A DNA stretch of 64,000 nt from Intestinibaculum porci. GTDB lineage: Bacteria > Bacillota_I > Bacilli_A > Erysipelotrichales > Coprobacillaceae. Below, piece by piece: positions 1-64,000 of the stretch; positions within the stretch are counted from its first letter, which is position 1; each line of letters opens with the position of its first letter. The position numbers were made by a program, and so were the translations under genes. The notes below the pieces were generated by a model. That model saw only the letters and a list, made by a program, of their open reading frames with translations, did not search any database and was not told where the DNA came from. Location of the stretch: assembly GCF_003925875.1 (NCBI RefSeq), contig NZ_AP019309.1, positions 2,170,001 through 2,234,000 of the forward strand, written 5' to 3'.

Positions 1-204
1 GTCATAAATCACCGAAAAATAACGGCTAGGAACCCGTTTCCCTTTTTCATTATAAACTTTCGGCATATTACGAATAGCACTGCCGGTATAAGTGACATTT
101 TTAATTTTCAGATAGGCGATCGAATAGGATTTTGCATAAGTCTGTACTACTGCTCCAAAGCTGAGACAGATCGCTGTCATGAGAGCAAGCATTTTCTTTA
201 CCAT
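1..204 (-). CDS. Secreted Big-like protein, N-terminal part only
   Basis: The gene runs off the left edge, so only about 68 N-terminal residues are visible. It starts at an ATG at 204 behind an AAGGAG box six bases upstream. The first ~24 residues are a signal peptide: two lysines, then a hydrophobic stretch ending in a YAKS-like cleavage region. The mature part contains a YTGSAIRNMPKV segment, which resembles the repeated YTGKAIxP motif of bacterial Ig-like surface domains. The protein is therefore probably exported and cell-wall associated. Its full length and function cannot be judged from this window. Confidence 0.6.
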   Translation of the reverse strand, partial: MVKKMLALMTAICLSFGAVVQTYAKSYSIAYLKIKNVTYTGSAIRNMPKVYNEKGKRVPSRYFSVIYD

Positions 205-391
205 GGTGATTCTCCTTCATTGAACACTACCATTATTCTAAAAAAGGAACTTCAAACAAAGCTTAAATTTTTCTTAAAATTATGTGATCTGATCAATTTT
301 ATGTCACCTTTTTATAATTCACATAATTTTACGTTTTTACGCTTTCCATCACGCTTTTTTCGATTTTGAAAAGAATTTTATCGTAATCGTA

Positions 392-419
392 TTGTAATTT
401 TCTCGCCTATGCATATAAT
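392..419 (+). promoter_or_regulatory. Sigma-A type promoter for the 256-aa membrane protein
   Basis: A TTGTAA box at 392-397 is followed after 16 bases by TATAAT at 414-419. It lies 48 bases before the ATG at 468, which has its own GAGGTG ribosome site. The rest of 205-391 is AT-rich and shows no other feature I can support. Confidence 0.55.
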
Positions 420-467
420 AGCTAATGAGTTAAGTCTCAACTCCAAATATTTTAATGAGGTGATACT

Positions 468-1238
468 ATGGCAAAGAGATTTACATTTAACGATAACGAC
501 GAAACACCTAGACAGACCGGTCCAAGACACGCGGCTGACTATGATGAAAATGCATATAACCAGCAGGAAGAACAAGAAGAAAAGAAAGGTAAAAACATTA
601 CTATTAACTTTTCTAATCCTTCCAGCTCCAAAAAGACATCAACTTTAGGATCCATAGGACGCCGAGCAAGTTCCAGTCAAGCAACGCGCTCACATTCTTC
701 TTCCGCAGCGAAAAAAGCAGCCAGCACGCTTGGCAAAGCTGGCGGCACGCTCGCTAAAGGAGCAGCCACGGGAGCCATTAAAGGCGCTACTTCCGCAGCT
801 TCTAAAGCTGTTAAAGCAGTCGTTGTAGCCGGCTTGATCGGTGGTGCTGGGACAGCTGGATATAAAGCATATAACTGGTTCATGAGCAACTCTTCTAATA
901 TTGTCGAAGAAGCAAAAGATAAAGCAAAGCAAAAACTAGCAGAGCATGAAAACAAATCCAACACATCGCAGTCAAGCAATACCAGCAGCTCGTCAGACAA
1001 TAACACATCTTCAAATACATCATCTGATAACTCATCAGCAAGTACCAATGATGATTCTTCATCTAACAGTTCTTCAACGAGCACATCAAATGACACATCA
1101 TCAGCGTCAAGTGATAATTCCTCTGCGAGCACGAATACAACATCTGATGATAACTCATCTTCAAGTAATACAAACAGCGATCAGTCAACAGATACGTCAA
1201 GTACACAGTCTACAGCTGATTCCACAACGACAGAATAA
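468..1238 (+). CDS. Membrane protein with Ser/Asn/Thr-rich tail
   Basis: A 256-residue protein that I do not recognise as a named family. Residues 1-50 are charged. Residues 50-115 are rich in Ala, Ser, Gly and Lys. One hydrophobic segment around residues 116-140 (VVVAGLIGGAGTAGY) is a likely membrane anchor. The last ~95 residues are almost only Ser, Asn, Thr, Asp and Ala, a low-complexity stalk like those that lift surface proteins off the membrane. No signal peptide is seen, so the single segment would set the topology. Start chosen at 468 because GAGGTG lies seven bases upstream. A terminator follows directly. Confidence 0.6.
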   Translation: MAKRFTFNDNDETPRQTGPRHAADYDENAYNQQEEQEEKKGKNITINFSNPSSSKKTSTLGSIGRRASSSQATRSHSSSAAKKAASTLGKAGGTLAKGAATGAIKGATSAASKAVKAVVVAGLIGGAGTAGYKAYNWFMSNSSNIVEEAKDKAKQKLAEHENKSNTSQSSNTSSSSDNNTSSNTSSDNSSASTNDDSSSNSSSTSTSNDTSSASSDNSSASTNTTSDDNSSSSNTNSDQSTDTSSTQSTADSTTTE

Positions 1239-1269
1239 AACGGATGCCACTGGCACCCGTTTTTTTTGC
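1238..1269 (+). terminator. Rho-independent terminator
   Basis: AAACGG-TGCC pairs with GGCA-CCGTTT around an ACT loop and is followed by eight T. It ends the 256-residue membrane protein gene. Confidence 0.75.
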
Positions 1270-1283
1270 TTTCATTGATATAT

Positions 1284-1328
1284 AGGCACAAGGATACCTG
1301 CGAATTCATTCGCGGGAGGAATTGTGCC
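1284..1328. repeat. Nested hairpin, candidate end of the IscB element
   Basis: GGCACAA at 1284-1290 pairs with TTGTGCC at 1322-1328, enclosing a second stem CTGCGAA / TTCGCGG. A similar CCTGCGA-loop-TCGCGGG hairpin closes the relic at about 7213. Palindromic hairpins near the ends are typical of IS200/IS605 elements, the usual carriers of iscB. It sits 12 bases beyond the 3' end of iscB, so I read it as that element's end. The exact cleavage site is not visible. Confidence 0.45.
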
Positions 1329-1339
1329 ATCCTCCTTCT

Positions 1340-2695
1340 CTATTTAACAGGCATATACCCACCTGCATGAATAATCTTCTCTACTTTCTTAACAGGCACT
1401 GACTTCTTGGCGTCTGTCACAACATATGTGCCTTTGTTATGAACGCCCTTTGCCCTATGCTTCTCTCCGCCAATAACAACAGTATCGCCAGGACGCAGTG
1501 TAAAGTGGCTTCTTCTGATCACGCGTCTGCCTTTCGAAACTTTCCGCTCTCTGAATACGCGAAGGTTCTTCTCGGAGTGTCTTGACTCGCTTCTGTCTGT
1601 GCGTCCGCATGACAGCTCTGCACCTTTCTTCGTCTTGCCGTCTCGCGCATCAACGTATTTTGCATCAAAGAATTTTTCAAGGATGCGGTTATTCCGTCTC
1701 AGCTTCTGAAAATGCATAAAAGGCGTCCTGCGTCTTGGATGGAATTCTCCCATGGCGTAGGCGTCATTGGCATGCGACTTTTCAAGGTGTAGGACTCTTC
1801 TTGCCTCCTGCGTAGCAGCGCCATATGTCATGTGCCATTCTAAATCAGGGTGGGTGCTTTTCAGCGTTCTGAACATCTGCCATCTGACAGCGTTCATGAA
1901 GGCTGCGCCGTTAAACGTCTTCGTCCTAGGCTTCAGGTCGTACAGCTTTCCGCCCGGCTTGTGGTTTGCCGAAGTATGGCATTTTGTGCAGACGGTCAGC
2001 AGATTGCTCATGCGGTTCGTATGATCGCCTGTTTCGAAGCCGATATGATGTACTCTCAGAATAGCGCCTTCATCCGCGGTTTCCCCGCACACCTGGCATG
2101 TATAATTGTCTCGATAGAAAACGGCTTTTCTCAGCGTGTTCATGCCGTATCGCGGCCCCTTCTGATAATCATCGCCTTTAAGCACGGTGCCTGTTGCCTC
2201 AAACTCATGCATGGCGTGGACGTCAAACGAGCCCATTTCAAACGTGGCTGAGACTATCGGCATGACCTCAAGGAACCGCTCAAAAATATGGATATGCTGA
2301 TCACGGATGTTTCTCAGCGACGGCGCCAGCCATCCTTCCTTTTTGGAAGCTGTCCGATTATCAAAACGGGGCTTTCTGTAGCGAAGCCTGTTTCTTCTTG
2401 CGCGGCGCATTTTCCGACGGTCATCGTGCCGCTTCTTCTCATCCTGAAGCATGTCAAATTGGCAGTCAAAATACTCGTGTTTTTCTGATTTGATGGATAC
2501 ACCAATATGTTTGTATCCCGTATCGCAGCAGTACTCGATCGGCTGCATATTCTCGCTTACGATTCTTGTAAGCATGATCGTGAACGGCTTATACTTAAAG
2601 ATAACAGCCTTGCCGCTTTTCAGCAGCTTTCTTGCACGGTACTCGCTTGTCGGCATCAGCGGCTTTTTATCCGGCGCTACAACGCATACGCTCAT
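1340..2695 (-). CDS. iscB: IscB RNA-guided nuclease
   Basis: A 451-residue IscB, the Cas9-like nuclease of IS200/IS605-type elements; the family cuts DNA guided by an omega-RNA. The N-terminal PLMP region is seen at residues 8-30 (KKPLMPTSEYRARKLLKSG). A split RuvC fold follows: D58 in CCDTGYKHIGVS, E153 in TFEMGSF and H308/D311 in SHANDAYAM. An arginine-rich bridge helix lies at about 92-111. The HNH insert at about 195-245 has C200/C203 and C236/C239 as metal ligands, H216/H217 and N231. All expected catalytic positions are present, so the enzyme looks intact. The ATG has a GAGGAGG box. The 5' region folds strongly (see the ncRNA entry). No TnpA gene is beside it, so mobility would need help in trans. 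Confidence 0.9.
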   Translation of the reverse strand: MSVCVVAPDKKPLMPTSEYRARKLLKSGKAVIFKYKPFTIMLTRIVSENMQPIEYCCDTGYKHIGVSIKSEKHEYFDCQFDMLQDEKKRHDDRRKMRRARRNRLRYRKPRFDNRTASKKEGWLAPSLRNIRDQHIHIFERFLEVMPIVSATFEMGSFDVHAMHEFEATGTVLKGDDYQKGPRYGMNTLRKAVFYRDNYTCQVCGETADEGAILRVHHIGFETGDHTNRMSNLLTVCTKCHTSANHKPGGKLYDLKPRTKTFNGAAFMNAVRWQMFRTLKSTHPDLEWHMTYGAATQEARRVLHLEKSHANDAYAMGEFHPRRRTPFMHFQKLRRNNRILEKFFDAKYVDARDGKTKKGAELSCGRTDRSESRHSEKNLRVFRERKVSKGRRVIRRSHFTLRPGDTVVIGGEKHRAKGVHNKGTYVVTDAKKSVPVKKVEKIIHAGGYMPVK

Positions 2696-2727
2696 GGAAA
2701 TTCCTCCTCGTATAATATGTTTGTAAT

Positions 2728-2895
2728 TTGATTAATGAATCATCGCTAATAATTGATGATTCTTTAGATTTGAATATACACTTCAAATCCAGGATAATAG
2801 ATTCTGTTTTGAACCTAAGGTTGTATTCTTTCCTCCTGCGGCCCCTATGGGATGTCCGCTTCAGAAAGACTTATTCCTCAGCCAAAACAGTTCTT
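2728..2895 (-). ncRNA. Candidate omega-RNA (HEARO-like) leader of iscB
   Basis: Read on the minus strand, the iscB 5' region holds three stacked structures. The outer stem pairs 2876-2889 with 2805-2820 (GGCTGAGG/CCTAAG-type and TGTTTTG/CAAAACA). It encloses TCTTTC/GAAAGA (2827-2832 with 2864-2869) and GCGG/CCGC around CCC-ATA-GGGG (2838-2859). Two further hairpins are AGATTTGAA/TTCAAATC (2766-2789) and GAATCATC/GATGATTC (2737-2762). IscB omega-RNAs are known to lie directly 5' of the gene, with the guide at their 5' end, which here would be near 2890-2950. The alternative is a bridge RNA of the neighbouring IS110-like element. Confidence 0.55.
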
Positions 2896-3021
2896 TATAC
2901 CCTAATGAGTTTGTTGAAGCTTTGTTTGCATTGTCTTCTTATTTTCGAGGTCGCGTTTGTCTTGGCTTAGAGGTGCAGTTCAAAACAAATTACTATCAAT
3001 TTATGAAATGAGGTACTTATC

Positions 3022-3781
3022 GTGAAAAACAATATCTTTTCAAAACAATATGATTTATTTATCGGTTTAGACGTTTCTAAAGGCAAAGCAGATGCTGCCA
3101 TTTATAAACGTAACAGAGATAGAAATGTTAAATCCAAATTTGTTCGAAAGGCGATAAAGTTTAAATTCACCAAGCCAGGTGTCGATGAGTTCCTCGATAC
3201 CGTTAGACATTACAAAGATGAAGACTGCCTGAGCGTTCTTTTCGCAATGGAAGTAACAGGCGTGTACTCTGACAATGTCTATATGTATATACGCGATCAT
3301 CTCCAGGAAAGTGAATCAGTTAAGTTTCTGGATACTAAATTCGTTGACAGGTGGCGTGATGCACACGGTTATGCCAAATCCGATCCACTTGACGCTAAGA
3401 CTATTGCACAGATGTGCGCAACTGATGATGATGCACGTTATGTTGAAAAAGCTCCTAATTACAACGAAGAAAACAACAAAAAAGGACATGCGAATCTAAA
3501 ACTTCTGACGCATCGCTATCAGCAGCTGAATAAACAGCTAAATGCTGAATATAATCGACTGAGTGCACAGTGTGAAAAGTTCTTCCCCGAGCTTACCGCT
3601 GTTTTCTCAATACGTTCTGCGACTGCGCTTGCAATCTTAGAGGCATATCCTACTGCACATCATATCATTAAATCTTCTAAAAATGAAGTCTTTAATGTGG
3701 CTTACGAGGCCTCTAAGCATCGCTGTAAGGAAGCTAAAATAGACGATTTGTTCGATCTTTGTGAAAATACCATTGTTACTC
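3022..3781 (+). pseudogene. IS110-family transposase, 5' part (interrupted)
   Basis: Starts at a GTG at 3022 behind GAGG. The N-terminal RuvC-like DEDD domain is clear: FIGLDVSKGKADAA holds the first Asp, AMEVTGVYS the Glu, and HGYAKSDPLDAKTIAQM the final Asp pair. The coding sequence of the native protein stops at the insertion point near 3781; the frame then runs a further 27 codons into the inserted element. Joining 3022-3781 to 5932-6593 restores an open frame of 1422 bases (473 residues), the normal size for this family. As it stands the product lacks the C-terminal Tnp20 domain and should not be active. Confidence 0.85.
3664..3781. repeat. Left copy of 117-118 bp target duplication
   Basis: This segment of the IS110 transposase gene is repeated base for base at 5814-5931, one copy on each side of the IS1634-like element. 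The last base (C) may belong to the element end, hence 117 or 118. Elements of the IS1634 family are known for very long and variable target duplications. Confidence 0.9.
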
Positions 3782-3917
3782 GGGTATTTTACAGTTTGAG
3801 TAGAGCAAAATTCAATTTTTGCTCTTTTTTTGAACACTTTTTTGTCAAATATTTCATTTTTTAATCTAGTACTATCTCGGTAATTATGATATAATTGGTG
3901 ATGAGGAGGACGACATC

Positions 3918-5738
3918 ATGGCTAAGCGACTGAAAGTATCAAAATCAAAATATTCCGAATCGTTCACAATCATTGAGGACTACTACAATCACGACACCAA
4001 GAAGAGCACCACCTTCATCGTTGAAAGACTGGGCAATCTTAAGTCGCTAATGGAGAAGTACAACACTGATTCACGCGACGTGGTAATGCAGAACCTGAAA
4101 GCCTACGTCAATGAGCTTAGAAAGAAAGACAAGGAAGACAAAAGTGTCATTAACATAAGCATCGGCGCTAATGACCTTATTGATCTGAACTCAAAGAACG
4201 TCTTCAACATCGGCTATCTCTATATAAGAAATATTCTGTGTTCCCTGGGAATAGCTGACATCTGCAGACAAATTTCCGAGAAGTACAGATTTAAATACGA
4301 TCTGACAGACATTCTTGTCGACCTAGTCTGCACCAGAGTCATCTATCCGTCATCAAAGAAGTCTTCCTATGAATCAGCCAAGAAGTTTCTGAAGGAGCCG
4401 ACCTATTCCCTTGCAGATGTCTACCGCTCCCTGAAGCCGCTGTGCAATGAGCGCTACCTCATAGAAAAGAAGCTTTATGAAAACAGCTCTAAGATGTTCA
4501 AGAAGAACACTTCAGTTCTCTACTACGACTGCACCAACTTCTATTTTGAAATAGAGGAAGAGGACGATTTCAGAAAATACGGGAAAAGCAAGGAAAACAG
4601 ACCAAATCCTATCGTGCAGTATGGACTGTTCATGGATGCGGACGGGCTTCCGCTAGCTGATTACGTATTCCAGGGAAACAAGAATGAGCAGTTCTCGCTC
4701 AGGGAGCTGGAAGCAAAGATCGAGGATGAATTTAAAGTCGCTAAGTTCGTGGTATGCGCTGATGCAGGATTAAACGGGTGGGAAAACAAGGTCTACAATG
4801 ACATGAAGAAAAATGGCGCCTTTATAGTCACCCAGCCTATAAAAAAGCTGAAAAAGCCACTTAAGGAATGGGCCGTATCTCATGACGGATGGAAGCTTCA
4901 GGGATATCCGGATACATACAATCTTGATGATCTTGCAGACAAGGAAACCATTGAAATAGAGGGAAAGAAAAGAAAGATCAGTGATCTCGTCTTTTACAAG
5001 CAGCGATGGGAAAAGACCACAAAGAAAACAGCATCATCAAAGACAAAATACATCCTGGAAGAGCAGATTATTGTCACCTACTCGAGAAAATTTGCGGTCT
5101 ATCAGAAGCACATAAGGGACAAGAAACTTGAAAGAGCCAGAAAGCTTCTTAAAAATCCCGGCAAGCTCACTAAAACCAATCAGAGAGATCCCCGCTACTA
5201 CATTACCGAAACGGCCATTACCAAAGATGGCGAGGTGGCGAAGGAAAAAGTGTATGAAATTAACGAGTCCAAAATAGCAGAAGAGGAAAAGTATGATGGA
5301 TTCTATGCAGTAACAACCGATCTTGAGGATGATGACCTGTCGCTAATCATCAATGCCAACAAGCAGCGATGGGAAATTGAGGAAAGCTTCGAAATAATGA
5401 AAAGCGAGCTGAGAACAAGACCGATGTATGTGCAGCAGGAGGATTCCATAAGCGGTCACCTGTTAACATGCTTCATTGCGCTGCTGGTCTACAGACTTCT
5501 TGAGAAGAAGTTCCTTAATGAAAAATATACGTGTACTGAAATATTCAGCACGCTTCGCGACCTTAACATATCTCACCTGAACGGAACATACTATGTTCCA
5601 GCATTCAACAGAACACCGCTAGTTGACGATTTAGTCGAAATTTTCGGCTTTCAACCATCAAGAAAGATCATTCAACAAAAAAATTTAAAAAAATTTCAAA
5701 GAGTAGTAAATTCTAAAAATAGTACTAAATTGAAATGA
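3918..5738 (+). CDS. IS1634-family transposase
   Basis: A 606-residue DDE transposase of the IS1634 (IS4-like) group; length and layout fit. Two acidic catalytic motifs are visible: VLYYDCTNFYFE and VVCADAGLNGW. The Glu lies in QRWEIEESFEIMKSELRTR near the C-terminus, with a long beta-strand insert (about residues 330-480) between the second Asp and the Glu. The ATG at 3918 follows GATGAGGAGG at a normal distance. The frame is open throughout, so the enzyme may be active. It inserted into the IS110 transposase in the same orientation. Confidence 0.9.
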   Translation: MAKRLKVSKSKYSESFTIIEDYYNHDTKKSTTFIVERLGNLKSLMEKYNTDSRDVVMQNLKAYVNELRKKDKEDKSVINISIGANDLIDLNSKNVFNIGYLYIRNILCSLGIADICRQISEKYRFKYDLTDILVDLVCTRVIYPSSKKSSYESAKKFLKEPTYSLADVYRSLKPLCNERYLIEKKLYENSSKMFKKNTSVLYYDCTNFYFEIEEEDDFRKYGKSKENRPNPIVQYGLFMDADGLPLADYVFQGNKNEQFSLRELEAKIEDEFKVAKFVVCADAGLNGWENKVYNDMKKNGAFIVTQPIKKLKKPLKEWAVSHDGWKLQGYPDTYNLDDLADKETIEIEGKKRKISDLVFYKQRWEKTTKKTASSKTKYILEEQIIVTYSRKFAVYQKHIRDKKLERARKLLKNPGKLTKTNQRDPRYYITETAITKDGEVAKEKVYEINESKIAEEEKYDGFYAVTTDLEDDDLSLIINANKQRWEIEESFEIMKSELRTRPMYVQQEDSISGHLLTCFIALLVYRLLEKKFLNEKYTCTEIFSTLRDLNISHLNGTYYVPAFNRTPLVDDLVEIFGFQPSRKIIQQKNLKKFQRVVNSKNSTKLK

Positions 5739-5788
5739 CAGAAGAAAAGGCGAAATACGTTGATTTCATCAATATATTTCGCCTTTAA
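5739..5788 (+). terminator. Terminator of the IS1634-like transposase
   Basis: AAAGGCGAAATA pairs with TATTTCGCCTTT around a loop that contains a smaller TTGAT/ATCAA stem. It lies just after the stop codon. Confidence 0.7.
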
Positions 5789-5813
5789 TTACTTTATAAC
5801 TGTAAAATATAGG

Positions 5814-5931
5814 ATCATTAAATCTTCTAAAAATGAAGTCTTTAATGTGGCTTACGAGGCCTCTAAGCATCGCTGTAAGGAAGCTAAAATAGACGATTTG
5901 TTCGATCTTTGTGAAAATACCATTGTTACTC
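5814..5931. repeat. Right copy of 117-118 bp target duplication
   Basis: Identical to 3664-3781. In an intact IS110 gene this sequence would be present once. Confidence 0.9.
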
Positions 5932-6593
5932 TTAATGTTCCTCAGGAAGCTGAACTGATCACCGTTGAAATGGTCAGCAGTATCAGAAATCTGCTTCAGA
6001 CAAGGAGAAACTACAAGAAAATGATGGTTAATCTTGCTTCAAAACAGCCTGCATTTAAGCGTCTTCAGACATTAATCGGCGTTGGTGAAGAATCCGCAGC
6101 TATGATTCTTGGTGAGGTATATGACATAGCTCTTTCCAAGAAAGCGGAAAACTTTGCATCATACTGTGGATTAACGCCAAGAAATAAGAAATCAGGTTCA
6201 TCAGTTGATACCCATGGGAAGATTTCCAAAATGGGATCGCCTATCCTCAGACACGCTATATACCTGGCATCAGAGTATGCCAGACGGCATAATCCATACC
6301 TTGCCAACCTGTTTGCAAGGGTTAAAAACGGCAATAAGAAGCGCCATAAGCTTGCAATAGTAGCTGTTGCCAATAAGATGGCACGTTATATTTACGCCAT
6401 TCTTAAGCATGATAGTGATTTCGTACTGCTTTATGAGGATCTCATGAAGCTTCCGGAAGATACCCGAACCACGTTCTTCCAAAGTATTACTACTGACATT
6501 CCAGAAAAGACAAGAAGATGTATTTACAAATATTCTGATGAGAATGGTGTAGTACATGATTTTACCTTTACTGGAAATGACTTAGAAGAGTAA
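5932..6593 (+). pseudogene. IS110-family transposase, 3' part (interrupted)
   Basis: Encodes the C-terminal half of the split transposase: a helical linker, the Tnp20 helix-hairpin region (LQTLIGVGEESAAMILGEV) and the domain with the conserved serine in NKKSGSSVDTHGKISKMGSP, then LRHAIYLASEYARR. A track-length ORF can be read from upstream through the repeat copy, but it has no ribosome site and lacks the DEDD domain. The fragment joins in frame to 3781. Confidence 0.85.
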
Positions 6594-6854
6594 TACTGTA
6601 TGTAGATTTTTGATATAAGGCACATATATTTCAAAGACTTGTGACAACTTTCACATTTATACACACTAAGACGTTTTCTTTTTGCAATTTTTTAATACTA
6701 CATATTTGTAGCACTCACCTCTAATCCAAGACAAACTCACTTGGCTTTAGAATCAGAGTAAACAAAGATTCAATTAATTTATACAATTAACAAAATCAAC
6801 TCCTTTCATATTTTCTATTGACATTTAATAGTATGTCTTTCCTGTAAAATAATA
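6594..6854. other. AT-rich right end of the IS110-like element
   Basis: No gene is seen. The segment holds the right inverted repeat (6716-6736) about 120 bases after the transposase stop, then AT-rich sequence to the start of the next relic. If this element is IS1111-like, a bridge RNA would be expected between 6594 and 6716; I see no strong fold there. Confidence 0.4.
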
Positions 6855-7213
6855 ACGTTTGAATATATAAACTTAATCAGCTGAGCTAAGATTGATGAAT
6901 AAGTGTGCGCTTACGCACGCCTGCATACGCTTGCCAGAGGCAGTATATATGCAGCTTCTCCCTTTCAGGGTAGTTCCCATCGCCAAGGTTATCCGCAGTT
7001 GTGTATGACATGCACACTTCTCCTGCCCGTCAGAGATGTTTAATGCATGCCCGCAGAGCGAGGGACGTGGGAAGAATCCCCAGGTGCCTGTATTTTTGCG
7101 GATAACGTAGTGCCCGAAACACATTAGGCTAATCAGCTAGTACATATGTACCGACGCCAGTCTTAGACTTGCGCGAGACAAGCCTGCGACTTTAGTCGCG
7201 GGTAGTTGACAAC
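6855..7213 (+). mobile_element. Gene-less IS200/IS605-like relic with structured RNA
   Basis: About 360 bases without a credible gene but full of hairpins: GTGCG/CGCAC (6905-6917), CTGCATA/TATGCAG around TGCC/GGCA (6921-6954), CCCT/AGGG, and GTTATCCGCA at about 6988 pairing with TGCGGATAAC at about 7096. The right end closes with CCTGCGAC-TTTA-GTCGCGGG then TAGTTGAC, the usual right-end form of IS200/IS605 elements in Bacillota. In TnpB elements the guide RNA ends exactly there and the guide lies just outside. This is probably a tnpB-less copy (PATE-like). The left end is uncertain. Confidence 0.5.
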
Positions 7214-7554
7214 TCCTGGAAAGTCAACATGACTTATCATTCATAAATAGTACTTATTTCTACAGTTTATTTGTTTAAGGTTACTGGGATGAGGAAACAA
7301 CTTCACTGTAATAGTTATTATGTACTTTATGAGTTTTCATTTCTTACACTACTGATCGACTCGTGTATTATAGCCACACCTGGCGCTTAAGTTCCCATGG
7401 GTCTATCCCTCAACTTTCTTTATTTTCTTTCTTCTACTTATACTATAATTATAAATGTAATCGTTTTCAAGTCTTATTTTCGAAATTTGAAAATATCTTA
7501 TTTTCGAAATTTGAAAATATCTTTTTAACTTCAATAAAGGACGAGTGTTTAAAA
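7214..7554. other. Non-coding spacer with two kinds of repeat
   Basis: No supportable gene. It contains a sequence at 7391-7440 that recurs imperfectly at 11790-11840, a 24-base unit repeated in tandem at about 7471-7520, and TAAAGGACGAG at 7535-7545, whose complement lies at 11565-11575 outside the other end of the next element. Confidence 0.5.
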
Positions 7555-7638
7555 TGGTACCATAGAAAGGAACATTACATTGACAGTAATGTCACCTAAC
7601 CTATGGTGCCATTTTTTGTAATGAAGGTAATAATTGTT

Positions 7639-9522
7639 ATGTCTAAAGGAACTGTAATATCTGATGAAGCCATTAAAATACTTTCAGCCAATAAATTCGT
7701 CAAACTGGTGAGATCAAATCGTATTTCATTTACCTATGAATTCAGGATCATGATGTGGGAGAGATGGATTAAATATAAAAGCATTTCATCAATTAGAGAG
7801 GTCATGAAGGAAAATGGCATTGACTACTCTCTCTTTAACGCACAAATTATTAGTCGTATTCAAAGAAATTTTAAACGCGATGGGAAACCTACTAACGGAC
7901 GTATGGGTAACTCTGCCAAACGTAATAAAACAGATAAAAACTATGATCAGTTCCTCGTCTCGACCGGAAAATTCATTCGCGCACGTCGTGGCATTTCATT
8001 TTCAAAAGACTATACTGAAAAGCTCTATAGCTTATATCCTGATCAGGCAATCGAGGATGTCCTTAAATCAGATGGCTTTGATCCAGAACGAATTGGCTAT
8101 CAGCGTATTCATGCGCTAAAAAGAGTATTTGACGGGGATATTGAGCCGCATGAAAAGCAAACGTTTGATCAGAATATAATCGAAGAATATACAGACCACC
8201 CAATGGTTGAAAGGATAACTGCACATAGAATCAAACTGACGGATGTATTCTACAGCGAGGCATCAATTTTCTCTGATATGCACATTAATGATATTCTCAA
8301 AATCTTTGATATTGATTCTGCAATTCTTACTATCTCCACGAAACAGCGCATAAAAAAGCAAATTACTCAATCTGATCATACATGTTCCATTCATTTAGAG
8401 GCAGGCTCATCTGATCGACTCAAAGCCATTGCCCTAAATCTTTATGAGGCACTATACAATAAAATGGCTTGTTTTCTGAAGTCTATATCCCAATGCATAT
8501 GGGATCTTAGCGCCAGCCTAAGAAGAGAAGCCTTCATAATGCTTGACTCGTTAGCGGACAGTCACATTATGCCTTTAAGCCAAATCATTAGTGAAGCAGG
8601 CCTGTCAAGATCCACCTTCTACTCTATTTTAAGAAACGATGCCTACGGCAGATATGAAGAGCTAAGGAATCAGAATGAAGAAGAAGAGGTCAGGGCCATT
8701 ATTGATACAATGAATTACAAAGGCTATCCCAAAGGCAAGAGAACTATCCACATGATGATGCCTGAGATTACAGGCAAAAGCTTTTCAATTAAGAAAATAG
8801 CACGTCTGATGAGAAAGCATGGACTTAATTCAGGAGTTCGAGCTCCCCGTCAGTCCCTTAAGGCTGCTCGTGAGCATCTTGAAAAATACAAGTGCCCTAA
8901 TCTTCTTAAACGAAAATTCAGACTGGCCATGCCTTTTACGCACATTCTCACTGATGTTTCCTATCTGTTTTTTGGAGCAAATGGCAGAGGCTATCTTTCA
9001 GCAGTCAAAGATGCGGTAACAGGGCGCATATTAGCTGCCGTGGTGAGCGAAAACAATGATTCGGCAATGACTATGGAGACGCTGAAGCAGCTTGAACGCT
9101 ACACCTTTCGCGATAATGCCATCTTCCATAGCGACCAGGGGGCACTGTATCTCAATGAAGCATTTCAGAAAAAGGTAAAGGAGCTGGGATTCAGAGAATC
9201 AATGTCCAGAAGAGGCATCTGTGAAGACAACAGTTCACAGGAAAGCTTTTTTGGCCATTTCAAGGATGAATGTGACTATACCAGCTGCAGTTCCATTGAG
9301 GAGCTGAGGGAAATGGTGCTTTCCTATGTGGAATACTACAACAACGAGAGACCACAGTGGACAAGAAATAAAATGACACCCGTGAAATACGAATCGTATC
9401 TTGAAGCCATGCCGCCTGAGCAGTTTGATTTATACATGTCCAAGGAAACTGATAAGTATGAAAAAACGAAGGCTCTTGCAACAAAAAGAGCTAAAGCGCG
9501 TGCCAACCTGATACTGTCATGA
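7639..9522 (+). CDS. Fused IS3-type transposase (first of two)
   Basis: A 627-residue protein from the ATG at 7639. Earlier ATGs at 7603 and 7621 exist, but the first lies inside the end hairpin. The N-terminal ~70 residues resemble the small OrfA-like protein encoded downstream (FTYEFRIMMWERW with SISSIREVMKENGID). A long middle region follows, then an HTH-like LSQIISEAGLSRSTFY, then a complete rve core: D439 in ILTDVSYL, D499 in FHSDQGALY and E535 in QESFFGHF, with exactly 35 residues between the last two. A basic tail of about 40 residues ends the protein. It looks like an OrfA and OrfB naturally fused into one chain, longer than the usual ~400 residues. Confidence 0.8.
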   Translation: MSKGTVISDEAIKILSANKFVKLVRSNRISFTYEFRIMMWERWIKYKSISSIREVMKENGIDYSLFNAQIISRIQRNFKRDGKPTNGRMGNSAKRNKTDKNYDQFLVSTGKFIRARRGISFSKDYTEKLYSLYPDQAIEDVLKSDGFDPERIGYQRIHALKRVFDGDIEPHEKQTFDQNIIEEYTDHPMVERITAHRIKLTDVFYSEASIFSDMHINDILKIFDIDSAILTISTKQRIKKQITQSDHTCSIHLEAGSSDRLKAIALNLYEALYNKMACFLKSISQCIWDLSASLRREAFIMLDSLADSHIMPLSQIISEAGLSRSTFYSILRNDAYGRYEELRNQNEEEEVRAIIDTMNYKGYPKGKRTIHMMMPEITGKSFSIKKIARLMRKHGLNSGVRAPRQSLKAAREHLEKYKCPNLLKRKFRLAMPFTHILTDVSYLFFGANGRGYLSAVKDAVTGRILAAVVSENNDSAMTMETLKQLERYTFRDNAIFHSDQGALYLNEAFQKKVKELGFRESMSRRGICEDNSSQESFFGHFKDECDYTSCSSIEELREMVLSYVEYYNNERPQWTRNKMTPVKYESYLEAMPPEQFDLYMSKETDKYEKTKALATKRAKARANLILS

Positions 9523-9568
9523 TATACTACAGACACCAATAAATACATATCAGGCGGAGGAAAGCATT

Positions 9569-9994
9569 ATGGCAAAAAGAAATAAGCAGATTAACCTGGA
9601 AAAAGCTTTAGAAGAGGCTTCTAAAAACCAATACACTGAGAAGGTAACAGATGGCAGAATCTATTACACAAGGGAATTCTATGCCCGCATGAAACAGCTG
9701 ATGGATGGCGGCATGTCACCAATTAAGGCATACAAGACACTCGGATACGATGTAAACACGTTAGGAGAAGATCGCGCCTACGCAGCTGCCGGTCGCGCTG
9801 CCAGCGGACAGGCACGCAAGCCCAAGAAGGTCAGCGGCATGGTTCCGCGTGATCAGGTTGGCAATCTTTCCGATCAGGAAATGGTTGACTATCTTAATTC
9901 ACGCATTGACTATCTGGAAACAGTTGTTGGAGTCGTAAAAAAAAAGGGCTCAAAACTGCTGGTGAAGGTATCATCATCGAAGAACGAGAAATAG
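9569..9994 (+). CDS. OrfA-like HTH protein, frameshift donor
   Basis: A 141-residue protein with a GGCGGAGG ribosome site. The central part (IYYTREFYARMKQLMDGGMSPIKAYKTLGYD, positions split here by eye) has the size and spacing of an OrfA DNA-binding helix-turn-helix and resembles the N-terminus of the preceding transposase. Near its end, A9 at 9937-9945 forms an A-AAA-AAG slippery heptamer in the reading frame. A -1 slip there leads straight into the open frame of the next gene, the classic way IS3 elements make an OrfAB transposase. Without the slip it ends at 9994. Confidence 0.7.
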   Translation: MAKRNKQINLEKALEEASKNQYTEKVTDGRIYYTREFYARMKQLMDGGMSPIKAYKTLGYDVNTLGEDRAYAAAGRAASGQARKPKKVSGMVPRDQVGNLSDQEMVDYLNSRIDYLETVVGVVKKKGSKLLVKVSSSKNEK

Positions 9995-11359
9995 CGGTAG
10001 ATAAATGTCTTCTCGCAGATACGTATATAAGAGATCATCCTGATGTCAAAATCAGTGAGGCCTGCAAGATATTTGAAATCACTTCAAGAAAATACAGGTG
10101 CTGGAAGAAAAAACGTGAAAATCCATCTGCCAGCCAGATTCAAAAGGCTACCGAAGATGAGATGATAAAGGATAAGATGATTGATATCGTCAAAACCTTT
10201 GGCTTCGTGCCTGGGCGAAGAACATTCTGTGCTCTTTTTACTCGCATGCATTTTAATATCAATGGTCAGCCGGTTGGTGAAAAAAAAGTAACGCGTCTGA
10301 TGCAGGAATTGAATTTGTTCCCCAACCTACGCCATAAGGATGCCTACAAGGGACAGGCAACATACAACCATCCTTATTATAACGTTAACGATTACGTAAA
10401 AAGATACTTCAGACAAGACCCGCGCAAGGTTATTCTCACTGATATCACTTATATTTCCTATAACGGCAATAAAAACATCTCTTATCTATGCGTATTTAAG
10501 GACGCATTTACCAATGAAATTCTTGGATGGCATATTTCTAAAAGAATGGACGTTACCCTCGTTGAAAGAGCTTATTGCATGATGATGGATCTTCATGAAA
10601 AGGAAATTGAGAAGGCATGCAAATACATGAAGGAAAATGGAAAAAAGCCTTATGTCTATATTCATTCAGACAACGGCTCTCAATACCTTTCCACCGAATT
10701 CAGAGAAATTCTAGAAGATGACGGCTTCATTCAGTCAGTATCCAGACGCGGAAACAGCCTCGATAATGCGCCAATGGAAAGCTTTTTTTGGAAGAATGAA
10801 ATCTATTCTAAATGAATTAGTTGAAAAATGTCCTAACTTTGATACGGTTGAAACCATGATCAAAAACTTTATGGAACAGTATAATACAGTAATACCTCAG
10901 TATGATCTGGCAGGACAGACTCCTGAAGAATACTATCGCTATATTACTGAAGGCATTTATCAGACTGATGTTTATTTCGGCGTCTCAGCCAAAGAACTCA
11001 TCACCCAGGAAGAACTGGAATCCAGACGCGAACAAGCGCGTGCTGAAAGAGCTCGACGCAGAAGCAAGCAAAACGAGTCTGGTGAATCATCTTATGAGTA
11101 TAAGAGCGAACAGCATCCTTTCAAAGTGGTACAGAAGGATCAGAAGGTTATTCTAGCTCGAATCAATAAGCTACAGAGACTGATTGACGAAAATACGAAA
11201 GAAGTAGAAAAACTGGATACGCTATTGGCTGATACGAATACAGCACTCAAGTTCCTAACCAAGGCATCCGATTCAGTGATCAAGTCACTGTACTATCCTA
11301 GAAACTGGCAGAATTATCCAGAGCTATCGTATGTGAACAGAACAGGAGCAATCTATTAA
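9946..11359 (+). pseudogene. OrfB-type transposase (second of two), one-base frameshift
   Basis: The -1 frame is open from 9910 and gives an HTH_21-like part, then the rve core: D in ILTDITYISY (10441), D in HSDNGSQYLS (10669) and E in APMESFF (10777), again DD(35)E. At 10783-10789 there are seven T where six would keep the frame. The frame therefore stops at 10815, and the natural continuation (GRMKSILNELVEK) is one base off, running to 11359. That continuation includes an unusual 130-residue Arg-rich and coiled-coil tail. All catalytic residues precede the shift. This could be decay, an assembly error in a T run, or a second programmed slip. Confidence 0.7.
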
Positions 11360-11461
11360 TAATACATCAAGTCATCCACTTCTTGTTTAAAAAATCACGT
11401 AGAGTGGTTCTTTTTGTCGTACAATAAAACTCCTGATATGGATGAATAGAAGCGAAAAAAT

Positions 11462-11491
11462 GAGGGCAAGATTCAATTGAATCTTGCCCTC
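11462..11491 (+). terminator. Hairpin terminator at right end of two-transposase element
   Basis: A perfect 13-base stem (GAGGGCAAGATTC / GAATCTTGCCCTC) with a four-base loop. There is no long T run directly after it, so it may also act as an insulating hairpin. Confidence 0.55.
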
Positions 11492-11552
11492 ATCCTTTGT
11501 GAGCTGAAAACAAGTCGTCACTGTCAATAAATAGTCCTTGACAATGGTACCA

Positions 11553-11875
11553 GTTTAGTTATACCTCGTCCTTTACTGTGTGTTCATTGATTCATTATAA
11601 ATTTAGAAAGGAGGAGTGGTATTTCACCACTCTCATGAAATAATGAAAATTTCGAAAAATTAAAAGTAACGTTTTTATGATCTGATTACTTTTACTATTT
11701 GTGTTTCCTCAAGTGCGCCTTCTTAAGATTTTTTTCAAACACTCGACAGTTTCACCAGACTTTCACATTCGTGCCATCGCACGTTTTACGTTCCCATGGG
11801 TCTATACCTCTCTTTCTTTAATCTTTATCCTAATTACAATATAACCACTTTTGTATGCGGTTTCAAGCAGAAATT
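11553..11875. other. Non-coding spacer right of the element
   Basis: No gene is supported. It has a GAGTGGT/ACCACTC hairpin at 11614-11632 and, at 11790-11840, an imperfect second copy of the sequence at 7391-7440, in the same orientation. Confidence 0.4.
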
Positions 11876-11907
11876 AAAAAAAGAGGAAAACTTTTGTGTT
11901 TTCCTCT
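11876..11907 (-). terminator. Terminator of the HEAT-methyltransferase gene
   Basis: On the minus strand AGAGGAAAAC pairs with GTTTTCCTCT and is followed by seven T. The stem begins within the stop codon. Confidence 0.8.
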
Positions 11908-13366
11908 AGCGCACCTGAATAATAAAGAAGTAATGAAGATTTTTCCCTCTTGGTACATCGTAATGTTCAATCAAAGTTAAGTAATCTTTCTGTAAACGCA
12001 GATTCTTTTCAACCAAAGCAATTTCGCTCGTATATAAGAAGACATACCCACCTGCTTTGACTAAACGGCGAATTCTTTCAAAGAAGCCATCATAGAGATG
12101 CGTTAAAGATTTCTTATCATGCATTTGCGCATACGTTGGCATATCTGTCACGATTTCATCAAACAGATCGCTATTGACAAAACGTAACGCATCCTTATTG
12201 ACATAGTTAATTGGCAGCTGAGCTGCTTTGGTATTTCGTTTTGCGGCTTCAAGGCCTTTGCCATAAATATCTAATCCTAAGGCAAAGCGTGCCGGTTTCA
12301 TCATGCAGCGTTCGATTAAAGTAATCCCACTGCCGACAAAAGGATCTAACACTTTCGCATAGTCAATCATATACGGTTTCGCTAGTTCCATAAGTGTTGC
12401 GGCCACGTATGGCTGCATGGAATTAGAAATCACTTCTTTACGATAATCAAAACGCGGATTATGTAAAATAGATAATTTCAAATAGGCACTGATCTTCCCT
12501 GGACGTAATTCTTTTAAAAGAATTTCAATTTCATAATTCCTTGTTGCATTCAATAATTTATTTGGATATGCCTTTAACATGGTCTTTAAGACAGTATCCA
12601 TCAGTTTTGGATCTTTTTCTCTAAATGTATCAGTAATCTTATAATAGAACTTATCCGCATTATCAAAAAGATTATCTAAGAGTTCTAATAAGTTTGACTG
12701 GATCAGCTGTGAGGCAATTACCTGACCATCTTTTTCCATTAAGGCACAGCCTTTTAAAGGAATAATCATATCTTTATAGTTTCTTAGCGGTAACAGATCA
12801 TAAACCGAATTAGTACGCACTAAAACACCCTGTCCAACAGGCTTATATTTTAAGTGAAGCACATATTCAAAAAGCGTAAACTGATAATAAGGCAGCGTCG
12901 TTAAAATGACATCGACATCCTTATGTAACAGCTTGACCATTTTCTTTTTGTGGCTGCCATAGCTGCGAATCAGCGGATTTAAAATCTTTAACTGGGCTTG
13001 AATATGTTTTTTATCGGCATGATCATCATTCACCAAAGCTTCCTGAATCTCTTTTAATTCCCCTAAAATGCTTTTACAATCCTGTTTCGCTAAGCCTTTT
13101 AAATACCCTTCCTTCGCAAACTCGATCAGTTCGTGATGATAGCCATCTAAAAGAATCTCTTTCACCCCTGTTTTCTTAAAAGAGCCAAGTAAAATAGCCG
13201 CATTCTTACGAATTTTGGGATCCTCATCTTTTAATAATTCAACCAATTTGTTGTAAAGGCCTTCATCTCTGATTTCAACGTCATCACTGAGCGTATTTTT
13301 TAAGGCAATGAGTGACGCTCTGACATCCTGGCCGCGTAATATTTTATCTGAAATTTCTTCAATCAC
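11906..13366 (-). CDS. HEAT-repeat protein fused to a THUMP/Trm14-like methyltransferase
   Basis: A 486-residue protein. Residues 1-100 form HEAT-like helical pairs (VELLKDEDPKIRKNAAILLGSF is typical). The C-terminal ~180 residues are a class I SAM-dependent methyltransferase of the UPF0020/RlmK-Trm14 type, the RNA guanosine N2 group. SAM motif I is DPFVGSGITLIE and the catalytic motif reads DMPTY where the family has D/N-PP-Y/F, so the second Pro is replaced by Thr. SISNSMQPY-like and LDIYGKGLEAAKRN segments fit motifs X and II. I expect an RNA (tRNA or rRNA) methyltransferase; the substrate is unknown. It is transcribed alone, with its own terminator. Confidence 0.75.
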   Translation of the reverse strand: MIEEISDKILRGQDVRASLIALKNTLSDDVEIRDEGLYNKLVELLKDEDPKIRKNAAILLGSFKKTGVKEILLDGYHHELIEFAKEGYLKGLAKQDCKSILGELKEIQEALVNDDHADKKHIQAQLKILNPLIRSYGSHKKKMVKLLHKDVDVILTTLPYYQFTLFEYVLHLKYKPVGQGVLVRTNSVYDLLPLRNYKDMIIPLKGCALMEKDGQVIASQLIQSNLLELLDNLFDNADKFYYKITDTFREKDPKLMDTVLKTMLKAYPNKLLNATRNYEIEILLKELRPGKISAYLKLSILHNPRFDYRKEVISNSMQPYVAATLMELAKPYMIDYAKVLDPFVGSGITLIERCMMKPARFALGLDIYGKGLEAAKRNTKAAQLPINYVNKDALRFVNSDLFDEIVTDMPTYAQMHDKKSLTHLYDGFFERIRRLVKAGGYVFLYTSEIALVEKNLRLQKDYLTLIEHYDVPRGKNLHYFFIIQVR

Positions 13367-13492
13367 TTGTTATTCACCCCATACTTACATTATTGCCACA
13401 TAAATATAGTATCATTATATCATATTATGAAAATAGTCACAACGAGTTTCCAAATGGAAAAACGGCCAAGACGCTATGTCTTAGCCGCTATT

Positions 13493-14742
13493 TTAGGCAA
13501 TCAAGTAAACAAGTACCGATAAAATTGTACTCGTCAAGCCAACAATCGCTTCAAAAGCAATCAGTTTCATACGATCACCAATATCCATATTGACCGCACC
13601 GCCGGTTGCGTGGAAGAACGAACCATGCGGCAGTGAATCGATCACCGTTGCTCCGGCATGAATCATTGCCCCCGCTGATAAAGCGGGAACCCCTTTGGCG
13701 AGTAAAACTGAGGCAAAAGTCTGTGAGGCAACGGTTGCCCCCGCGGTTGTAGAAGCGGTGGCGCCCGCCATCAGAATACCAGAAATTGGCGCTAATAAGA
13801 AAGCCGGAATATTGAGGACATTAAGTAAATGGACGACATCCCCCTGCAATGCTGAGGCTTTGATAATGCCGGCAATTGTCCCCGTCCCTAAAAGCAGAAT
13901 GGAAACGCCAGTGACTTTTCCTAAACCATATTCGCTAAAATCACCAAATTGCGAATATGGCCAGTCACTAACGTGCAGACCAACCCACCTACCGGCAAGG
14001 CAATCATCGGATCAACTGTAACATTGATACTTCTTAACGAGAGTAAAAGAATCACCACGATTGGCCCGGCAATTGCCTGAATAAAGGAAGGCAAAGCGCG
14101 CCCTGGTAAATCGACATCTTCTTCATTGACCAATAAGCCTTGGCGTCGTGATAACAGCTTTGCTAAAAGAACTGTCACGATCAAAGCACCGATCGCTGGT
14201 AAGATATTTTTGATCATTAACGCAGTTAAATCTACTTTAAACGCTTCTGAAACGGCGATGGTATTAGGATTTGGAGAAATAATATTGCCAGCTTTTCCGC
14301 CGCCAATCATCGCCAATAAAAGACTTTCTTTATTATAGCCCGCTTCACGGCCAATCGCTAAAGCGATCGGGGCGACCGTAATAACGGAAATATCCACAAA
14401 CACGCCAACCGCGCAGATAATCATTGTCGATAAAGCAATCGCAAATAAAGCACGTGAACGCCCCAGTTTATGAACAATCACTTCGGCGATCTTTTCGGCA
14501 GAGCCGGTTTTAATGAGAGCCCCTGCTAAAATGCCGGAAGTTAAAATACGTAAGACGGAGGTCATCATACTTGCTGCGCCGGTCATCATTGTATTGACGG
14601 TTAAATCAAGATTCATCGAGCCCAGCAAACCGCCCACTAAAGCTCCTAACATAAGGGAGTAGGCAGGATGGAATTTTTTAATAATAAGAATAATTGAGAG
14701 CGCTAAGCCAATCAGTGCTCCTAACGTTGTAAATTGAGCCAT
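13493..14742 (-). pseudogene. GntP-family gluconate/glycerate permease, frameshifted
   Basis: The first 268 codons give a GntP-type transporter with many membrane segments and the family motif around GGGKAGNIISPNPNTIA. Near 13942-13945 (CACC on the plus strand) the frame is lost and reaches a stop. One inserted base there would continue ...NLVDFSEYGLGKVTGVS and on through LPHGSFFHATGGAVNM to the stop at 13493, giving about 416 residues, normal for the family. The gene lies directly before glycerate kinase in reverse order of transcription (kinase first), so glycerate or a related sugar acid is the likely substrate. A real frameshift would abolish uptake; a sequencing error is possible. Confidence 0.75.
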
Positions 14743-15888
14743 TTATTTTGTTCCTTTCATCATGATTAATCGCATGACTTGTTCCGCGGTATCCGCTAAA
14801 TTATTAAGGGCGTTGTCATGATTCATCGCTTCATCTAAAGTCGTCGCTTTACGCATAATCGGGAAAAAGGCATCAATGCCATGCTTATTGCAAAGAGTCG
14901 CATCTTTAGTGACACAGCCGGCAAAAGCGATCACTGGTTTGTCATATTTCTTTGCTAACTGGGCAACACCAATCGGTGCTTTTCCCATCGCTGTCTGCCC
15001 ATCTAAGCGGCCTTCACCAGTAATGACAAGATCCGCTTCTTTAATCGCATCTTCTAATTTTGTTTCTTCTAAAACCATGGAAATACCTGAAACTAACTCT
15101 CCCTGTAAAAAGCTTTTAAAAGCAAAGCCCAGACCGCCAGCTGCCCCAGTACCAGGATATGTGGCATCAATCGTATCATCTAATGCTTGCGCGCATTTCG
15201 CATAATGCGCTAACCAGCCATCCATTTCTAAGACCTGAGCGGAAGTGGCCCCTTTCTGTGGTCCATAGATGGCACTTGCCCCCTGCGCTCCACAGAGCGG
15301 ATTTGTTACATCGCAGGCAATCTTAAAACTGCATTCCTGTAATGCTGGTAAAACATGGGATGTTTCAATATGATCTAAATCTTTAAGCCCTTGCGCGCCT
15401 AAAGCTATAGGCTGCCCCTGAGCATCTAAAAAATCATACCCTAATGCCATTAACATGCCGACACCGCCATCATTTGTGGCTGAGCCGCCAATGCCGATGA
15501 GGAAACGACGACAGCCGCGTTTAATGGCATCTTTAATCACTTCGCCGACCCCATAAGTGGTGGCTTTCATTGGGTCTAACTGATTACGCGGAATCAAAGT
15601 AATGCCCGCTGCGCCGCTCATTTCAATAATTGCTGTCTGACTTTCCGCAATAATGCCATAAGGGCAGTTGACTTTATCCCCTAATGGCCCCGTCACCTGG
15701 ACATAAACTTTATCACCGTGCATGCCTTCGGTTAATGCGTCAACAGTACCTTCCCCGCCATCCGCTAAAGGGCGCACATTGACTTCAATCGCTGAATCAA
15801 CGCGTTTAAATCCAGTTTCTACGCCATGTCCAGCTTCAAGAGATGTTAAGGATCCTTTAAAAGAATCAATCGCTGTTACTACTTTCAT
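14743..15888 (-). CDS. garK: Glycerate kinase (GarK/GlxK type)
   Basis: A 381-residue kinase converting glycerate to phosphoglycerate at the end of hexarate and glyoxylate breakdown. Family hallmarks are DSFKGSLTSLEAG at the N-terminus, PLADGGEGTVDAL, GIGGSATNDGGVG (Gly-rich substrate and phosphate site), ACDVTNPLCG and ITGEGRLDGQTAMGK. The length is standard. It is first in an operon with the permease, whose start codon is immediately after its stop, and diverges from the CdaR-like regulator at 16025. Induction by a sugar diacid or glycerate is therefore likely. I cannot tell the 2- and 3-phosphoglycerate-forming subtypes apart. Confidence 0.9.
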   Translation of the reverse strand: MKVVTAIDSFKGSLTSLEAGHGVETGFKRVDSAIEVNVRPLADGGEGTVDALTEGMHGDKVYVQVTGPLGDKVNCPYGIIAESQTAIIEMSGAAGITLIPRNQLDPMKATTYGVGEVIKDAIKRGCRRFLIGIGGSATNDGGVGMLMALGYDFLDAQGQPIALGAQGLKDLDHIETSHVLPALQECSFKIACDVTNPLCGAQGASAIYGPQKGATSAQVLEMDGWLAHYAKCAQALDDTIDATYPGTGAAGGLGFAFKSFLQGELVSGISMVLEETKLEDAIKEADLVITGEGRLDGQTAMGKAPIGVAQLAKKYDKPVIAFAGCVTKDATLCNKHGIDAFFPIMRKATTLDEAMNHDNALNNLADTAEQVMRLIMMKGTK

Positions 15889-16024
15889 ATTTTTATACCT
15901 TTCCTTGTTTATTTTTTATCTTCATACGTATTATAGAATTTTTTAACAAGTTATGATATAGTACATATACCATATTTAAGCGTTTATATTTTTATGCTTA
16001 TGTTATAAAGAACAAGGAGGACTT

Positions 16025-17080
16025 ATGGCAATTTCACATACCTTATCCCAGCAGATTATCGATACTATTCACGATGTCTGCGGCTACAATATTAACTTCA
16101 TTAATACTCAGGGCATGATTAGTGCTTCCACCAATCCTAAACGGATTGGCACTTACCACGAAATTGGTCATCAGGTCGCTTTAACCGGTAAAACCTTAGA
16201 AGTAGGCTTAGACGATAATTTCAACGGGGCCCGGGAAGGGATCAATATTCCCATCTTTTATCACCAGCAAATCATTGCCGTCGTCGGTATTACTGCTCCG
16301 CCCGAAGAAGCCCGCCGCTATGCGCATCTCGCTGAGCGCATCACCGCGCTGCTTTTACATGAGCAGGAATTATCGCAGGTCAATCGTTCCCTCGATTTAC
16401 AAAAGCGTTACCTCATTCGCGCTCTTACGACTGGTGAAGTTGATAATCGCGAGTACTTTGAAGACAGCCTCAAACATTTCCATCTTGATCATGAGAAACG
16501 TTATCGCATCATGACATTTCTCTTTTCTCAGGATGTCAATATTTCCCGAATGGAAAGCAGCCTGCAGTCTTTATGTCAGCGATTCAATCAAGAAGTGTAT
16601 GCTTATATGTATCCGAAAAGCTTTATTGTCTGTATTGAGGATGACGTATATGCAAAACAGTTATCCGTAATGCAAACTTTCATCAAACAAAATCCCGCTT
16701 TAAAATGCGGAATTGGACAAGCAAGAATGTTAAAAGATGCGGCCATTTCTTACCAAGGCAGCTTAACCGCATTAGCTGCCATCAAAGAAACCCAATGGCT
16801 TTGTTTTGATGATTTAACGATTGAAATCTTATTAAGCTCGCTAGAAGAAGCCCCGAAAAAAGCATATAAACAAAAAATCCTCTCCCCTTTAAAGGAAGAA
16901 GATTGTGCATTTTTAAGAGTTTATTATGATCAGCAGATGTCTTTAACGAAGACCGCGAAAGCCCTCTATCTCCATAAAAACACCATCCAGCAAAGACTCA
17001 ATACAATCGCTTCTAAAACCCATTTGAATCCCCGTCATTTTGAAGATGCCGTCTTATTCTACTTAGCTTTACGCATTTAA
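16025..17080 (+). CDS. cdaR: CdaR/PucR-type sugar diacid regulator
   Basis: A 351-residue transcription activator. Residues 1-130 match the sugar diacid recognition domain (ISHTLSQQIIDTIHDVCGYNINFINTQG, split here across the domain start). A GGDEF-like middle region follows. The C-terminal PucR helix-turn-helix is clear: YYDQQMSLTKTAKALYLHKNTIQQRLNTI, split across the helix pair. CdaR regulators switch on glucarate, galactarate and glycerate genes. Here the gene is divergent from the glycerate kinase and permease with 136 bases between, and I infer that it controls them. The ATG follows AAGGAGG. Confidence 0.85.
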   Translation: MAISHTLSQQIIDTIHDVCGYNINFINTQGMISASTNPKRIGTYHEIGHQVALTGKTLEVGLDDNFNGAREGINIPIFYHQQIIAVVGITAPPEEARRYAHLAERITALLLHEQELSQVNRSLDLQKRYLIRALTTGEVDNREYFEDSLKHFHLDHEKRYRIMTFLFSQDVNISRMESSLQSLCQRFNQEVYAYMYPKSFIVCIEDDVYAKQLSVMQTFIKQNPALKCGIGQARMLKDAAISYQGSLTALAAIKETQWLCFDDLTIEILLSSLEEAPKKAYKQKILSPLKEEDCAFLRVYYDQQMSLTKTAKALYLHKNTIQQRLNTIASKTHLNPRHFEDAVLFYLALRI

Positions 17081-17104
17081 AAAGATCACCGCAGTGATCT
17101 TTTT
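17079..17104. terminator. Bidirectional terminator
   Basis: AAAAGATCAC pairs with GTGATCTTTT around a CGCA loop. It serves both the converging regulator and ferritin genes. Confidence 0.8.
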
Positions 17105-17615
17105 ATAATACTAATGATGGAGCGGTGTAAACACGCGCTAATAATTCCTGATTTAATGCATAAAGGCCTTTAGGATCATTGCCAAAGAGTTTGAACTTCT
17201 TGAGCAGATCATCCGCTGTCTTTTCTTCTTCCCCCTGTTCTTTGACGAACCAGTCAAAGCACTGCATCGTTCTGAAATCATCAACATCTTTCGCTGCTTT
17301 ATAAATCTTATTAATCAGACTAGTGACATACTCTTCATGGGCTAAGCCCTGGGTAAGAGGATCTTCTAAGCTATTAAGCGTCGCTTCTGGTTTGTCAATG
17401 ACATCAAAGGTTACACGATGACCATTGTTTTGTAAATATGTTCTCATTAACAAAGCATGATCTCTTTCTTCCTGCGCCTGAATATCATACCAGTGGCCAA
17501 AACCATCTAAGCCCTGATCATAATAGTAGTTCGCAAATTCTAAGTACAGATAAGCTGAGTAAAACTCCTTATTGATCTGTTCATTAATCAAAGTACTGAC
17601 TTTTTCATTTAACAT
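17103..17615 (-). CDS. ftnA: Ferritin, non-heme
   Basis: A 170-residue four-helix ferritin that stores iron as a 24-mer shell. The ferroxidase ligands are in place: E17 in NKEFYSAYLYLEF, E50 and H53 in QAQEERDHA, then the Glu of LAHEEYV and E/Q of VKEQGEEEK. The start at 17615 has a GAGGTG box. The next gene upstream is the suf operon, so iron storage and iron-sulfur assembly genes are neighbours, although 45 bases and a likely separate promoter lie between. Confidence 0.92.
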   Translation of the reverse strand: MLNEKVSTLINEQINKEFYSAYLYLEFANYYYDQGLDGFGHWYDIQAQEERDHALLMRTYLQNNGHRVTFDVIDKPEATLNSLEDPLTQGLAHEEYVTSLINKIYKAAKDVDDFRTMQCFDWFVKEQGEEEKTADDLLKKFKLFGNDPKGLYALNQELLARVYTAPSLVL

Positions 17616-17659
17616 TTTTCTTCACCTCATCAAAAGTGTAGTCTTGTCTTGTTTACTTG

Positions 17660-18205
17660 TCAAATAATTCCCTTTTCTGTAATAATCAAATCTAATGGCA
17701 CATCTAAAGGATGCGGCTCAGTCGTTTCCACTTGCTGGAAACTGTAAGCTACGCCCACCTTAAGGGCTTTGCTTTCTTTCATATAATAATCATAATACCC
17801 TTTACCATACCCCACGCGATTGCGCTTTTCATCAAAGAGTAATAAAGGCACTATAATCAAATCAGGTTCATCTAATTCTTCATTGGTCATTGGTTCATCA
17901 ACCCCAAAGAAGCCTGGTGCTAAATCATCAAAAGAATGAATATGATAAAAACGCATACGATCATCCTGATCAATGCGCGGCACATAGAAGTCTTTATCAG
18001 AAAAATGACGCTTCATCAGTTCTCTGGTATCAACTTCATGTTTATAGCTGACATAAATAGCGATTTTGTGCGCCTTTTGAAAGGCTTCGGTCTCTTCTAA
18101 AGTCTGACGAATGGATGCACTAAAAGCAAGAAACGTTTCTTCATCTAAGGAGAAACGTTTCTGAATCATGGCTTTACGTGCCTGTTTTTTATCCAACGGA
18201 GTCAC
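17660..18205 (-). CDS. fau: 5-formyltetrahydrofolate cyclo-ligase
   Basis: A 181-residue enzyme that turns 5-formyl-THF into 5,10-methenyl-THF with ATP. The signature [16 protein letters not shown] (family: G-x-G-x-GYYDR-x) lies at about 133-148, and [13 protein letters not shown] precedes it. The start is a GTG at 18205 that overlaps the 3' end of sufB by 17 bases. No clear ribosome site is seen, so expression may depend on coupling to sufB; an internal ATG at residue 13 is the alternative start. It ends the suf transcript. Confidence 0.85.
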
Positions 18206-19598
18206 TCATATCCAGCTTTAAGAGCTGATTTAATTCGACCGCATATTCCATTGGTAATTCTCGTGAGAAAGGTTCAATAAAGCCCATCACGATCATTTCG
18301 GTCGCTTGCTCTTTAGTCAAACCGCGAGACATTAAATAGAAGAGCTGATCTTCAGAAACTTTAGAAACCGTTGCCTCATGTTCAATCGTTGATTCATTAT
18401 TGAGCATGACATTATTAGGTATTGTATTAGAGGCACTTTGTTCGTCAAGAATGAGGGTATCACATTCAACTTTAGATTTAGCATTGAATGCTTTCCGATT
18501 CATCCGCACCAAATCACGGAAGTCCGCATGACCGCCATTACGGGCAATGGACTTCGAAATGATCTGACTTGATGTATGTGGTGCTAAGTGAATCATCTTA
18601 GCGCCCGAGTCAATGATCTGCCCTTTATCCCCAACGGCAATCGTAATAACAGAGCCTTTAGCGCCTTCGCCAGCTAATACGCAACAAGGATATTTCATTG
18701 TCACTTTTGAACCGATATTCCCATCGACCCATTCCATTGAGCCGTGCGCTGCAACTTTTGCACGCTGCGTGACTAAGTTGTAAATATTCTTAGACCAGTT
18801 CTGAATTGTGGTATAACGGCAGCTGGCATTTTCGCCAACGACAATTTCCACAACCCCGGCATGCAGCGAATCTTTCGAATAGCTTGGTGCTGTACAGCCT
18901 TCAACATAATGAATATGGGAATCGTGATCAACGATGATCAAGGTACGTTCAAACTGGGCCATACGTTCACTATTGATACGGAAATATGACTGTAATGGCT
19001 TTTCTAAAGTCACTCCAGGGGGTACATAAATAAATGAACCGCCTGACCAGACTGCCCCGTTTAAAGCGGAGAACTTGTTGTCATTGTAAGGAATAACCGT
19101 ATCAAAATACTTTTTAAAGATTTCCGGATATTCTCTTAAACCAGAATCAATATCTAAGAAAATGACGCCTTTTTCACGCACTTCCTCTAACATATTGTGG
19201 TAAACCACTTCTGATTCGTACTGCGCACTCGCCCCGGCTAAGAACTTCTGTTCCGCTTCGGGAATCCCTAATTTATTAAAAGTATTTTTGATAGTTTCTG
19301 GGACTTCCTCCCATTTATCAGTCGTATGATCACTCGGTTTGAGATAATACGTATATTCATCGAAATCCATATCCGATAAATCAACGCCCCAGGTTGGCAT
19401 TGGTTTTTCCAAGAAACATTTTAATGATTTCAGACGGTATGCTAACATCCAGTCTGGTTCTCCTTTGATTTTGGAGATCTCTCTCACTGTTTCTTCATTT
19501 AACCCTTTTGGCGTTTTAAACACTGCTACTTCTTCGTCAATGAAGTCAGCACTGTTATCTGAGGAGATATCATCATATTTGGTCTTATCTACAGCCAT
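18189..19598 (-). CDS. sufB: SufB, Fe-S assembly scaffold
   Basis: A 469-residue SufB, the main scaffold of the SufBC2D complex. [14 protein letters not shown]-type sequence, [21 protein letters not shown], and the late cysteine in [15 protein letters not shown] are typical, as is the C-terminal [19 protein letters not shown]. The ATG (19598) has GGAGGGG upstream and shares one base with the sufU stop. SufB lies last of the five suf genes, the usual order in Bacillota (C-D-S-U-B). Confidence 0.95.
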
Positions 19599-20044
19599 TA
19601 TTTCCCCTCCTTCTCATGTTCTTCTAAAAGCTTTTCTAAAGCATTCCAGCCAATTGTCGCACATTTGATACGATTAGCCTGTTTATGCGTATTTTTAAAC
19701 GCAATCGCTTCTTCAAGCTTATCTTCATCATAATCTTTTTCAAAGATCATGTTCATATAGTTTTTCATCAAATCACGCGCTTCCTCTGTCGTTTTGCCTT
19801 TGACGAGTTCCGTCATGATCGAAGTGGAAGCAGTGGAAATCGCACAAGCTTCCCCGTCAAAACGGACATCATCAATAACATCGCCATTGAATTTTGCTTC
19901 AACATCGATGTTATCAATACACGTTTCGGAGTTCATGTTTGTTTTGATATAAGCAGGATCATCTTTGATGCCATGATTACGTGGATTTTCATAATGATCC
20001 ATAATGATTTCTCTTAAAATCAGCGGATTATCCAAAGAACGCAT
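19598..20044 (-). CDS. sufU: SufU, zinc-dependent sulfur-transfer partner of SufS
   Basis: A 148-residue Suf[10 protein letters not shown] near the N-terminus, C-x-D in [15 protein letters not shown] and IKCATIGW give the three cysteines and one aspartate that bind zinc and accept sulfur from SufS. It overlaps the end of sufS by 17 bases and has a GGAGATG site. Presence of SufU and absence of SufE and SufA from the operon is the Gram-positive arrangement. Confidence 0.93.
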
Positions 20045-21260
20045 CTAAGAAGTCATCTCCTTTCTTACATACTTCTACAAATGTGTCGATATCTTCTTTC
20101 GTATTATAGAAATATAAAGAAGCTCTGACTGTCGCATTGACATGCAGGAAATCTTTTAAGATTTTCGCACAGTGGTTCCCTGCGCGCACAGCGATGCCAT
20201 ACGTGTTGAATAAAGAAGAAGCATCCTGTGAGAAGACCCCTTTAATATTCATCGCAATAGCACCCGTCGCTTCAGGGTTATATAATTCGACTTTATCAAC
20301 CTGTTTCAGTTTTTCAATGGCATACTTACGTAACTCTATTTCGTAAGCATGGATGTTTTCAATGCCGATGCTTTCAAGATAACATGCGGCAGCGCCTAAG
20401 CCAATGACACCTTCAATATTCGGAGTGCCGGATTCAAAGCGATAAGGAATACTCTTGAGGGATAACTCCCCATCCGCTTCATAGCGGGCATTTGAACCGC
20501 CGCCATAACGTACTGGTTTCATGTCTTCTAATAAAGCCATCTTGCCATAGAGCACACCGATCCCGGTTGGACCACACATCTTATGGCCTGAGAATGCTAA
20601 AAAGTCGATATCATCAGCGACTACGTCGGTTTTGATATGCGGCACTGACTGTGCTCCATCGCAAACGACAACAATATTTTGTTTATGCGCTAAAGCGGTA
20701 ATCTCATGGATGGGAATGACATACCCCATAACATTGGTAACGATCGCTAAAGCAATGATCTTAGTTTTATCGGTAATGGCTTTTTTCACATTTTCAATGG
20801 TTATTGCGCCTTTTTCATCTAAATCAATATATTTGATTTTAGCGCCAGTCATCTTCGCCACATCAAACCAAGGCAAAGTATTAGAGGCATGTTCAGCCAG
20901 CGATAAAAGAATTTCATCGCCTTCTTTTAAGTGATGTAAAGCATAGCCGTAAGCAACCATATTTAAACTGTCGGTTGAACCAGCTGTAAAGATCAATTCA
21001 CGTTTATCCTTTGCGCCGATGAAACGACGAACATCTTCACGTGCCCCTTCGAATTTGGTATCGACGATATGTGATAAATCATAATCGCCACGTTCGGCAT
21101 TAGATGTATATTCAGTTAAATAGCCATAAACGGCATCCGCTACACACTGTGGTTTTAGGGTTGTGGCATTGTTGTCAAGATAGACCAGATCATGATCATG
21201 CATCTTCACATGATTTTTAAACATTGGGAAATCCTGACGAATTTTTTCAACATCGATCAT
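20028..21260 (-). CDS. sufS: SufS cysteine desulfurase
   Basis: A 410-residue PLP enzyme that takes sulfur from cysteine for cluster assembly. The PLP lysine is in FSGHKMCGPTGIG, the cofactor histidine region in LAEHASNTLPW, and the catalytic cysteine in AVRAGNHCAKILKDF; NHC replaces the more common HHC. I chose the ATG at 21260 rather than the GTG three codons earlier because an AGGTAGGTG box precedes it. It overlaps the end of sufD. Confidence 0.94.
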   Translation of the reverse strand: MIDVEKIRQDFPMFKNHVKMHDHDLVYLDNNATTLKPQCVADAVYGYLTEYTSNAERGDYDLSHIVDTKFEGAREDVRRFIGAKDKRELIFTAGSTDSLNMVAYGYALHHLKEGDEILLSLAEHASNTLPWFDVAKMTGAKIKYIDLDEKGAITIENVKKAITDKTKIIALAIVTNVMGYVIPIHEITALAHKQNIVVVCDGAQSVPHIKTDVVADDIDFLAFSGHKMCGPTGIGVLYGKMALLEDMKPVRYGGGSNARYEADGELSLKSIPYRFESGTPNIEGVIGLGAAACYLESIGIENIHAYEIELRKYAIEKLKQVDKVELYNPEATGAIAMNIKGVFSQDASSLFNTYGIAVRAGNHCAKILKDFLHVNATVRASLYFYNTKEDIDTFVEVCKKGDDFLDAFFG

Positions 21261-21261
21261 G

Positions 21262-22158
21262 TTAAGCACCTACCTTTGTCAACGCTTCTTCAAAGCGTTC
21301 TTTGAGATTTTCGTTATCGACGATTTCAATAACTGGTTTAAGATAACCATATGTAATGAGCTGCATGGCCTGACGTTTGGTAAGGCCGCGGCTCTGTAAA
21401 TAGTAGAGATGTTCTTCATCCATCCGGCCAACCGCGGCAGCATGCGAAGCCGCTACATCATATTCATCGATAAATAAATAAGGATTAGCCGATGCAAAGC
21501 AAGTAGGATCAAAGACCATAATCTTATTGGTCTGATGCGATTCACTGCCGTTATTGCCTTTCTTAATCGTGCCTAAACCATCGAGATCTAAGTGTGCACG
21601 ATCTTTAGCAACCCCATAGTTATCCATCACGCCAGTTGTATGGGGAGCATTATGTTCGATATTGATACGATATTTTTTGCGTTGCTCATCTTTTGCCAGA
21701 ATTGCCATGCGGACATGCATTGACGCATTGACACCCGTTAAATGATAATGATAATCGGCATTGACCTGCGCTTCTGATAATTCAGCGTAGCCCATTTCCA
21801 CTCTTGCATCACGAGCAATTGTCCCGGTATCAACATAGTTTTGCGTATGTAAATCATTTCCGCCATTTTCATTAAAGAGATGGAAGGATGCATTTTCATC
21901 AATGACGAAGTCACGCATCAGCGTGGCATCAGCGTTCATAATACGCGTTTCAATGACTTCTGCTTTCGTATGCGCACCCACATGATAATGTAAAGTGTAG
22001 TCATGAGTTAAAATGACAATCACGTGTAAGGTAATTGGGGCGCCTAAATTTAAGGTTAAAGTTTCATGATCAAAAGAGACATTGTCGGGAAGGTTCGACC
22101 CTGTCACTTGGCCATCGTTAATAACGATGTAATGATCATAACTAATTTTGAGATTCAT
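21262..22158 (-). CDS. sufD: SufD, Fe-S assembly complex subunit
   Basis: A 298-residue SufD, shorter than the ~430-residue enterobacterial form. The beta-helix core is recognised by HNAPHTTGVMDNYGVAKDRAHLD-type sequence and by DEYDVAASHAAAVGRMDEEHLYYLQSRGL near the C-terminus (both split over adjoining strands), ending in a C-terminal helix like that of SufB. It partners SufB and SufC. The ATG at 22158 lies inside the end of sufC, so the two are translationally coupled. Confidence 0.9.
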   Translation of the reverse strand: MNLKISYDHYIVINDGQVTGSNLPDNVSFDHETLTLNLGAPITLHVIVILTHDYTLHYHVGAHTKAEVIETRIMNADATLMRDFVIDENASFHLFNENGGNDLHTQNYVDTGTIARDARVEMGYAELSEAQVNADYHYHLTGVNASMHVRMAILAKDEQRKKYRINIEHNAPHTTGVMDNYGVAKDRAHLDLDGLGTIKKGNNGSESHQTNKIMVFDPTCFASANPYLFIDEYDVAASHAAAVGRMDEEHLYYLQSRGLTKRQAMQLITYGYLKPVIEIVDNENLKERFEEALTKVGA

Positions 22159-22978
22159 CAGTGACAACCTTTGCGGCGCAAGTGCCTAACATTGAAGGTA
22201 CGCCTTTGATATTTTCGTCTTGTTCTTCCTTAAGTTCAACGCCTAGTTCTTTGACCCATTCAAAGCCTTCCTTATTAATACGTTCCGCAATTTCATAACC
22301 GCCATCAACCACGATCTTGCCATCTACTAAGACATGCACATGTGTTGGTTTGACTAATTCATAAAGACGATCATAATGTGATACGATGACTAATCCTAAT
22401 TCATCTGACTTCATATTATTAATAGCATCGCTGACGATCTTTAAGGCATCAACGTCTAAGCCTGAATCAATTTCATCCAGCAAAGCAAATTTAGGATTTA
22501 AAAGCTTCATTTGCAGGATTTCATTACGTTTCTTTTCCCCGCCTGAGAAGCCTTCATTTAAATAACGATGGGCTAAGTTTTCATCCATCTGTAATTCATC
22601 GATCGCACTGTCAAGTTTACGAATAAACTGGAACAGTTTCATTGGTTCCTCACGACGCGCATTGATTGCCGCCCGTAAGAAATCACTGTTGGTTACACCA
22701 GGAATCGCTTCGGGATACTGCATTCCTAAGAAAAGGCCCTTTCTCGCTCTTTCATCAACGCTCATGGCTAACACATCTTCCCCATCTAAAGTAATGGAGC
22801 CTGATGTCACGGTATATTTTGGATGACCCATAATCGTGGAAAGTAAGGTTGACTTTCCGTTTCCATTTGGGCCCATTAATGCATGGGTTTCCCCAGTTTT
22901 TATAGTTAGATTTATTCCTTTCAAAATCTCCTTGTCTTCCACACTGACATGGAGATCCTTAATATCTAATACTGACAT
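22142..22978 (-). CDS. sufC: SufC ATPase
   Basis: A 278-residue ABC-type ATPase that powers the SufBCD scaffold. Walker A is GPNGNGKSTL, the signature is FSGGEKKRNEI and Walker B is FALLDEIDSGLD, followed by VIVSHYDRL with the switch His. There are no membrane segments, as expected for this cytosolic ATPase. The C-terminus is ~25 residues longer than usual. I chose the ATG at 22978, three codons inside the longest frame, because GAGGTG is placed seven bases before it. First gene of the operon; the promoter lies in 22985-23140. Confidence 0.95.
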   Translation of the reverse strand: MSVLDIKDLHVSVEDKEILKGINLTIKTGETHALMGPNGNGKSTLLSTIMGHPKYTVTSGSITLDGEDVLAMSVDERARKGLFLGMQYPEAIPGVTNSDFLRAAINARREEPMKLFQFIRKLDSAIDELQMDENLAHRYLNEGFSGGEKKRNEILQMKLLNPKFALLDEIDSGLDVDALKIVSDAINNMKSDELGLVIVSHYDRLYELVKPTHVHVLVDGKIVVDGGYEIAERINKEGFEWVKELGVELKEEQDENIKGVPSMLGTCAAKVVTDESQN

Positions 22979-23168
22979 AATTTTCACCTCGTTAGTTATT
23001 CTAAACTATTGCCCCCGCAAGCGCAAATCATTTGATATTTTTATTTTCCCTGTTTCCTAGTATGTTTATTTTTAACACTGTGGGGAATGATGGGAATTTG
23101 TACGTTTTATTGAAAAGCCCCCTTATTTATGGTAAGATTCCCTAGTGAATATCTATAAGGAGGTCAAT

Positions 23169-24140
23169 ATGAGAGCCAAAAAATTAACGGCCATCGCATT
23201 AAGTGCGATCTTGTTAACAGGATGTACAACTGGCAAAACAGTGGACGGCAAATCTGTTGCAGCGAGCACTTCAATCGATAATATAACGGCCGATGAACTC
23301 TACAATGAGTTAAGCACTGCCGCTTCTTCAGATTCTTCCCTTTTCTCATATGTCTTAGATCAGCTGATCGATGAGCAGTTCCCTGCCACAGACGATATGA
23401 AGCAGAGCGCTGAAGATATGTATAAGAACGTTTTAAGCTCTTATAAACAGCAGTATTCGAGTGAAAGCGAAGCTCTTTCCGCATTGAAGAATGACTTAAA
23501 ATCATCAGGTCAGTATTCAAGCATCAGTGATTATAAAAAGAAACTTGTTTATTCGATTCAGTATGCCGAAATGATGAAGAAATACGTCAAAGCCCATTTT
23601 GATGAAGTCTATAATGACTATTACAAAATGGCAACGCCACGTAAATTATCGATCATCGCCATCAGTTCAACGAATCCAAGTTCACCAAGCAAGGATGAAA
23701 AAGCGAACTTAAAAGAAGTTCAGGCCTTATTAAAGGAAGGACAGAGCTTTGGCAGCGTCGCTGCGAAGTATTCTTCTGATACCTCAACAGCAAGTGCTAA
23801 TGGGTCATTAGGTGTCATTGATACGACCAACTCTTTAAGTTCTACTTATTCAAGTGACGTGGCGACCCAGGCTTTAAAATTAAAAGCAGGTCAGACATCT
23901 AAAGTTATTACCGGCACAAGTGCTTTCTATATCTTACATTGTGATTCTACCGATAAAGCTGCAATTAAGAAAGAATTAAAGAATGTCACGATCGATTCTC
24001 CATTATTAACGTATGATAACTATCTTGTTTATAAAGTCTTCAATACATATAAAGTTTCTTATCATGATGCGAAGATCAAGAAAGCTGTTACTTCATACGT
24101 CAAAAAACAGTTAGCCGCACGGGCTAAGGAAAGGAAGTAA
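23169..24140 (+). CDS. prsA: PrsA-like lipoprotein foldase (parvulin)
   Basis: A 323-residue lipoprotein. The signal peptide ends in the lipobox LLTGC, with C19 as the lipid site. The middle carries a parvulin-type peptidyl-prolyl isomerase domain: RKLSIIAISSTNP, then VAAKYSSDTSTASANGSLG and ALKLKAGQTSKVI. PrsA helps exported proteins fold outside the membrane, which suits a genome with many secreted wall proteins. Start at 23169 because AAGGAGG is six bases upstream; the GTG at 23145 has none. It forms a pair with the next gene. Confidence 0.85.
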   Translation: MRAKKLTAIALSAILLTGCTTGKTVDGKSVAASTSIDNITADELYNELSTAASSDSSLFSYVLDQLIDEQFPATDDMKQSAEDMYKNVLSSYKQQYSSESEALSALKNDLKSSGQYSSISDYKKKLVYSIQYAEMMKKYVKAHFDEVYNDYYKMATPRKLSIIAISSTNPSSPSKDEKANLKEVQALLKEGQSFGSVAAKYSSDTSTASANGSLGVIDTTNSLSSTYSSDVATQALKLKAGQTSKVITGTSAFYILHCDSTDKAAIKKELKNVTIDSPLLTYDNYLVYKVFNTYKVSYHDAKIKKAVTSYVKKQLAARAKERK

Positions 24141-24145
24141 GACGC

Positions 24146-25147
24146 ATGGCAGAAAAGAAAACACCGGCTGCAGAGCCTGATTATTCGTCATTCCGTAAAG
24201 TGCATAAAGTAGAAGTCAAACATGAACATACCTTCAAATTTACGAAAAAAGCCGCTGCTTTAATTGTCTTAGTGGTCATTTTAATCGCTTGCGGAATCAC
24301 CGGGTATGTCCTCACTTCCAATAATGATGGTTACAGCGTGAAAGTTTCTGACAACAAGAAACTGATCACCGGTGATGTCACCATCACGAAGCAAGGCTAC
24401 TTCGAAAACATGTTAAAAAGTTCCGGGGCACAGAAAATTGTCGATGATGCTTACAATGGCATCGTTAATAAACTGATCCCTACTTCAAAATATCAGTCAG
24501 ATATTGATAAGATTGTGAAAAGCAAAGAAAAAGAATATGCTTCTTACATGGGTTCATTAAAATCTTATGCAACCACGATGGGCTATTCTAGTGTCTCTGC
24601 TTTTGAAAAAGCATCAGTTATTCCAGAAGCAAAGCAGGAAGTTTTAAAAAAGAAATATTTCACTGATAACTACAACAGTGTTATCAAGAAATATAAAGTC
24701 TCTTATATTAAAGCGATCACTGTTTCTAAGGAATCAGAAGCCATCAAATTAATCAAACAGGCAACGGATGAAAAAGCCTTCAACAAATTAATGAAGAACA
24801 AAACTTACAAATCTAATGCAACTGATTACAAGATGGTCACAACTAAAACAAGTACCAGTACATTAAATAAGAGCATCAAGGCAAAACTTGGTGAATTCTC
24901 CGCGATGAGTAAAGATGGTGTTTACAAAACAGCAATCAGACAATCATCGAATAAGTTCGTTGTGGTATATGTCTATAACACAGACAAAACAGCGAATAAA
25001 GATAAGATCATCACCGCTTTAACAAACTTATCTGATACCAGCTCAGATGTTGAAGTTTACTACTTAAACAAATATAAGTTCACGGTATATGATAAGAAGT
25101 TAAAAGCAGCGATCAAAAAGATCAACAAAAACTATATTAAGGACTAA
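24146..25147 (+). CDS. Membrane-anchored PrsA/SurA-like protein
   Basis: A 333-residue protein starting five bases after prsA. One membrane segment at about residues 34-58 (AAALIVLVVILIACGITGYVL) follows a charged cytosolic tail; the remainder lies outside. Helical, Lys-rich sequence with SAFEKASVIPEAKQEVLKKKYF and VSYIKAITVSKESEAIKLI resembles the chaperone part and a degenerate parvulin domain of PrsA, without clear active-site residues. It is probably a divergent paralog that works with the preceding foldase. Confidence 0.6.
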   Translation: MAEKKTPAAEPDYSSFRKVHKVEVKHEHTFKFTKKAAALIVLVVILIACGITGYVLTSNNDGYSVKVSDNKKLITGDVTITKQGYFENMLKSSGAQKIVDDAYNGIVNKLIPTSKYQSDIDKIVKSKEKEYASYMGSLKSYATTMGYSSVSAFEKASVIPEAKQEVLKKKYFTDNYNSVIKKYKVSYIKAITVSKESEAIKLIKQATDEKAFNKLMKNKTYKSNATDYKMVTTKTSTSTLNKSIKAKLGEFSAMSKDGVYKTAIRQSSNKFVVVYVYNTDKTANKDKIITALTNLSDTSSDVEVYYLNKYKFTVYDKKLKAAIKKINKNYIKD

Positions 25148-25170
25148 GAAGGCAATGCCTTCTTTTTCTT
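25146..25170 (+). terminator. Terminator of the prsA pair
   Basis: AAGAAGGC pairs with GCCTTCTT around AAT, followed by a T-rich tail. Confidence 0.75.
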
Positions 25171-25222
25171 TTCTTGCGAAAGGTTTCATTTAGAAGTAAA
25201 ATACTTGTAAGGAGGTCATAGT

Positions 25223-25627
25223 ATGGAAGATTGTATTTTCTGTAAAATTGCAGCGAAAGAAATTCCTGGTAAAATTGTTTACGAGGATGACGCCTGCATC
25301 GCATTTTTAGATTTATCTCAGACAACGAAAGGACATACCCTTGTTATTCCTAAGGCGCATTTTGATTCTGTTTTAACCGCTGATCCTGAAGTGGTTGGTC
25401 ACGTTTTTCAGGTCGCGGCTATGTTAGCGAATAAGATTGTGAAAAACTTAGGCGCATCGGGATGTAACATCTTAACCAACGCTGGAGAAGTAGCTGGTCA
25501 GACAGTTCATCATTTCCACATCCATATCATCCCACGCTATGATGACAAGGATACGATTACCATTCAGTTTACTGACAATTCTAAGACTGCAGACTTAGAT
25601 GCTATTCAAAAAGAAATATTAAAATAA
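25223..25627 (+). CDS. HIT-family nucleotide hydrolase
   Basis: A 134-residue histidine triad protein of the HinT/Hit branch. The N-terminal CIFCKIAAKEIP zinc-type motif and the triad HFHIHIIP in the C-terminal third are diagnostic. These enzymes cleave AMP from phosphoramidates. AAGGAGG precedes the ATG. It is a single gene between two hairpins. Confidence 0.92.
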   Translation: MEDCIFCKIAAKEIPGKIVYEDDACIAFLDLSQTTKGHTLVIPKAHFDSVLTADPEVVGHVFQVAAMLANKIVKNLGASGCNILTNAGEVAGQTVHHFHIHIIPRYDDKDTITIQFTDNSKTADLDAIQKEILK

Positions 25628-25629
25628 AC

Positions 25630-25650
25630 AAAGGGGCGCAAAGCCCCTTT
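25630..25650 (+). terminator. Hairpin after the HIT gene
   Basis: AAAGGGGC pairs with GCCCCTTT around GCAAA. The T run is only three bases, so termination may be partial and reach the next gene. Confidence 0.55.
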
Positions 25651-25665
25651 CAAAAGGAGAAAAAT

Positions 25666-26187
25666 ATGTTTTGTAAATACTGTGGTCAGCCCATTTCCGA
25701 TGATGCGCAATACTGTCCCTACTGTAAGAAAGAATTACATCACGATCCCTATGTGCATGATACTGCTCATTCCCATCATAAACCTTTACAGCCCTGGCAG
25801 TTATTATCCTTATTTGGATCCTTCTTATTATTCATTACCATCTTCTTACCCTTTTTTACCATTACCACACCAATGATCATCATCAATACCACAAAAGTCT
25901 ATACTTTATTTGAAACCGCTTATGGTCTGTATTTTCTGTTTTTGTCAGTATTATGTATCATACTTGCCTTATTACGTCAGAAAATCATTATCTTCCCGGC
26001 TATTGGTTCTTTTCTTTTGACCCTTTATGTTATCTTCTCATATGATCAAGTAAGACCTCAATATATCTATGCCACTAAGGGGATTGCTTTCTATCTGATG
26101 TTTGCCTCAAGCTGTCTATTATTAACTGGCGGGATACTCGCCTTTGCATCGCATGCAAAAAGAGATCCCGAAGGACCTCTTCATTAA
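25666..26187 (+). CDS. Zinc-ribbon membrane protein
   Basis: A 173-residue protein. Residues 1-22 form a zinc ribbon (MFCKYCGQPISDDAQYC then CPYC). A His-rich linker follows, and four hydrophobic segments between residues 42 and 165 make it an integral membrane protein. This layout is common in Bacillota, but no function is assigned to it. AAAAGGAG precedes the ATG. Confidence 0.65.
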   Translation: MFCKYCGQPISDDAQYCPYCKKELHHDPYVHDTAHSHHKPLQPWQLLSLFGSFLLFITIFLPFFTITTPMIIINTTKVYTLFETAYGLYFLFLSVLCIILALLRQKIIIFPAIGSFLLTLYVIFSYDQVRPQYIYATKGIAFYLMFASSCLLLTGGILAFASHAKRDPEGPLH

Positions 26188-26424
26188 ATCGGTGTTCCTG
26201 GCAGCTGACTGCCATCATAAAACAAATCAGCCCCCGGTTAAACATTATTCTGACTATCAGCACACATTTCTTCATCCTGTGTTAAGATAATCAATTTCAA
26301 TTATTAAACGAGAAATCAATCCTATTCAATCAATATATATTTACTCACAAATTTCCTTTATGTATCTTTTTAAAATGATATAATGATATTGTTTTCGTTC
26401 CTTCTTTGAAAGGAGGTGATGTCA
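26188..26424. promoter_or_regulatory. Intergenic region with promoter for the 19-codon ORF
   Basis: Mostly featureless AT-rich sequence. A consensus -10 TATAAT at 26379-26384 lies 45 bases before the small ORF at 26425; its -35 is weak. Confidence 0.4.
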
Positions 26425-26484
26425 ATGCTTTCTAGCATCTACGCTAATAGCTTGACAAACGTTTTAAACGATAATAAATCTTGA
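26425..26484 (+). CDS. 19-residue small ORF with strong ribosome site
   Basis: ATG to TGA encodes a 19-residue peptide (MLSSIYANSLTNV then LNDNKS). AAAGGAGGTGAT lies just upstream, an unusually complete Shine-Dalgarno match, with a consensus -10 further up and a terminator 14 bases after the stop. So it is a compact, self-contained transcription unit. The peptide is not hydrophobic, which argues against a classic membrane toxin. It could be a leader or signalling peptide, or the mRNA part of a small RNA. I do not recognise it. Confidence 0.45.
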   Translation: MLSSIYANSLTNVLNDNKS

Positions 26485-26497
26485 GTGTAAGCTACTT

Positions 26498-26530
26498 TAA
26501 AAGGTAAGGATCTAGCCATCCTTACCTTTT
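26498..26530 (+). terminator. Terminator of the small ORF unit
   Basis: AAAAGGTAAGGAT pairs with ATCCTTACCTTTT around CTAGCC, a 13-base perfect stem. It could act on both strands. Confidence 0.75.
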
Positions 26531-26649
26531 CGTTTTGATGCAATGCTTTCTAGCTGCATAAGCATAGTAACACCAACTTCAACACTTTTCAATAATGATA
26601 GGAAAAATCAGGATTTTCTTGCAACATATTTAAAATTTAAATTAAGTGA

Positions 26650-26678
26650 AGAAAAGAGATCCCCAATATGAGGATCTC
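26650..26678 (-). terminator. Terminator of PFOR
   Basis: On the minus strand GGAGATCC pairs with GGATCTC and leads into TTTTC, directly after the stop of the oxidoreductase gene. Confidence 0.65.
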
Positions 26679-26688
26679 CTAAGTTCAA

Positions 26689-29600
26689 TTATTCAGCTGC
26701 ATCGTAATCTTTAGCTAAAGCTTCAGCTCTTGCTCTACGACGTTTCGCATCAGCTTCACACTTAGCGAATAATGCTTCGGCATTTTCTGCATTAACCTTT
26801 AATAACTGAGAGAATCTGTTTTCTGACATTAAGAAGTCACGGAACTTCGTGAAGTCAGGGGCTTTAGAATCGATTGTTAATGGATTCTTGCCTTCTTCAG
26901 TCTTTCTAGGATCATATCTTAATAAGTTGAAGTAACCACATTCAACAGCACGTTTTTCCTGTAACTGTGAGTTAGCTAAACCACCTTTCTTGATATGATG
27001 TTCGTTACATGGTGAGTAAGCAACGATTAATGATGGACCATCATAAGATTCTGCTTCTTTCATGGCTTTGATTGCCTGCATTGGGTTTGCACCCATAGCG
27101 ATCTGAGCAACATAAACATGTCCATAAGCCATGGCAATCTGAGCTAAGTCTTTCTTAGCAACTTTCTTACCGCTGGCAGTGAACTTAGCGATAGAACCAG
27201 CCTGTGATGATTTAGAAGACTGTCCACCAGTATTTGAGTAAACTTCTGTATCAAGAACTAAGATATTTACGTTCTGATCGTTAGCTAAGACATGGTCAAC
27301 GCCTCCGTAACCGATATCGTAAGCCCAGCCATCGCCACCGACGATCCACTGAGATTTCGTTACTAAATCTTCTTTCATATCAAGTAATTCCTTGATACCT
27401 TCATTAGATGAAGCTTCGATTTTCGCAACTAATTCATCATAAAGTGCTTTTTCTTCAGTTCTATGACCTTTAGCTTCTTCATATTTTGTTAAAACTTCTG
27501 CTAATTCTGGTTCTACATCAGCTTTATTCGCTTCAATGATTTCTAAGATTCTCTTAGATTTGTAGTTTTCAGCTAATTTCATACCGAAACCAAACTCAGC
27601 GTTGTCTTCGAATAATGAGTTAGCCCAAGCTGGACCATGACCATTATGATCAACAGTGAATGGTGTAGATGGACAAGAGCCTGAGTAGATTGATGAACAT
27701 CCAGTTGCATTGGCAATTCTCATATCAGAGCCAAATAACTGAGAAGCTAATCTGTAATAAGGTGTTTCACCACAGCCAGCGCAGGCACCAGAAGCTTCGA
27801 AGTAAGGTTTCATGAAGCCGACACCCTTAACTGTTGTCTGAGGATATTTGTCATCACGATATTCAACGTTTTCATACATCCAAGCTGCTAAATCGCCATG
27901 TTTCAGTTCATCGTGAACAGGAACCATTGATAAGGCTTTTTCACCTTTCTTGCCAGGACAAGCCTGTACACATAAAGTACAGCCGACGCAGTTATCTGGA
28001 GAAACCTGAATACGGAATGATAAACCATCAACATTTTTGCCCATTGGTTTTAAGACATCATTAGAGATATCTTCAGGTGCATTCTTGATATCTTCTTCTG
28101 TTAATAAGAATGGACGAATGGTTGCATGAGGACATACCATTGAACAGTTATTACACTGGATACAGTTATCTTTATTCCATTTAGGAACGGATACGGCAAT
28201 GGCACGTCTTTCTTTGATCGCCATACCATTCTTCATAGTACCATCTAATTTATCTAAGAAAGCACTTGTTGGTAAGTCGTTACCTTCAAGAGCATCGATT
28301 GGTGCAACGTAGTTATCGAAGTATTCATCACCAGTTGTTTTTCTGATGTTCTTAACTTCTAAGTCAGCCCATGCAGGATCTACAGGGACTTCAACAACCT
28401 GATCTTTACCAGCATCAATTGCTTTGTAGTTTGCTTCAACGATTGCATCACCTTTAGAGCCATAAGATTTCTTAGCCATTTCTTTCATCTTAGCGATGGC
28501 TTCATCTAATGGTAAGATGTTCTGATTTAAAGCGAAGAAAGCTGACTGTAAGATGGTGTTAGTATGACGACCCATATGGCATTCTTCAGCTAACTTAGTC
28601 GCATTGATGATATAGAATTTTGCATGTTTTTCTGCTAACTGTTTCTTAACACGATTTGGTAAGTAATTAGCGATTTCATCCTTGCTGAATTCTGTATTTA
28701 ATAAGAAACGTCCGCCATCTTTTAAGTTACGTAACATATCATATTTGAAGACGTAGTTATCTAATGAGCAAGAGATAAAGTCTGCGGCGTTAATATAGTA
28801 AGTTGAACGGATTGGTGTTGGACCAAAGCGTAAGTTAGAACGTGTTGCCCCGCCGGCTTTCTTACTATCATATGCGAAATAAGCCTGGCAGTATAAATCA
28901 GTGTTATCACCGATAATCTTGATTGATGACTTATTGGCAGAAACTGTACCATCAGAGCCTAAACCATAGAATAAGCACTGCGTAGCATCAGTTTTTACAT
29001 GGAAGTTTGGATCTTCTGTGAGTGATAAATGAGTAACATCATCAACGATCCCAATTGTAAATGGATGCTGAGGTTTGTCTTTTGCTAAATTATCATAGAC
29101 AGCCTTAACAGCTTTGGCAGTGGTATCTTTAGAACCCATACCATAACGGCCGCCAATAACTTCGATGTCAGTGTCTTTTAAGACTTCACATACATCTAAG
29201 TATAATGGTTCACCCGTTGCGCCCATTTCTTTTGTACGATCAAGAACGGCGATTTTCTTAACACTCTTTGGTAAGACTTTTAATAAGTACTTAGCAGAGA
29301 ATGGACGATATAAATGTACTTTAATTAAACCAAGTTTTTCACCCTGGGCATTTAATGTATCGATCACTTCTTCGACAGTCTGAGTAACAGAACCCATAGC
29401 GATGATGATACGATCAGCTTCAGGATCACCATAATAAGTGAATGGCGCATAATGACGACCAGTCTTTTCTGAGATCTTAGCCATGTAATCAGCAGCGATA
29501 TCAGCTACTTTTTCGTAATGCGCATTCTGTGCTTCACGAGTCTGGAAATAAACGTCATCGTTAGTGGCAGAACCACGTGTAACTGGATTTAAGTAAGGGT

Positions 29601-30225
29601 TTAAAGCTCTCTTCTTAAATGCTCTTAAAGCATCATAATCTAATAATTCTTTTAATGTGTCATAATCCATAACTTCTACTTTCTGGATTTCATGAGAAGT
29701 TCTGAAACCATCAAAGAAGTGCATTACTGGCACGGAAGCTTTAATAGCCACTAAGTGCGCAACGCCACCTAAGTCCATAACTTCCTGAACAGAATGAGAA
29801 CAGATCATAACGATCCCTGTCTGACGACAAGCATAAATATCCTGATGATCACCAAAGATGTTTAATGATGAAGTTGCTAATGCACGAGCAGCAACGTGGA
29901 ATACACCTGGTAATAATTCACCCTGAATTTTATAAAGGTTTGGAATCATCAGCAGCAAACCTTGTGATGCGGTAAATGTCGTTGCTAATGCGCCGGCCTG
30001 TAAAGCGCCGTGAACAGCCCCAGCTGCCCCTGCTTCAGACTGCATTTCAACGATGTTTACTGTTGATCCGAAGATATTCTTTTTTCCTTGAGATGCCCAT
30101 TCTTCAGCATGTTCGGCCATTGGTGAAGATGGGGTAATAGGATAGATACTTGCTACTTCTGAAAACGCATAAGCGACATGAGCGGCAGCAGTATTACCAT
30201 CCATAGATAAATATTGTTTTGACAT
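26689..30225 (-). CDS. nifJ: Pyruvate:ferredoxin (flavodoxin) oxidoreductase
   Basis: A 1178-residue single-chain PFOR, which oxidises pyruvate to acetyl-CoA and CO2 and reduces ferredoxin in anaerobes. Domains in order: pyrimidine-binding domain I with YPITPSSPM (residue 29 on), domain II, gamma domain with YRPFS, then two 4Fe-4S motifs (CIQCNNCSMVCP and CVGCTLCVQACP, about 690-770). The catalytic domain follows with ACAGCGETPY, a fourth cysteine later (ATGCSSIYSG), and the TPP site GDGWAYDIGYGG with NTGGQSSKSS. All cluster ligands are present. A GGAGG box precedes the ATG. Monocistronic; the 240 bases upstream hold its promoter and no gene. Confidence 0.97.
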   Translation of the reverse strand: MSKQYLSMDGNTAAAHVAYAFSEVASIYPITPSSPMAEHAEEWASQGKKNIFGSTVNIVEMQSEAGAAGAVHGALQAGALATTFTASQGLLLMIPNLYKIQGELLPGVFHVAARALATSSLNIFGDHQDIYACRQTGIVMICSHSVQEVMDLGGVAHLVAIKASVPVMHFFDGFRTSHEIQKVEVMDYDTLKELLDYDALRAFKKRALNPYLNPVTRGSATNDDVYFQTREAQNAHYEKVADIAADYMAKISEKTGRHYAPFTYYGDPEADRIIIAMGSVTQTVEEVIDTLNAQGEKLGLIKVHLYRPFSAKYLLKVLPKSVKKIAVLDRTKEMGATGEPLYLDVCEVLKDTDIEVIGGRYGMGSKDTTAKAVKAVYDNLAKDKPQHPFTIGIVDDVTHLSLTEDPNFHVKTDATQCLFYGLGSDGTVSANKSSIKIIGDNTDLYCQAYFAYDSKKAGGATRSNLRFGPTPIRSTYYINAADFISCSLDNYVFKYDMLRNLKDGGRFLLNTEFSKDEIANYLPNRVKKQLAEKHAKFYIINATKLAEECHMGRHTNTILQSAFFALNQNILPLDEAIAKMKEMAKKSYGSKGDAIVEANYKAIDAGKDQVVEVPVDPAWADLEVKNIRKTTGDEYFDNYVAPIDALEGNDLPTSAFLDKLDGTMKNGMAIKERRAIAVSVPKWNKDNCIQCNNCSMVCPHATIRPFLLTEEDIKNAPEDISNDVLKPMGKNVDGLSFRIQVSPDNCVGCTLCVQACPGKKGEKALSMVPVHDELKHGDLAAWMYENVEYRDDKYPQTTVKGVGFMKPYFEASGACAGCGETPYYRLASQLFGSDMRIANATGCSSIYSGSCPSTPFTVDHNGHGPAWANSLFEDNAEFGFGMKLAENYKSKRILEIIEANKADVEPELAEVLTKYEEAKGHRTEEKALYDELVAKIEASSNEGIKELLDMKEDLVTKSQWIVGGDGWAYDIGYGGVDHVLANDQNVNILVLDTEVYSNTGGQSSKSSQAGSIAKFTASGKKVAKKDLAQIAMAYGHVYVAQIAMGANPMQAIKAMKEAESYDGPSLIVAYSPCNEHHIKKGGLANSQLQEKRAVECGYFNLLRYDPRKTEEGKNPLTIDSKAPDFTKFRDFLMSENRFSQLLKVNAENAEALFAKCEADAKRRRARAEALAKDYDAAE

Positions 30226-30468
30226 ATCCTTAATAACCTCCTATGCATTATTATACAACCACTACAAATAAAATGCCATGCCTTTTTGTAGCGTTTTCAA
30301 TCGCACAGAATCAATTCAATTGTGCTCAATAAAAATAAAAACTATTTCTTAAAAATAGATCATTCTTATTTCTAATCCTATCATCGCACTTTTTTATATT
30401 TTGATTATTACTACTGTGTAATAGATATTTTATCATTTTGCCAAAAATTTTTTACTTCAAAAATATTC

Positions 30469-30729
30469 TTATAGCTTATAGATGAAATACGTTGTCAGCA
30501 ATAAACAGAGACTAACAAAAATATAGATCAGAATGCGATGTGTTAATTTGGTATCAACATTATGGCGAAAGCAAGAAGGATCACGAATAAATAGTATATA
30601 GTAGCCAAAAGCAAGACCTCCAATAAAAAACAAGATGATCCCCTGATGACTTAACATCATCAAAGCATAAGCACTCATAAACAAGAGCACAAACAGACAA
30701 ATAATAATGGTATCTTTTCTTCCCTTCAT
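30469..30729 (-). CDS. Small membrane protein, last gene of a LytTR operon
   Basis: An 86-residue protein with two or three hydrophobic segments (residues 8-26, 28-46 and 65-84) and short charged loops. It has an AAGGTGAG site and begins four bases after the sensor gene. No family is recognised. Its place after an AgrC-like sensor and LytTR regulator suggests a part in the same signalling or export process. Confidence 0.5.
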   Translation of the reverse strand: MKGRKDTIIICLFVLLFMSAYALMMLSHQGIILFFIGGLAFGYYILFIRDPSCFRHNVDTKLTHRILIYIFVSLCLLLTTYFIYKL

Positions 30730-30733
30730 AGTC

Positions 30734-31681
30734 TCACCTTCTTAAAATCAAAGTGTATATACAATAATCATGATCAAATTTCACCATGAGATCATCACCA
30801 TTTAGTGGAATATTCTTGCTTAATCGAAATCGAAAGCGAACACGAAGATACTGATTTCCTTCTTCCATCGATAAAGATAAACTATCCTGACAATGATCTA
30901 ATATTATCTCGTATACCTCGATAAAGCGCTGATAGTTTTGCTTATTTAGAGATATTTTTTCATCCATTATCACACTTAAAGACACATGATGATCTTGTGC
31001 CATTTGTTTAATCACACATATAAATGAATCTTGACCATATAAGAGTTCATCTATGTCTTTACTGACTTTTTTAAGTGAATCAAGAGAATTTGACTGTAAA
31101 CTGATTGCATAATTTAGATCATGGCGAATCCTTTTTAAATATTCTTGTTGACTCATCGCCTCAATGCTCTCCTCTTTCTTATTAAGATATATAATAATAG
31201 CCTTATAGCTAAAAATAGTTAACGTATAAATAATTGTTATAATGATCACACGATCTAATAAATCTAAGCGCATATTGCCGATAAGACTAAAAAGTACACT
31301 TAAGGTCAGCGTAATCAAGCCAAGAAAGAGACTTTCTCGCTGATCACATCTTTTTATAAAAGCAAAGATATTACGATAGACACCGACCATTAATAAGCAA
31401 AGGCCAATGATAAATACATAGGGTAAAGGAATCAGGTCGACTTCTACATAAAGCAAACTTAGCAAATTCACTAAGACAAAACGATCAAGTGTATAGCAGG
31501 CACTTACCATATAGCCGACATTCACACACATGACGACACTTAAAAACGTCGGCATCTCTAGTCGTAACATTACAATGTAGTAAAGACTGCTAGAAAATAG
31601 AAAGAGGAGACTTTTACGAAGATTATGAAAATAATAATAATTTGCCAGACAAATTACACAAAGCAAGCCAATGATCTTCAC
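30734..31681 (-). CDS. AgrC-like sensor protein with degenerate kinase domain
   Basis: A 315-residue protein. Five or six membrane segments fill residues 1-165. A short cytosolic part follows with an AgrC-type H-box, RIRHDLNYAISLQ, then a helical dimerisation stretch. The C-terminal ~100 residues should bind ATP, but the N-, G1- and G2-boxes (NxxxNA, DNG, GxGL) cannot be found. It may be a receptor that no longer phosphorylates, or one acting through another kinase. It starts at a GTG overlapping the stop of the regulator gene by four bases. Confidence 0.65.
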   Translation of the reverse strand: MKIIGLLCVICLANYYYFHNLRKSLLFLFSSSLYYIVMLRLEMPTFLSVVMCVNVGYMVSACYTLDRFVLVNLLSLLYVEVDLIPLPYVFIIGLCLLMVGVYRNIFAFIKRCDQRESLFLGLITLTLSVLFSLIGNMRLDLLDRVIIITIIYTLTIFSYKAIIIYLNKKEESIEAMSQQEYLKRIRHDLNYAISLQSNSLDSLKKVSKDIDELLYGQDSFICVIKQMAQDHHVSLSVIMDEKISLNKQNYQRFIEVYEIILDHCQDSLSLSMEEGNQYLRVRFRFRLSKNIPLNGDDLMVKFDHDYCIYTLILRR

Positions 31682-32328
31682 AAGATCCCTTCTCTCATCG
31701 CTAAAATATAAGTTGTAACAGCCTTCTTTTTCGAACGTGACATATAAATCATATGATCATCAACCATGATAAGCGCTTCATTCTTAATATCTTTGACATG
31801 ATTGACATTAATAATCTCACTTTTATTAACGAGGACAAATGTATTATCGAGATCTTCTAAGATATGAGTTAAACTCATTCGTTTTTTATAGGTATGAACC
31901 TGAGTGGTAATATTAAGATAACTACCTTGTCTTTCGATATAATAGATCTGAACGAATGGCACCTTGATATTTTCTAATATCAAGGTCTTTTCTTCCCATC
32001 GTTCTTTAATCTTCCTAAAGATATAACGAATATCTTCTTCATGATCTTTTCTTGCAAAGTAATAAGGCATTGTTTTTAAAGCATCAAAGATCAACTCGGA
32101 ATGTGAACTGATAAAGACGATGAACGCTGTTGGATCAATTTTACGAAGATCATTCGCTAAGGCTATTCCATCAATATCACCCTCAATATCAATCAAATAC
32201 AGGTCAGCTTCTCTAGGTTCAAAGATTAAGGTACATCGACCAATCATCTCTTCAATCCATTTTTTCTCTTTAACGATAAACTGATCATCATCTTCAATAA
32301 TACAAATTGTTTTCATATTACTTTTCAT
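31678..32328 (-). CDS. LytTR-family response regulator
   Basis: About 217 residues. The receiver part opens with CIIEDDDQF, has LYLIDIEGDIDGIALAND with the phosphate-accepting Asp, and the Lys-type FARKDHEED region. The C-terminal LytTR domain (about 120-217) has YYIERQGSYLNI, RMSLTHILEDL and INVNHVKDI, typical DNA-binding strands. The start at 32328 overlaps the stop of the secreted protein gene in TAATG; a second ATG at 32316 is nearer the domain. Its targets would be paired direct repeats, which I could not identify with confidence. Confidence 0.8.
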   Translation of the reverse strand: MKSNMKTICIIEDDDQFIVKEKKWIEEMIGRCTLIFEPREADLYLIDIEGDIDGIALANDLRKIDPTAFIVFISSHSELIFDALKTMPYYFARKDHEEDIRYIFRKIKERWEEKTLILENIKVPFVQIYYIERQGSYLNITTQVHTYKKRMSLTHILEDLDNTFVLVNKSEIINVNHVKDIKNEALIMVDDHMIYMSRSKKKAVTTYILAMREGIL

Positions 32329-33005
32329 TAATATGGTTTTTGTCCACTCCACCATTTTCCTTTCTTTTGCGTAACTTTAGAAAAAGTTCTAGAACCATAT
32401 TTCAGTGTTGCTCGATAATTTTGATATCTAGAACATATTGTTTTAATTGTAGCCCCGGGTAATAATACAGGTTTATTGGTCCTATACCAATCATAAGAAT
32501 AAATGACATTGATTTTTGATCCCACTTTTAAAGCTGCTTTGCTTAGAACATCATTAATAATATAAGTAACAACATCTTGTCCAAAATAGAGCTGAAGATA
32601 TCCCATTAAACTTAGAATTGTAGAAATAACTTGAGCACTTGACTTGAATAGAGTAGACATATTAAAATTCAACCCTTTTGCCACTAATACAGGAGTCCAA
32701 TCACTTGCGGCTGCTCTCATGATTATCTTTTGTTTCTCTATTTTAATATCGGTCGGCTGATAAACTGAATAATTGACTTCTTCACCATCTACAGTTAACA
32801 CTCCTGTAGTACGATTAAAAACTGCGATTGACATTTCTCCTTTTACATTCTTAACAATAGTTTTATTCATATCACCATTTTGACTATAATCAATTTGATA
32901 TTGATCATTATTAACATTAATTTTTTCATTTGCATAAACAGTTTTGTACATTATACAGCATAATAAACTAAAGCAACATATAGACAACATTAATTTTTTT
33001 AACAT
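32328..33005 (-). CDS. Secreted protein of unknown function, head of LytTR operon
   Basis: A 225-residue protein starting at 33005, where GAGGAGG stands eight bases before the ATG. The N-terminal ~26 residues are a signal peptide (KKLMLSICCFSLLCCIMY, then VYANE). The mature part has a beta-rich start, a hydrophobic helix-like stretch (VISTILSLMGYLQLYF) and a basic, aromatic end (KKGKWWSGQKPY). I do not recognise the family. As first gene of an operon with a sensor and regulator it may be the sensed factor, a bacteriocin-like effector, or an accessory receptor. Confidence 0.6.
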   Translation of the reverse strand: MLKKLMLSICCFSLLCCIMYKTVYANEKINVNNDQYQIDYSQNGDMNKTIVKNVKGEMSIAVFNRTTGVLTVDGEEVNYSVYQPTDIKIEKQKIIMRAAASDWTPVLVAKGLNFNMSTLFKSSAQVISTILSLMGYLQLYFGQDVVTYIINDVLSKAALKVGSKINVIYSYDWYRTNKPVLLPGATIKTICSRYQNYRATLKYGSRTFSKVTQKKGKWWSGQKPY

Positions 33006-33191
33006 ATTCTTATCCTCCTCATATAACATGCAGACTAGTCATTCATATTACACAATCAATTATATCAAATACGATAGCTTATTTTAGCTTTTGCCTGTTA
33101 TCCGTCATTTTTGCTTTTCAACGGTATGTTCGTTTTCTCTTTTCAAGAATCCATGAGTTTGCTAGAATACAGGTGAAGAGAGGTACATGTA

Positions 33192-34439
33192 ATGAGTAGA
33201 AATTGTTTTATTGGTCAGTCGGGTGGACCAACCGTCGCGATTAATGCATCTTTAGCGGGTATTGTCGCACGCTGTAAAGAAGAAGGTTATGATCATATTT
33301 ATGGAATGATCAATGGCATTAAAGGTTTATTAGAAGATCATTATATTGATTTAGGAGAAATCTTTGATTCCTCAGATAAGATCACTCAGCTTAAAAACTC
33401 CCCAGCGATGTATCTGGGAAGCTGCCGTTTTAAGTTACCGAATATTATTTTAGCGCCAGGCACATATGAAAAGCTCTTTAAGAAATTTAATGCTATGGAT
33501 ATTACCGATGTCTTCTATATCGGTGGCAATGATTCGATGGATACCGTTGCGAAATTATCCACTTATGCCAAAGCGATCAATTCTCCAATTCGTTTTATCG
33601 GTATCCCGAAAACGATTGATAATGATTTAATGGGCACCGATCATACACCAGGTTTTGGTTCGGCTGCGAAATATGTAGCTAGCAGTATGTTAGAAGTTTT
33701 CTATGACAGTGCGATTTATAAATTAAACGCAGTCACAATTGTCGAAATCATGGGACGTAACGCCGGCTGGTTAACGGCCGCTAGTGCCTTAGCAAGAGAA
33801 AACGGCGCCACTGTGCCGGATCTCATTTATCTGCCAGAAGTGCCTTTTGACACAGATAAGTTTTTAGCGGATATTCATGAAAAGTTTAAAGAAAAATCTT
33901 CTATTATTATTGCGGTATCGGAAGGGATCCGTAATAAAGAAGGAAATTTCTTAGATCAGGATTCTAAATATACAAAGCGCGATGCCTTTGGTCATGTCCT
34001 CCACTCCGGAACTGGCAAAGTCTTAGAATCCATTGTTTATAAAGAATTCCATTGTAAAGTCCGTTCGATTGAATTAAACGTCTTACAGCGCTGTGCTATG
34101 CATATCGCCTCAAGCACGGATATTGAAGAATCCTTCCAGATTGGTGAATTCGCTGTTAAGCAGGCCATCAGTGGTGAAACCGGCGTAATGATCGTCGTGA
34201 AACGTTTAAGTGATACACCTTATCAGATTCAATGTGAAACACTAGATGTCACTAAAGTAGCCAACTTAGAGCACAAAATTCCAGTAGAATGGATCAATAA
34301 AGACCATAATGATATCACCCCTGCTCTGCATGATTATCTCTATCCACTCATTCAGGGTGAAGTGCATGTCAATTATGCGAATGGTATTCCTCAGTATATT
34401 GATATCAGTCATCTCCGTAATAAAATGATTAAAGAATAG
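33192..34439 (+). CDS. pfp: 6-phosphofructokinase, PPi-type
   Basis: A 415-residue phosphofructokinase. FIGQSGGPTVAINAS is the nucleotide or PPi loop. Instead of the ATP-enzyme GGDGS it has GGNDS, and PKTIDND instead of PGTIDND; both changes mark pyrophosphate-using enzymes (Asp and Lys exclude the ATP alpha-phosphate). ATP-using members with related motifs exist, so the donor is inferred. MGRNAGWLTA is the sugar phosphate site. The original stop was TAA. The IS66 element entered exactly here, so the stop is now TAG, made from the first base of the element, and the protein is unchanged. Confidence 0.9.
   Translation: MSRNCFIGQSGGPTVAINASLAGIVARCKEEGYDHIYGMINGIKGLLEDHYIDLGEIFDSSDKITQLKNSPAMYLGSCRFKLPNIILAPGTYEKLFKKFNAMDITDVFYIGGNDSMDTVAKLSTYAKAINSPIRFIGIPKTIDNDLMGTDHTPGFGSAAKYVASSMLEVFYDSAIYKLNAVTIVEIMGRNAGWLTAASALARENGATVPDLIYLPEVPFDTDKFLADIHEKFKEKSSIIIAVSEGIRNKEGNFLDQDSKYTKRDAFGHVLHSGTGKVLESIVYKEFHCKVRSIELNVLQRCAMHIASSTDIEESFQIGEFAVKQAISGETGVMIVVKRLSDTPYQIQCETLDVTKVANLEHKIPVEWINKDHNDITPALHDYLYPLIQGEVHVNYANGIPQYIDISHLRNKMIKE
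34431..34438. repeat. IS66 target duplication, left copy
   Basis: AAAGAATA, repeated exactly at 40821-40828. Eight bases is the standard IS66 duplication. Confidence 0.93.
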
Positions 34440-34678
34440 TAAGCGTATTATAAACACGTCATCTTTCCAGCCAACTCCTGGCCTTTGCTCATAGACATAC
34501 AACCAAACAAAGGATATAATACTCTAAGAAATACTTTGCGGCTGTTAGTCAGATAATCTGAGTAAACCGCTAAAGTTATTTCTACCTAGGATCGGTTATA
34601 AAGATTTAATCGAGGATATGCGATTCTCATTATGCTGTGGCTAGATAAATTGGTTAGCGGTACAATAAAACCAGGGAG

Positions 34679-35340
34679 TTATTCCTGGCTGTTATTAGAT
34701 ATCTTTATGTCGTCTGGCAATGACTTTGAATATGGCAGAAGACGTTCGATTGTCTCTTGCGTCATTTTGTGAATGGAAAGCTCAGATAGCGCATATGTAA
34801 TATATTTTTCAAAATCAAGATTGTTCATCTTTGCTGAAGTGAAGAGAGTGAACCAGTTCATCATGGTTTCAGCGCCTTCTACTGAATTTGCAAAGAGTAC
34901 GTTCTTGCGTGTCATGACAAACGGCTTTACGCCTTCACGTTCAATAAGATTATTGCTGATTGGGACTTCTGGATGACTGATATAATACAGCAGTTTTTTC
35001 CATTGCTTGACAATATAATTCATTGCAGCCGAAAACTTACCGGAAGGCAGAAATTTTTCTTGAATTTCCAGTATCTTAGCGTGAATTTCTTTTAAAATAG
35101 GTAATTCCAGTTCTTCACGCACTTTTAGTATTTCATCTGTCCCAGCGTTCTTTCCCTTCAGCTTACGTTCATAACCGAACACTTTGCCGATCATCTGCAG
35201 TAGACAAAGCTGATGGCCGAAAGCTGGATTATCTTTTAGAATTTCATGCCTGCGATCGTCACTCGTAGACTTATTATGAAATTCTTTATAGATATTAGTC
35301 TGGATCTTCATCGCATCCTCGATGTAGCGTCTGGCATGGG
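34679..35340 (-). pseudogene. IS66 TnpC, C-terminal part
   Basis: The C-terminal ~220 residues of the DDE transposase: HARRYIEDAMKIQ just after the break, then the catalytic Glu in NNLIEREGVKPF and FANSVEGAETMMNW. It joins to the other half at the HA codons: WAH on the right side and HARRY here. Without the first two catalytic Asp it is inactive alone. Confidence 0.88.
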
Positions 35341-35369
35341 CCTTATTCTAGATCTAGAATAAGGCCCAT
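35336..35369. repeat. Perfect 34-bp palindrome at left end of RIT element
   Basis: ATGGGCCTTATTCTAGA is followed at once by its exact complement, with no loop. It contains two TTATTCTAG half-sites in opposite directions, so it looks like a tyrosine-recombinase core site or a joined-ends scar. Confidence 0.75.
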
Positions 35370-35493
35370 TATTCATGCTCTTTTTTTATTCAAGGAAATT
35401 AAAAATATTAAGATATTATTGATATTTATTGAAGGTATCTCAGATAATAATTATACTGAGATTGAAGAGTATAAAATCTAAGGAGCTGATTAT

Positions 35494-36742
35494 ATGAAAC
35501 GATTCTGTTAAAGTTACTGTTACGATTTCTCTAATTGACGAATTTATTGATTTTCTCCAAATTAAAGGCTATAACAAATCATCAACACTTAACGAATATA
35601 GATGCGGTTTGATAAGGCTTTTCGATTTAAAACATAATGAATCCATCTACTACCATTTAGCTGACGCTGATAAGATAATTCAGCGATATATTTACAAACA
35701 TTCCAAGCCTCTCTCATATAAAGATATGCTGTATCTTAAACTCTATATGCGAAGATTTAATGAATTTCTCCAGGGTGAATATCACTTATATGAACCCAAG
35801 GATGATCCTATAGAAGCATTAAGCGCTTTGCATAGAATAATAATTAATGGCTATCAAAAGTACTGCCGTAAAAAAAATAATTCGGATTGGACGATTTCAA
35901 GTAAGCGAGCTGCTGCTATATTCTTTCTAAGGCTTATCGAAGAAAGCGGAATATTCGATATGTCATTTGATGCTCGTGATACCACAGCAGCACTTCTTCA
36001 TGTTAAAAATAATGATCAGTGGAATAATATCAGGCTGTTTCTTATTTATCTTCATGATGCAGGTTCAGTTTCTGAAGATTATGCCAATCTCATTCCATAT
36101 GCAAAAAATAAAGTACCTTATCCAACTGTTTATACTATCGAAGAAATCAAAAAGATTGAAGCTGTCATTGACCGCAATACACTTACCGGAAAGCGTGATT
36201 ATGCGATGATACTTTTAGACACCCGACTTGGCATGCGAGCCGGTGACATCGTTAATTTAAAAATAGCGGACTTTGACTTTAAACATAATAAGATATGTCT
36301 CAATCTTAATAAAGGTGGAAACTTACAGGAATTTGTTCTTCTACCAGTAATTAAGGACTCAATTAATGACTATCTCGAAGCATCTGGGAACAGTGGGGCT
36401 GAGTATATATTTGAATCTATTAATTCTCCAAAGAGAAAAGTTACTACCGGAATTTTACGTCATAGACTTGACTACTATTTTGTGAAGGCTGGAATTGATA
36501 TTAAAAACAAGAAACATGGACCTCATTCCATCAGATCATCAATGACTTCATCAATGGTAAATGATGGAGTTTCCTATGAGACTGTTCGTAAGATACTCGG
36601 TCACAAAGACCGTGATGCGGTAAAACACTATGCAGCCCTTGATATTGAAACTCTTAGAAAATGTGCAATCGAAGTTAAGAATCCAAGTGGCTCCTTTCTT
36701 GAATTCCTAGGTGGCGACGATAAAAATGAAAACATGCAGTGA
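35494..36742 (+). CDS. ritA: RIT tyrosine recombinase A, start possibly frameshifted
   Basis: The C-terminal catalytic domain is complete: Arg in DTRLGMRAGDIVNL, Lys candidate in NKGGNLQEF, HSIRSS, LGHKDRDAVKHYAALD with the nucleophile Tyr. The N-terminal SAM-like part begins upstream of any good start. AAGGAGCTGATTAT places the ATG at 35494, but that frame stops after five codons; the protein frame is one base over and open from 35498. So the start is either broken by a one-base indel or uses TTG at 35606. Product 377 residues or more. Confidence 0.75.
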
Positions 36743-37706
36743 TTTATTAACTGATTCAAAAAATTATCTTGATATACGCAAGAAAGTGCTGAGTACCTAT
36801 AGCTTCTATCATTACAAGCAAATAATCAGAGAATTTAATGAATATTTCTCTAAGAGTACATTGAAGGATGTTTCTGCAATTAACGAAATGGAAATTACAT
36901 CATTTATCAGGACAATTACTGGAAAAACATCAACGGTAATAAATAAACTGATAGCTCTTCGCAAATTCATCAACTATCTTAACAGCATCGGATACAAGAT
37001 CTTTGTGCCAGAACTCCCAGAAAATCATGATGATTATGTTCCATATATTTTCAGTGATGATGAGATATCTGAAATACTTGAATATCTTGATAATCTACCC
37101 TTGGAAAAAGGAATGAATCCATTGTTGCAGTACGAAATGCCTATGATTATCAGAATAATGATAAGCAGCGGCACACGTATTTCTGCAACGCTACATATCA
37201 AGCTGGGAGACTTTGATCCTCAGATGCACACTATCATCATTAGAAAGGGTAAGAATTATAAGGAGCGTATTGTTCCGTTAAATTTTTCCGTATCTAAAAT
37301 GCTTATAAAATATATCGACGCTATGAATATATCCAATCCTGAATCCTATATTTTTCCAAATGCACTGAATGACAATGAGCCAATGAAGTATAAGAGTGTT
37401 GCAAATAAATTTCATAATGTACTGCTGAAGCTTAATATTTATGATCACTCTGGATATAAAACACGAGGTCCATGCCTTCACTGTCTGAGACACTACTTCG
37501 TAATTAATTCTTTAAGAAAATTGATAGCTGAAGGAATACCAATTGATAATTATATTCCGTATCTCTCAATCTATCTTGGTCATGATAGCTTAGATGAAAC
37601 CGAAAAATATCTTAAGTTCAGTCCTGATATATTTACTGATGAAGTTGAATTGTTTTCAGAATCAATATTAGATATTCTGCCGGAGGTGGAAAATGATGAG
37701 GACTAA
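36726..37706 (+). CDS. ritB: RIT tyrosine recombinase B
   Basis: About 326 residues. Catalytic residues: Arg in SSGTRISATLHIKL, Lys in RKGKNYKERIV, HCLRHYF (HxxR), YLGHDSLDETEKYLKF with the Tyr. The start overlaps the end of ritA by 17 bases; ATG at 36726 is preferred over GTG at 36711, though the ribosome site (AGGTGG) lies a little far from it. Middle member of the trio. Confidence 0.85.
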   Translation: MKTCSDLLTDSKNYLDIRKKVLSTYSFYHYKQIIREFNEYFSKSTLKDVSAINEMEITSFIRTITGKTSTVINKLIALRKFINYLNSIGYKIFVPELPENHDDYVPYIFSDDEISEILEYLDNLPLEKGMNPLLQYEMPMIIRIMISSGTRISATLHIKLGDFDPQMHTIIIRKGKNYKERIVPLNFSVSKMLIKYIDAMNISNPESYIFPNALNDNEPMKYKSVANKFHNVLLKLNIYDHSGYKTRGPCLHCLRHYFVINSLRKLIAEGIPIDNYIPYLSIYLGHDSLDETEKYLKFSPDIFTDEVELFSESILDILPEVENDED

Positions 37707-38706
37707 TAAACTGCTTAACGCATTGAGAAACTATATTGAAACTTATCTTCCAGATACAAAAGGACTATCCAATAATACCATCAAATCATATAAGGCAACT
37801 TTCAGACTGTTATTTGAATTCTTTAAAGTAGTTTATAAATTAGAACCCGATCAGATCAGTTTCAGCAGTCTTGACTATGATCATCTAAATGCCTTTCTAC
37901 TCTGGCTTGAAAGCAGTAGAAATGACAGCGCTTCAACTAGAAACCAGCGACTTTCGGCACTGTCGTCATTTTCTAAATATGCTCAGTCACGTAACTTTGA
38001 TGCGGCCGTTATATTCAGAAATGCTGTTCTATCATTGCCTGTAAAAAAGGCACCAGTTAAAATGAGACAGGTTATGACAAGAGAAGAAGTCAAAATATTT
38101 TTATCACTGCCTGATGTTAATAAGCCAACCGAAAGACGAAATAAGGTCCTGCTTTCTTTTATGTATTCCACTGCGGCACGTGCACAGGAAGTATGTGATC
38201 TAACGACTACTGATATATCCATTCGTAATGGAAAATATTATGTCACTCTTCACGGAAAGGGAGGAAAAGCAAGGATTGTTCCAATCAATAAAAAGATGTA
38301 CAAACTTCTGCTTCAGCATATTAAAACGAAGCCTAGACAGTACAGAAATTCAAAATATGTCTTTAATTCGCAGACAAATGAACAAATGTCTGTTTCTGCA
38401 ATTGAAGAGATATTTAAAAAATATCAGAAGATGGCAAAAGATAAATATTCTGATATGTTTAACGGTAATTACACACCTCATACGATGCGCCATACAGCTG
38501 CTACCCATATGCTTGAAAGCGGTGTTTCCATTCCTGTTATTAGAAGCATTCTTGGTCATTCATCAATAGAAACGACAATGATCTATGCAAGGGTAAATCA
38601 AGCAATGGTTGATAAAAAGGTAAAGGAATGGAATGAAGAACATTTTGCGATAGAGCCTGAAGCGAATCCAAAAGAAATTAAAGATGATCTTGATTTTCTT
38701 AAATGA
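37693..38706 (+). CDS. ritC: RIT tyrosine recombinase C
   Basis: A 337-residue recombinase closest to the XerC/D layout: SAM-like N-terminal domain (residues 5-110), then Arg in STAARAQEVCDL, Lys in LHGKGGKARIVP, HTMRHTAATHML, and LGHSSIETTMIYAR with the Tyr. All six expected residues are present. GGAGGTGG precedes the ATG at 37693, which overlaps ritB by 14 bases. Confidence 0.9.
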   Translation: MMRTNKLLNALRNYIETYLPDTKGLSNNTIKSYKATFRLLFEFFKVVYKLEPDQISFSSLDYDHLNAFLLWLESSRNDSASTRNQRLSALSSFSKYAQSRNFDAAVIFRNAVLSLPVKKAPVKMRQVMTREEVKIFLSLPDVNKPTERRNKVLLSFMYSTAARAQEVCDLTTTDISIRNGKYYVTLHGKGGKARIVPINKKMYKLLLQHIKTKPRQYRNSKYVFNSQTNEQMSVSAIEEIFKKYQKMAKDKYSDMFNGNYTPHTMRHTAATHMLESGVSIPVIRSILGHSSIETTMIYARVNQAMVDKKVKEWNEEHFAIEPEANPKEIKDDLDFLK

Positions 38707-38786
38707 TTATTCAAGAAAAAACTTGAAAGCAGTATTAAATAAAAGCGCTTGTCAGTTTGTCTAGAATAATAATTCTACTTGAATAA

Positions 38787-39847
38787 TGAGCCCAGCACCC
38801 TGCGTGACCTGAAAAATCGGTATAGTTATCGTAAACGGTATATCCATCGGTCACTGCCGTTCCTGAAAAATGCTCGCCGTCAATAATGAGCATTTTTTTA
38901 AGTTCGTTGATGCTTCGTCCAGGTCCGTAGGAATAGATGGCCATCTGCTTGTCTTCTATTTCTCCGGACATGCCGATCCAGACATAACTATCTGAATTTC
39001 TAGTCCCGCGCTTGACTTCCTCAAGGACTTTTAGCTCTGTTTCATCGAGGTGGATAAAACTAAGTCTCAGGAAATCATGGCGCATTTTATCGACGATAAA
39101 ACGCAGATACTCATTCATGCTTCGCCATAGCCAGTTGCTAAGAAGCGTTCTGGAGATATTGTAGCCCATATCCTTATAGGCCTTCTCCTGGCGATAAAGA
39201 GGCACACACTTCTTAAGAAGATCATAAGCGGTATGGGCTACAAAAGCTGGACTGGCTGCCGATTTTTCAAAAAGAGTCACCGGTACAGGCTGACTGCTGT
39301 GATATATCTTCAGATGATCATTATTAGACTCATCGCAATCCTTGTGCTGGTTAAAGCATGCAAAATTATGGAAAATACTTTTCTTAATGTAGATTTCCGC
39401 AGGTATATACACTAACTCATTAATAACGGTAGGAGCGATTTCATGCATCTCCTTGCCGCATATCGGACAAACAGTGCTGTCAGGGTTATAATGCACTTCT
39501 TTTACTGGCAAACCAGAAAGAGCCTTTCCTTTTGGCTTTCTTGGCTTCTTTTTTGCCTGTTTAGCACCATCAGGAATATCATCGCCGTCTACGATCACAA
39601 CGGTATTATCCTCTAATCCAAGAAGCTCAAAGATATTGAGCTGATCAGGATTGAACTTCTCGCTCTTTCGTCCAAATGACTGTCTTTTCATTGAGAGAAT
39701 AATTTCTGTAAGATTATTAACTTTGGACGCAAAAAGCATAGTGATAGTCTCAAGATCTTCGCGCGTCATAGATTTTATTATATTGTCTGCATTTCCTTTC
39801 TGCATACCTGTGCAGATTTTATCTATCATTTTTAATATCTTATTCAT
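38787..39847 (-). pseudogene. IS66 TnpC, N-terminal part
   Basis: Residues up to GCWAH of the IS66 transposase, followed by 17 codons read through the RIT end to a stop at 38735. It has the leucine-rich N-terminus, the zinc-finger CPICGKEMHE, and the first two catalytic Asp in IHLDETELKV and VTDGYTVYD. The Glu-bearing part lies at 34679. Confidence 0.88.
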
Positions 39848-39915
39848 AAGAATATTATATCATAAATATCTTCTAAAATGAAGAAATATGATGTAATAAT
39901 CGTAATAATTTTAAT

Positions 39916-40278
39916 TTATACATACTGCCTTTCTATCTTTTTGAATGCCGTTGGCTGGTTTATTTTGAGTCCTTCCATCAGCCATCTGAACTGCTGCTCG
40001 CTGATCTCCGCATAGCTGCCATCAGATGATATCTTCCATTTGAACGTTCCTTTTTCCAGTCTTTTGTAAAGCAGCCAAAAGCCTGTGCTGGCGTTGTCAT
40101 AGTAGAGCGCCTTAATTTTATTGTGTGATTTGTTGCAGAAGATGTATAGGCAATGATCCATCGGACTTCTGTGGAAGATAGACTGAACGATGGCTGCATA
40201 GCCGTCAATGCCTTTTCTCAGGTCAACCGGTTCCGTGCATACAAAAATCTGCTTAATATCGTCTCCTAAGAAATTCAT
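39916..40278 (-). CDS. tnpB: IS66 Orf2 (TnpB)
   Basis: A 120-residue IS66 Orf2 protein: VCTEPVDLRKGIDGYAA and LYIFCNKSHNKIKALYYD are hallmarks, with GFWLLYKRLEKGTF. An accessory needed for IS66 transposition; role poorly defined. The ATG at 40278 overlaps the tnpA stop by four bases (ATGA), so I prefer it over upstream starts. Confidence 0.9.
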   Translation of the reverse strand: MNFLGDDIKQIFVCTEPVDLRKGIDGYAAIVQSIFHRSPMDHCLYIFCNKSHNKIKALYYDNASTGFWLLYKRLEKGTFKWKISSDGSYAEISEQQFRWLMEGLKINQPTAFKKIERQYV

Positions 40279-40739
40279 ATTGCCACACACACTTTTACCA
40301 GTTTTATAAGATCCGCCTCCGGTATGGCGGTGCTGCACCTTAACCTAATCGTACCAACATTAATTTCAAGAACAGAGCCGCTGCATACGCTGGTAAAAAG
40401 TTCTGTGTTATTAGTCATACTTTCGCAACTGTCAGGGTCCGAACCATCAGGAACAACCATTAGAGGCACAATGACATCTAAAGCCTTTTCGTTATCATAT
40501 AAGCTTTCCTGATCGGTGCCTAATGATTCGCTATGATCCATTTCTGCGCCTTCGCTAATAACTTCATCATAATCAAGCTGAATATATGCCGCCAGATCAG
40601 GCTGTGACAAAAAGTACTTTCTCTTTTTATAGAAAGAGCTGGTGCTAACACCAATTTGCTTGCAGTAATATCTAACTCTCATTCCAGGATTATAATGTTT
40701 GAAAATATCGATCCATTTATCAATCGTTGCTTGTCTCAT
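40275..40739 (-). CDS. tnpA: IS66 Orf1 (TnpA)
   Basis: A 154-residue protein. The N-terminal ~50 residues form a helix-turn-helix (WIDIFKHYNPGMRVRYYCKQIGVSTSSFYKKRK, split over the helices). The remainder is acidic and variable, as in IS66 Orf1 proteins. First gene of the element. Confidence 0.8.
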   Translation of the reverse strand: MRQATIDKWIDIFKHYNPGMRVRYYCKQIGVSTSSFYKKRKYFLSQPDLAAYIQLDYDEVISEGAEMDHSESLGTDQESLYDNEKALDVIVPLMVVPDGSDPDSCESMTNNTELFTSVCSGSVLEINVGTIRLRCSTAIPEADLIKLVKVCVAI

Positions 40740-40820
40740 AAAATAAAACCTCCTTTTGACTTCAGGGTAATTATCCCAAAATCAAAAGGAGTTTGAAAGA
40801 CGTGTATATTATACGCTTAC

Positions 40821-40828
40821 AAAGAATA
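40821..40828. repeat. IS66 target duplication, right copy
   Basis: AAAGAATA, identical to 34431-34438. Confidence 0.93.
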
Positions 40829-40829
40829 A

Positions 40830-40856
40830 GAGTCAGGATCTCCTGACTCTATTTTT
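40830..40856. terminator. Original pfp terminator, now cut off; also serves Nudix gene
   Basis: GAGTCAGGA pairs with TCCTGACTC, then TATTTTT. Before the IS66 entered, it followed the pfp stop by about three bases. It now lies 6.4 kb away. Confidence 0.8.
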
Positions 40857-41292
40857 GTTTGAGCTGATGATAATCAACTAAATCATTATATTCTTCAATC
40901 GCTTTGACAATATCATTATAAATATGGGCATCGAGTTTTTCCTTTAATTCTTCTTCATCGACAAACTTATAATCCGTATGTTCATCAGATAAGACCACAT
41001 GATCATTCGTCGGAATGGTTAAAAAACCGATGCCGACAGTCTGATAATGCGGACGAATCGCCGTAAAAGTATAAACTGGTTTTAAAATCTTAATCTCTAA
41101 TCCTGTTTCTTCATGAAGTTCTCTTTTTAAAGCCTCATGGGGCGTTTCCCCATATTCTAAGCCTCCTCCTGGCAATTCCCAGTAACCAAGGCCATCACTT
41201 GATGGACGTACTCTTTTCATGATCAGGGTTTTTCCTTGATAAATAACAATAGCTTTGACAGTAATATGAAATCTGATCGCTTGCTCTTCCAT
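40849..41292 (-). CDS. Nudix hydrolase (MutT-like)
   Basis: A 147-residue Nudix protein. The box is complete: [26 protein letters not shown] (split: G-x5-E, then REL-x-EE-x-G). The substrate, a nucleoside diphosphate linked to some group, cannot be told from sequence. AAAAGGAG precedes the ATG. Confidence 0.88.
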
Positions 41293-41392
41293 AATTTTTC
41301 TCCTTTTTTACATCATACCATCATTTCATGATGACAATCAAAAATAATGAAATGTTATTAAAAAATGTTATAATGGTACGGAGGTGAATAAA

Positions 41393-42763
41393 ATGATCGA
41401 TTTTTATAATGAGGTCTTAAAAGAAAAAGAAAATTTATTAACAGATTTAAAAACACTTTGTCAGATTCCATCTGTTTTAGATAAATCAACAGCGAAAGGA
41501 AACCAGCCATTTGGTGCTGGCTGCCGTCAGGCGCTTGATGCGATGCTAGCCATTGGGAAACGTGATGGTTTTGTAACAGATGATGTCGATGGTTATGCTG
41601 GCAGTATTGATATTGGTGAAGGAGAAGACGTCTTTGGGATCTTAGGCCACTTAGATGTTGTCCCAGTCAACAAAACCGGCTGGAACTATCCACAGTTTGA
41701 TGCCACTTTAGATGGTGATCGTCTCTATGGACGTGGCGTCGCTGACGATAAAGGTCCACTCTTAGCTGCTTACTACGCTGCTAAAATCGTTAACAGAATG
41801 CAATTTGATCGTCGCTATAAGATGCGTGTCATCTTTGGCTGTGATGAAGAAAACGGCTCATCATGCGTGGACTATTATTTTAAACATCGTCCTTATCCAG
41901 CTATGGGCTTTACTCCTGATGCAGATTTCCCAGTTGTTTATGGTGAAAAAGCCATTTCTCAATATACCCTTTCAGGAGATTTCTCACAGCATGATATTAT
42001 CGGCATTTATGGCGGTAAACGTTTTAATGTTGTGCCATCAGTCGCGGAAGCTTATCTCAAAGGTGATGTCAAAGACTATGAAGCTTCATTTAAAGCTTTC
42101 TTAGCACAATACAGTTTAAAAGGCATGATTGGCAAAGAAGGCAATGTCGTTAAATTATTAGTCAACGGTCGCTCTGCCCATGGTTCAATGCCTCAAAAAG
42201 GCATTAATGCAGTCGTTTATCTCTGCCATTATCTCAATAGTATTTCAAAAAATGCTTTAGTCGATTTTGTGGATCGTTATTTCTTTGAAGATACCAGCGG
42301 TAAAGCATTAGGGATTGCTAACGAAGGCCGTTTAGGGACCACAACCGTTAACTTAGGAGTCTTAAACTATAAAGAAGGACATGCCCAAATCAAATTAGAT
42401 ATCCGTTATTCTGACGAATTAACACATAAAAAACTCCAAGAAACATTAATGTCACACGCTAAAGAAGTTGGCTTTAATGAAAAGCACAATGATACGGATG
42501 CTTTATATGTTGATCCTAACAGTGAATTAGTCACTAAATTACATGCTTCTTATGTCGAATATACAAATGATCATGATCATCACCCACAGGTCATCGGCGG
42601 TGGTACATATGCCAAAGAAATGCCAAACTGTGTAGCCTTTGGAGCGGAATTCCCTGGTCGTGATAATCACATGCATGAAGATAATGAAACGATCTTACTT
42701 GATGAATTATTAAAATCAACAGCGATCTATGCGAAAGCACTGTATGATTTAATCAAAAAGTAG
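41393..42763 (+). CDS. pepV: Dipeptidase PepV (M20 family)
   Basis: A 456-residue M20 metallopeptidase. Zinc ligands: H and D in FGILGHLDVVPVN, D in GRGVADDKGPLLAAY, E-E in CDEENGSSC, D in TPDADFPV and the final His in HMHEDNE. A lid domain with a long insert sits in the middle, as in PepV, which releases the N-terminal residue of dipeptides. The ATG at 41393 is used because CGGAGGTG overlaps the alternative GTG start at 41384. Confidence 0.9.
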   Translation: MIDFYNEVLKEKENLLTDLKTLCQIPSVLDKSTAKGNQPFGAGCRQALDAMLAIGKRDGFVTDDVDGYAGSIDIGEGEDVFGILGHLDVVPVNKTGWNYPQFDATLDGDRLYGRGVADDKGPLLAAYYAAKIVNRMQFDRRYKMRVIFGCDEENGSSCVDYYFKHRPYPAMGFTPDADFPVVYGEKAISQYTLSGDFSQHDIIGIYGGKRFNVVPSVAEAYLKGDVKDYEASFKAFLAQYSLKGMIGKEGNVVKLLVNGRSAHGSMPQKGINAVVYLCHYLNSISKNALVDFVDRYFFEDTSGKALGIANEGRLGTTTVNLGVLNYKEGHAQIKLDIRYSDELTHKKLQETLMSHAKEVGFNEKHNDTDALYVDPNSELVTKLHASYVEYTNDHDHHPQVIGGGTYAKEMPNCVAFGAEFPGRDNHMHEDNETILLDELLKSTAIYAKALYDLIKK

Positions 42764-42821
42764 TTGTCATTCAAAAAACTATTTGTTATAATGATTGAGC
42801 ACCAAGTGCTTAATCATTAAT

Positions 42822-42907
42822 GCGGTCGTGGTGGAATGGTAGACACGCAGCTTTGAGGGGGCTGTGGGCATTAGCCCGTGTGAGTTCAAGTCTCATCGAC
42901 CGCACCA
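42822..42907 (+). tRNA. tRNA-Leu (GAG)
   Basis: 86 bases with encoded CCA. The acceptor stem GCGGTCG pairs with CGACCGC; the anticodon stem CAGCT/GGCTG holds loop TTGAGGG (anticodon GAG, leucine CTC/CTT); the long variable arm TGGGCATTAGCCCG marks the class II form; T-loop GTTCAAG is present. Confidence 0.95.
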
Positions 42908-42918
42908 TCTTGTTACTG

Positions 42919-42947
42919 ACGATTTCTGAAAAGAAATCGTTTTTTTG
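42919..42947 (+). terminator. Terminator after tRNA-Leu
   Basis: ACGATTTCT pairs with AGAAATCGT around GAAA, followed by seven T. A second hairpin (AAACGAGGT/ACCTCGTTT) follows at 42956-42979. Confidence 0.8.
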
Positions 42948-43041
42948 TATTTTAAAACGAGGTTACGACCTCGTTTCAAGATAAAGTTATCTTTTTTTAG
43001 TGTGACCTGCACATTTGTATTACGCAAATAAGCGTTGCCAT

Positions 43042-43221
43042 TTACGCAATAACTTCTTCTTTTCGCTGTGAAGCAGATACATCAAAATGGCTGCGATTAC
43101 AAATAACAGCAAGTTCATCTTTTGTATATTTGCGAAGACGCTCTTCAATGGTATCTCAATATATTTTTTCAATACTCCGATAAGTAAGCGGATTCTTTCC
43201 GAAAGACTGCTCTTCTGCCAT
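43042..43221 (-). pseudogene. Small SAP-like protein gene with in-frame TGA
   Basis: Sixty codons from an ATG with GGGAGG six bases upstream, 23 bases after the Nudix gene in the same direction. Codon 22 is TGA (43156-43158). The second part reads DTIEERLRKYTKDELAVIC then NRSHFDVSASQRKEEVIA; YTKDELAVIC with SASQRKEEVI resembles a SAP-type DNA-binding helix-turn. Read-through of one codon would give a 58-59 residue protein. A nonsense change (TGG to TGA) is the simplest explanation. The overlapping 71-residue frame has only a TTG start. Confidence 0.45.
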
Positions 43222-43244
43222 AATATACCTCCCAAAGCAGCTCA

Positions 43245-43793
43245 TTACAGCTGACTGTTAAGTTTAGAATAAATACGCTCGGCCATCCACTTCTCACTGA
43301 CATGATCACAGACTTCATCAATCGGAAACCAAGCCACCGCTTTGTTTTCATCTTCTTTAACACGCAGTGGCATTGTATCATCCGCTTCCAAGAGATAAGT
43401 AATATTAAGATGAAGATGTGAAGAGACATAATGACCGCGTTTCTCATGACCATCGACGGTTAGGATTTCTACCGAATAAATGTTCTTTGAAATCGGATGG
43501 GCAATCACCCCGCTCTCTTCTTCTACTTCGCGCATAGCTACTGCCAATAAATCATGATCGCCATCGGCGTGTCCGCCTAGCCATGACCAGGAATCATAAA
43601 TATTGTGATAAGCCATGAGTACCTTTTTTCTATCCGGTGAAACGACCCATGCACTCGCGCTTAAATGAGCGGACGCATTATCACGGGTATAAAGCTCTTC
43701 CCCGCTTTTTAAGCGTCTTAAGATTTCTTTGACATCACATGCTTCCTGTTCATTAAAGGGCGTATATTGCTCTAAATCAGTCATCAGATTCAT
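43245..43793 (-). CDS. Nudix hydrolase
   Basis: A 182-residue protein with a Nudix box: GGHADGDHDLLAVAMREVEEESGV, split as G-x5 and REV-x-EE-x-G. The Glu usually six after Gly is Asp. The N-terminal extension of ~50 residues and the WSWLGGHADG form fit the ADP-ribose or IPP-isomerase-like branch. It overlaps the CGCAxxGCC gene by four bases (ATGA), so both are co-translated. Confidence 0.82.
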   Translation of the reverse strand: MNLMTDLEQYTPFNEQEACDVKEILRRLKSGEELYTRDNASAHLSASAWVVSPDRKKVLMAYHNIYDSWSWLGGHADGDHDLLAVAMREVEEESGVIAHPISKNIYSVEILTVDGHEKRGHYVSSHLHLNITYLLEADDTMPLRVKEDENKAVAWFPIDEVCDHVSEKWMAERIYSKLNSQL

Positions 43794-44194
43794 GCGATTT
43801 TACCTTTTTCTTTTAAAATTGTTTCGACTGCCATGATCGCTTCATAAACCATCCCATCACAATGCGTCTTCTTGACTTCTCCTTTTTTCGCTGAAACTGC
43901 TAATAAATCTTTACAATTCAGTAAACCATCATGATGATCAGTAAAATGTTTATAATAAGCTTTGATCGTTGCTGGATCATCAACGCCAAATAATCCTAAA
44001 ACCATTAAGCCGCCAGTAATCCCGCCACAGACACTGCCCATCTTCATCCCTGCGCCAAAGTTTCGAGCAATGTTATAAGCCTGTTCATCAGTTAATCCAG
44101 CCTCCTGAGCGAAAGGAATCACCACCGCCTGGGCACAGTTATAATGTGGTGTTACGATTGCTCTAAGTTCTTTTGCTTTTTCAATATGTGACAT
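43790..44194 (-). CDS. C_GCAxxG_C_C family protein
   Basis: A 134-residue protein with the cysteine pattern that names the family: NCAQAV near residue 19, FGAGMKMGSVCGGITGG in the middle, NCKDLL and THCDGMVYEA near the end. Members are thought to be redox-active or metal-binding proteins of anaerobes, without a proven function. AAGGAGG precedes the ATG. Confidence 0.8.
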   Translation of the reverse strand: MSHIEKAKELRAIVTPHYNCAQAVVIPFAQEAGLTDEQAYNIARNFGAGMKMGSVCGGITGGLMVLGLFGVDDPATIKAYYKHFTDHHDGLLNCKDLLAVSAKKGEVKKTHCDGMVYEAIMAVETILKEKGKIA

Positions 44195-44321
44195 TTCAAG
44201 TCCTCCTTCGCTACAATTTTAAGCGAAAATGTTCTTTTTTACAATATTTTTACAAAACGTTTGCCTATCGTATATAATTGAAATATAATGACATCGAGGT
44301 CGATAAATGGGAGGCACTTGT

Positions 44322-44537
44322 ATGAAAGCGAATATTCAGATTCAATCCAATCCATTCATTGCGAATGCAGATGATATTGAACTTATTGTAAAAACACATT
44401 TAAAAGCATCAGATATTAAATTAGAGACAATAGATGAATTAGATATTTATTATAAACCTTACGATGGATCTATTTATTATGTCGCTACAACTGTTGATGG
44501 TCAGACATTCAAAAACGTACAGCCTTTATTCATTTAA
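44322..44537 (+). CDS. Small conserved-type protein (DUF6465-like C-terminus)
   Basis: 71 residues from the ATG at 44322, behind GGGAGG. Strand-helix alternation ends in IYYKPYDGSIYYVATTVDGQTF; a YVKPEDxxxYYVxN segment is the mark of DUF6465-like proteins, so I suggest that family with low weight. A terminator follows. No function is known to me. Confidence 0.5.
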   Translation: MKANIQIQSNPFIANADDIELIVKTHLKASDIKLETIDELDIYYKPYDGSIYYVATTVDGQTFKNVQPLFI

Positions 44538-44566
44538 AAACGGAGAAATTATTTCTCCGTTTTTTG
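44537..44566. terminator. Bidirectional terminator
   Basis: AAAACGGAGAAA pairs with TTTCTCCGTTTT around TTA. It lies between the converging small protein and hydrolase genes. Confidence 0.8.
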
Positions 44567-45418
44567 CTTATTGATGACGTGAATGACTTTCTTACACATT
44601 TTTGAAATAGCTTCATGAGAAAAGACATGCCATTCATCAGCATAAGGATAAACATGGCAATTTTTATAGGCTTCTTTCGCATCCCATGAGTAAGAAATCG
44701 GAACCGTTAAGTCCACCGTGCCATGAAAAATGTACACCGGCTTGGTATATGCTTTCACATCCTTATACATCTTGATCGCCTTCATTTCCTGAATGTACTG
44801 ATGTCCAACTTCGCCATTGCCAACACGCATTGTTTTCCCTTTTTTCGGCACCGCTACAAGTTTCACCATATCTGGAATATTATATGCTGGCGCGCAGAGG
44901 AATAAACTGCGAATATCCTTTCTTTTCGCCGCCACAAGGGAAGCGATCAGCCCGCCTTGAGAATGGCCAGCTAAATAGAAATGATGCTGATCGCAATAGC
45001 CCTGCTTCATAAAATAACGAATTAATGCCGTTAAATCTTTTTCTTCTGAAGAAGGTGACATCGCACTCATCTTTCCGCCAGAGGCAGAGTGCAGATTGCC
45101 TCCGACAAAATCAAAAACCGCTGCGCCGATCCCAGCTTTAGATAACTTTTTCGCAATAATTTCATAATCTTTATAAGAAGCGGAATAGCCCGGACAAATA
45201 ATGACAAAAGGCAGTTTTGCCCGCACTGCTGGTAAGTATACTTTTGTATAAAGAGCATATTTGCCTCTCTTCACATAATGCGTTGTAATCGTCGCTTTAC
45301 TTGTTTTCACAAGCGGCTGCTGAACAATTTTTTCAATGCTTTGATGAGGTCTGCTAAAGTAAAAATAAGAAGCTAAGCCAATGGCTATCGCCATTACTAA
45401 AACAATAAGCTTTTTCAT
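44549..45418 (-). CDS. Exported alpha/beta hydrolase
   Basis: A 289-residue protein with an N-terminal membrane anchor or uncleaved signal (residues 4-20). The hydrolase triad: nucleophile Ser in AGHSQGG, Asp in FHGTVDLTVP, His in DEWHVFSHE. CPGYSASYKDYEIIAKKL fits the family that includes acylglycerol and feruloyl esterase-like enzymes (DUF1749/Hydrolase_4 type). The substrate is unknown. It acts outside the membrane. Confidence 0.8.
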   Translation of the reverse strand: MKKLIVLVMAIAIGLASYFYFSRPHQSIEKIVQQPLVKTSKATITTHYVKRGKYALYTKVYLPAVRAKLPFVIICPGYSASYKDYEIIAKKLSKAGIGAAVFDFVGGNLHSASGGKMSAMSPSSEEKDLTALIRYFMKQGYCDQHHFYLAGHSQGGLIASLVAAKRKDIRSLFLCAPAYNIPDMVKLVAVPKKGKTMRVGNGEVGHQYIQEMKAIKMYKDVKAYTKPVYIFHGTVDLTVPISYSWDAKEAYKNCHVYPYADEWHVFSHEAISKMCKKVIHVINKQKTEK

Positions 45419-45437
45419 ATTCTCCCCTCCCTAATAC

Positions 45438-45461
45438 AAAAGATGCCTAACGGCATCTTTT
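45438..45461. terminator. Terminator of glgB
   Basis: AAAAGATGCC pairs with GGCATCTTTT around TAAC; T-rich on both strands. Confidence 0.8.
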
Positions 45462-45462
45462 C

Positions 45463-47241
45463 TTACTTGGCAATAAAATACATCGCGGTATAAGCTGGCA
45501 GCGAAACTTCTGTTTCACCATCAACTTCATATTCAATGACTACATCTTCATCAGTTCCATTATACTTCTCATTATTAGAATCAAGCAAGAGGGTTAAAGT
45601 CTTTTCTTCTCCCTTGTATGTATAAATCTGATCTTTATTTGAGAAGTTGAAGAAGCAGACAATCGTTTCTTCATCACTCATACGTTTGAAAACATAAATG
45701 GTTTTATCTTCCTGATGACAATCAATCCATTCAAAACCTTTTTCCTGATAATCATATTTCCAGAACGCATCATGAGTTAAATAGAGATGGTTCAAATCTT
45801 TCATCATCTGATGGAAAGCATCATGCATTGGATATTTTAACATATCCCAATCCTGTTCTCTGAATTCATGCCATTCTCGTAACTGACCAAATTCATTACC
45901 CATAAAGTTTAACTGTTTGCCAGTGTGCGCATACATATACATGTATAAGGCACGAGCTTGGGCAAACTGTTCTTCATATTCGCCATACATCTTATCAACG
46001 ATTGTCTTTTTGCCATGAACGACTTCATCATGTGAGAATGGTAAAATGAAGTGTTCGTTATAGAAGTACATCATTGAGAATGTTAACTTATGATAACAGT
46101 CTTTTCGTTCATCTGGTGTTTTCATAAAGAAGTCGAGCGTATCATTCATCCAGCCTAAATCCCATTTATAATCAAAGCCTAAACCGCCCTGATCAACCGG
46201 TTTCGTCACACCATTGAAGGAAGAAGAATCTTCCGCAAAAAGCAGACAGTTTGGCACACGCTGTTTTAAGCCGGTGTTGAATTTCTGAATAAAGCGCATA
46301 GCATCGCGGTTTTCCCCGCGTCCGGCATCTCCCTGCCAATAAATCAGATTACCGACTGCATCTAAACGCAACCCATCTAAATGATATTCACTTAACCAGT
46401 AATATGCAGAAGAATTTAAGAATGAGCAGACATCCCCACGGGAATGCTGGAAGTTACAAGTCCCCCATTCACTCATTCCCACCGCATTGTTAGGATAGTT
46501 ATAAAGCGGCGTGCCATCATAGTTCGCTAAGCCAAAACTATCGATCGCAAAATGTACTGGCACAAAGTCCAAGATCACGCCAATATTATTTTGATGGCAC
46601 TGATCAATGAAGTATTTCAATTCATTTGGTTTACCATATCTTGAAGTTGGCGCAAAATAGCCAGTTGGCTGATAGCCCCAAGATAAATCGTTTGGATATT
46701 CATTTAATGGCATGATTTCCAGATAGTTATAGCCATATTCCTTTAAGTAAGGAATCAGTAAATCGGCCATTTCAGTGTATGTATACCAGTCAGTTTCTTC
46801 ATCACCCTTTTTACGCCATGAACCAAAATGCATTTCATAAACATTCAAAGGTTCCTGAGTTGTATCATGACGCTGCGAAATCCATTTCTCATCTTCAAAT
46901 GTATAGCCTGATAAATCATAAATAATAGATGCATTATTAGGACGTAACTCTGCATAGTAACCATAAGGATCACAATGATCGACAAAACTACCGCCATGGT
47001 AAATACGATATTTATACATATGTCCAGGTGCCGCATCAGGTACTGTCACTTCCCAGAACTGACCATTTTCACAGCGGTTCATTTCTCTTTCACGCCAGTC
47101 TGAAAATTCACCAATGAGGCAAACTCTTTCAGCAGCTGGAGCATATGTACGAAACGTTGTTCCTTCACCTTTTTTATAATGAGCTCCTAAGTAGTAGTGG
47201 ACATCAAAAGAGTTTCCATTATAAAAATTGCCTAAATCCAT
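45463..47241 (-). CDS. glgB: 1,4-alpha-glucan branching enzyme
   Basis: A 592-residue GH13 enzyme that makes alpha-1,6 branches in glycogen. An N-terminal CBM48 (FRTYAPAAERVCLIGEFSDW) is followed by the barrel: DFVPVHF, DGLRLDAV with the nucleophile Asp, LLFAEDSS with the acid Glu, and FSHDEVVHG. The extra N1 domain of longer GlgB is missing, as in many Gram-positive forms. No other glg gene is adjacent. The promoter region carries two palindromes shared with the divergent TetR gene. GAGGAGG precedes the ATG. Confidence 0.93.
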   Translation of the reverse strand: MDLGNFYNGNSFDVHYYLGAHYKKGEGTTFRTYAPAAERVCLIGEFSDWREREMNRCENGQFWEVTVPDAAPGHMYKYRIYHGGSFVDHCDPYGYYAELRPNNASIIYDLSGYTFEDEKWISQRHDTTQEPLNVYEMHFGSWRKKGDEETDWYTYTEMADLLIPYLKEYGYNYLEIMPLNEYPNDLSWGYQPTGYFAPTSRYGKPNELKYFIDQCHQNNIGVILDFVPVHFAIDSFGLANYDGTPLYNYPNNAVGMSEWGTCNFQHSRGDVCSFLNSSAYYWLSEYHLDGLRLDAVGNLIYWQGDAGRGENRDAMRFIQKFNTGLKQRVPNCLLFAEDSSSFNGVTKPVDQGGLGFDYKWDLGWMNDTLDFFMKTPDERKDCYHKLTFSMMYFYNEHFILPFSHDEVVHGKKTIVDKMYGEYEEQFAQARALYMYMYAHTGKQLNFMGNEFGQLREWHEFREQDWDMLKYPMHDAFHQMMKDLNHLYLTHDAFWKYDYQEKGFEWIDCHQEDKTIYVFKRMSDEETIVCFFNFSNKDQIYTYKGEEKTLTLLLDSNNEKYNGTDEDVVIEYEVDGETEVSLPAYTAMYFIAK

Positions 47242-47260
47242 ATTACAACCTCCTCAAATA

Positions 47261-47274
47261 TAGACACTCGTCTA
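47261..47274. promoter_or_regulatory. Palindromic operator 1 (glgB side)
   Basis: TAGACACTCGTCTA, a 14-base palindrome. It overlaps a TAGACA -35 box that stands 17 bases before TATAAT (47284-47289) for rightward transcription, and lies just after a leftward -10 (TATAAG, complement of 47282-47287) for glgB. Confidence 0.6.
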
Positions 47275-47353
47275 ATTTCTACTTATAATATAAAAGAAGT
47301 GAGGTGAAAAAGACACCATCAATTCCCTAAAAGTGTCGGATTTCCAACGTTTT

Positions 47354-47367
47354 TAGACATGTGTCTA
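47354..47367. promoter_or_regulatory. Palindromic operator 2 (tetR side)
   Basis: TAGACATGTGTCTA, a 14-base palindrome with the same arms as the site at 47261 (TAGACA and GTCTA). It ends six bases before the regulator's start codon. Confidence 0.6.
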
Positions 47368-47373
47368 TTTTTT

Positions 47374-47886
47374 ATGAAAAAGCAGCCTAAAAGCAAACGT
47401 GCCATCATCGCGGCTTTTATCGACATTCGTAAACATACACCCGTCGAAAAGATGACGGTCACAAATCTTTGTAAAGTTGCGGAAATCAACAAGTCAACTT
47501 TCTACGTCTATTATCAGGACATTTATGATCTTTCTGATCAGGTAGAAAATGATTTAGTGCGGCGCATCACCAATAGTATTTCCCACACTGAGTGCGCCTT
47601 CGATGATCCTGGTGCCTTTACCGAGGAAGTCTTTCGTGCCTATGGTGAAAACCAGCATTTAATTGATATTGTCTTTTCCGGCAGTCGCAGTGTGATGTTA
47701 CCAAAGAAAGTGCATCAGGCGCTTACTGAACTATTTTTTCAATTACGCCCAGAATATAAAAATTCACCAGAAAAACATATCATGCTTTCCTATATCATTT
47801 ATGGCGGTTATTACGCTTATGTCGAAAATGAAAGCATGGACCGTAATTATCGTATTTCCGTTATCTCATCACTCACAAAATTATGA
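47374..47886 (+). CDS. TetR-family regulator
   Basis: About 170 residues from the ATG at 47374. The DNA-binding part is KRAIIAAFIDIRKHTPVEKM then TVTNLCKVAEINKSTFYVYYQDIYDL, the classic TetR helix-turn-helix. The C-terminal part is the DUF/TetR_C_7-like ligand domain (VMLPKKVHQAL onward). Divergent from glgB, with two matching palindromes in between; I infer self-repression and control of glgB. The ribosome site is poor. Confidence 0.82.
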   Translation: MKKQPKSKRAIIAAFIDIRKHTPVEKMTVTNLCKVAEINKSTFYVYYQDIYDLSDQVENDLVRRITNSISHTECAFDDPGAFTEEVFRAYGENQHLIDIVFSGSRSVMLPKKVHQALTELFFQLRPEYKNSPEKHIMLSYIIYGGYYAYVENESMDRNYRISVISSLTKL

Positions 47887-47923
47887 AGGGACTCGCCATT
47901 TGACAAATCCCTTCCTTTTATTA

Positions 47924-48307
47924 TCATTTTTGCTGAGCTTCGAGACTTAAAATCTCTTCATAACTATCTCGTGCTTCCACCACAAATTCAATTGAGACCC
48001 CTGGAAGAGCCTTGAGAATATCCGTATTGCTCATTCCTTTCGCCAGGAAATGATACACTTTCATCAGTGCCTTGGCACCTTCTTTATAGCCTTCGTCTCT
48101 TACTTCTTTCATAACTTCGTCTCTTACTTCTTTCATAACTTCGTCTCTTACTTCTTTTACAACCTGCTCTTTTACCTCTTTTTTGGCGTCTTCAAGCATC
48201 ATCGGCTTCATACTATTGAAAATATATCGGCTCCATGATTCCATATTTTCCATCTCCTTTCTCATCTTCTCATCGTAATGAAATCCTCTTGCCTTCAGTA
48301 TAGCATC
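47924..48307 (-). pseudogene. Truncated Rpn-type nuclease gene (deleted copy)
   Basis: Carries only the end of an Rpn/PDDEXK_2 family protein: KDAILKARGFHYDEKMRKEM, a heptad-like run with VMKEVRDE three times, and the C-terminal helix FLAKGMSNTDILKALPGV. It matches the ends of the intact gene at 48661. The 5' noncoding sequence of the gene joins directly to this fragment near 48310, so about 700 bases coding for the nuclease domain have been lost. An ATG at 48265 could still give 113 residues. Confidence 0.8.
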
Positions 48308-48660
48308 TTTTTATTTCTCTATATACTTAAAGACTTTTTACCCTGCAAATCTCACAAGAATCTAACAAAAAATTGAAGAAATTTTATAAAAAAGTGATCT
48401 ATTTCATTCAATTTAGGCAAAGCGATGACAGATGACTAAAAAGACCTGCTGGGGAAGCAGGTCTTCGTGATGTCTCTATTATGATTGACATCGTTGTTTA
48501 CATTTTAGTGAAGGGAAATTTATATGTTTGCTTGTTGTCAGTCTCCTGACAACGCTTAATATACAGTTCTTATGTGAAGTGAAAATGAACACATCATTTT
48601 TTTAAACAAAGGACTCACCTTAAGGCAAGTCCCTTCTAAGAAATCATTTCATTAATATTT
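48308..48660. repeat. Duplicated upstream region, copy A
   Basis: 48311-48560 matches 49818-50060 at almost every base, including an AAGACCTGCT/AGCAGGTCTT hairpin at about 48442-48466. It is the upstream part of a duplicated Rpn unit. The remaining bases to 48660 hold no gene. Confidence 0.8.
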
Positions 48661-49773
48661 TTAAAGCTGATGATCCTCTTCATAACTTTCACGTGCATAT
48701 TTCACAAAATCAACAGTGACATTAGGAAGAGACGTAAGAATCTCTTCATCGCTCATACCTTTCGCTAACAAATGATTGACTTTCTTAAGCAACATTGCAC
48801 CTTCTAAGCGACCTTCAGCACGACCTTCTTTGAGACCTACTTCACGACCTTCTTTGAGGCCTACTTTTCTACCTTCTTTGAGGCCTACTTCACGACCTTC
48901 TTTAAGGCCTACTTTTCGACCTTTTTCTCGACCTTCAGCCATGCCTTCAGCCATGCCTTCAGCCCAAGCCTGCTCTCTTACCTCTTTTTTGGCGTCTTCA
49001 AACATCATCGGCTTCATACTATTGAAAATATATCGGCTCCATGATTCCATATCCTCCATCTCCTTTCTCATCTTCTCATCGTAATGAAATCCTCTTGCCT
49101 TCAGTATAGCATCTTTTTCTTTGTAATCAATTGTCACCGAGAAAATTGTGGATAAAACCGCAATAAGATCCAGCTTCTCACTTTTAATGGCATCAATGCG
49201 CGGCTTGCGAATATCATAAAGATTGACAATAATTGACGTTGGACATTTTCTTAAGCCGCGGCGTTTCACATATCTCTGATGCTGTGGATCAAAACGCGCT
49301 TGTGCACTCACCATAATGATGCCTTCATCTTTATGAGGCGGTGCCATATTGATCCAGATGACAAACAGCTTATCCATTCTATTCTTTTTAAAGCGACTCT
49401 GTGCCAGCACCGCCGTGCAGTACTGCACATTTCTCAGTTCCATGTAATAATCATTCGTACTCTGCATTTCGATATCCACAAGCAGTGCCCCTTGTTTGCC
49501 TTTATTAAAGGCAAATAAGGTATCAAGAATACACTTGTTTTTGCCAATAAACAGTTCTGTGCTTTGCATTTGGACCTGAGGGCTGAAGTTTTTGACATTA
49601 TTTTGGATCGGTGTCAAATAGGCTTTGAGCTGTCCTTCATCCATTTCTTTGAAATCTTCAACTAAGCTGCCTAAGATCAATGATAACACATCAACATTCT
49701 TAATAATCTTTTTTGCATTGGCATCAAGGTAGTTGAACATTGCCTGTTCCTGACCTTGCTTTTTAGGTTTCAT
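48661..49773 (-). CDS. Rpn-family nuclease/transposase (PD-(D/E)XK)
   Basis: About 370 residues from MKPKKQGQEQAM; the longer frame adds 14 codons without a ribosome site. The Rpn/PDDEXK_2 nuclease core is in the first 250 residues: FAFNKGKQGALLVDIEMQSTND contains the D-ExQ-like motif, and QYCTAVLAQS follows. The C-terminal part is a repeat of KVGLKEGREVGLKEGR units (eight residues each), then a helix shared with the truncated neighbour. Such proteins are tied to recombination or serve as phage defence nucleases; the role here is unproven. Confidence 0.75.
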   Translation of the reverse strand: MKPKKQGQEQAMFNYLDANAKKIIKNVDVLSLILGSLVEDFKEMDEGQLKAYLTPIQNNVKNFSPQVQMQSTELFIGKNKCILDTLFAFNKGKQGALLVDIEMQSTNDYYMELRNVQYCTAVLAQSRFKKNRMDKLFVIWINMAPPHKDEGIIMVSAQARFDPQHQRYVKRRGLRKCPTSIIVNLYDIRKPRIDAIKSEKLDLIAVLSTIFSVTIDYKEKDAILKARGFHYDEKMRKEMEDMESWSRYIFNSMKPMMFEDAKKEVREQAWAEGMAEGMAEGREKGRKVGLKEGREVGLKEGRKVGLKEGREVGLKEGRAEGRLEGAMLLKKVNHLLAKGMSDEEILTSLPNVTVDFVKYARESYEEDHQL

Positions 49774-49815
49774 ATATCTTCTCCTTTCGAGAAAATCATT
49801 AAATAGTACTATCAT

Positions 49816-50095
49816 TTTTCTTTCTCTATATACTTAAAGACCTTTTACCCTGCAAATCTCACAAGAATCTGACAAAAAATGGAAGAAATTTTATAAAAAA
49901 GTGATCTATTACATTCAATTTAGACAAAGCGATGACAGATGACTAAAAAGACCTGCTGGGAAAGCAGGTCTTCGTGATGTCTTGTTATGATTGACATCTT
50001 TGTTTACATTTTAGGGAAGGGAAATTTATATGTTTGCTTGTTGTCAGTCTCCTGACAGCATCTATATTACCTTCTCTTTGTGAATCCAAAATGAA
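49816..50095. repeat. Duplicated upstream region, copy B
   Basis: Matches 48311-48560 closely, including the hairpin at about 49949-49973. It is the promoter side of the intact Rpn gene. No gene is seen. Confidence 0.75.
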
Positions 50096-50374
50096 CTATT
50101 GATAATCAAAGATAGCTTTCTTTTCGATAAGATCGCCAAATGTTTCTTTCCACTCGTGATGCGGATCTGAAGCATCATAAGCTGCTAACGCTTCTTCATC
50201 CATATCGATCGTGATCATCAGATCATAACGATTAGGACGATCAATACAGTTAAAGGTATAAGTCACTTCATGAATACCTGGAATACTCAAAGTTTCATTA
50301 AAGATCGCCTTAATCTGTTCAATACGTTTGTTGGTTTCTCGATCTTTCCATTTCACAATAATATTATGTTTCAT
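50096..50374 (-). CDS. Dabb (stress-responsive A/B barrel) protein
   Basis: A 92-residue ferredoxin-like barrel: HNIIVKWKD at the start, GIHEVTYTFN in the middle, YDLMITIDMDEEALAAYDASDPHHEW (split at the helix) near the end. Members form dimers; the role is not known. GGAGG precedes the ATG. Confidence 0.8.
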   Translation of the reverse strand: MKHNIIVKWKDRETNKRIEQIKAIFNETLSIPGIHEVTYTFNCIDRPNRYDLMITIDMDEEALAAYDASDPHHEWKETFGDLIEKKAIFDYQ

Positions 50375-50383
50375 AAATTCCTC

Positions 50384-51193
50384 CTACAATAAGTATGTTT
50401 CAATAACATGAGCAATGCCATCATGATTGTTGTCATCGGTGACAAGATCACATATTTCTAAAACATCTGGACGACTATTCCCCATCGCTACGCTTAAGCC
50501 GGCTGTTTTTAAGACTTCCAAATCATTAGGGGCATCCCCGACCGCAATCGTCTGCGAGAGCGGCAAAATTAATCTTTCACATAATGTCTTTAAACCTAAA
50601 GCTTTTGTAACATGTAATGGGCTAATCTCTAGCGATGTCTCTTCGGCGTAAGCGAAGGATAATGGTAAATCCTTTAATCGCTGATAAGTCTCCTCGCGTT
50701 CCTGCGTATTGGTATGATATAAGTTGATTTTATACACATCAGAAAGAGTTAACGCCTCCTGAAGCGGCTCATCAACAAAATCACAGACGCGTTCATACAT
50801 ATTACGATAAACAGCCATATGGTAATCTTCAATATGGCGAATGTGTGATGCTGAGGCAATACTACGTTCCTTTGTTAAAAGCTGCGGCATGATATCACGA
50901 TTGTTAACAGCATCAATAATAGCCTTTATTTCTTTCTCTTTTAAGGGCATTTCATGAATAACTTGCTGATTTACAAAATCATACAAACAAGCACCGCTAA
51001 TTAAAATGCCATATGATAAATAAGGAAAGAGTTCTTGGTAATCAGCTAACTCGGCAAGGCCGCGACCAGTTGATAAACAAACAATCTTTCCTGCATTATA
51101 AGCTTTTTTGATAGCCTCCGCACTTGATGGCAGAATCTGTTTCTGATCATCAAGCAGGGTGCCATCCATATCTAATGCAATAAGCTGATACAT
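50384..51193 (-). CDS. Cof-type HAD-IIB phosphatase
   Basis: 269 residues from the ATG at 51193, with GGGAGG in front. HAD motif I is ALDMDGTLLDDQ, motif II CLSTGRG, and motif III/IV AVGDAPNDLEVLKTAG. The cap is type C2B, as in sugar-phosphate and FMN phosphatases. It starts ten bases upstream of the Dabb gene, with which it forms an operon. Confidence 0.85.
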   Translation of the reverse strand: MYQLIALDMDGTLLDDQKQILPSSAEAIKKAYNAGKIVCLSTGRGLAELADYQELFPYLSYGILISGACLYDFVNQQVIHEMPLKEKEIKAIIDAVNNRDIMPQLLTKERSIASASHIRHIEDYHMAVYRNMYERVCDFVDEPLQEALTLSDVYKINLYHTNTQEREETYQRLKDLPLSFAYAEETSLEISPLHVTKALGLKTLCERLILPLSQTIAVGDAPNDLEVLKTAGLSVAMGNSRPDVLEICDLVTDDNNHDGIAHVIETYLL

Positions 51194-51227
51194 AATAACC
51201 TCCCTGGCTATTGTAACATATTTGATC

Positions 51228-51257
51228 AAAAAAGCGACTCTTTAAAGAGCCGCTTTC
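51228..51257 (-). terminator. Terminator of the trp operon
   Basis: On the minus strand AAGCGGCTCT pairs with AGAGTCGCTT (one mismatch) around TTAA, followed by six T. Confidence 0.75.
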
Positions 51258-51258
51258 C

Positions 51259-52035
51259 TTATTTAATGGCATCTGCCATACTTTTTACATAATCATAAAC
51301 CGCCTGATCAGCATGATCACCGTTTTCCGCAATGAGATTGACAATACCGCTGCCGACAATGACGCCGTCTGCGATTGCCGCCATTTCTTTCGCCTGAGCT
51401 GGTTCATGAATCCCAAAGCCAATCGCTACCGGGGTATCTGTTACGCTTTTAATATGACCAACGATTTCTTCTAAGTTAGATGCAAATGACTGATTCGAAC
51501 GGGCTCCGGTGACACCCATTGAAGAGACCAGGTAAATGAAACCCTTGGCTTTTTTAGCAATCATTTCAACGCGCTGCTTAGAGGTTGGGGCAATCATCGA
51601 AATAACAGTGACGCCATAATTCACCGCCACATCAATCGCTTCATCAGCTTCTTCATATGGTAAATCAGGAATAATAATACCTTGTACACCAACGTCCTGA
51701 CAGCGTTTAAAGAACGCATCATAACCGTAATGATAAACGACATTACAGTAAGTCATAAAGCAGAAAGGAATAGTGACATCTTCACGCAGCTCTTTGACCA
51801 TCGCAAAGACATTATCAGTGGTTACTTGATGTTTGAGTGCCCGGACATTGGCATTTTGAATAGTTGGCCCTTCGGCGATTGGATCACTAAAAGGAATCCC
51901 AATTTCAATAAGGGCAGCGCCCGCTTTCGCCATCTGACGAATATAATCCTTGGTTTTATCGATGACCGGATCCCCAGCGGTAATAAAACCGATGAATGCT
52001 TTTTTATTCTGGAATGCCTCTTGAATACTAATCAT
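51259..52035 (-). CDS. trpA: Tryptophan synthase alpha chain
   Basis: 258 residues from the ATG at 52035, which overlaps the trpB stop by eight bases; the 27-codon longer frame lies in trpB. It makes indole from indole-3-glycerol phosphate. [27 protein letters not shown] with the catalytic Glu and Asp, and GFGIHEPAQ are typical. Confidence 0.95.
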
Positions 52036-53212
52036 GGATATCTTTCCCCCTATATCTGGCAATGGCTGCCACATCTTTATCTCCGCGTCCTGATAAACAG
52101 ATAATGACAATATCATCTTTCTTCATCGTTGGCACAATCTTCAGCGCATGGGCAACGGCATGAGCGGATTCAATCGCACAAATAATACCTTCCGTTTTCG
52201 CTAAATATTCAAATGCGTCGACCGCCTCGTCATCCGTAACTGGCACATAGCTCGCACGGCCAATCGAATGCAAATAGGCATGTTCAGGGCCAATACCGGG
52301 ATAATCCAAACCAGCAGAGATAGAATAAACAGGTGCAATCTGTCCATATTCATCCTGGCAGAAGAGAGATTTCATGCCATGAAAGATTCCCATCGTACCG
52401 GTGGCGATCGTGGCTGCTGTTTTTGCTGTATCCACGCCGCGTCCCGCTGCTTCACAGCCAATCAGCTGTACGCCTTCATCATTGATAAAGTTGTAGAACA
52501 TCCCCATCGCATTTGAGCCGCCGCCAACACAGGCCATAACTGCGGTTGGCAATTTGCCTTCTTTTTCTAAAATCTGTTCACGGGCTTCTTTAGAAATGAC
52601 AGACTGGAAGTCGCGTACCATCATTGGGAAAGGATGAGGTCCCATGACTGAGCCTAAGACATATAATGTATCATCCACTCGTTTAGACCATTCACGCATA
52701 GCCTCATTAACGGCATCTTTTAAGGTCATTGTCCCAGTTGTTACAGGATGGACCTTAGCACCTAATAATTCCATACGATAAACATTTAAAGCCTGACGAT
52801 CCGTATCCATTTTACCCATAAAAATTTCACACTCTAAGTCTAATAAAGCCGCTGCTGTCGCTGTCGCAACGCCATGCTGCCCAGCGCCGGTTTCCGCTAT
52901 GACACGGGTTTTGCCCATTTTTTTCGCCATTAAGCACTGGCCTAAAACGTTATTGATTTTATGCGATCCGGTGTGGTTTAAGTCTTCACGTTTGAGATAC
53001 ACTTTCGCTCCGCCTAAATCTTTCGTCATCTTCTCCGCATAATAAAGCAGTGATGGCCGATTGGCATATTCTCTTAATAAGGTATTTAATTCTTCATTAA
53101 ATGCGGGATCATTTTTATAAAATTCATATGCTTCTTCAACATGATGAATTTCATTCATTAAAGTCTCAGGGATATACTGTCCCCCAAATTCTCCATATCT
53201 TCCTTGACTCAT
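52028..53212 (-). CDS. trpB: Tryptophan synthase beta chain
   Basis: A 394-residue PLP enzyme joining indole and serine. The PLP lysine is in [16 protein letters not shown] and the phosphate loop is [12 protein letters not shown]. It carries the TrpB1 form [13 protein letters not shown] at the start. The ATG overlaps the trpF stop by four bases. Confidence 0.96.
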
Positions 53213-53778
53213 TGTCTGACTCTCCTTACTATTTCTTCGATTTTTATGGCATCTTTGATGCCTTCAGTTTCGACACCGCTTGAGACATCGATGCAATAAG
53301 CATTTGTCTTAAGAGCATCCTCGATATTACTGATATTGATACCGCCAGCGAGAAAAAATGGTTTTTTCGCGCTCACTTGCGTATAATCATAAGCTTCCCC
53401 GCTGCCTGGTTTAAGATTATCAAAAAGCAGGTAATCGGCAGCTGTCTCAACTTCTTTTTCGGTATAAGGCAGCGCCTGAATGACAGGCACGCCATATGAT
53501 TTGATCGTTTTGATTTTTTCTTCATCATAACGGCCATGAAGCTGTACATAAGAGATGATATGTTCATCAATGGCTTCTTTAATAAAGGCTGCATCTTCCT
53601 CGACAAAAACGCCAACCGTCGGAATCGATGCCTCTAAAGCGCTGCGTAATCTCGTGGCCGTTAAAAGTGAAACCTGTCTTTTGCTAGGGGCAAAGACAAA
53701 CCCAACAAAATCCGGATGAACTTTATTTAAAACCGGGAGATCAGATAATCGGCTGATCCCGCAAATTTTAATTTTCAT
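53209..53778 (-). CDS. trpF: Phosphoribosylanthranilate isomerase
   Basis: A 189-residue barrel. [10 protein letters not shown] holds the catalytic Cys, [13 protein letters not shown] the phosphate site, VQLHGRYD and LAGGIN follow, with the Asp in CIDVSSGVE. The length is slightly short. It overlaps trpC by four bases. Confidence 0.93.
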
Positions 53779-54560
53779 GTCTCTTCCCCCTTTAACGCTG
53801 CTAACATGGCGCGCTGATCAGGCGCTTTCATAAATGTTTCACCAATCAGTACAGCGCTTGCCCCTTTTTCTTCACATGCTAAGGTCTGTGCCCTTTTCTC
53901 GATGCCGCTTTCCGAAACGAATACAACATCATCTGGAATCAGCTCCATATAACGCAAAGAATTATGAATATCAACGGTGAAATCACGTAAATCACGATTG
54001 TTGACACCAATGATCCTGGCGCCGCTCGCTAACGCGCGTTTCACCTGTGTTTCATTACGCGCTTCAACGAGCGCCGATAAGCCAAGCTGATGCGCTACAT
54101 CCAGGTAGCGTTTAAGGGTCTGATCATCTAAGATCCCGGTGATTAACAGAATCGCACTGGCACCATTGGCTTTGGCCTGATAAATCATATATTCATCGAT
54201 GATAAAGTCCTTTCGTAAAACCGGTATCGAGACATTTTGGGTGATCTCCTTCAGGTAACGAATATCCCCCTGAAAGAAATCGGGCTCCGTGAGGACGGAA
54301 ATAGCATCCGCACCGATCGCTTCATAATTCTGCGCAATTGCCACATAATCAAAATGCGGTGCAATCAATCCCTTGCTTGGTGAAGCTTTTTTGACTTCTA
54401 AAATATAGGATAAACCTTTTTTAGAAAGAGCTTTATAAAAAGGAAAATCATCAGTGATCGGCTGCGCCTTAGCGAGAGCTTTCATCTCTGCCAAAGAGAT
54501 CACTTGTTTTTCCGCTGCAACTCTTTCTTTCGTCTTTGCGACGATATCGTCTAAAATCAT
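53775..54560 (-). CDS. trpC: Indole-3-glycerol phosphate synthase
   Basis: A 261-residue barrel. ILEVKKASPSKGLI has the catalytic Lys and Ser, then VLTEPDFFQG, VLRKDFIIDEY and IGVNNRDL, and SESGI for the phosphate. The ATG is eight bases after trpD stops. Confidence 0.95.
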   Translation of the reverse strand: MILDDIVAKTKERVAAEKQVISLAEMKALAKAQPITDDFPFYKALSKKGLSYILEVKKASPSKGLIAPHFDYVAIAQNYEAIGADAISVLTEPDFFQGDIRYLKEITQNVSIPVLRKDFIIDEYMIYQAKANGASAILLITGILDDQTLKRYLDVAHQLGLSALVEARNETQVKRALASGARIIGVNNRDLRDFTVDIHNSLRYMELIPDDVVFVSESGIEKRAQTLACEEKGASAVLIGETFMKAPDQRAMLAALKGEET

Positions 54561-54568
54561 CTTCTCAC

Positions 54569-55591
54569 CTACTTATTAGATGCTTCAATATAAGCCTCTA
54601 AAACCTGTAAAGCTTTTTTATTGTCAATCAGTTCAGCAGCTTTTTTAACGCCTTCTTTGATGCTGTCAGCGCCTCCGCCAACATAAATAGCAGCGCCGGC
54701 ATTAAGTAAAACGGCATTGCGCTTTGTGCCAGTCATCGTCCCCTCAAGAATACCGCGAGTAATTTTCGCATTATCCGCGGGTGAGCCGCCTACTAATTCT
54801 TCTTTCGTGCCCTGTGGTAAACCGAAGTCTTCTGGTTTGATCGTTGTCGTACGATAATAGCCATTTTTAAGCTCACACACTAATGTTGGAGCAGAAGCAC
54901 TGATTTCATCTAAATGATCTAAGCCATGAACCACTAAAGCCCGTTTGACACCTAACTGATCTAAAACTTTCGCCACTGGTTCCACTAAATATTCATCATA
55001 AACACCTAGTAAGAAATATGATGGATTAGCTGGATTGGTCAGTGGGCCTAAAATATTAAAGACAGTTCTAAAGCCTAATTCTTTGCGGATCGCCCCGACA
55101 TATTTCATCGCCGCATGATACTTCTGTGCGAAGAGGAAACAGAAGCCGACATCTTTTAAAAGCTGTAACGCTTTTTCTGGACTCTGGTCAATATTAATCC
55201 CTAAAGCCTGCTGTACATCGGCTGTTCCCGAAGAGCTGGAAGCCGCGCGGTTACCATGTTTGGCCACTTTAATGCCCGCTGCCGCAATGACAAAAGCAGC
55301 GGTTGTGGAAATATTGAAAGTATGGGCACCATCACCGCCAGTCCCGACAATTTCTAAAACATCCATGCCCGGATGAGGAACTGGTGTCGCATGCTCACGC
55401 ATCGCGGCAGCACAGCCGGAAATTTCATCAATCGTTTCCGCTTTCGTTGATTTCGTAGATAAGGCAGCTAAGAAAGCCGCATTCTGCGTTGGTGAAGTTT
55501 CGCCGCTCATAATTTCATTCATGACGGAATAGGCTTCATCATGAGTTAAATCACCTTTATTGACGATTTTGATAATTGCTTCTTTAATCAT
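54569..55591 (-). CDS. trpD: Anthranilate phosphoribosyltransferase
   Basis: A 340-residue enzyme. [14 protein letters not shown] (PRPP loop), [21 protein letters not shown] and the [16 protein letters not shown]-type motif are present. It overlaps trpG by four bases. Confidence 0.95.
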
Positions 55592-56163
55592 TGTCTAATC
55601 TCCTTTAACAAGTTTTTCATCATTTGTGGTCCATCTTTGGTAAGAATCGATTCGGGATGGAACTGTAACCCATAAACGGGATAATCTTTATGTTTAATCG
55701 CCATAATTTCGTAATCGTCACTATAAGCGATAATTTTTAAACTGTCCGGCCAATTGTTTTCATCCCCGGCTAAAGAATGATAGCGCGCTACTTCAACGCG
55801 GGATGATAAGCCTTGAAAAAGCGGCTCCTTTTCATCAACAGTGATGAGTGAAGATTTACCATGCATGATCTTTTTCGCATATGTAATCTGACCGCCAAAG
55901 GATTCGATCAATGCCTGATGGCCTAGGCAAATACCTAGCATCGGAATCTTTTGATAAAACGTGCGAATCACCTCTTCACAGACGCCCGCCTCACTTGGAC
56001 GCCCTGGGCCGGGCGATAAAACGATCATTTCCGGCTGCATCTCTTCAATCTGTTTTATTGTCATAGCATCATTACGGACCACTTTGATCTCCTCGCCTAA
56101 AGAGCCAAGCAGCTGATATAAGTTGTAGACAAAGCTGTCATAGTTATCAATCATGAGAATCAT
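55588..56163 (-). CDS. trpG: Anthranilate synthase component II (glutamine amidotransferase)
   Basis: A 191-residue class I amidotransferase. [12 protein letters not shown], the nucleophile Cys in [11 protein letters not shown], and GLQFHPESI with the His-x-Glu pair. It could also serve PabA function. It overlaps trpE by four bases. Confidence 0.94.
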
Positions 56164-57623
56164 ACGTCGATCCCTCCGTTCGCAATTTTTAAGGCTTCAA
56201 TAACAGCCGCCGCTTTATTGAGACATTCCTGATATTCATTTTCCGCCTTTGAATCATAAACGATCCCCGCTCCGGAACAGATATACACTTTATTGCTTTT
56301 CTTATAAGCTAAACGAATGCCGATGCAGGTATCCATATTCCCAGTGAAATCTAAATAACCGATAGCCCCACCGTAAATACCGCGTTTTACTTTTTCCAAT
56401 TCACCGATAATTGAGCAAGCTTTGATCTTAGGCGCTCCTGATAATGTTCCCGCCGGCAACATCGTTTCAATCGCACTTAAGGCATCTTCCCCTTCTTTGA
56501 TTGTGCCTTGCACTTCCGATGCGATATGCATAATCTTGGAAAATTTCATGATTTCTTTGTATTTATGTACCTTGACCGAACCAATCTGACAGATCTTGCC
56601 TAAATCATTACGTCCTAAGTCCACCAACATATTATGTTCAGCTAATTCTTTTTCATCGTGTTTTAACTCTTCTTCTAAAGCCCGATCTTCCACTTCCGTC
56701 ATCCCACGTGGCCGTGAGCCGGCAATCGGGAAGGTATAAAGCGTATCACCGGAAAGCTTAACCATGGTTTCTGGTGAAGCCCCCGCCACTTCTAATGAGC
56801 TAGAATAGAAGTAAAACATATAGGGAGACGGATTGGTAGTACGTAAAACTCTGTAGGTATCAAGTAAAGAACCGGAGCATTTCGCTTCGATGCGGTTAGC
56901 CAAAACCGCCTGGAAGATATCCCCTTCGACAATATGATGTTTCACTTCTTCCACTTTCGCGCAGTATTCTTCTTTCGAGAACATAGGCATAAAAGGCCCC
57001 TTAAGTCGTAATGGATCACTCATATCCATATAATCCATTTTGATCATCCGTTCGATTTCTTCAATACGCTGGCATTTCTTCGGATAATCACTTTCAATAT
57101 GATCAGCATCGACATTGACAATAATCATGATCTTTTGACGTTCATGATCAAAGCAAATACATTCATCAAAATACATCAGATCGACATCTTTAAAATGGGC
57201 ATTGGAACTGTTGCCAAAAGTGACAGTCGGTTCACTGTACTTGAGATAATCGTAAGCGAAGAAGCCGACAAAGCCACCCGTAAAGGTTGGAAAGCCGGAT
57301 AATTTCATCGTCTTATGACGCTGCATCACTTCCCGTAAGAACTTAGTTGGATTTTTGCGTCCTTTGTCAATGCCGTCAACCGTTAAACGGCCATTATTAC
57401 AGGTCACTTCGTGTTTCGGATCATAACCGATAAAGGAATAACGCCCCCAGGTCGATGACTGTTCATGAGACTCTAAAATAAAACAGTGATCGGTCACAGC
57501 TTTACATTTCTTCAAGACCATAATAGGTGTAAAGAAATCACTATAAATTTCCTTTTTCAGTGGAATCTGTCGATACCCCTGATGATCTAATGCTTTCATT
57601 TCTTCAAGTGATGGACTATACAT
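56160..57623 (-). CDS. trpE: Anthranilate synthase component I
   Basis: A 487-residue chorismate enzyme, the first in the pathway. GDIFQAVLANRIEA, PSPYMFYFYS, PIAGSRPRG, LVDLGRNDLG and PAGTLSGAPKIKA are the conserved blocks. The ESHEQSSTWGRYSFIG region near the N-terminus contains the tryptophan feedback motif (LLES form replaced by ILES). First gene of trpEGDCFBA, behind the T-box. Confidence 0.96.
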   Translation of the reverse strand: MYSPSLEEMKALDHQGYRQIPLKKEIYSDFFTPIMVLKKCKAVTDHCFILESHEQSSTWGRYSFIGYDPKHEVTCNNGRLTVDGIDKGRKNPTKFLREVMQRHKTMKLSGFPTFTGGFVGFFAYDYLKYSEPTVTFGNSSNAHFKDVDLMYFDECICFDHERQKIMIIVNVDADHIESDYPKKCQRIEEIERMIKMDYMDMSDPLRLKGPFMPMFSKEEYCAKVEEVKHHIVEGDIFQAVLANRIEAKCSGSLLDTYRVLRTTNPSPYMFYFYSSSLEVAGASPETMVKLSGDTLYTFPIAGSRPRGMTEVEDRALEEELKHDEKELAEHNMLVDLGRNDLGKICQIGSVKVHKYKEIMKFSKIMHIASEVQGTIKEGEDALSAIETMLPAGTLSGAPKIKACSIIGELEKVKRGIYGGAIGYLDFTGNMDTCIGIRLAYKKSNKVYICSGAGIVYDSKAENEYQECLNKAAAVIEALKIANGGIDV

Positions 57624-57639
57624 ACTATTGCCTCCCTAA

Positions 57640-57915
57640 AACTTTATATAAAAAACCGTCCTGAAAGTGTACATATCATCTTTCAAGGACGGTTAAACCG
57701 CGGTGCCACCTTGCTTCACTAAAAAAGTGCTCTCGTGATTCTATCAAATCACTGATTCTTACGCGAATCATGCGTCGAGGTATACTCAGATTACTCTTTT
57801 GACCTCGCCCTCAGTGGTCCATATAACAAAAGGTTACTGCCTGTTTCCATCCTCCAGGCTCTCTCTTAGCACTGCTTTCATTCCTTCTCCACGTCATCGG
57901 TTTGTGTACTTTTAT
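57640..57915 (-). promoter_or_regulatory. T-box leader for tryptophan
   Basis: On the minus strand the T-box AAGGTGGCACCGCGG (complement of 57698-57712) is exact. It is followed by a terminator stem of CCGTCC-TGAAAG with CTTTCA-GGACGG (57653-57694) and a T run. The Stem I distal loop region is at GCCTGGAGG. TGG at 57819-57821, in the 3' strand of Stem I before ACC, is the likely specifier codon for tryptophan. Uncharged tRNA-Trp would stop termination and turn on trpEGDCFBA. Confidence 0.9.
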
Positions 57916-58009
57916 TCTACACACATTCGCAAAAGTGTCAATATATTTTATTGAGTTTCCAAAATCTTTTATATTATTTTTAGTTTTTATCTAATTATAC
58001 TTGTCTTAT

Positions 58010-58759
58010 TTATAAACTGATTTCAAATAACGAATCATCCATCAGATCGCTCGTCATTTCTTTCGGTAATTGTCTGACCCCTGGCTCTTTGGCGCAGATA
58101 TAAGTAAACGGATCAACAGCATAATAAGACTTTCCCACTTTCGTACGGGCCCATTGATGATCATACTTATTCGCATTGACATGTTCAAAGCGATAGCCAA
58201 GAATATTCAGACATAAGCCTGTCGCTCGCGTCGCCCCGGCGCAGGTCACCTTATGATCGACAAAATAACCATAAGGATCATTATAGTGTTTGCCTTTTGT
58301 ATTATAGGTAGCCATTTGATCAAAATAATGACGTAATAATAGCGTCAAACGTTTTAAAGTCTTTTCCTTATTTGGCGATAAAGCCTGTTTGACAAGAACA
58401 AGCGCCTCTTTATAAGCTTTCTTGGCTTGTTTCTCATTCATCTTGCCGATCCAGGCTTTGCGATCTTTCAGATTTTTAAAAGCGACAAGCTTTTTCTTTT
58501 TGACAATGACCTTGAAAGGATAGACCTGCTCATCGATCGTGACCTTCATGGTTGTCTGCCCAGCCTTAGTCGCCATAATAGAATTGCCATTGACGACTTT
58601 CATAATCTTTGGATGGGCGATATCAATCTTTAATGTCACATCATCATCAACCGCAAAACAATTAAGCGCACCAACATAAGTTGTCAAACTTTTTTCCTGT
58701 GCATAGATCGGTGTCATACTCATTAACATCATGCATAAAACAATGATTATTTTCTTCAT
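58010..58759 (-). CDS. Secreted transglutaminase-like protein with Big domain
   Basis: A 249-residue protein with a signal peptide (residues 1-20, ending YAQ). Residues 30-90 look like a Big-type Ig fold. The C-terminal part has a transglutaminase/peptidase-like triad: Cys in KVTCAGATRA, His in KYDHQWARTKV and Asp in YYAVDPFTY. Likely a cysteine peptidase or crosslinker acting on the wall; substrate unknown. AAGGAGG precedes the ATG. Confidence 0.75.
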   Translation of the reverse strand: MKKIIIVLCMMLMSMTPIYAQEKSLTTYVGALNCFAVDDDVTLKIDIAHPKIMKVVNGNSIMATKAGQTTMKVTIDEQVYPFKVIVKKKKLVAFKNLKDRKAWIGKMNEKQAKKAYKEALVLVKQALSPNKEKTLKRLTLLLRHYFDQMATYNTKGKHYNDPYGYFVDHKVTCAGATRATGLCLNILGYRFEHVNANKYDHQWARTKVGKSYYAVDPFTYICAKEPGVRQLPKEMTSDLMDDSLFEISL

Positions 58760-58816
58760 CGAATCCCTCCTTATCTATCTTCATTGTAATCGCTTTCTAG
58801 AAAGAATAAAAGAAAA

Positions 58817-58846
58817 AGAGTGCCTTACGTTAAAAGACACTCTAAG
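58817..58846 (-). terminator. Terminator of the 351-aa transglutaminase gene
   Basis: On the minus strand AGAGTG-CTT pairs with AAG-CACTCT, with one unpaired base in each arm, then TTTTTC. Confidence 0.65.
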
Positions 58847-59897
58847 CCATCGTAAGCGAATTAAGTACGCCGCATGAACGGGTATCCGCATAGTGAGATG
58901 GGAAGCTACTCTTATTCTTCAGATAATATTGAGAAGAATCCGTAGTATCATCCCAAGTGACATCGATGTTATACCACTTACCGCCAATTTTCACAATATT
59001 CCAGGCATGATTGCCTGAGCCAGAGGAGCCATAAGCCGTTCCAGTCATGACACGGCTTTGAATATGCGCAGCATTGCACATTTCATAAAATAATAAAGCA
59101 TAACCTTCGCACACTGCCCCATGATCAATCAGCGCATTATAAGCAGTATAGCCACCATTGACATAGTCGGTATGATTGACAATATACTGATGTATCGTTT
59201 TCACCTTATTTTTTGTACTTCCCTTTAAATGTAATGACGAAACTGTCTTTTTTAAAGTCTTCTGAAAGCTTTTCTCATAGGAAGCACTGATCCGATAACT
59301 GAAGGTATACGTAATGGCCGTTTCATCTGCTGATGTCGTCGCGCTATAGGCATAAGAACGTAATGATAAATAATCATAATCATCGATATAGTTATGGGCC
59401 GCGGACATTAAATCGGTCGTAAAACTGCCGGCACTGGTTGCCTGATTCAATAATACAGTCACCTTGGTATCACGTTTCGCAATCGCCTTGCCGACGCCTT
59501 TTAAAGCCGTTTGATAACTGCCGCTGACCGTTGACTGGCCGCCACTGTTATTCACTGGATTGGTTAACGAACGTACCGCACTTTTTGAGCCGTTATAAAC
59601 CTTGACCGTAGTGGTATATTTTTTCCCTTTGATTTTTCCTGTCACCTTGGCGATGCCAGATGCCTTTGCCGTAACCTTCCCGTTTTTATTGACAACAGCA
59701 ATTTTCTTTTTATTTGATGACCAGCTGATTTTCCCTTTTCTTTCCTTAATTGTTAAGGTATAGGAGTTCCCTTTTGCGATCTTGAGTGTCTTAATATATG
59801 TCACTTGAGCCGCATCAGCCTGATGCGCATATAATGAACCTAAAAAGCAGACACTAGTAATCAATGCGATCCCGCATTTCTTAACAACATTTTTCAT
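58842..59897 (-). CDS. Secreted Big2-transglutaminase protein
   Basis: A 351-residue protein. Signal peptide at 1-29; a Big2 domain at about 32-105 (KISWSSNKKKIAVVNKNGKV); a linker; then a transglutaminase-like domain in the last 160 residues: Cys in GAVCEGYALLFYEMC, His in SGNHAWNIVKI, Asp in WYNIDVTWDD. This Big2 plus transglutaminase form is common in gut Bacillota surface proteins. It likely works on wall or extracellular peptides. AAGGAAGGG precedes the ATG. Confidence 0.85.
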   Translation of the reverse strand: MKNVVKKCGIALITSVCFLGSLYAHQADAAQVTYIKTLKIAKGNSYTLTIKERKGKISWSSNKKKIAVVNKNGKVTAKASGIAKVTGKIKGKKYTTTVKVYNGSKSAVRSLTNPVNNSGGQSTVSGSYQTALKGVGKAIAKRDTKVTVLLNQATSAGSFTTDLMSAAHNYIDDYDYLSLRSYAYSATTSADETAITYTFSYRISASYEKSFQKTLKKTVSSLHLKGSTKNKVKTIHQYIVNHTDYVNGGYTAYNALIDHGAVCEGYALLFYEMCNAAHIQSRVMTGTAYGSSGSGNHAWNIVKIGGKWYNIDVTWDDTTDSSQYYLKNKSSFPSHYADTRSCGVLNSLTMA

Positions 59898-60007
59898 AAG
59901 GCTCCCTTCCTTTCACCTATAATGTACCAGCTTTCTTAAGGTCACGCAATATTTATTTTTATGATTTTATGTTACTTTATATTACTCAAAGCGTATTTAA
60001 GGTAAAA

Positions 60008-60032
60008 GAAAAGAAGCCCTAAAGCTTCTAAT
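60008..60032 (-). terminator. Terminator of first GH25 gene
   Basis: On the minus strand AGAAGC pairs with GCTTCT around TTTAGG, then TTTTC. Confidence 0.65.
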
Positions 60033-61788
60033 CATATTTATAGTTCATATCGACATAACCACTGATGCCATCAATCTTAAAGTCAGAACCCGTCTGCCAT
60101 AAATCAGGATAATAGGTTTGTCCCTGATAGGTAATGGAAGGAACAGCCGTATAACCGCCTAACTTTGTACCAGAAACAGAGTTATAGCCATAATGCGCTA
60201 ACCATCTTGAAGTAAATGAACTCATGAAGTATTCATTCGCTAAATAGTTATTGTACCATGAAGTCGATGAATAGATTCCGACATTGGTAAAACCATATTC
60301 CGCTAACTTCGCTGAGAAGGCTTCGCATAAGCCTTGCTGGTAGTCAGCTTTATCCGCTTTGGTATCCCCGCTTAATAAAGCGCTCTTCTGCTCTAAGTCT
60401 AAATAGATTGGCAACGTGAAATGCGAAGTCTTATAGCCCTGCAGGTAGCTTGCTAACATTTCCGCCTGATCCTGCGCTTCTTCAACACTCATCAAACCTT
60501 TATTGTCAGAAGAATTCATATACCAGTAAATACCATAATCCATACCCGCTGCTTCGGCTTTATCAATATTTGTTTTACAGTTGAGATCAATCCCATCACT
60601 ATTGGTTGTTTTTAATTTTGATAATGTATTCCCGCCACGGATAATCGCATAATCCACGCCGGCGGCTTTTAAGGCATTAAAATCAACATTGCCATTATGA
60701 TAAGAGACATCGACACCAATTTTCGCATTACCGGGATCGGTAATCGTCATATCTAAAGAATCGCCAGTGGAATCATTATAAATGGTCACATCACCAGCTT
60801 TTAATGGCATCACTAAGCCTGATTTAGAGACTAAGGCAATACTGTCATCACTGGAAGAATAGCTGCCTTTGCCTAATTTTACGCTCGCTTTGACACACTG
60901 CCCGACAACCCCGTTTGTATAAGTAGTACGCGTAGTCGTCCTGGCATCATTGGTGGCTGGCGTTACATTAGGATCACTGGATGTCTTGCTGGAAGCCATT
61001 GGCGCTTTATTGCCTGACTGTGTCACCGCTGGTGTTTCAGTCTGCGTATCAGGGGCATTGACAGTCACATTACACGTTAAAGTTTTATTATTAACTGCCA
61101 CCTGAATTTGTGTTGTGCCTGGCGCTACACCGGTCACAATGCCATTGGCATCAACCGTAGCGACCGCTGGATTAAGCGAAGTAAATGTAGCTGTCGTGGT
61201 ACCTTTATTTTTTAAAGATAACGTCGCTGTTTCGCCCTGCGTAATCGTTAATGACGAGACTGCTAAGCTCACCTGGGGTACGGTGACTTTACAGCTTAAC
61301 GTTTTACTGCCAGCTTTTGCTTTGATCGTGGCGCTGCCAGTAGCTATTGCCGTCACTTTACCTTTCGATACACTCGCAACCGCTGGATTGCTTGAGGTCC
61401 ATTTCACCTTTTTGGCATTATATTTGATCTTCAAAGTCTTTTTTGAACCAATCACCATTGTTGTCTTCTTTAACGATAAGACTGGTGTTAAAACTTTGAC
61501 GCGACATTTATAAGTACGTTTATTAACTTTCGCTTTAATATAAGCGACACCTGGTTTTAAAACTGTCAGCTTCCCTTTCGAAGTCACTTTTACAACCGAT
61601 TTTTTAGTTGTACTCCACTTAGCTTTTTTACGTGTTCCCTTTAAATATAAGGAATACTTCTTGCCCTGAATAGCTGAAAGTTTTGTTCTGTTTAAACGCA
61701 CTCTTGTTTTGGCTTGTACAGGCATGGTCATACTGCCTGCCACTGCGAAAACAAGGGCTGCTTTAAAAATTGTTTTTGATAACTTCAT
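60028..61788 (-). CDS. Big2-repeat GH25 lysozyme (first)
   Basis: 586 residues from the ATG at 61788, behind GGAGGG; the longer frame adds 12 codons. A signal peptide (1-26) is followed by three Big2 domains (about 28-250; WTSSNPAVASVSKGKVTA is one), a Thr/Pro/Ser-rich linker (250-290), and a GH25 domain over the last ~230 residues: GVDVSYHNGNVDF with the N-terminal Asp, and IYLDLEQ with the acid pair. GH25 enzymes cut the glycan between MurNAc and GlcNAc. It is paired with a paralog upstream. Confidence 0.88.
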   Translation of the reverse strand: MKLSKTIFKAALVFAVAGSMTMPVQAKTRVRLNRTKLSAIQGKKYSLYLKGTRKKAKWSTTKKSVVKVTSKGKLTVLKPGVAYIKAKVNKRTYKCRVKVLTPVLSLKKTTMVIGSKKTLKIKYNAKKVKWTSSNPAVASVSKGKVTAIATGSATIKAKAGSKTLSCKVTVPQVSLAVSSLTITQGETATLSLKNKGTTTATFTSLNPAVATVDANGIVTGVAPGTTQIQVAVNNKTLTCNVTVNAPDTQTETPAVTQSGNKAPMASSKTSSDPNVTPATNDARTTTRTTYTNGVVGQCVKASVKLGKGSYSSSDDSIALVSKSGLVMPLKAGDVTIYNDSTGDSLDMTITDPGNAKIGVDVSYHNGNVDFNALKAAGVDYAIIRGGNTLSKLKTTNSDGIDLNCKTNIDKAEAAGMDYGIYWYMNSSDNKGLMSVEEAQDQAEMLASYLQGYKTSHFTLPIYLDLEQKSALLSGDTKADKADYQQGLCEAFSAKLAEYGFTNVGIYSSTSWYNNYLANEYFMSSFTSRWLAHYGYNSVSGTKLGGYTAVPSITYQGQTYYPDLWQTGSDFKIDGISGYVDMNYKYD

Positions 61789-61840
61789 CGTCTGCCCTCC
61801 ATATGCTTTTTCAGTATAAGACATTTCTCCCTAGATGTCA

Positions 61841-61869
61841 AAAAATGTCAGTTTTTAAGCTGACATTTC
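61841..61869 (-). terminator. Terminator of second GH25 gene
   Basis: On the minus strand AAATGTCAG pairs with CTGACATTT around CTTAAAAA, followed by TTTTTG. Confidence 0.75.
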
Positions 61870-63776
61870 TAATTATATTTATAGTTCATATCGACATAGC
61901 CGCTGATGCCATCAATCTTAAAATCAGAACCCGTCTGCCATAAATCAGGATAATACGTGACGCCATTATAGGTATAAGATGGAATCGTCGTATAATTTGT
62001 CATTGAAGAACCGGTGACTGAATTATAGCCATAGTGCGCCTGCCATAAAGAATTAAAGTTTGTCACATAGTAAGCTGACTGTAAGTAGTTCTTATACCAT
62101 GAAGTTGAAGAATAAATACCAATATTGTTGTAGCCATAAGCTTTTAAGGTATTGGTAAACGTTTCGACAATGGTCTGTAAGTTAGCCACTTTTTCACTGG
62201 CATTAGACCCCGTTATTAAAGCCGAAGTCTGCTCTAAATCTAAATAGATCGGCATCGTAAACTGACTCGTCTTATATTGTGATAAGTACGTTGCCAACAT
62301 CGTCGCCTGGGCGCTCGCTTGATCTGTTGTCATCAGCCCGCTATTACTGCTGGCGTTCATATACCAGTAGACACCATATTTCATGCCGGCTGCTTCCGCT
62401 TTATCAATATTCGTTTTTAAGTTTAAGTCAATGCCATCACTGTTAGTAGTCGATAATTTCTTTAACGTATTGCCGCCACGGATAATAGCGAAATCTACCC
62501 CCGCTGCTTTCATCTTATTAAAATCAACATTGCCATTATGATAAGACACATCAACGCCAACTTCCACATTACCCGGATCGGTAATGGTTATCGTCATGGC
62601 CGCATTATTTTTTGTATTGGTAATGGTGACAGTCCCCGCTTTAAGCGGCATCACTAAACCGGCTTTAGAAACTAAGGCAGTTGTTGGATCACTAGAGGTA
62701 TAAGTGCCGCTTGATCCTAATGTCGAAGTGACTTTGATTGTTTGCCCTACAACCCCTGCCGTTGTCGTTGTGCGCACGGTATCAAATGATGTCTTGGGCG
62801 TTGTGACTGGTACTGGTGCGGCTGGTGCATTGACCGTAACCTGTGTTGATAAGATTGTTGTCCCCACCTGGGCATTTACCGTTGTTGTCCCGGCACTTAC
62901 TCCAGTAATGATGCCCCCTTTTACAACGCTTGCAACGGCGCTGTCAGCCGACGACCAAACCGCCGTTGCTTTACAGTTACGAATATTCACATCAACCTTT
63001 TGCCCTGCTGTTAAGGTTACGCTTGTCTTTGTTAAAGACATCGCTGGAACCGTAACTTTACAGCTATAAGCTTTGCCGTTGATCGTTGCTTTAATGGTCG
63101 CAGAGCCGGCGGTCTGCCCCGTGACCACCCCTTTGGCGGTTACCGACGCGACGCTTGGCTTACTAGACGTCCATTTAACTGTGCCATAAGCTTTATTTAA
63201 TTTCAGCGTTTTCTTAGCGCCAACATAAATCGTTGCTTTTGATGCTGATAACTTAGGATTAACAACTGTCACTTTACGGCTGTAACGCTTTTTGCCAATT
63301 TTCGCATAAATCGTCGCTTTGCCCGTTTTCTTGGCAGTCACTTTTCCTTTACTATTGATGGTCACAATTTTCTTATTGGATGAAGACCATTTCACTTTTT
63401 TCTTGTTGTAAGCAAGTTTTAAGGTTTTACTGCCACGGACATTTAAAGTGACCGACGTTGGTGAAATATAAGGGCTCGGATTTTTAACTGTCACAGCGCA
63501 GCGATAGGTTTTACCGCTCACTTTGGCCTTAATTGTCACCTTACCGGCACGTAAGCCTTTGACTTTGCCTTTACTCGTTACAGAGGCAATCTTTTTATTT
63601 GAGGAAGACCAGCTTACTTTCTTTTTGGTCCCTTTGATGGTAAGCGTCTTCGTTTTCCCTTTCACAATGGATGCCTTTTTCGCGCTGAGTTTCACCGCCG
63701 CATAGGTCGGTGTTAACTGCAATGACGTCATCGTCAATGCTAACGCTGGCATCATCCACAATGCTTTTAATCTCAT
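61869..63776 (-). CDS. Big2-repeat GH25 lysozyme (second)
   Basis: A 635-residue paralog of the preceding protein, with an added Big2 domain. Signal peptide 1-26; four Big2 domains to about 320 (KVSWSSSNKKIASVTSKGKV and three more); linker; GH25 domain over the last ~230 residues with GVDVSYHNGNVDF and IYLDLEQ. The two proteins agree at most positions in the GH25 part and differ more in the repeats, suggesting duplication followed by change in the binding arms. Confidence 0.88.
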   Translation of the reverse strand: MRLKALWMMPALALTMTSLQLTPTYAAVKLSAKKASIVKGKTKTLTIKGTKKKVSWSSSNKKIASVTSKGKVKGLRAGKVTIKAKVSGKTYRCAVTVKNPSPYISPTSVTLNVRGSKTLKLAYNKKKVKWSSSNKKIVTINSKGKVTAKKTGKATIYAKIGKKRYSRKVTVVNPKLSASKATIYVGAKKTLKLNKAYGTVKWTSSKPSVASVTAKGVVTGQTAGSATIKATINGKAYSCKVTVPAMSLTKTSVTLTAGQKVDVNIRNCKATAVWSSADSAVASVVKGGIITGVSAGTTTVNAQVGTTILSTQVTVNAPAAPVPVTTPKTSFDTVRTTTTAGVVGQTIKVTSTLGSSGTYTSSDPTTALVSKAGLVMPLKAGTVTITNTKNNAAMTITITDPGNVEVGVDVSYHNGNVDFNKMKAAGVDFAIIRGGNTLKKLSTTNSDGIDLNLKTNIDKAEAAGMKYGVYWYMNASSNSGLMTTDQASAQATMLATYLSQYKTSQFTMPIYLDLEQTSALITGSNASEKVANLQTIVETFTNTLKAYGYNNIGIYSSTSWYKNYLQSAYYVTNFNSLWQAHYGYNSVTGSSMTNYTTIPSYTYNGVTYYPDLWQTGSDFKIDGISGYVDMNYKYN

Positions 63777-63838
63777 TTCACAATCATTCCTTTCCTGCAG
63801 TTGCTATTCTATCATTAAAAATGCAAGTGAAACTTAAA

Positions 63839-63860
63839 AAACATCCAGAAACTGGATGTT
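63839..63860 (-). terminator. Terminator of the histidine kinase gene
   Basis: On the minus strand AACATCCAG pairs with CTGGATGTT around TTT, then TTTTT. Confidence 0.75.
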
Positions 63861-64000
63861 AAGAAACCGGTAAAATGACAATCATCGCTAAGGATTTCTC
63901 ATCACTGGTGGTGGCATGAATCTTGCCTTTATGCGCTTCGACAACACTTTTCGCAATCGATAAGCCAATACCGTAGCCGCCCGTTTCGGAGTTACGAGAC
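63859..64000 (-). CDS. Sensor histidine kinase, C-terminal end only
   Basis: The last ~46 residues of a HATPase_c domain: ETGGYGIGLSIAKSVVEAHKGKI is the G2 box and following helix, as in OmpR-group sensor kinases. The gene continues beyond the window. Confidence 0.85.
   Translation of the reverse strand, partial: SRNSETGGYGIGLSIAKSVVEAHKGKIHATTSDEKSLAMIVILPVS

Follow-up and report, generated by a model that had tools for sequence, protein, structure and literature searches.

We propose, with a probability of about two in three, that RIT elements move by tyrosine-recombinase site-specific transposition through a circle bearing two inverted cores, either of which can be used; both the circle and the catalysis are inferred from comparison of sequences. 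The element under study, here RIT-1, lies within an IS66-family element of Intestinibaculum porci, in a window of 64,000 nucleotides (the whole stretch of DNA analysed, to which positions refer). Its insert has the layout T1 - X(6) - S(20) - X'(6) - RIT - X(6) - T2, in which X stands for the target hexamer, X' for its reverse complement, and S for a 20-bp dyad.

The host element occupies 34439..40820 on the minus strand, ends in GTAAGCG.../...CGCTTAC, and is flanked by an identical 8-bp target duplication, AAAGAATA (left 34431..34438, right 40821..40828). The hallmarks of IS66 are present, namely the order tnpA-tnpB-tnpC, a DDE_Tnp_IS66 domain, GTAA ends and the 8-bp duplication, with tnpB (39916..40338, minus strand) matching Pfam TnpB_IS66 at 1.5e-33 and tnpA (40275..40739, minus strand) assigned by position only, without a Pfam match. 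The transposase gene tnpC, also on the minus strand, is in two pieces: the 5' part (38787..39847), encoding the transposase N-terminal and the first part of the DDE domain up to W-A-H, matches positions 1-156 of the Pfam DDE_Tnp_IS66 profile, and the 3' part (34679..35342), from A-R-R onward and stopping at the first core, matches positions 176-283 and the C-terminal element. When the flanks are joined with one hexamer, the frame is open across ...HAGC[WAH]ARRYIEDAM.... The reading given in an earlier note on this DNA, a RIT in an IS66 transposase gene split at the WAH-ARR codons, is borne out by these pieces and by the three rit genes in order, and its expectation that the target could be rebuilt to within a few bases was right. 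Upstream, a phosphofructokinase-like gene (33192-34439) was entered by the IS66 at its stop codon (34428-34440), and its new TAG stop is made of the target duplication and the first G of the IS66.

The plus strand carries three tyrosine-recombinase genes, arranged in tandem with overlaps in the order A-B-C, which is also found in most related loci: ritA, called from a TTG start (35609..36742); ritB (36726..37706, alternative start GTG 36711), which overlaps ritA; and ritC (37693..38706, from its open reading frame and Pfam match), which overlaps ritB by 14 bp. All three match Pfam Phage_integrase (E values of 2.8e-20, 1.7e-17 and 2.1e-39 for ritA, ritB and ritC, respectively) and carry the active-site residues (R, HxxR, GH, Y), as GMR/HSIR/GH/Y in RitA, GTR/HCLRH/GH/Y in RitB, and AAR/HTMRH/GH/Y in RitC. 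Two core-binding domains in RitA and an extra C-terminal helix in RitC are described as RIT traits (PMC8138268); a C-terminal tail of RitC was seen in the alignment. While the complete active sites claimed previously are thus present in all three proteins, and their catalytic domains are complete, the N-terminus of RitA may not be: the gene seems to be frameshifted by 1 nt right after its likely original ATG at 35494 (ATGAAACGATTC), the frame resuming at 35498, from where it is open to the called start. The first ~37 amino acids of the frame extended upstream (35494-35608 region) align with the N-termini of other RitA proteins. Since RitA looks frameshifted in all three copies of the element in this genome, the present activity of the element is doubtful, or may depend on other RITs in trans; yet two of the copies that share the apparent frameshift (L015 and L016) moved recently. 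A fourth conserved gene (ginD/srap) was absent, there being no further plus-strand open reading frame of at least 80 amino acids between ritC and the right-hand core.

Alignment of the joints gives GTCTGGCA-TGGGCC-TTATTCTAGATCTAGAATAA-GGCCCA-TTATTCATGC[RIT]ACTTGAATAA-TGAGCC-CAGCACCC, with a true insert of 3,450 bp at 35343-38792. The core adjoining the left IS66 flank, X1 (35337..35342, plus strand), is TGGGCC, as in L015, and TGAGCC in L016. The insert begins with S (TTATTCTAGATCTAGAATAA, 35343..35362), which holds the same place relative to the IS66 in all three copies despite inversion of the RIT in L015, followed by the inverted hexamer X2 (GGCCCA, minus strand, 35363..35368), the RIT body of 3,418 bp (TTATTCATGC...ACTTGAATAA, plus strand, 35369..38786), and the second target copy X3 (TGAGCC, plus strand, 38787..38792), which adjoins the right IS66 flank. 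The body begins TTATTCA... and ends ...TGAATAA, its length fits the ~3.5-kb RIT type, and the palindrome spans 35337-35368. A boundary of 35336-38792 had been given in the earlier note, which was nearly right, being 1 bp off with the left end misread, and its 7-bp target ATGAGCC does not hold: the duplicated core is 6 bp, TGGGCC on the left and TGAGCC on the right. A 7-bp core was rejected, since under a 6-bp core every arm becomes TTAT/ATAA and the joints restore reading frames. Nor is the 34-bp palindrome (35336-35369) part of the element end, as had been supposed. It consists of X-S-X', and its S and X' portions (26 bp) are a separate part of the insert, found on one and the same side of the target in either orientation of the RIT.

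The earlier note had seen a single copy, and the genome (G000, 3.21 Mb) holds two more. All three IS66 copies are occupied, one (L016) with the RIT in the same orientation as in the window and the other (L015) with it inverted relative to the IS66; the latter two are flanked by their own 8-bp duplications, AGCTCTCC and TGTGTACT, and no RIT-free copy of this IS66 was found in the genome. The RIT bodies of L015 and L016 differ at 0/3,330 bp, and the window copy has 19 private differences. In contrast, the IS66 parts of L015 and L016 differ at about 40 of 2,946 positions (~1.4%), and the chance of identical RITs within such flanks under common descent is 2e-20. It follows that the RIT either moved or underwent conversion apart from its host, which is indirect evidence of mobility for RIT-1. 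Spread of IS66 and RIT as one composite by IS66 transposition, with the RIT a passenger homogenised by gene conversion, would suit the clean 8-bp duplications, the presence of a RIT in all three IS66 copies and the absence of an empty one. We regard it as highly unlikely, given the opposite orientation in L015, the identity of the RITs within divergent flanks, and a tnpC that is split in all three copies; the conversion would also have to end precisely where the RIT does, and on an inverted copy. Two nested insertions involve these copies. In L016 (1153-2250) the second composite, with its duplication AGCTCTCC, has itself entered a different RIT, at the 3' end of the ritC gene there, and in L015 (3175-4734) an insertion sequence encoding a 519-aa transposase, with an apparent 5-bp duplication (ATAAT), lies inside the inverted RIT upstream of ritA. 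The genome is an unusually RIT-rich host, with at least 9 RIT-like loci and 27 RitC-like matches in 3.2 Mb.

A second element of this genome, RIT-2, lies in an ISL3 transposase in three copies with exactly the same layout (X = GATGAG), one of them inverted, and all three ISL3 copies are occupied. Its copies are 100% identical over 4,122 bp, with flanks 98-99% identical between L061 and the other two. It ends in inverted repeats of 107 bp (94%), within which, upstream of ritA, a fourth open reading frame (210 aa, L059 7073-7705) was observed. Both orientations at one target occur in four unrelated RITs (RIT-1, RIT-2, the Rhodococcus element L072/L085, and a Bacteroides element), with S on the same side in all four. 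Where S is asymmetric, in RIT-2 and the Bacteroides element (two informative RITs), its direction with respect to the RIT is constant, S and RIT both flipping relative to the target; both copies therefore reduce to one circle, RE-X-S-X'-LE, opened at different cores. A single insertion followed by flipping in place, either between X2 and X3 or by homologous recombination between the terminal inverted repeats, with copies spread along with the host element, would draw on the inverted cores that surround the RIT, on the long inverted repeats of RIT-2, and on two loci (L079 and L137) that resemble flipping products. We consider this unlikely: a flip of the RIT only would leave S unturned, whereas S turns with it in RIT-2 and the Bacteroides element; L015 and L016 share one RIT sequence within IS66 copies that differ; and a new insertion is documented in the plasmid described below.

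Movement was seen for a relative, the Bacteroides RIT, through filled and empty plasmids. The plasmid pMMCAT, present in many Bacteroidales, is filled in B. uniformis CL06T06C18 (L084) and empty in L089-L092, of which L089 was compared with the filled form base by base. The flanks show 0 mismatches in 1,465+1,500 bases. The empty site, GCCGAACTG-ATGATC-GAAAAGATAAAG, becomes GCCGAACTG-ATGATT-TTATGTTGAGGTCAACATAA-AATCAT-[RIT 3,809]-ATGATC-GAAAAGATAAAG when filled, and the insert of 3,841 (20+6+3,809+6) is exactly S+X'+RIT+X; the jump therefore added these parts and nothing else. The X1 of the filled plasmid is ATGATT although the empty site has ATGATC, having changed to match X2 (AATCAT). The same strain has a sister plasmid (L074) whose RIT is identical (0/3,809) and points the other way with respect to a related gene; the empty form of that site is GATCAT in pBUN1, a 93.5% identical relative. 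No intact relative of the window IS66 was found as DNA or protein in ~310 genomes of the order, nor in the plasmid collection, and the exact empty sites of the Bacteroides RIT serve in place of that comparison and support the insertion reading. They also bear on the idea that the palindrome pre-exists in the target and is selected by RITs, beside which palindromes had been noted earlier (PMC3414803). The empty sites have no palindrome, which refutes the idea for the Bacteroides RIT, and removal of S restores host reading frames, so that we give it next to no credence in general.

To survey the layout, loci with RITs were scanned for X-N-X'-...-X and scored against shuffled controls. Clear sites scored 43-47 in a first scoring (shuffled, at most 40) and 43 in a second (shuffled, at most 36); these controls, together with the empty sites, led us to reject a chance palindrome. 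About 18 distinct RITs, from four phyla, share the layout (the window element and about 17 others). With S of 20 bp, it was found in RIT-3, RIT-4 and RIT-5 of the same genome, L053, L055, L072/L085 (Rhodococcus), L074/L080/L081/L084 (Bacteroides), L076 (C. necator pHG1), L079, L127, L132, L133, L135 and L137, and cores were degenerate in L126 and L136. The consensus of S is approximately TTATGT-N8-ACATAA. A clear S was not found in about 10 RIT loci (L056/L129, L057, L058, L065, L073, L077, L130, L131, L134 and L138), many of them truncated or decayed or lying at a contig end. L079 and L137 have a copy of S at each RIT end and inverted flanks outside; flipping, genuine variation or an assembly effect may account for this arrangement. 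A solo X-S-X' with the same sequence as in the pHG1 RIT, TAGCGC-AAATGTGCTGCAGCACATTT-GCGCTA, was observed in C. oxalaticus (L086 3001-3034, NZ_CP038639) with no RIT beside it. Among Cupriavidus copies X3 is TAGCGC, TAGCGT or TAGATC, and the left ends are lost in two. No close relatives of RIT-1 were found in its family, and scans of genome_contigs and viral_contigs returned nothing close; the RitC nearest to its own (53%) is on a 3.4-kb contig. The Rhodococcus RIT was absent from E. coli genomes.

In the transposition pathway that we favour, recombination between X1 and X3, which are direct repeats, would excise a circle RE-X-S-X'-LE. In this circle X and X' would each lie between two element-borne arms (ATAA-N6-TTAT), that is, in a lox-like core with a 6-bp overlap, and either core could pair with a hexamer in the target that is similar to X. 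The side on which S ends up would then be set by the polarity of X, with the RIT free to take either direction, and a loose overlap identity (4 to 6 of 6) would shuffle mismatches among X1, X2 and X3. The three core types are the obvious candidate match for the three recombinases. The X1 base change in pMMCAT, the S at both ends in L079 and L137, and the ten or so loci with no clear S speak against the simple form of this dual-core model, which does not account for the solo X-S-X' in L086 either. The same base change would fit a strand-biased copy-out route in which the palindrome folds as a single strand, like attC, or serves as a templated hairpin, X' being remade from the target X each time. 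This would also suit the S of most RITs, whose dyad is perfect or nearly so; SE elements, also with several tyrosine recombinases, are reported to be strand-biased (PMC10214605). On the other hand, S is an imperfect palindrome in RIT-2, RIT-3 and RIT-5, and X2 differs by one or two bases from X1 or X3 in several copies, as if carried in and not copied, and we hold this route to be rather improbable.

With one X retained, the flanks reopen reading frames in enzymes of mobile elements, and X falls on conserved motifs when these are read by eye and post hoc. These motifs are WAH (RIT-1) and NN-LAE-R (L135) in IS66; the first D, VM-DE, in ISL3 (RIT-2); GKA-KIE-R (RIT-5) and NQK-GKIER (L133) in rve; GGK-T (L055) and VGK-T (L127) in the IstB Walker A; PQ-GG in group II reverse transcriptases (L072 and L126, unrelated RITs); TT-ERY in the Tyr box of a tyrosine integrase (L076); and APGATDLRK in IS66 TnpB (L136). 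RIT-4 lies in a DDE_Tnp_1 gene and the Bacteroides plasmid copies in ArdC. Matches to group II intron RNA support an intron context for L072, L085 and L126 only. Two elements depart from this pattern: RIT-3 lies just beyond a LuxS domain, L053 close to the C-terminal end of a TraG-like ATPase. On this by-eye reading, the hexamer in most targets would fall on conserved catalytic codons in the enzymes of other mobile elements, which may provide a homing-like supply of sites; the window copy would have taken the WAH codons of its IS66, and a near-identical RIT the same codons in two further IS66 copies.

RITs were described in 2009 and are widespread; the main paper on them is reportedly Ricker 2013, alongside Van Houdt 2009/2012, and part of the anatomy given here may already stand in the former. 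Tn554 likewise uses more than one tyrosine recombinase acting together and a 6-bp core, but has two recombinases plus TnpC and one strong attachment site, and we know of no S segment in it. The coupling sequences of CTnDOT and Tn916 are similar in that a short overlap, partly homologous between element and target, leaves mixed bases at the joints, whereas these elements are conjugative, with a single integrase and one core in the circle. GInts and SE (strand-biased circularizing elements) share several tyrosine recombinases, a 6-bp exchange, hybrid att sequences and circular forms (PMC5385486, PMC10214605), but need a fourth, non-recombinase gene (ginD/srap), bear cargo, and have no second inverted core described. 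The RIT archetype, ritA1B1C1 of C. metallidurans CH34, itself sits in an IS66 tnp gene (PMC2864759), and RIT traits include a length of ~3.5 kb, inverted ends and an adjacent palindrome (PMC3414803). The archetype resembles the window element in its three overlapping A-B-C genes, its size, its inverted ends with a palindrome, and its insertion in transposase genes, IS66 included (PMC2864759, PMC3414803). A RIT inside IS66 is thus already known, and the window element is a new RIT member. Relative to the archetype's description, the palindrome is here resolved into target core, 20-bp S and inverted core, and both orientations at one target are added, with exact empty and filled sites. RIT mobility was undemonstrated according to PMC3414803, and RIT movement is given as not tested in PMC10214605.

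For specialists, the points of interest are how the element ends are built, the jump seen in nature, the model with two cores and the targeting of catalytic codons. The analysis defines the RIT ends exactly, together with the target duplication, and predicts the joints of the circle; it also gives a cultured strain with a past jump and a landing rule, and the RIT papers within reach leave the need for three recombinases unexplained. RITs could, at even odds, represent a mechanistically distinct transposon class, with dual inverted lox-like cores around a 20-bp segment and hexamer targets in catalytic codons, that behave like homing parasites whose hosts are transposons, introns and plasmids. 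Should catalytic codons prove to be the targets, RITs would inactivate competing mobile elements and at the same time be carried by them.
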